Positions 1 through 32,867 of a stretch of DNA of 32,867 bases are shown piece after piece. Numbering within the stretch: position 1 is the first letter of the stretch; each line of letters begins with the position of its first letter. This stretch comes from Malonomonas rubra DSM 5091 (lineage in GTDB: Bacteria > Desulfobacterota > Desulfuromonadia > Desulfuromonadales > Geopsychrobacteraceae), in contig NZ_FQZT01000021.1 in assembly GCF_900142125.1 (NCBI RefSeq), positions 1-32,867 on the forward strand, read 5' to 3'. The position numbers and the translations under genes were made by a program. A model generated the notes under the pieces. That model worked only from the letters and a program-made list of their open reading frames with translations, had not been told where the DNA came from and ran no database searches.

Positions 1-1068
<1,068 letters not shown>

Positions 1069-1083
1069 GAAGGAATATAAGTA

Positions 1084-1392
1084 ATGTCTACCCAGAAAAT
1101 CAGAATTCGTCTGAAGGCCTACGATCACTCTCTGCTCGATCAGGCAGTTGCTGAGATTGTTGACACCACCAAGCGTACCGGTTCTCGTCTGGTCGGCCCG
1201 ATTCCACTGCCGACTGTGATCAACAAGTACTGTGTTCTGCGTGGTCCGCACGTTGACAAGAAGAGCCGCGAGCAGTTCGAGATCCGTACTCACAAGCGCC
1301 TTCTGGATATCATGGAACCGACCCAGCAGACTGTCGATGCACTGATGAAGCTCGACCTGTCCGCCGGTGTTGATGTCGAGATCAAGCTTTAA
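1084..1392 (+). CDS. rpsJ: 30S ribosomal protein S10
   Basis: S10 is a small-subunit head protein; in many bacteria it also acts as NusE in transcription antitermination. The 102-aa length is normal. The start [20 protein letters not shown] and the signature [23 protein letters not shown] (residues about 38-60, abbreviated by family knowledge as the S10 motif) identify it. The ATG is preceded by an AAGGA Shine-Dalgarno sequence just after the tuf stop. It is the first gene of the classical S10 order, and the 15-bp gap to tuf suggests cotranscription. Confidence 0.98.
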
Positions 1393-1430
1393 TCGGCTGA
1401 TCAGACAATAGCGAGTTAAGGGCAACAGCA

Positions 1431-2054
1431 ATGATCAACGGACTGTTAGGAAAAAAGATCGGGATGAGTCAGGTTTACGCCGCCGATGGGCAGCGGATTC
1501 CGGTGACCGTGCTTCAGGCAGGTCCCTGCACCGTCCTGCAGAAGAAGACTGGTGAAGCCGACGGCTACGAAGCTGTTCAGCTTGGTTTCGGTGCCAAGAA
1601 GGCGCACCGTACCAATAAACCAGCCATGGGCCACTTTAAGAAGGCCGGCAAGGGCGCTTTTGCTCACATTCGTGAGTTCAGTAGCGACGAGGAATGCCAG
1701 GTCGGTGATGAAGTGACTTGTGACATGTTCAAGCCGGGTGACCGCATTGATGTTACTGGTACCAGCAAAGGTAAGGGCTTCCAGGGTGTCATGAAGCGTT
1801 GGGGCTTTGCCGGCGGTCGTGCCAGCCATGGTTCCATGTTTAAGCGTGGTCCCGGTGCTATCGGTCAGTCCGCTTGGCCGTCCAAAGTTTTCAAGGGCAA
1901 GAAGATGGCCGGTCAGATGGGCAACGAGCGTTGTACCACCCAGAACCTGATTGTTGTCGATGTTCGCCCGGAACAGAACCTTATCCTTGTGCGTGGTGCC
2001 GTGCCTGGACCGAAAAATGGTCTGGTCATGATCCGCAAGGGAATCAAGGCCTAA
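1431..2054 (+). CDS. rplC: 50S ribosomal protein L3
   Basis: L3 binds 23S rRNA near the peptidyl-transferase centre and is an early assembly protein. The 207-aa length is typical. The start MINGLLGKKIGMSQ and the conserved loop GAIGQSAWPSKVFKGKKMAG near residues 143-162 are diagnostic. The Gln in GAIGQ aligns with the residue methylated by PrmB in Escherichia coli (known for the family, not shown here). A 38-bp gap separates it from rpsJ and 24 bp from rplD. Confidence 0.98.
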   Translation: MINGLLGKKIGMSQVYAADGQRIPVTVLQAGPCTVLQKKTGEADGYEAVQLGFGAKKAHRTNKPAMGHFKKAGKGAFAHIREFSSDEECQVGDEVTCDMFKPGDRIDVTGTSKGKGFQGVMKRWGFAGGRASHGSMFKRGPGAIGQSAWPSKVFKGKKMAGQMGNERCTTQNLIVVDVRPEQNLILVRGAVPGPKNGLVMIRKGIKA

Positions 2055-2078
2055 GCGCGCGGATACAGGAGATAGATA

Positions 2079-2702
2079 ATGGCAACTGTAACTATTTTTG
2101 ATCAGGACAAGAAGCAGGTCGGTGAACGCGAAGTCGCTGACGCGATCTTTAACACTGAAGTTAAAGAGTACCTGCTCCACGATATGGTCCGCTACCAACT
2201 GGCTGCTCGCCGTCAAGGCACCGCAGCGGTCAAGAACCGCAGCGCTGTTGCCGGTGGCAGCAAGAAGCCGTACCGGCAAAAGGGTACCGGTAACGCTCGT
2301 CAGGGTACTGTTCGTGCGCCTCACTTCGTCGGTGGTGGTGTTGCTTTCGGCCCGCAGCCGCGTTCCTATGCGTTCAAGTTGAACCGCAAGGTTAAGAGGG
2401 CTGCTCTGTGTAGCGCTCTTTCGGCTCGCTATCAGGCTGAAAAGATGACCGTCATCAAAGAGTTCAATCTTGACTCGATCAGCACCAAGGCTTTCGCTGC
2501 GCTGATTAGCAAGTTTGAGCTGGAAGGTGCTCTGGTTGTTATCGATCAGGCTGACCCGAAGGTTGAGCTTTCGGCCCGTAACCTGCGTAACGTCAAAGTT
2601 CTGCGCGCTGAAGGTGTCAATGTTTACGACATCCTCAAGTACCCGAACCTGGTACTGACTGATGCTGCGGTGAGCGAGATTGAAGGAGCGATGGAAAAAT
2701 GA
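2079..2702 (+). CDS. rplD: 50S ribosomal protein L4
   Basis: L4 is a primary 23S rRNA binder whose long loop lines the nascent-peptide exit tunnel. The protein has 207 residues. The extended loop is recognisable from [19 protein letters not shown] followed by [15 protein letters not shown]. In E. coli L4 represses its own S10 operon; no equivalent leader can be judged here because the operon start lies outside the window. The last codons overlap the rplW start by 4 bp (ATGA), which suggests translational coupling. Confidence 0.97.
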
Positions 2703-2986
2703 AGCCTCTGTATGACATTATCCGCAAGCCGCTGATTACTGAGAAGGCCAATCTGCTTAAAGAAGAAGCTCAGGTTGTTGCTTTTGAAGTTGCACGCAAC
2801 GCGAACAAGATCGAGATCAAACAAGCTGTTGAGAAGGCTTTCGACGTCAAGGTCAAGTCGGTCAACACTATCCAGTTGCGTGGCAAGGTCAAGCGCGTTG
2901 GTTACAATTTCGGTCAGCGCAGCAATTGGAAAAAAGCTTATGTGACCCTCGAAGAAGGTCACAATATCGATTTTTATGGTGTGTAA
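2699..2986 (+). CDS. rplW: 50S ribosomal protein L23
   Basis: L23 sits at the exit of the polypeptide tunnel and is the docking site for trigger factor and SRP. The 95-aa protein starts [20 protein letters not shown], the usual L23 N-terminus, and contains [18 protein letters not shown], the internal rRNA-binding loop. Its ATG overlaps the rplD stop as ATGA, so it is probably translated by coupled re-initiation. Confidence 0.97.
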
Positions 2987-3020
2987 GACCGCGCGTCTTG
3001 CAGGCATGGAGTAGCTAATC

Positions 3021-3848
3021 ATGGGTATCAAGAAATTTAATCCGACTTCCCCCGGCCGTCGCCACATGACCTCTCTCACTTTTGAGGAAGTCACCAAGAC
3101 AACGCCTGAAAGATCGTTGCTGGCGCCGCTGAAGAAGAGTGGTGGTCGTAACAACAAGGGTCGCATTACCAAGCGTCATACTGGTGGTGGCCACAAGCAG
3201 AAGTACCGGATTATCGACTTCCGTCGTGACAAGAAAGAAGTTCCGGCAAAGGTTGCTGCGATTGAGTACGATCCGAATCGTAGCGCGAATATTGCCCTGC
3301 TCTTCTACGTTGACGGTGAGAAGCGTTACATTCTCGCTCCGAAAGGTCTGAATGTTGGTGATACCGTGGTTGCCAGTGAAACTGCTGACATCACCCCGGG
3401 TAACGCCATGACCATCAAGTCGATCCCTCTCGGTACTTGGGTCCACAATGTTGAGTTGAAGATCGGCAAGGGTGGCCAGTTGGCACGTAGCGCTGGTGCT
3501 TACGCCATGATCGCTGCGAAAGAAGGTCGTTACGCTCAGCTGCGTTTGCCTTCCGGTGAGGTTCGTCTGGTGCTGCAGGATTGTGTCGCGACCATCGGTC
3601 AGGTTGGTAACCTTGATCATGAAAAGGTCAAGATTGGTAAGGCTGGTCGTAATCGTTGGCTCGGTAAGCGTCCACAGTCCCGTGGTGTTGCGATGAACCC
3701 TGTCGATCACCCGCATGGTGGTGGTGAGGGTAAGAGTTCCGGTGGTCGTCACCCGGTAACCCCATGGGGTGTGCCGACCAAGGGCTATAAGACCCGTACC
3801 AATAAGCGGACCGATAAGTTCATCGTCCGTCGCAGAAATAAGAAGTAA
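3021..3848 (+). CDS. rplB: 50S ribosomal protein L2
   Basis: L2 is a highly conserved 23S rRNA-binding protein needed for subunit association and peptidyl-transferase activity. The 275 residues match the family. The N-terminal [17 protein letters not shown], the central [19 protein letters not shown] and the C-terminal [19 protein letters not shown] motif, with the conserved functional His, are all present. It lies 34 bp after rplW. Confidence 0.98.
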
Positions 3849-3879
3849 TTTTTAGAATATAAGTTTCTAGGAGACAGCC

Positions 3880-4161
3880 GTGGCAAGATCAATTAAAAAG
3901 GGTTTTTACGTTCAGGAGTCCCTGCTGCGTAAAGTAGACCTCGAAGGTGAAGCGAACCGGAATAAGGTAATCAAAACCTGGTCGCGTCGTTCGACCATTA
4001 TTCCGGAATTCGTCGGCTCGACTTTTGCCGTACATAATGGTAAAAAGTTCGTCCCTGTTTTCGTGACCGAGAACATGGTTGGCCATAAGCTTGGCGAATT
4101 CGCGCCGACCCGGACCTATTTTGGCCACGGTGCTGACAAGAAAAGCAAGGTCAGGAAGTAA
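3880..4161 (+). CDS. rpsS: 30S ribosomal protein S19
   Basis: S19 is a small-subunit head protein that forms a complex with S13 at the A-site finger bridge. The 93-aa product begins at a GTG codon preceded by a TAGGAGA Shine-Dalgarno sequence. [19 protein letters not shown] and the signature [20 protein letters not shown] near the C-terminus are characteristic. No in-frame ATG nearby would fit the family N-terminus, so GTG is the start. Confidence 0.97.
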
Positions 4162-4191
4162 GTCCGCGACTGCTGACAGGAGTTCCGAACA

Positions 4192-4524
4192 ATGGAAACA
4201 CAAGCAAAACTCAGGAACGTCCGCCTTTCCCCGCAAAAGGCGAGACTCGTTGTCGATATGGTTCGCGGTAAGGGTATTCAGGATGCATTGAACATTCTCC
4301 AGTTTGCCCCACAGAAGACCGCGCCTATTCTTTCTAAATTGTTGAAATCAGCTGTAGCTAACGCTGAGCAGAAGGGTATCTCTGACGTCGATGCGCTGTT
4401 TGTCAAGACAGTGATGGTTGACCAGGGTCCGGTTCTGAAGCGTTTCATGCCCCGTGCACAAGGGCGTGCCAGCCGGATTCGTAAGCCGACCAGCCACATC
4501 ACCGTGGTTCTGGACGTTAAGTAA
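4192..4524 (+). CDS. rplV: 50S ribosomal protein L22
   Basis: L22 contacts all domains of 23S rRNA, and its beta-hairpin lines the exit tunnel. The product has 110 residues. The N-terminal segment [20 protein letters not shown] and the hairpin/C-terminal sequence [20 protein letters not shown] are diagnostic. The ATG follows a GACAGGAG Shine-Dalgarno sequence. It is one of the shared S10-operon genes and is followed 17 bp later by rpsC. Confidence 0.97.
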
Positions 4525-4541
4525 GTCGAGGAGGTGACCCT

Positions 4542-5192
4542 TTGGGCCAGAAAGTTCATCCAATAGGATTTCGTCTGGGGATCAACCGGACTTGGGAGTC
4601 GCGCTGGTATGCTGATTCGGATTACTCCGAAAAGCTGCACGCAGATCTTAAGCTGCGCAATTTCCTGAAGAAGCGTCTTTATCATGCAGGCATCTCCAAG
4701 ATCGAGCTGGAGCGCGCTGCAAATAAAGTCAAAATCAATATCTTTGCTGCTCGTCCCGGCATCATCATCGGTAAGAAAGGTTCCGAAGTTGAAGTTCTGA
4801 AGAAGGACCTGGCGAAGATTACTGATGATGAGTGCTTCATCAATATTCAGGAAGTTCGCAAGCCTGAAGTCGATGCTCAGCTGGTAGCCGAGAACGTCGC
4901 TCTGCAGCTCGAGCGCCGTGTCGCTTTCCGCCGCGCCATGAAGCGCAGCGTCAGCATGGCTCTGAAATTCGGTGCCAAAGGGATCAAGATCAACTGTGCC
5001 GGTCGTCTGGGCGGTGCAGAAATGAGCCGGACTGAATGGTATCGTGAAGGTCGTGTGCCTCTGCACACCCTGCGTGCCGACATCGATTACGGTTTCGCTG
5101 AAGCGATGACCACCTACGGTATTATCGGTGTCAAGGTTCTGATTTTCAAGGGCGAAGTCCTTGGTAAAGAGAAGGAACAGCCGGCAGGCTGA
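4542..5192 (+). CDS. rpsC: 30S ribosomal protein S3 (TTG start)
   Basis: S3 forms part of the mRNA entry tunnel of the 30S subunit. The 216-aa protein has the N-terminal [20 protein letters not shown], a KH domain with the GxxG loop in [14 protein letters not shown] (about residues 72-85), and the C-terminal domain with [20 protein letters not shown]. The start is TTG at 4542, set by a near-perfect GGAGGTGA Shine-Dalgarno sequence 5 bp upstream. The conserved GQKVHP follows directly, so a later start would truncate the family N-terminus. Confidence 0.97.
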
Positions 5193-5208
5193 TCAGGAGT
5201 AATTCATC

Positions 5209-5631
5209 ATGTTAATGCCGAAGAAGGTTAAACGTAGAAAGCAGTTTACCGGGCGGATGACCGGGCAGGCAAGCCGCGGTACCGAGGTAAACTTCGGAGA
5301 TTTCGGGTTGCAGGCACTTGAGTGTGGTTGGCTCTCTTCTCGTCAGATCGAGGCCGCTCGTCGTGCCATGACCCGCTATATCAAGCGGGGTGGTAAAATC
5401 TGGATCCGTTCTTTCCCGCACAAGCCGTTGACCAGCAAGCCTGCTGAAACCCGGATGGGTAAAGGTAAGGGCTCGCCGGAGAAATGGGTTGCCGTCGTTA
5501 AGCCGGGCCATGTCATCTACGAAATGCAGGGCGTTGCCGAAGAGGTTGCACGCGAAGCGTTCCGTCTGGCTGCCCACAAGCTGCCGATGAAGACCAAGTT
5601 CGTGAAAAGAGAGGCCGGCGATGAAGGCTAG
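5209..5631 (+). CDS. rplP: 50S ribosomal protein L16
   Basis: L16 organises the A-site region of the large subunit. The 140-aa product starts [17 protein letters not shown] and contains [20 protein letters not shown] and [18 protein letters not shown], all family hallmarks. Its 3' end overlaps rpmC by 11 bp, which suggests coupled translation of the L16-L29 pair, an arrangement common in the S10 operon. Confidence 0.97.
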
Positions 5632-5812
5632 TGAAATTAACGACCTGAGTGTCGAGGAATTGCAGGCAAAGCAAGTTGAGTTGCAGGAAGAGTTATTTAA
5701 CCTGCGCTTTCAGCTGCATACCGGCCATCTGGAAAATACAGCCCGTGTTTCGCAGGTGCGTAAGGATGTCGCCCGCGTAAAGACTGTGCTTGCCAGCAAG
5801 CTGAATGCCTAG
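5621..5812 (+). CDS. rpmC: 50S ribosomal protein L29
   Basis: L29 is a small alpha-helical hairpin protein next to L23 at the tunnel exit. The 63 residues start [18 protein letters not shown] and contain [19 protein letters not shown], the classic L29 motif. The ATG lies inside the end of rplP with an 11-bp overlap, preceded by GAGAGGCCGGCG within that gene. Confidence 0.96.
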
Positions 5813-5826
5813 GGTGTGAGGAAAAA

Positions 5827-6093
5827 ATGAGTCAAGAACGTGGTAACCGGAGAACCCGGATCGGTATTGTGGTCAGCGACAAGATGGACAAGACTGTCGT
5901 CGTTCGTGTCGATCGCATGGTCAAGCACAGCGTTTATAAAAAGTACATCAAGCGCAAGGTCAACTGTAAGGCTCACGATGAGGCAAACAGTTGCGGCGTT
6001 GGTGATAAAGTTCTGATTGTCGAAACCAGGCCCTTGTCGAAAGACAAGCGCTGGCGTGTCCGCCAGATCCTGGAGAAGGCCGTTATCGCTTAG
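5827..6093 (+). CDS. rpsQ: 30S ribosomal protein S17
   Basis: S17 is a primary 16S rRNA-binding protein with an OB fold. The 88-aa product has [20 protein letters not shown] and [20 protein letters not shown], followed by [20 protein letters not shown], the standard S17 landmarks. It is separated from rpmC by 14 bp and from rplN by 11 bp. In the classical order it is the last gene of the S10 operon, but no terminator follows, so the spc block is probably cotranscribed. Confidence 0.97.
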
Positions 6094-6104
6094 GAGAGTA
6101 AGTC

Positions 6105-6473
6105 ATGATCCAGATGCAATCAATGCTCAGCGTGGCGGACAACTCAGGTGCTAAGAAACTTTGCTGTATCAAAGTTCCTGGTGGGTCCAAACGTGTGTAC
6201 GCCGGTATCGGCGACGTAATTGTCTGCAGTGTCAAAGAGGCACTGCCGAATTCGAAGGTCAAAAAGGGTGATGTTGTGCGTGCTGTTATCGTTCGCACCG
6301 CAAAAGAGATCCCCCGTCCGGACGGTTCCTTTATTCGTTTCGATAATAACTCTGCAGTTGTTATCAACCAGGCGAATGAGCCGATCGGGACCCGGATCTT
6401 TGGCCCCGTCGCCAGAGAACTGCGGGCTCGTCATTTTATGAAGATCGTCTCGCTGGCCCCTGAAGTTCTTTAA
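6105..6473 (+). CDS. rplN: 50S ribosomal protein L14
   Basis: L14 sits at the subunit interface and contributes to intersubunit bridges. The 122 residues start [19 protein letters not shown] and include [17 protein letters not shown] and [20 protein letters not shown], all diagnostic. It begins the spc-type gene order 11 bp after rpsQ with an AGGAGAG Shine-Dalgarno sequence. Confidence 0.98.
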
Positions 6474-6499
6474 ATTCCGACTGTAGGAGAGTCAAAGCG

Positions 6500-6829
6500 A
6501 TGGCTACTGTAAAAACTCATGTCAAAAAAGATGACATGGTCAAAATTATCGCCGGCAAGGAAAAGGGCAAGACTGGCAAAGTCCTGCGTGTTTTCCCGGC
6601 CAAGGGTCGCGTTGTGGTCGAGAACCTCAACGTTGTTAAGCGCCATACTCGTCCCAGCCAACTGAATCCGGAAGGCGGGATCGTGGAGAAGGAAGCCGCA
6701 ATGAGCATCTCTAATGTGATGGTTGTTTGTGGTTCCTGTAATGAAGCAGCACGGACCGGTATCCGTAAGCTTGAAGATGGCAGCAAAGCCCGTTACTGCA
6801 AAAAATGTAACGCGAGCGTAGATAAGTAA
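6500..6829 (+). CDS. rplX: 50S ribosomal protein L24 with C-terminal CxxC pairs
   Basis: L24 initiates large-subunit assembly by binding 23S rRNA. The 109-aa product has the KOW motif region KIIAGKEKGKTGKVLRVFP (residues 16-34) and NVVKRHTRPSQLNPEGGIVE. The C-terminal 35 residues carry two CxxC pairs (C77/C80 and C100/C103), consistent with a bound zinc ion; such four-Cys tails are known in many bacterial L24 proteins. Gaps are 26 bp to rplN and 12 bp to rplE. Confidence 0.97.
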   Translation: MATVKTHVKKDDMVKIIAGKEKGKTGKVLRVFPAKGRVVVENLNVVKRHTRPSQLNPEGGIVEKEAAMSISNVMVVCGSCNEAARTGIRKLEDGSKARYCKKCNASVDK

Positions 6830-6841
6830 ACGGAGAGTTCG

Positions 6842-7381
6842 ATGGCCAGGTTGAAACAGGCATATCAGCAGGAGCAGGTACCTGCCCTGATGAAAGAATT
6901 TGCATACAAAAACGTTATGCAGGTTCCGAAAATCGAGAAGATCGTTCTGAACATGGGTCTCGGTGAGGCGATTCAGAACCCTAAGCTGCTGGAATCTGCA
7001 GTTGAAGAACTGGAGCGGATTACCGGTCAGAAGGCGGTGATTACCAAGGCCAGAAAGTCGATCGCGACCTTTAAGTTGCGTGAAGAGATGGCTATCGGTA
7101 CCTGTGTGACTTTGCGTCAGAATCGTGCCTGGGAATTCCTTGACCGTCTGATCAATGTTGCTTTGCCGCGTGTCCGTGACTTCAAGGGTGTTTCTCCGAA
7201 GGCGTTTGATGGCCGCGGTAACTACACCCTCGGTATCCGTGAGCAGCTGATCTTTCCGGAAATCGATCTTGATAAGATCGCCAAGGTTTCCGGTTTGAAC
7301 ATCACTATTGTTACAACGGCAAAAACTGACGAGGAAGGCCGCGCACTGCTGGCCGGTCTCGGCATGCCGTTCAGAAAATAA
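6842..7381 (+). CDS. rplE: 50S ribosomal protein L5
   Basis: L5 binds 5S rRNA together with L18 in the central protuberance. The 179-aa length is standard. [20 protein letters not shown] near the N-terminus, [20 protein letters not shown] and the C-terminal [17 protein letters not shown] are conserved. A CGGAGAG Shine-Dalgarno sequence precedes the ATG. Confidence 0.97.
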
Positions 7382-7403
7382 GCAACGGATAGCGGAGGAT
7401 ATT

Positions 7404-7589
7404 GTGGCTAAGAAGTCAATGATTGCAAAAGCGAAGCGGTCGAAGAAGTTCGCCGTCCGTGAATACAACCGCTGCCCGATCTGCGGTCGTCCGCGCGCTT
7501 ATTATCGTAAGTTTGACATGTGCAGAATTTGTCTGCGGAAACTGGCATCCGAAGGGAAAGTCCCGGGTGTTGTCAAGTCCAGCTGGTAA
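7404..7589 (+). CDS. rpsN: 30S ribosomal protein S14, zinc-binding type Z
   Basis: S14 helps assemble the 30S head. This is the short zinc-binding form (61 aa) rather than the ~100-aa C-minus form. A zinc ribbon is formed by C24 and C27 (CPIC) and C40 and C43 (CRIC), with the family sequence [21 protein letters not shown] start it at GTG 7404, just after the Shine-Dalgarno sequence GCGGAGGAT. The frame extends upstream into rplE, but that extension has no S14 similarity and would overlap L5 coding sequence. Confidence 0.96.
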
Positions 7590-7610
7590 CAGCAAGAGGA
7601 GTAACAAGTA

Positions 7611-8009
7611 ATGTCGATGACCGATCCGATGGCGGACATGCTGACTCGCATTCGAAATGCGGGGATGGCTGCCCACGCCAAAGTTGATGTCCCCTCCAGC
7701 AACCTCAAGGTTGCTGTCGCCAACGTCCTCAAGGACCTTGGCTATATCAAGAATTTCAAGTCGATCAGTGATAATAAGCAGGGTGTTCTGCGTATTTATC
7801 TCAAGTACGACGAGAACCAGACCCCGCTGATTCACGAGATCAAGCGGGTTTCGACTCCGGGTCGGCGTATCTACGTTGGTAAAGATGAAATTCCTCGAGT
7901 AAAGAACGGTCTTGGCGCGTCGATCCTGTCGACCTCTAAAGGTGTTCTTGACGATGTCGCAGCTCGCAAAGCCGAAGTCGGCGGCGAAGTTATCTGCACC
8001 ATCTGGTAA
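7611..8009 (+). CDS. rpsH: 30S ribosomal protein S8
   Basis: S8 is a primary 16S rRNA binder. In E. coli it represses the spc operon by binding mRNA near rplE; no comparable element is evident here by eye. The 132 residues include [20 protein letters not shown], the middle segment [19 protein letters not shown] and the C-terminal signature [20 protein letters not shown]. It starts at ATG 7611 after AAGAGGAGTAAC. Confidence 0.97.
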
Positions 8010-8021
8010 AGGAGTAACGAC

Positions 8022-8558
8022 ATGTCACGTATTGGTAAATTGCCTGTCGCCATTCCTGCCGGTGTCAAGGTGTCTCTCGACGGCACCAAGATGACAGTTC
8101 AGGGACCGAAGGGGACCTTGTCTCAGGAGTTGCATGAGCGGATGAACATTGCCGTTGAGACTGACCAGATTCTGGTCACCCGTCCGAGCGATGCGAAAGA
8201 TGATACTGCACTCCACGGTTTGACCCGTGCACTGATCAACAACATGGTTGTCGGTGTTACTGCCGGTTTCCAGAAAGATCTTGAAATTAACGGTGTCGGT
8301 TACCGTGCTGAAATCAGTGGTAAGGTTTTGACCTTGAGTCTCGGCTATTCTCACCCGGTTGTTTATGAACTTCCGGACGGGATCAGTGTCGAGGTTGAAA
8401 AACAGACTAAGCTGTCGGTCAAGGGGATTGACAAGCAATTGGTTGGTTCGGCGGCAGCAAAGATCCGCTCTTTCCGCGCACCTGAGCCCTACAAGGGCAA
8501 AGGTATCAAGTATGCGGACGAGCGTATCGTGCGTAAGGCTGGTAAGGCCGGTAAGTAA
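8022..8558 (+). CDS. rplF: 50S ribosomal protein L6
   Basis: L6 is located near the factor-binding site of the large subunit. The 178-aa product starts [20 protein letters not shown], has the duplicated L6 fold, and carries the C-terminal signature [20 protein letters not shown]. It lies 12 bp after rpsH with an AAAGGAGTAAC Shine-Dalgarno region. Confidence 0.97.
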
Positions 8559-8583
8559 AACTTAAACGTATAGGAGCATTACT

Positions 8584-8946
8584 GTGAACGAATCCCAAAA
8601 AAGACGTGTCTCCCGGCTCAAGCGCCAGGCACGTGTTAGAAAGAAAGTGCGTGGGACCACTGAATGCCCCCGGCTCTCCGTCTTCCGCAGCGCCAAACAT
8701 ATTTATGCCCAGATCATCGAAGATGCCACAGGTAAAACTTTGGCAGCAGCTTCGACCATCAGCAAAGATATCGATTTGGCTCAAAGTGGAAACGTTGATG
8801 CAGCCAAGGCAGTCGGTGCCTCTATCGCCAAGAAGGCTCTCGATCAGAACATAACCCAGGTCGTTTTCGACCGTAACGGCTTCCTTTATCAGGGTCGCGT
8901 TCAGGCGCTCGCTGATGCTGCACGTGAAGCCGGACTGAAGCTTTAA
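8584..8946 (+). CDS. rplR: 50S ribosomal protein L18 (GTG start)
   Basis: L18 binds 5S rRNA with L5. The 120-aa protein has [20 protein letters not shown] and [20 protein letters not shown], both typical. Translation starts at GTG 8584 after TAGGAGCATTACT; the basic N-terminus that follows, including [17 protein letters not shown], matches family members. Confidence 0.97.
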
Positions 8947-8957
8947 GGAGTAGGGCT

Positions 8958-9449
8958 GTGCTGCGCATTGATCCTGAAAAATTAGAATTGACCGACCGGG
9001 TCATTCATATCAACCGTAACGCCAAAGTTGTTAAAGGTGGTCGTCGCTTCAGCTTCTCCGCACTCGTCGTTGTCGGCGATGGTGAGGGCCATGTTGGCTA
9101 CGGACTTGGTAAGGCAAAAGAGGTTCCTGAGGCGATCCGTAAAGGTGTTGAGGCTGCCCGCAAGAGTCTGATCAAGGTGCCGATTCAGGAAGGTAAGACC
9201 ATTCCTTACGATGTTATCGGCAAGTTTGGGGCCGGAAAGGTTCTGCTCAAGCCCGCATCTGAGGGTACCGGTGTTATCGCCGGTGGTGCCGTTCGTCCGA
9301 TCCTGGAAGCGGTTGGTATTGGTAACATTCTGACCAAGTGTCTCGGTTCCAACAACCCGCACAACGTGGTCAAGGCAACCATCGAAGCTCTGAAGATGCT
9401 GAAGAGCCCGGCTGAAATCAACGCGCGTCGTGGCATTGCTAACGACTAG
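8958..9449 (+). CDS. rpsE: 30S ribosomal protein S5 (GTG start)
   Basis: S5 acts in decoding fidelity at the rear of the 30S subunit. The product has 163 residues. The N-terminal double-stranded RNA-binding domain includes [20 protein letters not shown] and [20 protein letters not shown], and the C-terminal domain includes [18 protein letters not shown]. The GTG at 8958 is preceded by AAGGAGTAGGG. rpmD follows 23 bp later. Confidence 0.97.
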
Positions 9450-9472
9450 CCGATTTACGGAGGACTAAAAAA

Positions 9473-9655
9473 ATGGCGACGGAAGTCAAAGTCACCCTGA
9501 AGCGTAGTCCGATCGGGCGTAAAGAATATTTCAGCAAGGTCTTGAAGGGCCTTGGTTTGAAGCGTCTGCATCAGACAGTGACCTTGAAGGATACCCCGGA
9601 AATCCGTGGTATGATCCGCAAGGTTGAACACATGGTTACGGTCGAAGACTGTTAA
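9473..9655 (+). CDS. rpmD: 50S ribosomal protein L30
   Basis: L30 is a small peripheral large-subunit protein. The 60 residues start [20 protein letters not shown] and include [13 protein letters not shown]-like sequence (here [20 protein letters not shown]), with [16 protein letters not shown] at the end. A GGAGGACT Shine-Dalgarno sequence precedes the ATG. The position between rpsE and rplO is canonical. Confidence 0.96.
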
Positions 9656-9673
9656 CACAGTAAGGATAGCAAG

Positions 9674-10114
9674 ATGGATTTGAGTAATCTGAAACCGGCT
9701 GCCGGTTCGACAAAAAATAGAAAGCGTATTGGTCGCGGTCCTGGCTCTGGTACCGGCAAAACAGCCGGCAAGGGTCACAAGGGTCAGAACGCTCGCAGTG
9801 GTGGTGGTGTCAAGCCCGGCTTTGAGGGCGGTCAGATGCCTCTGCAGCGCCGTCTGCCGAAGCGTGGCTTCACCTCGCTGAACAAGAAGGTTTACGCACT
9901 GGTTAATCTGCGTGATCTGGATGTATTCGAGGCGGGTTCAGTCGTCAATGTTGAGTCTCTCGGTCAAGCTGGTCTGATTGGTGCTGTCAAGGATGGCGTC
10001 AAGATTCTGGCCGACGGTGAGGTCAGCAAAGCGCTGACTGTTCAAGCTCACAAATTCAGCAAGTCTGCAGCTGAAAAAATTGAAGCTGCTGGCGGCAAGG
10101 CCGAGGTGCTGTAA
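9674..10114 (+). CDS. rplO: 50S ribosomal protein L15
   Basis: L15 is a late-assembly large-subunit protein. The 146-aa product has the glycine-rich N-terminus [20 protein letters not shown] followed by [18 protein letters not shown], characteristic of the family, and a C-terminal domain ending with KAEVL. secY begins only 3 bp after its stop, so its final codons provide the likely secY Shine-Dalgarno sequence (GAGGTG). Confidence 0.97.
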
Positions 10115-10117
10115 ATT

Positions 10118-11425
10118 ATGTCGACCCTGCAAAATATTTTTGCCATCCCGGAGCTGCGGCGCCGGATCATGTTCACTCTTGCAATGCTGGCCGTGTATCG
10201 TGTCGGTTGTCATGTCCCGACTCCTGGGATTGATGCTCATGTTTTGGCGAAATTTTTTGAGGGGACTGAAGGGACTCTGCTCGGGCTGGTCTCTGCCTTC
10301 ACGGGTGGTGCGCTTTCGCAGATGGCAGTTTTTGCTCTTGGTATTATGCCGTACATCAGTGCGTCGATTATCATGCAGCTGCTGACTGTCGTTTTCGAGC
10401 CGGTTGAAAAGCTTTCGAAAGAAGGTGAGCAGGGCCGCAAGAAAATCACTCAGTACACTCGTTACGGAACCATTGTTCTGGCAATTATTCAGGGTACTGG
10501 TATTGCGACCGGTCTGCAGGGAATGGTTGGTCCGGCGGGTGAGCCTGTCGTGCCGAACCCGGGGATGGGTTTCATCCTGATGACAGTTATCACACTGACG
10601 GCAGGTACTGCCTTTATCATGTGGCTTGGTGAGCAGATAACTGAACGTGGTATTGGTAACGGTATTTCGCTGATCATTTTTGCTGGCATTGTTGCCGGAA
10701 CTCCTTCGGCGATTGTCAACTCTCTGCGTTTGGTTGAGACTGGCGCAATGACTGTAACGACAATAGTTTTCATCCTGGCCTTGATGCTACTCGTGGTTGC
10801 AGCCATCGTATATATGGAGAGTGCTCGACGCCGGGTTCCGATTCACTACGCTAAGCGGGTTGTCGGTATGCGCAATATGGGTGGGCAGGCGAGCCACCTG
10901 CCACTGAAGATCAATATGAGTGGTGTTATCCCACCGATCTTCGCCAGTTCTATCATGATGTTTCCGGCGACCATCGCCAACTTCATTGATGCTCCCTGGG
11001 TGAAGACGGTGTCGGCCTATCTGGCTCCAAGCCACTGGGTCTATAACGTTTTTTATATTGCATTTATCGTATTCTTCTGCTACTTCTACACGGCTATTAC
11101 CTTCAACCCGGTGAATGTATCGGAAAATATCAAGAATCAGGGTGGTTTTGTGCCTGGGATACGTCCTGGTAAAGAGACTGCTGATTACCTTGATACCGTT
11201 CTCGGTCGTTTGACCTTCGCCGGTGCGATTTATATTTCGCTGGTCTGTGTATTGCCGACATTGCTGATCAACCAATTGAATGTCCCCTTCTTCTTTGGTG
11301 GTACTTCGCTGTTGATCGTTGTTGGCGTTGGAATGGATACGGCTTCGCAGATTGAAGCGCACCTGATCTCTCGTTCTTACGAGGGCTTCATGAAGGGTGT
11401 GTCTCTCAAGGGCCGTCACGGGTAA
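10118..11425 (+). CDS. secY: Protein translocase subunit SecY
   Basis: SecY is the channel subunit of the SecYEG translocon in the inner membrane. The 435-aa protein has the expected succession of about ten hydrophobic segments. Family signatures are visible: FSGGALSQ-type sequence (here AFTGGALSQMAVFALGIMPY), WLGEQITERGIGNGISLIIF, and the cytoplasmic loop GGQASHLPLKINMSGVIPPI. The C-terminus RSYEGFMKGVSLKGRHG is also typical. It is 3 bp from rplO and 12 bp from adk, the usual position in the spc cluster. Confidence 0.98.
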   Translation: MSTLQNIFAIPELRRRIMFTLAMLAVYRVGCHVPTPGIDAHVLAKFFEGTEGTLLGLVSAFTGGALSQMAVFALGIMPYISASIIMQLLTVVFEPVEKLSKEGEQGRKKITQYTRYGTIVLAIIQGTGIATGLQGMVGPAGEPVVPNPGMGFILMTVITLTAGTAFIMWLGEQITERGIGNGISLIIFAGIVAGTPSAIVNSLRLVETGAMTVTTIVFILALMLLVVAAIVYMESARRRVPIHYAKRVVGMRNMGGQASHLPLKINMSGVIPPIFASSIMMFPATIANFIDAPWVKTVSAYLAPSHWVYNVFYIAFIVFFCYFYTAITFNPVNVSENIKNQGGFVPGIRPGKETADYLDTVLGRLTFAGAIYISLVCVLPTLLINQLNVPFFFGGTSLLIVVGVGMDTASQIEAHLISRSYEGFMKGVSLKGRHG

Positions 11426-11437
11426 GGTTGTTTTGTT

Positions 11438-12085
11438 ATGAAACTTGTACTGCTTGGACCTCCGGGAGCCGGTAAGGGGACTCAAGCTGCGATGCTGGTC
11501 GAGAAATTCGGCATTCCGCAGATCTCAACCGGTGATATGTTGCGTGCTGCTGTTAAAGCACAAACGCCGATGGGTCTTAAGGCCAAAGAATGTATGGATT
11601 CCGGTGCGCTGGTTTCGGATGAGATCGTCGTCGGTATCGTCCGTGATCGCCTGCAGGAAGATGATTGCAAGGGTGGCTTTATCCTTGATGGATTTCCGCG
11701 GACTGTTCCACAGGCGGATGCGCTGAAAGAGGTTCTGATTGAACTCGGTAAAGACCTCGATTCGGTTATCTCTTTAGAGGTAAATACGGATGCCTTGGTA
11801 GAGCGACTGACCGGGCGTCGTACTTGCGGTGCCTGCGGTAAGGGCTATCACTTGAAATTTGACCCTCCGGGTGCTGATGGCAAGTGTAGTGCATGTGGTG
11901 GTGATCTGGTTCATCGTGATGATGATAAAGAAGAAACTATCCGCAACCGGATGGATGTCTATCGCCAGCAAACCGCACCGCTCGAAGACTACTATCGCAA
12001 AGAAGGTCTGCTCAAAGCGATCGACGGTATGCAGGAGATCTCGGCAGTTCAAGAGCAGATAGTCACAGTTCTGCAGGCGGGCTGA
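11438..12085 (+). CDS. adk: Adenylate kinase with zinc-binding lid
   Basis: Adenylate kinase interconverts ATP + AMP and 2 ADP in the cytoplasm. The 215 residues include the P-loop GPPGAGKGTQ (7-16), the AMP-binding region STGDMLRAAV, and DGFPRTVPQADAL (84-96). The long LID domain carries four cysteines, C130/C133 and C150/C153, a structural zinc site known from Gram-positive and many deltaproteobacterial enzymes. The arrangement secY-adk-map is common outside the enterics. map starts one base after its stop. Confidence 0.98.
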   Translation: MKLVLLGPPGAGKGTQAAMLVEKFGIPQISTGDMLRAAVKAQTPMGLKAKECMDSGALVSDEIVVGIVRDRLQEDDCKGGFILDGFPRTVPQADALKEVLIELGKDLDSVISLEVNTDALVERLTGRRTCGACGKGYHLKFDPPGADGKCSACGGDLVHRDDDKEETIRNRMDVYRQQTAPLEDYYRKEGLLKAIDGMQEISAVQEQIVTVLQAG

Positions 12086-12086
12086 G

Positions 12087-12839
12087 GTGATCGTTCTCAA
12101 GTCGAAAAGTGAACTTGAGAAGATGCGTAAGGCGGGCCGTCTGGTCGCTGAGATGCATCAACTGATGCGCGAGAAGATCAAGCCGGGAGTAACGACCTTA
12201 GAGCTTGATCGTTTTGCCGAAGCTCAATGCAAAAAATGGAAGGCTCGCCCTGCTTTTAAAGGCTACGGCGGCTTTCCTTTTACTATTTGTGCCTCACCGA
12301 ACGAACAGGTGGTGCATGGGTTCCCTAACAAGCAGCCGCTACGTGAGGGAGATATCCTGAGTATCGATTTCGGCTTGATCATCGATGGGTTTTACGGTGA
12401 TTCGGCGGTGACGATACCGGTTGGAAAAATTGACGAGACAACCCAAAGGTTGCTGGATGTCACAAAAGAGTCTCTGGAAATGGGCATAGCGGCTGCTGAG
12501 CCCGGAAAGAGACTTTCTGACATATCTCATGCAGTGCAGACTCGCGTTGAGCTGGACCATTTTAGCGTGGTCCGGGAGTTTGTCGGGCACGGAATCGGCC
12601 GCCAGTTGCATGAAGAACCACAGATTCCAAATTATGGGCCGCCTGGTCGGGGTCCACAGCTCAAGCCAGGAATGACTTTGGCAATAGAGCCGATGGTAAA
12701 TATTGGATTGCCTGCAGTCAAGGTGCTTGAAGACGGCTGGACAGCGGTGACCATTGATGGTCGTCGCTCTGCGCATTTTGAGCACACGATAGCAATCACT
12801 GAGAACGGGCCAGAAATACTGACCTGTTTGGATGACTAA
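12087..12839 (+). CDS. map: Methionine aminopeptidase, type I
   Basis: MetAP removes the initiator methionine from nascent proteins. The 250-aa protein starts at GTG 12087, one base after adk, with GAGGTG overlapping the start. The metal ligands of the pita-bread fold are visible: the Asp in [10 protein letters not shown], the Asp in FYGDSAVT, the His in [14 protein letters not shown], the Glu in LAIEPM and the Glu in AHFEHTIAI. There is no N-terminal zinc-finger extension, so it is the short bacterial type Ia form. Confidence 0.97.
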
Positions 12840-12844
12840 AGAAC

Positions 12845-12860
12845 GACCGCATAGCCGGTC
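12845..12860 (+). other. Small hairpin in the map-rpmJ gap
   Basis: The arms GACCG (12845-12849) and CGGTC (12856-12860) flank a 6-nt loop. There is no following T-run, so it is not a terminator. It sits in the 53-bp gap where many bacteria carry infA. It may only be an mRNA stability or processing element. Confidence 0.35.
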
Positions 12861-12892
12861 ACCCGAGATATCGAGTAGAAAAGGATCTCAAG

Positions 12893-13006
12893 ATGAAGGT
12901 TAGAGCATCAGTCAAAAAAATCTGCGAAAAGTGCAAGGTTATCAAGCGCAAAGGCGTAGTCCGGATCATCTGCGAGAATCCGAAACACAAGCAAAGACAG
13001 GGTTAA
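12893..13006 (+). CDS. rpmJ: 50S ribosomal protein L36
   Basis: L36 is the smallest ribosomal protein and joins 23S rRNA domains near the factor-binding region. The 37-aa frame starts [20 protein letters not shown] and ends NPKHKQRQG. It carries the zinc ligands C11, C14, C27 and H32, so it is the zinc-binding (C-plus) version. AAAGGATCTCAAG upstream supplies the ribosome binding site. It lies between map and rpsM in the normal order. Confidence 0.97.
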
Positions 13007-13026
13007 GGCCCTAGGAGGATAAGACA

Positions 13027-13395
13027 TTGGCACGTATTGCTGGAGTCGATTTGCCGCGCAATAAGCGCATCGAAATAGCCATGACTTACATCTATGGCAT
13101 CGGCCGTACTTCGTCGCAGAAAATTCTGTCAGAAGCAGGTGTGGATTACAGCTCTCGTACTGACGACCTGACAGAAGCGGAACTGGCGAAGATTCGTGAA
13201 ATTATCGACCGCGATTATTCGGTCGAAGGCGATCTGCGTCGTGAGATTACCATGAATGTCAAGCGTCTGATGGACCTTGGCTGCTATCGTGGTTTGCGTC
13301 ATCGGAGAGGTCTGCCGTGTCGCGGTCAGAACACCAAGAACAATTCTCGCACCCGTAAAGGTCCGAAGAAGACCGTTGCCGGTAAGAAGAAATAA
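13027..13395 (+). CDS. rpsM: 30S ribosomal protein S13 (TTG start)
   Basis: S13 sits in the 30S head and contacts P-site tRNA through its C-terminal tail. The 122-aa product begins at TTG 13027 after CTAGGAGGATAAGACA, a strong Shine-Dalgarno sequence. [20 protein letters not shown] directly after the start, and [20 protein letters not shown] with the basic tail [12 protein letters not shown], identify it. Confidence 0.97.
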
Positions 13396-13407
13396 AGCGG
13401 AGTTATC

Positions 13408-13803
13408 ATGGCTAAGTCTGGTAAGAAGGTCGTACGGAAAAAGGTTGAAAAGAAGAACATCGCCAAGGGCGTTGTTCATATTCAGTCAACCTTCAATAAT
13501 ACTATTGTGACAATCTGTGATCCGGCTGGCAACGTCGTTGCCTGGTCGACCTCAGGTGCAAAAGGGTTTAAGGGCTCCCGTAAAAGCACTCCTTTCGCTG
13601 CCCAGATGGCTGCTGAAGAAGCTGCCACCAAAGCGATGGAACATGGAATGCGTTCGGTCGAGGCCTACGTCAAGGGTCCGGGTAGCGGTCGTGAGTCTGC
13701 ACTGCGTGCACTCTCGCTGGCTGGTCTGACAGTTACCATGATCAAGGACGTGACCCCGATCCCGCACAATGGTTGCCGTCCGCCTAAGCGCCGTCGCGTA
13801 TAA
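13408..13803 (+). CDS. rpsK: 30S ribosomal protein S11
   Basis: S11 forms part of the 30S platform at the mRNA exit. The 131-aa protein has [40 protein letters not shown] and the C-terminal signature [16 protein letters not shown]. It lies between rpsM and rpsD as in the alpha operon. Confidence 0.98.
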
Positions 13804-13823
13804 AAGCTTAGAGGAGAAATAAG

Positions 13824-14453
13824 GTGTCTAGATATTCAGGTCCCGTCTGCCGTCAGTGCAGAAGAGAAAATGCCAAGCTGTTCCTTAAAGGGGACAGATG
13901 TTATACCGATAAATGTGCTGTTGAGCGTCGCAACTACGCTCCGGGACAGCACGGTCAGCGCCGCACCAAGGTTTCCGATTACGGAATCCAGCTGCGTGAG
14001 AAGCAGAAGGTCAAGCGGACTTACGGTCTGCAGGAGAAGCAGTTCCGCCTTTACTTCAAGAAGGCTGACCGGATGAAGGGTGTTACCGGTGAAAACTTGC
14101 TGATGCTGCTGGAGCGCCGTCTCGACAGTATCGTCTATCGTCTTGGTTTCGCCGTATCCCGTGCCCAGGCACGTACCTTGGTGCGTCATGGACACTTCCA
14201 GGTGAACGATCGCAAGGTCGACATTCCATCATATCTGGTTCGCCCGAACGATGTCGTGTCACTGCGTGAGAAGAGCCGCGAGATCGCCTGCATCAATGAG
14301 TCGCTCGACAGTGTCATGCGTCGTGGTGTTCCTTCGTGGGTCGAACTGGAGCGTGATGCCTTCAAAGGTAGCATCAAGACCTTGCCGGTCCGTAGCGAGT
14401 TGACGACGCCTGAGTTCCAGGAACAGTTGATCGTCGAACTCTACTCGAAGTAA
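13824..14453 (+). CDS. rpsD: 30S ribosomal protein S4, zinc-binding N-terminus (GTG start)
   Basis: S4 is a primary 16S rRNA-binding protein and, in E. coli, the repressor of the alpha operon. The product has 209 residues from GTG 13824 after AGAGGAGAAATAAG. The N-terminal zinc site has C9, C12, C26 and C31. The rRNA-binding S4 domain includes [20 protein letters not shown] and [20 protein letters not shown]. rpoA follows 36 bp later. Confidence 0.97.
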
Positions 14454-14489
14454 TCACCTCATCAGTTAGCTTGAGAGGGAGAACAATAT

Positions 14490-15500
14490 ATGTACAAAAA
14501 CTGGAGAGACCTGATCAAACCGAAGCGTCTCGAAGCAACCGAGCTGACCGAAACCTACGGCAAGTTTGTTGCCGAGCCTTTTGAGCGCGGTTTCGGAACC
14601 ACTCTCGGTAACTCGTTGCGTCGTATCCTGCTGTCTTCGCTGCAGGGTGCCGCTATTACTTCGGTACGGATCAAGAACGTTCAGCACGAGTTCTCCAGTG
14701 TCGTTGGTTTGACCGAGGATGTGACCGATATCATCCTCAACCTGAAAGGTGTCAAGGTTCGCCTGCATGGTCACGATCCTCGCAACGTGCGGATTGTGCA
14801 AAAGGGTGCAGGGGTGATCAAGGCTGGGGATATTATTACTGACAGCAATGTCGAGATTCTCAATCCCGATCATCACATCGCGACTTGTGGCGATGAGACC
14901 GATCTTGAAGTCGATATGACCGTTGCCATGGGCAAGGGATATGTTGCGGCCGACAAGAACCGAGACGAGAGCGCACCGGTTGGAACCATTCCTATCGATT
15001 CGATTTTCTCGCCGATTCTCAAGGTGAACTTCAATGTTTCCAATGCCCGTGTCGGTCAGATTACTGATTACGACAAGCTGACTTTGGAAGTGAACACCGA
15101 CGGGAGTGTCAAGCCTGAAGACGCTGTTGCCTACGCTTCGAAGATTCTGAAGGAGCAGCTGCAAATTTTCATCAACTTTGATGAGACTGACGAGCCGGTC
15201 CAAGAGGAAGAAGACAGCGAAACCCAGAAAATAAACGAGAACCTCTATCGTTCCGTTGAAGAGCTGGAGCTGTCGGTTCGTAGCGCGAACTGCCTGAAGA
15301 ACGCCCAGATCAACCTGATTGGCGAACTGGTGCAGAAGACGGAAGCAGAAATGCTGAAGACTCAGAACTTCGGCCGCAAGTCGCTCAACGAGATCAAGGA
15401 CATTCTGGCCGAAATGGGCCTCAGCCTCGGCATGAAGCTGGAGAACTTCCCTGATCCGGAGTACCTGAAATTGATTCAAAAAGGGCAGGACGACGAATAG
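14490..15500 (+). CDS. rpoA: RNA polymerase alpha subunit
   Basis: Alpha dimerises to nucleate RNA polymerase assembly, and its C-terminal domain contacts UP elements and activators. The 336-aa protein has the N-terminal domain with [20 protein letters not shown] and [20 protein letters not shown]. An acidic linker (about residues 230-248) leads to the alpha-CTD with [20 protein letters not shown] and [20 protein letters not shown]. It is 32 bp from rplQ. Confidence 0.98.
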
Positions 15501-15532
15501 TCCCTTTTACGGTTTAGAAAGGAAGCAGAACA

Positions 15533-16072
15533 ATGCGTCACAATAAATCCGGCAGACGTCTCGGCCGCAAGCCAGACCACCGTCAGCATATGATGCGCAA
15601 CATGGTGACATCCTTCTTCGAGCACGAGAAGATCACCACCACTGATACCCGCGCCAAGGAACTGCGCAAGGTTGTCGACAAGATGATCACCCTCGGCAAG
15701 CGCGGCGACCTGCATGCACGTCGTCAGGCTCTGCAGGTTATTCGCGACCGCCAGGTTGTCGGTAAGCTGTTCGAGATGATCGCTCCGCGTTACACTGAGC
15801 GGCCAGGTGGTTATACCCGCATCATCAAGCTGGCCAACCGCCAGGGCGACAATGCGCCGATGGCAATTATCGAGCTGGTCGAAGAGGAGTTTACTCCGAA
15901 GACCAAAAAAGCCGCACCTGCTCCAGTAGCAGAGGTTGCCGAAGAAGCCCCTGCAGTTGAAGAAGTCGAAGCTGCAGAGGAATCTGTAGCGGAAGAAGCA
16001 GTTGCTGAAGAAGCCGAAGTCGCTGAAGAGGCGACCGAAGAAGCAGCTGAAGAGGAAAAGAAAGAAGACTGA
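15533..16072 (+). CDS. rplQ: 50S ribosomal protein L17 with long acidic tail
   Basis: L17 is a large-subunit protein near the tunnel exit. The first ~120 residues are a normal L17 core: [40 protein letters not shown] and [20 protein letters not shown]. The 179-aa product is then extended by about 55 residues made almost only of Ala, Glu and Val and ending EEEKKED. Such a tail is probably disordered. It is the last gene before the terminator at 16.1 kb. Confidence 0.97.
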
Positions 16073-16093
16073 TTTTCCTCACCGGTTAAATCG

Positions 16094-16132
16094 AAAAAGG
16101 GGCAAGGAGAAATCTCCTTGCCCCTTTTTTTT
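16094..16132 (+). terminator. Intrinsic terminator of the ribosomal protein cluster
   Basis: A 12-bp inverted repeat (16099-16110 with 16113-16124, GGGGCAAGGAGA and its complement) is followed by eight T residues and preceded by five A residues that can extend the stem. It lies 22 bp after the rplQ stop and is a textbook Rho-independent terminator. Confidence 0.95.
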
Positions 16133-16151
16133 GTCAAGGTAATGCAGTTGT

Positions 16152-16180
16152 TTGACTCTCTGAATATGGAGTGTTAATTT
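16152..16180 (+). promoter_or_regulatory. Possible sigma-70 promoter for mgtE-recO
   Basis: TTGACT (16152-16157) is followed 16-17 bp later by TTAATT/TAATTT (16174-16180). It lies between the L17 terminator and the mgtE ATG. The -35 matches 5 of 6 positions; the -10 match is weak. Confidence 0.4.
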
Positions 16181-16236
16181 CACTGCGGTTTCAATCTAAT
16201 TTATTCAGCCGATTTCGGAGTGTCAGGGAGGTTCTG

Positions 16237-17595
16237 ATGCACGAGCAGAAAATGCAGGTACTTCAGGGGACGGTCAGCAAACTGCTGCGTCGTGGTGCGA
16301 CCAACAACCTGAAAAAAGCACTCGGAAAGATCCATCCGGCTGATATTGCCCACCTGTTTCGTTATTTCGATCTTAAAGACCAGAAAAAACTGCTCGTTCT
16401 TGTCCCAGATATGGAGCAGGCTGCAGATGTTTTCAGTGAGCTAGAATCTGATTCGCAAGCCAAGTTAGCAGAACAGTTGGAAAAAGACTTTCTGATTTCG
16501 CTCGTCGAAATGATGGCGGATGATGATAGCGCTGAATTGATTCGGAGTTTGCCGGAAGAGCTGGCAGAGGATATTCTTGCTGCAATACATGATGATCATT
16601 CTGACGATGTCGAGCAGTTGCTTGGTTACGATGAGGATACCGCTGGCGGTATCATGTCGACCGATGTTTTCGCTCTGGGACAGGATCTGACTGTCAAGCA
16701 GGCGATCGAAGCGTTGCAAGACTCTGAAGATTACGAGATGGTCTTCTATGTCTATGTTGTCGATGAGCATAATCACCTGGTCGGTGTTCTTTCCCTGCGG
16801 CAGCTTCTGACTGTTCCACCGGCCACTTCACTCGCTGATGTGATGACATCCGATGTCCTCCGAGTTCGCACCGATATGGATCAGGAGGAGGTTGCCGAGC
16901 TGGTTGCGAAATACAATATTCTCGCGATTCCTGTTGTCGATGAACATGGCAAGCTGATGGGTCTGATAACCGTCGATGATGTTATCGACGTTATGCGGGA
17001 TGAGGCGACTGAGGACATCCTGCGCATGGCAGGTACCAGCGAGGAAGAACTGCTTTATGGATATAAGTCTTTTCATGTCGCCCGCCTGCGCTTGCCCTGG
17101 CTGCTGACAACCCTGGTTGGTGGTGTCGTCACAGGTACTCTGATGTGGTACTTCAAGGCAACGCTTGAACAGGTGATCATGTTGATCTCTTTTATTCCTG
17201 TTATTACTGGCATGGGTGGTAACGTTGGCGGGCAGACGTCGACTATCATCGTGCGTGGATTTGCCACTGGCCGGATCGATTTTTCCATGATACGGCAGGT
17301 TTTTTTCAAAGAACTGCGGGTTGGTTTGATAATGGGTACGACCTGCGGCCTAGTGATCGCCGCTGTTGCCATGATCTGGCATCAGAATATATACCTTGGG
17401 CTCGTCGTTGGCTTGGCTATGGTGATGGCGATTTCAGTCGCTGCTTGCATGGGCGTGCTGGTCACAGCTTTCTTCAAGAAGGTCGGTATCGATCCGGCCA
17501 TTGCTTCCAGTCCATTTGTTCAGACTGTCAACGATATTACCGGGATCCTCATCTATTTCTCCACCGCGACCCTGTTTCTACATCATCTCATCTAG
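16237..17595 (+). CDS. mgtE: Magnesium transporter MgtE
   Basis: MgtE is a homodimeric inner-membrane Mg2+ channel gated by cytosolic Mg2+. From ATG 16237 the protein has 452 residues, the usual length. A helical MgtE N domain (about 20-130) with ALGKIHPADIAHLFRYFD is followed by two CBS domains (about 135-255), with EDTAGGIMSTDV at the junction and DVMTSDVLRVRTDMDQEEVA in the second. Five C-terminal membrane helices carry GMGGNVGGQTSTIIVRGFAT and SPFVQTVNDITGILIYFSTA. I prefer ATG 16237 (CAGGGAGG upstream) to an in-frame GTG at 16171, which adds 22 unrelated residues. It may share a transcript with recO, 9 bp downstream. Confidence 0.95.
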   Translation: MHEQKMQVLQGTVSKLLRRGATNNLKKALGKIHPADIAHLFRYFDLKDQKKLLVLVPDMEQAADVFSELESDSQAKLAEQLEKDFLISLVEMMADDDSAELIRSLPEELAEDILAAIHDDHSDDVEQLLGYDEDTAGGIMSTDVFALGQDLTVKQAIEALQDSEDYEMVFYVYVVDEHNHLVGVLSLRQLLTVPPATSLADVMTSDVLRVRTDMDQEEVAELVAKYNILAIPVVDEHGKLMGLITVDDVIDVMRDEATEDILRMAGTSEEELLYGYKSFHVARLRLPWLLTTLVGGVVTGTLMWYFKATLEQVIMLISFIPVITGMGGNVGGQTSTIIVRGFATGRIDFSMIRQVFFKELRVGLIMGTTCGLVIAAVAMIWHQNIYLGLVVGLAMVMAISVAACMGVLVTAFFKKVGIDPAIASSPFVQTVNDITGILIYFSTATLFLHHLI

Positions 17596-17604
17596 GCGCC
17601 TGGG

Positions 17605-18339
17605 ATGTCCGGCCGGGTCGAACGCTGCAAGGCGCTGGTTCTGCGCCATATTGATTATGGTGAATCTGATCGCATTGTCTCGTTTCTGACTGCTGAGTTC
17701 GGGCTACAAAAAGGCTTTGCCAAGGCGGCGCGAAAAAGCCGCAAAAGGTTTGGCGCTGCACTGGAACCATTCTCTCAGGTTGTTGTTCATTGGGGTTCCG
17801 GGCGAGGGCAGCTCTGGTCGTTGCAAGAGGTGGAGCTTTTGAACAGCCGTTCCGGGCTGCGCACTGAATTGGAACGTCTAGCCCTGGCAAGTTATTCTGT
17901 TGAATTAGTTGAATTGCTGCTGGAAGAGGGGGAAGCACACCAGCAGATTTACGAGCTCATCTGCGCGTTTCTCGATTATCTCAGTCAGGCTGGTGATACT
18001 GCCTGTGCCCGCTTGCTCCTGGAACTTCGTCTGATTTACCTGCTAGGTTACATTCCTCATCTGCTGCATTGCAGTGAATGCTTGAAGATTTTTGCCGATG
18101 AGCCGGTTCGTTTTGACGCAGCGCGTGGTGGTAGTCTCTGTCTCCAATGTGCATCCGGTGGCGGAATTGAGATCAGCCTGGGAACGATCGGATCCCTGGC
18201 ACGCAGTCTTAATGTCGGTCATCAGCAGTTTTCAGGTTTCCGTTTCGGGCAGCGAACGCTGGACGAGGGAGGACGCATGTTGAGTCAGGTTCTCGCGAGT
18301 GTTCTTCCGCGCTCTTTAAAATCAGTAAAATTTCTGTAA
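17605..18339 (+). CDS. recO: DNA repair protein RecO
   Basis: RecO works with RecR (and RecF) to load RecA on SSB-coated single-stranded DNA. The 244-aa protein has the N-terminal OB fold with CKALVLRHIDYGESDRIVSF and GLQKGFAKAARKSRKRFG, then a helical domain. A four-Cys zinc finger is formed by C156/C159 (CSEC) and C179/C182 (CLQC), a common RecO feature. The start is ATG 17605, 9 bp after the mgtE stop, with only a weak ribosome binding site. Confidence 0.94.
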   Translation: MSGRVERCKALVLRHIDYGESDRIVSFLTAEFGLQKGFAKAARKSRKRFGAALEPFSQVVVHWGSGRGQLWSLQEVELLNSRSGLRTELERLALASYSVELVELLLEEGEAHQQIYELICAFLDYLSQAGDTACARLLLELRLIYLLGYIPHLLHCSECLKIFADEPVRFDAARGGSLCLQCASGGGIEISLGTIGSLARSLNVGHQQFSGFRFGQRTLDEGGRMLSQVLASVLPRSLKSVKFL

Positions 18340-18361
18340 TCCGGCTAAAATGCTGAGTTTC

Positions 18362-18390
18362 TTGACATCTTTCGGGGTGGAAGCTACACT
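18362..18390 (+). promoter_or_regulatory. Strong sigma-70 promoter upstream of glyQ
   Basis: A perfect -35 TTGACA (18362-18367), a 17-bp spacer and TACACT (18385-18390) lie between recO and glyQ, about 64 bp before the glyQ start. This implies that glyQS, and possibly ppdK, start a new transcription unit here, with a leader of about 55 nt. Confidence 0.8.
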
Positions 18391-18453
18391 CGCGTTCGGA
18401 CTTTTAATCCGTATTTCCCGCTATGCGCGGCGTGATAGTTTTTTGGAGGTAAT

Positions 18454-19323
18454 GTGACTTTTCAGGATCTGATTCTTTCCCTGCAGAATTACTGGGCCAA
18501 GCAGGGCTGTATCATCCAGCAACCTTACGATATTGAAAAAGGTGCCGGGACTTTTAACCCGGCAACATTTCTGCGTGCCCTGGGCCCAGAGCCCTGGAAC
18601 GTAGCCTACGTTGAGCCTTCGCGCCGTCCAACCGATGGCCGTTATGGCGAGAACCCAAACCGCCTGCAGCACTACTACCAGTTTCAGGTTATCCTCAAGC
18701 CGTCGCCGCAAAATATTCAAGAGCTTTATCTCGATTCGCTGAAAAGTTTCGGCATCGATCCCAATGCCCACGATATTCGTTTCGTCGAGGACGACTGGGA
18801 ATCGCCGACCCTCGGTGCCTGGGGGCTTGGCTGGGAGGTCTGGCTCGATGGTATGGAGATTACCCAGTTTACCTATTTCCAGCAGTGCGGCGGTATCGAC
18901 CTGAAGCCGATTCCGGGCGAGATCACCTACGGTATCGAGCGGATTGCCATGTACATCCAGGGTGTCGACAATGTCTACGATCTGGAGTGGATCGACGGCA
19001 TCAAGTACGGCGATGTTCACCACCAGACCGAGGTTGAATTTTCTCACTACAACTTCGAAGAAGCAGATACCGGCATGCTCTTCCAGTTGTTCGATATGTA
19101 CGAAAAAGAGTGCATCCGCCTGGCGGAGAAAGACCTTGTTTTCCCGGCATATGATTTCGTCCTCAAAGGCTCGCACGCCTTCAATCTGCTCGATGCGCGT
19201 AGTGCTATTTCGGTCACCGAGCGCGCCAGCTACATTGGCCGGGTACGTAATATGGCCAAACTTTGTGCCGAAGGTTATGTCAAACAGCGTGAACGACTCG
19301 GCTACCCGCTGCTGAAGAAATAA
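18454..19323 (+). CDS. glyQ: Glycyl-tRNA synthetase alpha subunit
   Basis: GlyQ carries the class II catalytic core of the bacterial alpha2-beta2 glycyl-tRNA synthetase. The 289 residues start at GTG 18454 after TTTTGGAGGTAAT; an ATG two bases earlier runs directly into a stop. Signatures include [37 protein letters not shown] (motif 2 region), [20 protein letters not shown] and [13 protein letters not shown] (motif 3). glyS follows immediately, as expected for a two-subunit enzyme. Confidence 0.97.
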
Positions 19324-19365
19324 TTGCCTGGTCGAGTAGATCGGGATTCGAATCTGGAGATAAAG

Positions 19366-21429
19366 ATGTCCGCAGAACTTTTTCTTGAAATCGGCACCGA
19401 GGAAATCCCGGCGGGATTTATTCCACGTGCCCTTGCTGATATTGAACGCCTGCTCTGCAAAGAGCTAGAAGCCGCCCGCATCACTTATGGTGCTGTTCGC
19501 ACCTTTGCGACTCCGCGGCGCCTGGCGATTTCACTTGCCGATGTTGCCAAGGAGCAGCAGCGTCAAGAACTGGAGCTGACTGGTCCACCGGCCCGTATTG
19601 CTTTCGATGCCGACGGGAAGCCGACTAAAGCCGCGGAAGGTTTTGCCCGCACCAATGGTGTCAGCGTTGACGAACTGCAAACCATAGAGACTGAAAAGGG
19701 TGAGTACCTGTTCCTGTCGAAAGTGATTGAAGGGGGCGAGTCGGCGGAGCAAATGCCGGAGATCCTGGCGCAGGTGGTCAGCAAAATTCAGTTCAAAAAA
19801 TCGATGCGCTGGAAGGATCTCGATGTCCGCTTCGCTCGCCCGGTGCACTGGCTGGTCGCGTTGTTTGATGGCGAGGTCGTTCCATTCTCATTCGGCGATC
19901 TGCAGAGCGGTTCTCTCTCGCGCGGGCACCGTTTCATGGCTCCGCAGGAGTTCTCCGTGACCGGCGCCGATGATTATATCGAGAAGGCGGAAGCCCAACA
20001 TGTTATCCCGCAGATCGAAAAGCGTCGCCAGATGATCTCCGAGCAGCTCGAAACACTCGCCAAAGAACTGGGTGGCAAGATCAACCCCGACGATGAACTT
20101 CTGGAAGAGGTTAGCTTTCTGGTCGAAACACCGCAGGCGCTCGCTGGCAGCATTGAGGAGCGGTTCCTGCAACTGCCGCCGGAACTGCTGATTACCAGCA
20201 TGCGTGAGCATCAGCGTTACTTCACCCTGATTGATGATAACAGCAAGCTGTTGCCGCATTTCATCACCATCGCCAATACTCTGGCGAAAGACCCCAAAGT
20301 GGTCATTGCTGGTAACGAGCGGGTGTTGCGTGCGCGTCTCTCCGATGCCATGTTCTTCTGGGAGGAAGACCAGAAGCAGAAACTGGAAGCGCGTCTCGAA
20401 CCGCTGAAAAAAGTTGTCTATCAGGCCAAGTTGGGGACCAGCTTTGAAAAGATAGAGCGCTTCACTGTGCTGGCAAGCGGCTTGGCTGAGCAACTCTCTG
20501 CGGCCGATCTGGAATTAACCAAGCGTGCCTCGCTGCTGGCCAAGTGTGACCTGGAAACTGGCATGGTTTACGAGTTCCCCGAGTTGCAAGGCGTTATGGG
20601 GCGGGAGTATGCCAAGATTGAAGGCGAAGATCCGCGTGTCGCGACTGCGATTTTCGAGCACTACCTGCCGACCCAGGCGGGCGGCGAGCTGCCGAGCGAC
20701 CATGTTGGTGCATTTGTTTCGCTGGCTGATAAGATCGATTCGATCTGTGGTTGTTTCAGTGTCGGGCTGATTCCGACCGGAACTGCTGACCCTTACGCCC
20801 TGCGCCGTGCCGCTATCGGCATCCTGGCGATTATTCTTGACCGCGGCTACGCGATTTCGATTCCGGAGCTGGTTGAGAAGAGCGTTGCTCTGCTTGAAGC
20901 CAAACGTCAGCGCCCGGCAGAGGAAATAGTTGCCGATGTGGTTGAATTCATCCGTTTGCGCCTGGTCAACATGCTGACCTCGCAAGATTACCCGGCTGAC
21001 GTGGTCGATTCCGTTCTCAGCGCGGCTTTCACTGAACCGGTCGACGCCGTCGAGCGGGTGAAGGCGTTGGCAGCTCTCAAGGGCCGCGAGGACTTTGAGC
21101 CGCTGTCAGTCGCGTTCAAGCGGGTCGGCAACATTATCAAAGGCGGCCTCGATCAGCCGGTCGATACTGACCTGTTTGAAGCGGACTGCGAAAAAGAACT
21201 GTTTGCGCAGTTGCAGCAAGTGGAAACTAAAGTCGCCGAGCTGGTTGCCGGGCGGGATTACCCGGCAGCTCTGGAAACTATCGCCGGACTTCGGGCCCCG
21301 GTCGATGCTTTTTTCGACGGCGTTATGGTCATGGCCGAAGATCAAGCGGTCAAAAATAACCGTCTGGCGCTGCTGACCAGCATCGCCGGGTTGTTCAAGG
21401 GAATTGCCGACTTCAGTCGCATTGCCTGA
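19366..21429 (+). CDS. glyS: Glycyl-tRNA synthetase beta subunit
   Basis: GlyS recognises tRNA-Gly and completes the alpha2-beta2 enzyme. From ATG 19366 the protein has 687 residues, close to the family norm. The start MSAELFLEIGTEEIPAGFIP is the classic N-terminus and has GGAGATAAAG upstream; 14 in-frame codons further upstream show no family similarity. Other landmarks are GHRFMAPQEF, SMREHQRYFTLID, GLIPTGTADPYALRRAAIGI (HD-like domain) and the C-terminal anticodon-binding part ending DFSRIA. It lies 42 bp after glyQ. Confidence 0.97.
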   Translation: MSAELFLEIGTEEIPAGFIPRALADIERLLCKELEAARITYGAVRTFATPRRLAISLADVAKEQQRQELELTGPPARIAFDADGKPTKAAEGFARTNGVSVDELQTIETEKGEYLFLSKVIEGGESAEQMPEILAQVVSKIQFKKSMRWKDLDVRFARPVHWLVALFDGEVVPFSFGDLQSGSLSRGHRFMAPQEFSVTGADDYIEKAEAQHVIPQIEKRRQMISEQLETLAKELGGKINPDDELLEEVSFLVETPQALAGSIEERFLQLPPELLITSMREHQRYFTLIDDNSKLLPHFITIANTLAKDPKVVIAGNERVLRARLSDAMFFWEEDQKQKLEARLEPLKKVVYQAKLGTSFEKIERFTVLASGLAEQLSAADLELTKRASLLAKCDLETGMVYEFPELQGVMGREYAKIEGEDPRVATAIFEHYLPTQAGGELPSDHVGAFVSLADKIDSICGCFSVGLIPTGTADPYALRRAAIGILAIILDRGYAISIPELVEKSVALLEAKRQRPAEEIVADVVEFIRLRLVNMLTSQDYPADVVDSVLSAAFTEPVDAVERVKALAALKGREDFEPLSVAFKRVGNIIKGGLDQPVDTDLFEADCEKELFAQLQQVETKVAELVAGRDYPAALETIAGLRAPVDAFFDGVMVMAEDQAVKNNRLALLTSIAGLFKGIADFSRIA

Positions 21430-21684
21430 CATAGCGGAGTGATCGCCCGTAAAGCGATTTTTAGCTGCAGTCTTTTTGTGGCCGGTATGTTTCAGTTTGG
21501 GGGAGGTTCTTGGATGCGAGGAATCGATGGACCGTGGGTGGAATTCAGACGTTTTTTTCTGAGTGCAGCACCACCGGTTTGCCGATTGCTCGAATCGCAG
21601 GAGTCTTCCTCTAACTGTTTCATTTTACCGGCCTTTTTTTATTATTGAGATAGATGGACGAGACGAAAGAAGAGGAGTAGTTCA
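21430..21684 (+). other. 255-bp spacer between glyS and ppdK
   Basis: The spacer contains a weak hairpin with T-run (arms ATCGC 21442-21446 and GCGAT 21454-21458, then TTTT), which might act as a glyS terminator. It also has a long-range inverted pair, GGCCGGTA (21480-21487) and TACCGGCC (21626-21633), the latter followed by seven T residues. I see no clear sigma-70 or sigma-54 promoter. A 69-codon frame here (from a GTG at 21439) has no recognisable features and I do not call it. Confidence 0.5.
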
Positions 21685-24351
21685 ATGACGAAGTACGTGT
21701 ATTTCTTTGGTGAAGGCCAGGTTGAGGGCGCTGGGGATATGAAAAATCTCCTCGGTGGTAAGGGTGCCAATCTCGCCGAGATGCTGTCGATCGGTTTGCC
21801 GGTCCCGGCGGGCTTCACCTTGACGACGGAAGTTTGTACCGCATTCTACGACAACAACCGTCACTATCCGGAAGAGTTGAGCGGCCAGGTCAAAGAGGCG
21901 CTCGGTAAAGTCGAAGCGCAGATGGGTAAGAAGTTTGGTGACCCGAAGAACCCGCTGCTGGTATCGGTTCGTTCCGGTGCCCGCGCATCGATGCCGGGGA
22001 TGATGGACACTGTTCTCAATCTCGGTTTGAACGATGAAACCGTACAGGGGATTATCGATCAGAGTGGCGATCCGCGTTTTGCTTACGACTCTTATCGCCG
22101 TTTTATCCAGATGTACTCCAACGTTGTCCTGGAAATGGATGGCGATGTTCTCGAGCACATCCTGGAAAAAAAGAAAGAAGAAAAAGGAGTTGAGCTTGAT
22201 ACTGAATTGAACGCCGCCGATCTGAAAATGCTGGTCGAGCAGTTCAAGAAAAAAGTGCAGGAAGTCGTTGGACAGGCCTTCCCGGAAGACCCAGAAGAGC
22301 AGCTTTGGGGCGCTATCGGTGCGGTCTTCGGTTCCTGGATGAATCCACGCGCAATTACCTACCGAAAGCTCAACGATATCCCCGCTGAGTGGGGAACTGC
22401 AGTCAACGTGCAGTCGATGGTTTATGGCAATATGGGCGATGATTGCGCCACAGGTGTTGCCTTTACCCGTGACCCGTCGACCGGCGAGAACTATTTCTAT
22501 GGCGAATACCTTGTGAATGCTCAGGGCGAAGATGTGGTTGCCGGTATCCGGACTCCGCAGCCGATCAACAAGGCCAAGTATAAAGAGGGTGATCTGCCGG
22601 CGATGGAAGATGTTCTGCCTGAATGCTACCAGCAGCTTCTGGAGGTTCGCAGCATCCTGGAAAAGCATTACCGGGATATGCAGGATATCGAGTTCACTAT
22701 TGAAAAGGGCAAGCTTTACATGCTGCAGACCCGGAACGGCAAGCGGACTGCAAAGGCTGCGACCCATATCGCTGCAGAAATGGTCAAAGAAGGCCTGATC
22801 AGCAAGAAAGAAGCTGTTTTGCGGATTGAGCCGGAGCAGCTGGATCAGTTGCTGCACCCGTCCCTCGACCCAGCTGCGGACAAGGACGTCATCGCCAAGG
22901 GATTGCCGGCATCGCCGGGTGCGGCCAGTGGCATGGTGGTGTTCAACGCCGACGAGGCGGAAGAGCAGGCACGTTTGAAGAAGCGGGTCATCCTGGTTCG
23001 GGTCGAGACCAGCCCGGAAGACATCCATGGCATGCATGCAGCTCAGGGCATCCTTACCGCGCGTGGTGGTATGACCTCGCACGCAGCGGTTGTGGCCCGG
23101 GGAATGGGTAAGTGCTGTGTTGCCGGTTGTGGTGATGTGAAGATCGACTACGAGAAGCAGCAGTTCACCACCAAGGGTGGTGTCGTCGTCAAACGTGGCG
23201 ACATGATCACCCTCGACGGTTCGGCAGGCGAAGTTATCTACGGCGATGTTCCGAAGGTGCAACCGGAGCTGAGTGGCGACTTTGCTGAGGTGATGACCTG
23301 GGCTGATGAATTCCGCCGCCTCAAGGTTCGCACCAACGCTGATACGCCCCACGATTCCAAGGTTGCCCGGGAGTTTGGCGCTGAAGGTATCGGTCTGTGC
23401 CGGACAGAGCATATGTTCTTTGAGGGTGATCGGATTCAGGCTGTGCGCGAGATGATTCTGGCGGAAGACCTGACTGGTCGGGAGAAAGCGCTGGCAAAGA
23501 TTCTGCCGATGCAGAAAAGTGATTTCCTCGGTATTTTTCGCGAGATGAAAGGGCTCCCGGTCACGATCCGTCTGCTCGATCCGCCTTTGCACGAGTTCCT
23601 GCCGCAGACCGACGACGATGTCGCCGAACTGGCTTCTGCCTGTGGCGTCAAGTTCTCCGATGTTAAAGCGCACGTGGAACACCTGCACGAGTTCAACCCG
23701 ATGCTGGGTCACCGCGGTTGTCGTCTCGCTATCAGCTATCCGGAAGTTTATGATATGCAGGTGCGCGCGATTATGGAAGCAGCCTGTGAGCTGGTTAAAA
23801 ATGAAGGCTTCGATATCGTGCCGGAGATTATGATTCCGTTGGTGGCTCATGTTAACGAGCTTAAGATTCTGCGTGAAAATGCCGTGGCCGTAGCCGAAGA
23901 AGTGATCAAAGAATTCGGTGTCGAGGTCGAGTACCTGATCGGTACCATGATCGAGTTGCCTCGTGCTGCCCTGATGGCGGACAAGGTCGCCGAGCAGGCC
24001 GACTTTTTCTCCTTCGGTACCAACGACCTGACTCAGACCACTTACGGGCTATCACGCGACGACTCTGGCCACTTCCTGCCGGATTATGTCGAGCGTGGTG
24101 TTTTCAGGCGCGATCCCTTTGTCTATCTTGACCGTGCTGGGGTTGGCCAGCTGGTGAAAATGGGGAAAGAGAAGGGGCGTGCAACCCGTCCAGACCTGAA
24201 GGTTGGAATCTGTGGTGAGCATGGTGGCGAACCGAGCAGTGTTATCTTCTGCCACGAAATTGGTCTCGACTACGTCTCCTGCTCGCCTTACCGGGTTCCG
24301 ATTGCCCGGCTGGCAGCAGCTCATGCAGCGTTGCAGGAAGAAGACGCATAA
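21685..24351 (+). CDS. ppdK: Pyruvate, phosphate dikinase
   Basis: PPDK interconverts pyruvate + ATP + Pi and PEP + AMP + PPi, either for gluconeogenesis or for PPi-linked glycolysis. The 888-aa length is standard. The N-terminal ATP-grasp region includes [20 protein letters not shown] and [20 protein letters not shown]. The swivelling domain has [20 protein letters not shown] with the phospho-His at H466. The C-terminal TIM barrel has [27 protein letters not shown] and the catalytic Cys region [12 protein letters not shown] (C843). ATG 21685 follows GAAGAGGAGTAG. The order glyQ-glyS-ppdK recalls Geobacter-type genomes. Confidence 0.97.
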
Positions 24352-24360
24352 CGCAAATGA

Positions 24361-24389
24361 AAAGGCCCGGCATTACGCCGGGCCTTTTT
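24361..24389. terminator. Bidirectional terminator between ppdK and the convergent regulator gene
   Basis: An 8-bp GC stem, GGCCCGGC (24364-24371) and GCCGGGCC (24377-24384), has a 5-nt loop, is flanked by AAA on the left and TTTTT on the right, and therefore works on both strands. It lies 10 bp after ppdK and 5 bp from the stop of the minus-strand response regulator. Confidence 0.92.
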
Positions 24390-24393
24390 CGTG

Positions 24394-26589
24394 TCAGTGG
24401 GATTCTCCAAACCTGTCCGGATTGAAGCTTTTGATGTATTCCAGCATCTGCTCACCCGGCATCGGACGTCCGTAGTAGTAGCCCTGGGCGATACAGGCGC
24501 CGAAAGTTTTCAGATACTCGTGCTGGTCGATGGTTTCAACCCCTTCAGCAATGAAATCGAGCTGCAAGCCGTTGGATACATTGATCATCGCCGGAATGAT
24601 GGTGTTGTCGTCATCGGCTTTGACGATTTTGCGCATAAAGGATTTATCCAGCTTCAATGTGTTGAGCGGAAGCTGGTCAAGATAGCTGAGTGAAGAGTAA
24701 CCGGTGCCGAAGTCGTCGATGGCGATCTTGATGCCGTGGTTGGTCAGCTTGATGATGTTATTCAGCGTCGCTTCCATATTCTGGATCAGGACGTTCTCGG
24801 TAATCTCGATTTCAAACATGTTGAGCTGTAGTTCATAGTCGCGGATTTTGCTGATCAGGTAATCGGCAAACCCGTTCATTGCCAGCTGCACGGCGGAAAT
24901 GTTGATGCAGATGCGCGGGTTGATCCCTTCACGGTGCCAGTCACGGGCATCGCGCAAAATGTTGCGTAGAATACAGTCGCCAAGTTCGTTGATCAGGTTT
25001 GACTCTTCTGCTGTTTCAATGAATCCCGTTGGTAGAATCAGGCCATGCTCAGGAGACTTGATTCTTACCAGAGCTTCGACCGCATGCAGTTTGTCGAAGG
25101 TCAGGTCGATCTGTGGCTGGTAGTAGACTGTCAACTGGTCTTCGTTGATCGCATTGCGGATCAGGTTTTCCGTGAATACCTTGTTGCTGTTGCCGTTGGT
25201 CAAGTCCTTGCTGTACAGGCAGATGTTGCTACTGGAGCGTAGCTTCGAATGACAGACGGCGATATCTGCGTTGCGGATCAAGTCTTCCTTGTTGCTTCCG
25301 TGGTCGGGATAAATCGACAGGCCGATGCTCAGTGCCAGGTGGATTTCGGCATGCTCGAAGTGAAGCGGGAAGGACGCTTCCTGGATGACCTTGTTAGCAA
25401 CGCTAATTGCATCCTGCTCAGACTTTATTCCTGGCAGCAGAACGATAAACTCATCACCGCCGATGCGGGCGACGGTGTCGCCTTCACGAGTGCAGCGTTC
25501 CAGCATCGAGGCGACCGTTTGAATAACCTCGTCCCCCAGTACCGTTCCATAGGTGTCGTTGATCAGCTTGAAACGGTAGATGTCGATATACATAACCGCA
25601 AGCTTTTCCTGCTTGCGTTTGGCGTGGCTGAGCTGGACGGCAATGCGGTCGTTGAGCAGGTTGCGGTTCGGCAAGCCGGTCAGCAGGTCGTGGTTGTGCT
25701 GAAAGCGGATAATCTCTTCTGACCGTTTCTTTTCGGTAATGTCGCGGGCTACGCCGTAGGTGCCGACGAAGTTGACATTTTTTTCGCTACCACTACTCAG
25801 CTTGTAGCCGCCGGCAAATTTCCGTTCCACCTGCATTGCACGTACCTCAACATGCAGCAACGAGCCCTGATCTTTGCACTGCAGACGCAGCTCAACCTTT
25901 TTCGTCCCTTTCGGAAGTTTCGGTGAGGTGAAGAAATAATTGGCCCGGTTCAGATCTTTTGGATAGATGAAGGCGGAGTAGTGTTTGCCGAGCAGCTCCC
26001 GCTGCGTGTACCCGAGGGTACGGGTGAGGTTGCGGTTGACAAAAGTGAAGCAGCCGTTCTGATCGAGCATGTAGAGCAGGTCGGGCGAATTGTGTACGAG
26101 GAAGCGGTGCAGAGATTCCGATTCTTTGAGCTGGTTGATGATTTCCTGGTTCTCAATTTCCAGCGCTCTTTTTTCCAGCACATTTTTAACAGAAAACAGC
26201 AGTTCGTCAGGAGAGTAGGGCTTGCGAATAAAATCTTTGGCCCCGTTGGTCAGCACCTGAATTGCTTTGTTCAACTCAAGCTCGCCACTGACGACGATGA
26301 CATTGGTGTCGATGTTGTTTTCTTTGATGTGGTTGATGACATCGAGGCCGTCAACGTTCGGCATGTTCAGGTCAAGCAGGACGAGCCCGTATTCCTGTTG
26401 CTCGAGTGCCCGTAAAGCGGCGAAACCACCGATGACATAAGAGCAATTGAGCCCGGACGAACTGAGAATCTGCTGCAGGCTTTTGCAGATCCTTGGATCG
26501 TCATCGACGATGAGCACCTCGATCGGTGCATGTGATGCAACCCCCCCGCTAATGTGGCGCATATCAAACATGTCAGAACCTATTTTCAT
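24394..26589 (-). CDS. REC-PAS-GGDEF-EAL response regulator (c-di-GMP turnover)
   Basis: A 731-aa cytoplasmic protein. The receiver domain (about 22-138) has the acidic cluster D29-D31, the phospho-Asp D73 in LLDLNMP, S101 and K123. A PAS domain (about 160-285) follows. The diguanylate cyclase domain (about 290-455) has an intact GGDEF (377-381) and an inhibitory I-site RxxD (R368-D371) five residues before it. The phosphodiesterase domain (about 470-725) keeps EALVR, INISAVQ, EITEN, IDDFGTGYSS, KLDKS and AEGVET. Both catalytic halves therefore look competent. The stop of the upstream kinase gene abuts this ATG with no gap. That ATG lacks a good ribosome binding site, so translation is probably coupled or starts at Met7 or Met10. 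Confidence 0.93.
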   Translation of the reverse strand: MKIGSDMFDMRHISGGVASHAPIEVLIVDDDPRICKSLQQILSSSGLNCSYVIGGFAALRALEQQEYGLVLLDLNMPNVDGLDVINHIKENNIDTNVIVVSGELELNKAIQVLTNGAKDFIRKPYSPDELLFSVKNVLEKRALEIENQEIINQLKESESLHRFLVHNSPDLLYMLDQNGCFTFVNRNLTRTLGYTQRELLGKHYSAFIYPKDLNRANYFFTSPKLPKGTKKVELRLQCKDQGSLLHVEVRAMQVERKFAGGYKLSSGSEKNVNFVGTYGVARDITEKKRSEEIIRFQHNHDLLTGLPNRNLLNDRIAVQLSHAKRKQEKLAVMYIDIYRFKLINDTYGTVLGDEVIQTVASMLERCTREGDTVARIGGDEFIVLLPGIKSEQDAISVANKVIQEASFPLHFEHAEIHLALSIGLSIYPDHGSNKEDLIRNADIAVCHSKLRSSSNICLYSKDLTNGNSNKVFTENLIRNAINEDQLTVYYQPQIDLTFDKLHAVEALVRIKSPEHGLILPTGFIETAEESNLINELGDCILRNILRDARDWHREGINPRICINISAVQLAMNGFADYLISKIRDYELQLNMFEIEITENVLIQNMEATLNNIIKLTNHGIKIAIDDFGTGYSSLSYLDQLPLNTLKLDKSFMRKIVKADDDNTIIPAMINVSNGLQLDFIAEGVETIDQHEYLKTFGACIAQGYYYGRPMPGEQMLEYIKSFNPDRFGESH

Positions 26590-28716
26590 TTAGTCAGCAG
26601 GCAAACTTTCAATCAGCCGGGGCAGCAAGATTTTGAACTCGGTTCCTGCACCTTGGCTCGAGTAACAGGATATTGTGCCGGACATCTCCTTGATTAAATC
26701 AGCGACAATCGACAGTCCCAGGCCGGAGTGTCCTTTTTTCGTGCTTTCGACGGGACGGAAAAGATTCTGCAGGACATGGTCCGGGATGCCCGGCCCGTTA
26801 TCCCTGATGCTTAATTCAACAAAACGGTTGCCATTCTGAAAGCAGTTGTCGCGTGTACTGATGCTGATGCTGCCTTTTTCCTGCATCGCTTCAACTGCAT
26901 TTTTAACGATATTGATGATGACCTGCTTCAGGCTGTTCTCCGGAAGCTGTAGCACCGGAAGCTGCAGGTCAAGATGCAATTGCGGCTCGATTTCTTTTGC
27001 ATTGTAGAGGGAGTTGCCAAAGAAGTCATTCAGTTCGTGGATCAGCTTGTTGAGATCAACCTGCTGGGCACCTCCGGGCTGCTGCTGCCGCTCACGTGCA
27101 TTTGCCAGGATAACGCCGACCCGCTCCATTTCCTCTTTGATGAAATCGATTTCCTCCAGCGCCGGATGGTCTTCTTCCAGTTTGCGACCAAGGATGTAGA
27201 GGTAGTTGTTTATGATGGTCAGAGGGTTTTTTACCTCATGAACGATTTTGTTGAACTCGGTCATGCTGATGTTTTCTTCGTCCGGTTCTGCAGCGTTGAA
27301 CTCAAGGTACTTTTTGCCGATTTCAATCAGCAGTAGCTCAAGCAGTGGCAGCTTCTCCTTCAGGCCGGGCAGCTCTTTACGGCTGCTGCCGATCGCCAGT
27401 ACACCGGCTTTTTCGGTCTTGCCCGAAACCGGGAGGAAACAGGCACACTCGGCACCGAGGATACGGGTCAGCTGCCGATCGATAATGGATCCCTGCTGCT
27501 TCATTGAATCGAGAGTCTGCCCCTGGTTAAAACTTTTTACCAAGACACTGTTTTTATCGCTCAGGTTGAAGGCGATTTCATCCAGCTTTGCCAGCTTCAG
27601 GTCATTGTCAGCGACCAACCTGCTGCCATCCGGGGTCAGGGAGAAGAAACAAATTTGCTTGAGATTGAACAGCAGGTCCAGGTTTATTCGCAGTTCTTTG
27701 ACCAGGCTGCTGATGTCCTTGCTTTCGCCGTTGAGGAAACAGTGAGTCAGGGCAATATTTTTAATTCGTTCTGCCAACTCGTCAGCTTTCTGATCACGCG
27801 CCTGCATGACAGCCTCTGGCGAATCCTCCTCGTTGAAATGAACGCCGGGGAAGCCGAGTTGAGCAAGAACCTGTTTGGTGTCGTCTAGGGCCATTGCCAG
27901 GCACTCTAGACAGATGTCGGGGAGCAGTTGCAACAAATCTCCTGCCTTGGTGATGTCTTCTTCAGCAACATCTGTGTCGGGAGGTGAAGAGAGCGCGCTG
28001 GCAACAGATACAATTTTCAGCAAGGTCGGAGAGTTGAGCAGTTGCTCGGTATCGCTGTGCTGGAACTGAATCGCATCGGAAATCAGCGAATCAAGCTGCC
28101 AGCTCTCGATCAGTGTTGCACCAACCTCACAGTGATCGATGCCATAGTTCGTCTGCTCCAGTTCACAGAAATCGCGGCCATTTTCATAGTGTTCGAGAAT
28201 CTGCTGGTAGTTTTCCTTGTAATTGATCAGCAGCAGGAGAATTCCGACCTGGTGCAAAAGCCCGGCAAGATAGGCTTCTTCAGTTTTCGGGTAGCCTATT
28301 TTGCGGGCTATCTGCTCAGCGAGGTGCGCGCAGAGCAGCGAACGTAGCCAGAGTTGATACTGTTGGGGATCTTTGCTTTTCGCCAGCTTGCTGAAGAAAT
28401 TCTGGACCGCACTGGTGATAATGATCTTGCGGATGTTCTTCAACCCAAGGACAACCAGCATTCGCTTCAGGTCTGTGAGCTCATTCCACTGGCGATAGAG
28501 GGGAGAATTGGCAAGTTTGAGAAACTGGGATGTCAGACCGGCGTCTTTCTTTATCGCCTGGGTATATTGCTCAAAGCCAGCGTCGTCATTGCTGCACAGA
28601 TCAAGCAGTTCGACCAGCAGTCCGGCTTCGGACGGCAGGTTGTCAACGGCAAAACTCCTGTCTTTAAGATAGATACGCTGCATATCTATCATCAGCCTTT
28701 CGTGATTGTTTAGCAT
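26590..28716 (-). CDS. HDOD-GAF-like-histidine kinase
   Basis: A 708-aa cytoplasmic sensor kinase without membrane segments. The HDOD domain (about 20-235) contains FLKLANSPLYRQ, RMLVVLGLKNIRKII and AYLAGLLHQVGILLL. A GAF-like region (about 335-470) follows. The kinase core has the H box IVHEVKNPLTIINNYL with phospho-acceptor H493, the N box IVKNAVEAM (N606), and the ATP-binding boxes DNGPGIP (639-645) and GHSGLGLSIV (662-671). It is followed with zero gap by the REC-PAS-GGDEF-EAL gene, its probable phosphotransfer partner. ATG 28716 is the longest start; Met9, with AAAGG just upstream, is a plausible alternative. The signal sensed is unknown. Confidence 0.92.
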   Translation of the reverse strand: MLNNHERLMIDMQRIYLKDRSFAVDNLPSEAGLLVELLDLCSNDDAGFEQYTQAIKKDAGLTSQFLKLANSPLYRQWNELTDLKRMLVVLGLKNIRKIIITSAVQNFFSKLAKSKDPQQYQLWLRSLLCAHLAEQIARKIGYPKTEEAYLAGLLHQVGILLLLINYKENYQQILEHYENGRDFCELEQTNYGIDHCEVGATLIESWQLDSLISDAIQFQHSDTEQLLNSPTLLKIVSVASALSSPPDTDVAEEDITKAGDLLQLLPDICLECLAMALDDTKQVLAQLGFPGVHFNEEDSPEAVMQARDQKADELAERIKNIALTHCFLNGESKDISSLVKELRINLDLLFNLKQICFFSLTPDGSRLVADNDLKLAKLDEIAFNLSDKNSVLVKSFNQGQTLDSMKQQGSIIDRQLTRILGAECACFLPVSGKTEKAGVLAIGSSRKELPGLKEKLPLLELLLIEIGKKYLEFNAAEPDEENISMTEFNKIVHEVKNPLTIINNYLYILGRKLEEDHPALEEIDFIKEEMERVGVILANARERQQQPGGAQQVDLNKLIHELNDFFGNSLYNAKEIEPQLHLDLQLPVLQLPENSLKQVIINIVKNAVEAMQEKGSISISTRDNCFQNGNRFVELSIRDNGPGIPDHVLQNLFRPVESTKKGHSGLGLSIVADLIKEMSGTISCYSSQGAGTEFKILLPRLIESLPAD

Positions 28717-28750
28717 TATTCTGGGCGAATCTGCTCTCTTGGAGCGTCTT

Positions 28751-28779
28751 AATATACAGTGATTTAACTATAGAAGCAA
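28751..28779 (-). promoter_or_regulatory. Sigma-70 promoter for the HDOD kinase operon
   Basis: Read on the minus strand: TTGCTT (28779-28774), a 17-bp spacer, and TATATT (28756-28751). The -10 matches 5 of 6 consensus positions and the spacing is ideal. Transcription would start near 28744, giving a leader of about 28 nt before ATG 28716. Confidence 0.6.
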
Positions 28780-28955
28780 ATTACTTTCTGCATAATCAGC
28801 GTAAATTTCATGATTTAACCGTTTTTTGACATTAGATATTTATTTGTTAGGTTTAAATTGAACGAGTAAAAAGCTTGCCTTTCTCTTTTTTTGAATCCTA
28901 GGGGAGGGGAGAAAATAGAGTCGAAACCCTGATTGGTAAAAAATAAGATTTAGCT

Positions 28956-28973
28956 CACACTTATTATTGTGTG
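28956..28973. promoter_or_regulatory. Possible operator palindrome CACAC-N8-GTGTG
   Basis: Inverted 5-bp arms CACAC (28956-28960) and GTGTG (28969-28973) flank an AT-only 8-bp spacer. The site overlaps the -35 element of the proposed cytochrome promoter, a classical repressor position. No regulator can be named. Confidence 0.4.
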
Positions 28974-28995
28974 GACATGAAAGTTTTGCTACTAT
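28967..28995 (+). promoter_or_regulatory. Candidate promoter of the cytochrome-rhodanese operon
   Basis: TTGTGT (28967-28972), a 17-bp spacer and TACTAT (28990-28995). Transcription would start near 29002, exactly at the first of two leader hairpins, and give a 5' leader of about 65 nt. The match is moderate (-35 3/6, -10 4/6); the spacing and position support it. Confidence 0.45.
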
Positions 28996-29001
28996 CGCAT
29001 G

Positions 29002-29037
29002 GAATGAAAATTCATTCACTTGAGCTTTTCGCTCAAG
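29002..29037 (+). repeat. Two tandem hairpins in the cytochrome leader
   Basis: The first inverted repeat has arms GAATGAA (29002-29008) and TTCATTC (29011-29017). The second has CTTGAGC (29019-29025) and GCTCAAG (29031-29037) with a TTTTC loop. Both are perfect and lie 30-65 nt before the start codon. Neither is followed by a T-run, so they are more likely RNA stability, translational or binding elements than a terminator. Confidence 0.6.
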
Positions 29038-29066
29038 ACGCTAAAGCTATCGTGAAGGAGGTAGTT

Positions 29067-30392
29067 ATGTTTAACGGGAAGATCGTGGCGTTCGGGGTGC
29101 TTATCGCCGGGATGCTTTATTTTGCCGGCATTGCCGGGTCCTCAAGCTGTGTCGATTGCCATACCGACGTTGCCAAGCTCAAGGCGATTGCTAAAACATT
29201 GCCGAAAAAAGAGGCTTCGGCGGAAACTGCGGGCAAAGGCTGAGGCGGCTCAGTGGCTCCGTTGGAGCTACATGAAAAAGTTCTGGTTGCGAAAGATTTT
29301 CTGGAAACAACCCATGGCTCGATGGCCTGTACCGACTGCCACGGTGGTGATAATAAAAGTGACAATATGAAAAAAGCGCACGTCGGCATGACGGCAGATC
29401 CCACTTTCCCGGATGCCACCGCAGCTTGTGGGGAGTGCCACGCCGAAGAGGCCAAGCTTGCCAAAACCTCGCTGCACTATACTTTGGCAACTTATAAGCC
29501 GATTGTGCATCAGCGGGCATCAACCGATCCTGAAAAGTTGCAGAAGCTCAACCAGGGGATGGACAACCACTGTTATAGCTGTCACGCCAGCTGCGGCGAG
29601 TGCCATGTCAGTCGGCCCAATTTTGCCAAGGGTGGTTTTATCTCCGGGCACAATTTCAATAAGACTCCGGATCAGACCAATCAGTGCACGGCTTGCCACG
29701 GTAGCCGGGTCGGAAATGAGTTCACCGGCAAGACCGGTTCGGGAGACGCCCACTATACCAAGCACGATATGGACTGTATGTCCTGTCACAGTACCAAAGA
29801 TCTGCATGGTGACGGCAAGAGCGATCACCGCGACCGCTACGATGTCAAGGGGCTGTCAGCTTGTGCGGACTGCCACCAATTGGACGACAGTGTCGAGCAG
29901 CACGCTATTCATGGTGACAAGGTGTCCTGCTACGTTTGCCACGCTCAGCCTTACGCCAACTGCTATGGTTGCCATGTCGGTCTCGATAGTAAAGGACTGG
30001 CCTACTATAAAAATCCTGACGAGGAGGAACTGTTCCGGATCGGTTTGAACCCGCTGCAAGACGAGGTGCATCCGGAAAAATGGATCCTGGTACGGAGAAC
30101 ACCTTCGGTGCCGACCTCTTTCGATTTTTATGGTAAAGAGCTGATGCCGAACTTTGACCGCCTCAATAACTGGAAGTATGCTTCGCCGCACAATCTCCAG
30201 AAGAAGACCAGTCAAAACCGCGAGTGTAACAATTGTCACGGTAATAAGGACCTGTTCCTGACCGAAGACAAGGTTAAACCCGAGTTCCGTAAAGCCAACG
30301 CCAAGGTGATTGTTGCGGATAAGTTGATCCCTGAAAAGCAGGCCGAGGCTGAGCAAAAAGAAGAACCTAAGAAGAAGCGCAGTTATTTTTAA
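29067..30392 (+). CDS. Selenocysteine-containing multiheme (11-haem) c-type cytochrome, possibly ExtKL-like
   Basis: One reading frame from ATG 29067 (GAAGGAGG six bases upstream) to 30392 is interrupted only by UGA at 29241-29243, codon 59. Residues 1-24 form a short basic and hydrophobic export signal, and C28-H32 (CVDCH) is haem site 1. After the UGA come ten more CxxCH sites: 88-92, 121-125, 169-173, 176-180, 207-211, 237-241, 266-270, 288-292, 299-303 and 387-391. The C-terminus is Lys/Glu rich. Without readthrough the ten-haem part would have no signal peptide and could not be matured as cytochrome c. A SECIS-like hairpin follows the UGA, so I read codon 59 as Sec in KGUGGS (441 aa in total). 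The likely role is periplasmic or outer-surface electron transfer. ExtKL-type cytochromes of Geobacter ext operons are my best family guess, unverified. A nonsense mutation or two separate proteins are the alternatives. Confidence 0.78.
29250..29275 (+). promoter_or_regulatory. Bacterial SECIS-like hairpin after in-frame UGA
   Basis: The arms GUGGCUCC (29253-29260) and GGAGCUAC (29264-29271) form an 8-bp stem (one G-U pair) with the 3-nt apical loop GUU (29261-29263). After one bulged A (29272) the stem extends by UCA/UGA (29250-29252 with 29273-29275). The loop begins G-U and starts 17 nt after the UGA. Known bacterial SECIS elements have a G at the first or second loop position and a UGA-to-loop distance of roughly 16-37 nt, so the geometry fits. 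The function is inferred. Confidence 0.7.
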
Positions 30393-30395
30393 CCA

Positions 30396-30411
30396 GGTCG
30401 ATTATTCGACC
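30396..30411 (+). other. Intercistronic hairpin between cytochrome and rhodanese genes
   Basis: A perfect 6-bp stem, GGTCGA (30396-30401) and TCGACC (30406-30411), with loop TTAT starts 4 bp after the cytochrome stop. There is no T-run. It may adjust mRNA stability or relative expression of the two genes. Confidence 0.5.
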
Positions 30412-30442
30412 CTAACTTCACACTCTCTTAAAGGAGTAAGGA

Positions 30443-31354
30443 ATGAAGCGTCTGACACATCTTTTGTTGGTAGCAATTATGGTTCTGGCGGTAGTCCCGT
30501 TTACCGCTGCAGAAGCACTTGCAGAGAAAGTTTTTGTCAAGGCTGAGCAGGTTGCCGAACTGATTGAGGCCGGTGCTCCAAAGCTGCGTGTTATCGATTG
30601 CCGGCTGGAAGAAAAAGACTACAAAAAAGGCCATGTCCCTGGCGCCGTCTATATGAATGTGCGCAAAGACCTGCGGATGAAAGGGGCGTGGGATACGATC
30701 GGTGTCCGTCGCCAAATCGAAGCTCAAGAGGAACTCTTCGGTCGCCAGCTTGGCATCGATAGCGATACCATGGTGGTGCTCTATGATGATGAAGGCTGGG
30801 ATGCGACCCGCCTATTCTGGGAACTGAAATATACCGGTCATGAAAAAGTTGCAATCATCTTCGGTGGCTGGCCGGAGTGGCAGAGCAACAAGCTCCCGGT
30901 CTCCAAAGATGTCCCGAAAATTGAGCCGGCATTGTTTGTTGCTGATGTCCAGCCGGAGCTGTTGGCAACTTCCAGTTATATCATGAGTAAAATGGGTGAT
31001 CCGAATACCGTACTGCTCGACGTGCGTCCGCCGGAACAGTTCAAGGGCGATGCCAAGCATCCAGCAGCCAAAATCGGTGGCCGCCTGCCAAGCGCAGTCA
31101 ACGCTTTCACCCTGGCAAACTGGGAAAACAAGACCTACCTGAAAAACCCGGCAGAACTTGTTGAGATGTATGCTGATCTGGGTGTGACTCCGGATAAAGA
31201 GATCGTTCTTTACTGTAATACCGGCTACTACGCAGCAAACAGCTACTTTATCCTCAAGGCACTCGACTTCCCGAACGTTCGCGTTTATGACTATTCTTGG
31301 GTTGAGTGGAATGGTAAAGGGCATCTGCCGAAGATTGTCGGCAAAGCCAAGTAA
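30443..31354 (+). CDS. Exported tandem rhodanese-like sulfurtransferase
   Basis: A 303-aa protein with a Sec signal peptide (residues 1-27, ALA before E28), so it is probably periplasmic; no lipobox Cys is present. It has two rhodanese domains. Domain 1 (about 30-155) has LRVIDCRLEEKDYKKGHVPG and DEGWDATRLFWELKYTGHEK, but Asp residues (LYDDEGWD, 114-120) replace the active-site Cys, so it is probably non-catalytic. Domain 2 (about 170-298) has VLLDVRPPEQFKG and the active loop LYCNTGYYAA with C258. It follows the cytochrome by 50 bp with an AAAGGAG ribosome binding site and precedes a terminator, so the two likely form an operon. Rhodanese-like proteins also accompany Ext-type cytochromes; ExtH is one possibility, unverified. 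Confidence 0.9.
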   Translation: MKRLTHLLLVAIMVLAVVPFTAAEALAEKVFVKAEQVAELIEAGAPKLRVIDCRLEEKDYKKGHVPGAVYMNVRKDLRMKGAWDTIGVRRQIEAQEELFGRQLGIDSDTMVVLYDDEGWDATRLFWELKYTGHEKVAIIFGGWPEWQSNKLPVSKDVPKIEPALFVADVQPELLATSSYIMSKMGDPNTVLLDVRPPEQFKGDAKHPAAKIGGRLPSAVNAFTLANWENKTYLKNPAELVEMYADLGVTPDKEIVLYCNTGYYAANSYFILKALDFPNVRVYDYSWVEWNGKGHLPKIVGKAK

Positions 31355-31374
31355 AAAGTAAAAATACGCTTAAC

Positions 31375-31414
31375 AAAAAACGGCCCCGCTTTTAATTTGC
31401 GGGGCCGTTTTTTT
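31375..31414. terminator. Bidirectional terminator after the rhodanese gene
   Basis: A perfect 9-bp GC-rich stem, CGGCCCCGC (31381-31389) and GCGGGGCCG (31399-31407), is flanked by AAAAAA and TTTTTTT. It can end transcription of the rhodanese gene and of the convergent small gene that stops at 31417. Confidence 0.93.
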
Positions 31415-31416
31415 AG

Positions 31417-31743
31417 TTATTCCCGGTCTGGCCTGTCATCCCCTTTTTTGTCGGCGTTGACATGCAGGCCGCAATGTACGCAGCGCCTGACGGGGAAAAA
31501 TGTTGGCCCGTGGGTGTGAAAACAGTTGCCGCAGTCGGGGCAGCGAACAACGACTGCCAGGGCGACGACGACACAGAGCAGAATCAGCCAGACGATAAAG
31601 ACCTTGATAACCGTGTTCCAGCCACCAGCTGACTGCAACGAGATCATCATGGCTGGAACATAGACTGCGATTGTCAGCCACAGCAGTATCCGCCGTTGGC
31701 GGACTTTTTTCAGCCCAGCGCTAAACTCCTGCACATCACTCAT
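31417..31743 (-). CDS. Hypothetical two-helix membrane protein with C-terminal zinc ribbon
   Basis: A 108-aa protein I do not recognise. Residues about 19-38 and 46-66 are hydrophobic membrane helices joined by a short loop. The C-terminal part has C68, C71, C74, C88 and C91 in CPDCGNCFHTHG and RRCVHCGLHVN, a zinc-ribbon-like pattern with nearby His residues, and probably faces the cytoplasm. The tail is charged (KKGDDRPDRE). AAGGATG lies upstream of ATG 31743. It is convergent with the rhodanese gene and shares its terminator. The clean start, stop and domain layout suggest a real gene. Confidence 0.75.
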   Translation of the reverse strand: MSDVQEFSAGLKKVRQRRILLWLTIAVYVPAMMISLQSAGGWNTVIKVFIVWLILLCVVVALAVVVRCPDCGNCFHTHGPTFFPVRRCVHCGLHVNADKKGDDRPDRE

Positions 31744-32007
31744 CTTGTTTCACCCATCCTTGAAGTTGGGGCGTTGAGCAGCCCGTTAATCGTATACATA
31801 TCTCATTTCAATCTGCTCGATAGTACTGTTTTTCAGTCGGGATATCAATCGAAGATGGCCGAAGCATTTTCGGCCAGGTTCTTGCCGGATAAATAAAATA
31901 TTCTTACAGGAGGAAATGTATATTTTTTTCGAGGTTTATTTTCTTCTGTAATTATAACCTTTTACGTTTTTATCGGTTCGTGTTTTGACTGCCAGGTTGG
32001 GTCGGGG

Positions 32008-32026
32008 TGTATGTTCCTCATATACA
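32008..32026. promoter_or_regulatory. Possible enhancer (activator) site for the sigma-54 promoter
   Basis: Inverted arms TGTAT (32008-32012) and ATACA (32022-32026), separated by 9 bp, lie about 114-132 bp before the predicted transcription start. That is the usual distance for a bacterial enhancer-binding protein. It is a single short palindrome, so the call is tentative. Confidence 0.25.
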
Positions 32027-32113
32027 ACGATAAATTTTATTCTATTTTTTTGTCATCCTTAAAGCTTAGTGATTTCAGTGTTTTGGAGATTATTTGAAGT
32101 GCAAAGGGAAACT

Positions 32114-32129
32114 TGGCACAGTCACTGCT
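32114..32129 (+). promoter_or_regulatory. Sigma-54 (RpoN) promoter
   Basis: TGGCACAGTCACTGCT (32114-32129) has the -24 element TGGCAC perfect, exactly 10 bp between the GG (32115-32116) and GC (32127-32128) dinucleotides, and a -12 element CTGCT one base from TTGCT. Transcription would start near 32140, giving a 52-nt leader before ATG 32192. Confidence 0.82.
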
Positions 32130-32191
32130 CTATAGTCATAGCAAGAAACGAAAACAAGAGAAGAAATTCTCATCAGTCAATGGAGGACATT

Positions 32192-32422
32192 ATGAAAGCT
32201 ATCGTACGCAACAGTTTAATCGCCCTGTTCACTTTTTCTTCTGCCGCATTTGCCGCCAATGGCGCTGCCGATACCGAGGGGGGCTTCCTGCTCTCACTGT
32301 TCATCGGTTTCTTCGCCTTGATCTTGGTGTTCCAGATTGTTCCGGCTTTTTTGCTCTTTGTCGGTATGATCCGTGGTCTGATGAGTGCTGATAGAAAAGA
32401 AGTCACAGGAATCAAGCACTGA
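32192..32422 (+). CDS. Small exported or membrane protein, 76 aa (tandem paralogue 1)
   Basis: A 76-aa protein of unknown function. I start it at ATG 32192, where TGGAGGA lies 6-10 bp upstream; the frame is open further upstream but that part lies before or at the sigma-54 promoter. Residues 1-21 look like a Sec signal peptide (SSAAFA before ANG), and about 31-59 form a hydrophobic helix with LFIGFFALILVFQIVPAF followed by VGMIRG. The end is short and charged (ADRKEVTGIKH). The length and motif LF(I/V)GF-A-L-V-Q-(I/L)-PA----VG match the next gene, so the two are tandem paralogues. Expression is probably sigma-54 dependent. Confidence 0.8.
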   Translation: MKAIVRNSLIALFTFSSAAFAANGAADTEGGFLLSLFIGFFALILVFQIVPAFLLFVGMIRGLMSADRKEVTGIKH

Positions 32423-32474
32423 TAATTTTACTTCAGGTAAGAGATATCTGTAAAAATCAAAGGAGATAGGAATT

Positions 32475-32705
32475 ATGAAATACGCACTGATGACACTGAC
32501 TGCGACCCTGTTGGCTGCTTCCCCGGTACTGGCTGCCGATACCACCAAAACCTATACCAGCGGCATCCTTGTTCTTCTTTTCGTCGGTTTTTGTGCAGTG
32601 TTGGTTGTTATGCAGCTGCTGCCGGCAGTGATGAACCTGGTTGGCCTGACCAAGCAGGCAATGAAAGATTCTCGCAGCGAAAAGCTTGCTCAAGTCAAGG
32701 AATAA
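32475..32705 (+). CDS. Small exported or membrane protein, 76 aa (tandem paralogue 2)
   Basis: A 76-aa protein related to its upstream neighbour. Residues 1-20 form a signal peptide (ASPVLA before ADT). The hydrophobic helix (about 30-58) has ILVLLFVGFCAVLVVMQLLP followed by AVMNLVGLTKQAM, aligning with the first protein without gaps over about 30 residues. The tail is charged (KDSRSEKLAQVKE). ATG 32475 follows AAAGGAGATAGGAATT. The 52-bp gap and shared terminator suggest a two-gene operon under the sigma-54 promoter. Function is unknown; one possibility is a small subunit or modulator of a membrane complex. Confidence 0.82.
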   Translation: MKYALMTLTATLLAASPVLAADTTKTYTSGILVLLFVGFCAVLVVMQLLPAVMNLVGLTKQAMKDSRSEKLAQVKE

Positions 32706-32734
32706 GCAACACCTCTGTATTGATGAATTCAATC

Positions 32735-32762
32735 GGGCGACTGTTTCAGTCGCCCTTTTTTT
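32735..32762 (+). terminator. Intrinsic terminator after the small-protein pair
   Basis: A perfect 9-bp stem, GGGCGACTG (32735-32743) and CAGTCGCCC (32747-32755), with a TTT loop is followed by seven T residues. It lies 29 bp after the stop of the second 76-aa gene. Confidence 0.94.
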
Positions 32763-32807
32763 ATAATTTTTCTGTCACGTCCTAAAATACGTTGACAGTT
32801 TTTTCCT

Positions 32808-32834
32808 AAGCCACCTCCCCCATGGAGGTGGCTT
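32808..32834. repeat. Perfect 11-bp inverted repeat near the window end
   Basis: The arms AAGCCACCTCC (32808-32818) and GGAGGTGGCTT (32824-32834) have a 5-nt loop. It is followed by TTCTT rather than a clean T-run, so it may be a weak second terminator or belong to the regulatory region of a gene beyond the window. Confidence 0.5.
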
Positions 32835-32867
32835 TCTTATGTACTTCTTCCGGTGTTTGCATATTCA

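Follow-up and report, generated by a model that had tools for sequence, protein, structure and literature searches.

In Wolinella, the periplasmic rhodanese Sud works with polysulfide reductase (Psr), which is a molybdenum enzyme. Among c-type cytochromes, a single UGA-encoded selenocysteine (Sec) is carried by ExtKL (NF040886) of the Geobacter ext cluster, for which the available text of PMC1914089 and PMC5877670 gives five haems in the N-terminal part; the same cluster includes ExtM (NF040943), a 12-haem protein, and places a rhodanese-like protein alongside the Sec cytochrome (PMC5877670, available text). A 2026 inventory (PMC13188914) counts 119 families or subfamilies of prokaryotic selenoproteins; in its available text, the entries that are cytochromes or have CxxCH are ExtKL, GSU2204 and the octahaem TIGR04315 protein, whose Sec form is given as GenBank-annotated, and ExtM is absent from the selenoproteins in that text.

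The window analysed here, a stretch of 32,867 nucleotides from Malonomonas rubra DSM 5091 that is contig 42 of the 3.96-Mb genome, contains a gene pair (Table 1) that resembles Sud/Psr in idea, namely the supply of sulfane sulfur by a periplasmic rhodanese to a respiratory reductase, but in which the place of the molybdenum enzyme would be taken by an 11-haem Sec cytochrome. The pair is best read as representing a new selenoprotein family, in which 11-haem cytochromes work together with a periplasmic rhodanese. Like ExtKL, the window protein is a predicted c-type cytochrome with one UGA-encoded Sec and a rhodanese-like neighbour; unlike ExtKL it has 11 haem sites, with the Sec codon between haems 1 and 2. 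Identity with ExtKL was rejected on the lack of an NF040886 match, that model giving only weak matches at other places in the genome. By members matched, the nearest NCBIfam model is ExtM, which is hit by 49 of the 57 UGA-containing family members of our first alignment (described below) with a best E of 1.6e-13, the lowest to any NCBIfam model among them; the window cytochrome scores 32.6 bits against the ExtM cut-off of 800 and reaches no cut-off in NCBIfam 20.0. TIGR04315 also describes a multihaem cytochrome named for a sulfur compound (tetrathionate reductase family octahaem), but it has eight haems rather than 11 and is matched at E 0.001 by six of the 57 members, the window protein not among them; identity with octahaem tetrathionate reductase was likewise set aside, as was that of the downstream rhodanese with ExtH (NF040901), to which it scores 52.6 bits against a cut-off of 200. 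The window protein was unmatched to the entries in the available text of PMC13188914, and no description of an 11-haem Sec cytochrome was found in the titles and abstract openings searched or in the available text of PMC9312934, PMC1914089, PMC8318568, PMC5877670, PMC11976967 and PMC12545173; a record of this family may already exist, since annotated GenBank and RefSeq proteins lay outside that search.

Table 1. Features of the cytochrome-rhodanese locus in window coordinates.
Feature	Position	Strand	Details and basis
Ribosome binding site AAGGAGG	29055..29061	+	5 nt upstream of ATG; sequence
Predicted 11-haem Sec cytochrome gene, UGA read as Sec	29067..30392	+	441 aa plus TAA; sequence, homologues
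Putative export signal region, hydrophobic N-terminus	29067..29147, end approximate	+	by eye; AF2 helix at residues 4-20
Haem 1 site CVDCH, the sole haem site 5' of the UGA	29148..29162	+	sequence
In-frame UGA, codon 59, predicted Sec	29241..29243	+	UGA in 71/78 family rows; Sec machinery
SECIS-like hairpin	29253..29271	+	8-bp stem, apical loop GUU, 9 nt after UGA; stem scores, covariation
Tandem rhodanese with signal-like N-terminus	30443..31354	+	303 aa, 50 nt downstream of the cytochrome; Pfam PF00581

Re-reading the frame from the sequence bore out the first-pass annotation of this DNA in its coordinates, its single UGA at codon 59 and its haem-site counts: between ATG 29067 and the TAA at 30390-30392 the frame contains only this UGA, and read-through would yield 441 residues with a hydrophobic N-terminal segment and 11 CxxCH motifs, one before the UGA and ten after it. 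Haem 1 falls at residues 28-32 and haem 2 at residues 88-92, with the UGA between them. The 11 motifs, a Pfam PF14522 match above cut-off and an export signal recognized by eye identify the product as a multihaem cytochrome, apparently exported and of c type; its Pfam matches are all to cytochrome families. The structure model of the window cytochrome has a pLDDT of 80.2 and a pTM of 0.78, and no PDB fold match was obtained for it at E up to 0.001. An Rfam search around the gene gave nine matches, none of which reached its gathering score (best E 0.022), and promoter and terminator scans gave no excess over shuffles. Two minus-strand genes before the pair (24394-28716) encode, according to Pfam, an HDOD-histidine kinase and a PAS/GGDEF/EAL response regulator, which are possible regulators of the pair.

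The rhodanese partner does not appear in the first-pass annotation. Its gene product matches PF00581 at 2.7e-36, carries a YCNTG active-site loop in the second domain and aligns with solved sulfurtransferases at a best E of 8.2e-35; both the domains and the Cys active-site loop are those of a rhodanese/sulfurtransferase. A rhodanese lies directly downstream of the cytochrome at 50 of 61 loci in our first set and is present at 18 of 20 in the second. Elsewhere in the first set it is fused in frame to the cytochrome, either at the C-terminus (L096, L108) or at the N-terminus (L097, L118, L119), is encoded in another frame overlapping the cytochrome end (L104), or lies upstream (L099); two loci end within 167 and 87 nt of the cytochrome (L070 and L100, respectively), and at L110 and the distant L117 no rhodanese was found among the loci inspected. 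The N-terminal fusions are 885 to 913 aa long and have a lipoprotein-like N-terminus by eye, and an AlphaFold model of a natural rhodanese-cytochrome fusion (894 aa) reached a pLDDT of 45.5. Locus L095 (403-9020) is a long operon encoding a Sec cytochrome, a rhodanese, a multihaem protein, a second rhodanese, another multihaem protein whose cytochrome b561 matches fall short of the cut-off, ResB and CcsB, an arrangement that might be expected of a chain joined to the quinone pool.

Rhodaneses carry sulfane sulfur, and sulfur is therefore favoured as the substrate. We propose, with good though not full confidence, that the Sec-decoded periplasmic 11-haem cytochrome and the rhodanese form a sulfane-sulfur or polysulfide (or Se/Te) oxidoreductase pair. 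In this scheme the UGA at codon 59 would be decoded as Sec by tRNA-Sec and SelB under the direction of the hairpin that starts 9 nt past the UGA. In the resulting periplasmic 11-haem cytochrome, the Sec would lie in a glycine-rich segment (G-Sec-G/A) between the first and second haems. Its partner, the tandem rhodanese whose gene comes next, would offer a persulfide carrying sulfane sulfur or possibly selenium, the selenolate would attack this persulfide to form an Se-S bond, and the haem chain would give or take electrons. Incorporation in vivo, export, the direction of electron flow and contact with the rhodanese are what we infer from sequence, and the substrate we infer from the rhodanese alone. 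The role that the first-pass annotation had offered for the Sec, a redox or substrate-binding site, is a plausible candidate.

Of the 71 Sec rows in our joint family alignment, 70 have every one of the 11 haem motifs in place, the remaining row being cut off by a contig end; in L109-L111 one motif takes the form CxxxCH. Nine non-motif His are invariant; with only nine for 11 haems, two haems lack an invariant distal His and may have an open site or a different ligand. Arg214 is present in 71/71 Sec rows and in 4/7 Sec-less rows. SoxA and TsdA have Cys-ligated haems, of which a His/Sec haem site would be the selenium analogue. A Sec placed at an open haem, or serving as its ligand, would make a His/Sec site for sulfur-atom chemistry on a rhodanese-delivered persulfide; we nevertheless judge this improbable, as no Sec-less member has His, Cys or Met in place of the Sec.

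The strongest competitor to the sulfane-sulfur pair is that the two proteins act on oxyanions of selenium or tellurium, or on other extracellular acceptors, in the way proposed for the Geobacter ext cluster, with the rhodanese carrying selenium in place of sulfur. By analogy with that cluster a selenium or tellurium substrate is possible: there, too, a rhodanese (ExtH) is joined to a Sec cytochrome (ExtKL), and loss of the porin ExtI impairs selenite and tellurite reduction (PMC5877670, available text), to which the weak ExtM match in 49/57 members may be added. The likeness does not extend to the proteins themselves, the window cytochrome being no ExtKL and the rhodanese falling far short of the ExtH cut-off, and a scan of six window proteins (the pair and four neighbours) found no porin or ext gene above cut-off. 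We consider this explanation rather unlikely. Less likely still is a protective or repair function of the Sec (clearance of peroxide, disulfide or persulfide) instead of one in respiration. In its favour, many selenoproteins are homologous to thiol oxidoreductases (PMC13188914, available text), but in the present family the only Cys among the most conserved columns, besides the Sec column, are those of the haem motifs, the Pfam matches point to cytochromes throughout, and the L095 operon adds two further multihaem proteins, one of them with a weak cytochrome b561 match.

The pair so read depends on Sec insertion at codon 59, which is well supported by sequence. An order-level search of 136 genomes (E up to 1e-20) gave matches in 14, the own genome included, and a phylum-level profile search of 395 genomes (E up to 1e-40) gave matches in 48. 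Alignment of 63 rows from the fetched loci, with the duplicates L114 and L120 omitted, showed UGA at the codon 59 column in 58, of which 57 were kept, the window among them, after L112 was dropped; of the remaining rows, L096 and the distant L117 have Tyr, and L108, L115 and a second L112 piece do not cover the column. L112 (G454:C28) is a frame-broken second cytochrome copy in a genome that also has the Sec copy L084. A further class of 46 genomes, 29 with matches, contributed 20 fetched loci, 14 with the UGA and six without. A scan of genome contigs yielded three contigs of metagenome-assembled genomes (MAGs), from Desulfuromonadaceae GLR9, Desulfuromusa GH17 and Proteobacteria ZodW. In the joint alignment of 78 rows, with identities down to 31%, the column holds Sec in 71, Pro in five, Gln in one and Tyr in one, so that a single in-frame UGA is conserved across divergent homologues. 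Since the UGA stands at the same column in 57 loci of the first set and 14 of the 20 of the second, its presence is not due to chance. Cys at the Sec position in some homologues is the usual support for a selenoprotein, not a requirement. That argument is missing here, because the Sec-less members have Pro, Gln or Tyr; Cys occurs at the column in 0/78 rows, in a collection whose profiles were built from Sec members and which distant Cys forms may have escaped.

A bacterial SECIS element is a hairpin just downstream of the UGA with a G or GU in its apical loop. The window hairpin, GTGGCTCC-GTT-GGAGCTAC, conforms to this pattern, and stem scores and covariation across the family agree with it. 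In 57/57 loci the top-scoring stem after the UGA carries GT in its loop; the mean stem score is 6.42 at the site versus 3.26 in 1,767 control stretches taken from these genes, and scores of at least 6.5 are reached by 44% of sites versus 4.6% of controls. Hairpins were aligned by sequence type in sets of 24 and 27 rows, L077, L102 and L104-L107 (6/57) being omitted. The 24-row set has 92.7% of cells paired and 13 double-change cells versus 3.0 in shuffles, and the 27-row set 85.7% and nine versus 2.3. In both sets pairing, double-change cells and covariation score were matched by 0/500 shuffles, with the caveat that kinship alone can lift sequences above shuffles without structure; the other two of the five measures, pairs with double changes and further pair types, were matched 18 and 19 times in 500 shuffles of the 24-row set and six and seven times in those of the 27-row set. 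Sliding the pairing partner lowers pairing to 29-52%, and at the +1 slide of the 24-row set ten double-change cells are seen yet only 39.6% of cells are paired.

Five members (L067, L068, L070, L072 and L073) carry a double amino-acid swap from APLE to EPLA, by which GCTCC-GTT-GGAGC becomes GAGCC-GTT-GGCTC (GGCCC in L073) and the stem is preserved. Pro-Leu at the hairpin loop is encoded CCG-TTG in 23/23 Pro-Leu members; elsewhere in the same genes TTG makes up 18% of Leu codons and CCG 31% of Pro codons. Synonymous shuffles gave a mean z of -1.18 at the hairpin versus -0.34 to +0.08 at seven control offsets, with only 14/57 single hairpins in the best 5%. A covariance model of the 27-row set (E up to 10) matched the bases directly after the UGA in 14/14 held-out Sec loci and in 0/6 Sec-less loci, a score that does not reflect structure alone, since the coding sequence is conserved and some held-out loci are close kin. 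R2, the model of the 24-row set, matches the window site by construction. It also located the site correctly in L077 (E 0.004) and L118 (E 6.8) but failed to find it in the five loci of a third sequence type (L102, L104, L105, L106 and L107).

The own genome encodes the machinery to read such an element. A tRNA-Sec was found at 69.9 bits, above the Rfam cut-off and with anticodon tca by ARAGORN, and selA (587.9 bits), selB (352.7 bits) and selD (358.1 bits), all above cut-off, lie side by side at C29:415274-419584. The selD match (G000:C29:415274-416200, L029) contains one in-frame TGA, and SelD is on that account probably a selenoprotein itself. SelB was above cut-off in 29 of 30 chosen relatives' genomes, namely in 21/21 with a UGA copy seen and 8/9 others, so that its presence alone is not discriminating; the sole miss, G058, is 88% complete. 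The first-pass annotation had read the UGA as probable Sec, noting that Sec insertion calls for a following SECIS hairpin, and had named the Sec genes and the homologues' codon 59 as the places to look: the conserved UGA and the covarying hairpin strongly support its reading, all four Sec genes are present, and UGA, with no Cys form, is found in 71 of 78 rows. Homologues with neither Sec nor Cys, which it had counted as evidence against Sec, do exist, but they amount to seven of the 78 rows, and the other 71 keep Sec. The cytochrome very probably contains selenocysteine.

Against this background, a genuine stop or a sequencing error at codon 59, leaving the gene broken or its second part restarting at GTG 29253, is very improbable. 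UGA is a stop under Table 11 and the GTG follows only 9 nt on, but the same UGA recurs at the same column in 71 loci from many assemblies. The GTG lies in the 5' arm of the hairpin stem and is not a conserved start, being GTG in only 15 of the 24 rows of the closest type (otherwise GTT, GTA, GTC, CTG or TTG), with CCT at this place in most rows of the other sequence type; the part after the UGA has no signal peptide yet keeps ten haem sites. Decoding of the UGA as another amino acid (a suppressor tRNA, Trp), for which the sole point is that the frame is open under any UGA reading, is scarcely credible, given that TGA terminates 5/21 window genes inspected (gene names by eye) and several relatives' cytochrome copies, that tRNA-Sec and SelB are present in the genome, and that the stem loop has GT in 57/57 loci, whereas the Sec-less members tested have a weak hairpin or none.

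Those Sec-less members are seven full-length rows, all of which keep the 11 haem-motif positions, with a rhodanese alongside or fused in six. L159-L164 (genomes G539, G538, G527, G531, G542 and G535, respectively) are Sec-less 11-haem paralogues with Pro or Gln, five of the six with a rhodanese alongside, and four genomes (G527, G531, G535, G539) have both a Sec and a Sec-less copy. On the tree the Sec-less rows require two changes, six rows forming one clade and L096 standing on a long branch. Stem scores are 0 to 5 in six Sec-less rows (L096, L159-L163) versus 4 to 9 in Sec rows, ranges that touch. We read the Sec-less members as losses of Sec, because of the two tree changes and the weak or absent hairpin in the six tested. 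Judging from the retained haem motifs and the rhodanese in 6/7, some paralogues can do without Sec.

Gene prediction with UGA as a stop truncates the cytochrome at codon 59 and hides the protein. The conserved UGA together with the rhodanese pairing suggests that sulfur or metalloid chemistry includes a selenium-dependent step not described before. If confirmed, this would be a widespread selenoprotein family whose Sec belongs to a multihaem electron-transfer protein and is linked with a rhodanese, and it would provide a testable candidate for periplasmic electron movement to or from zero-valent sulfur (or selenium or tellurium).
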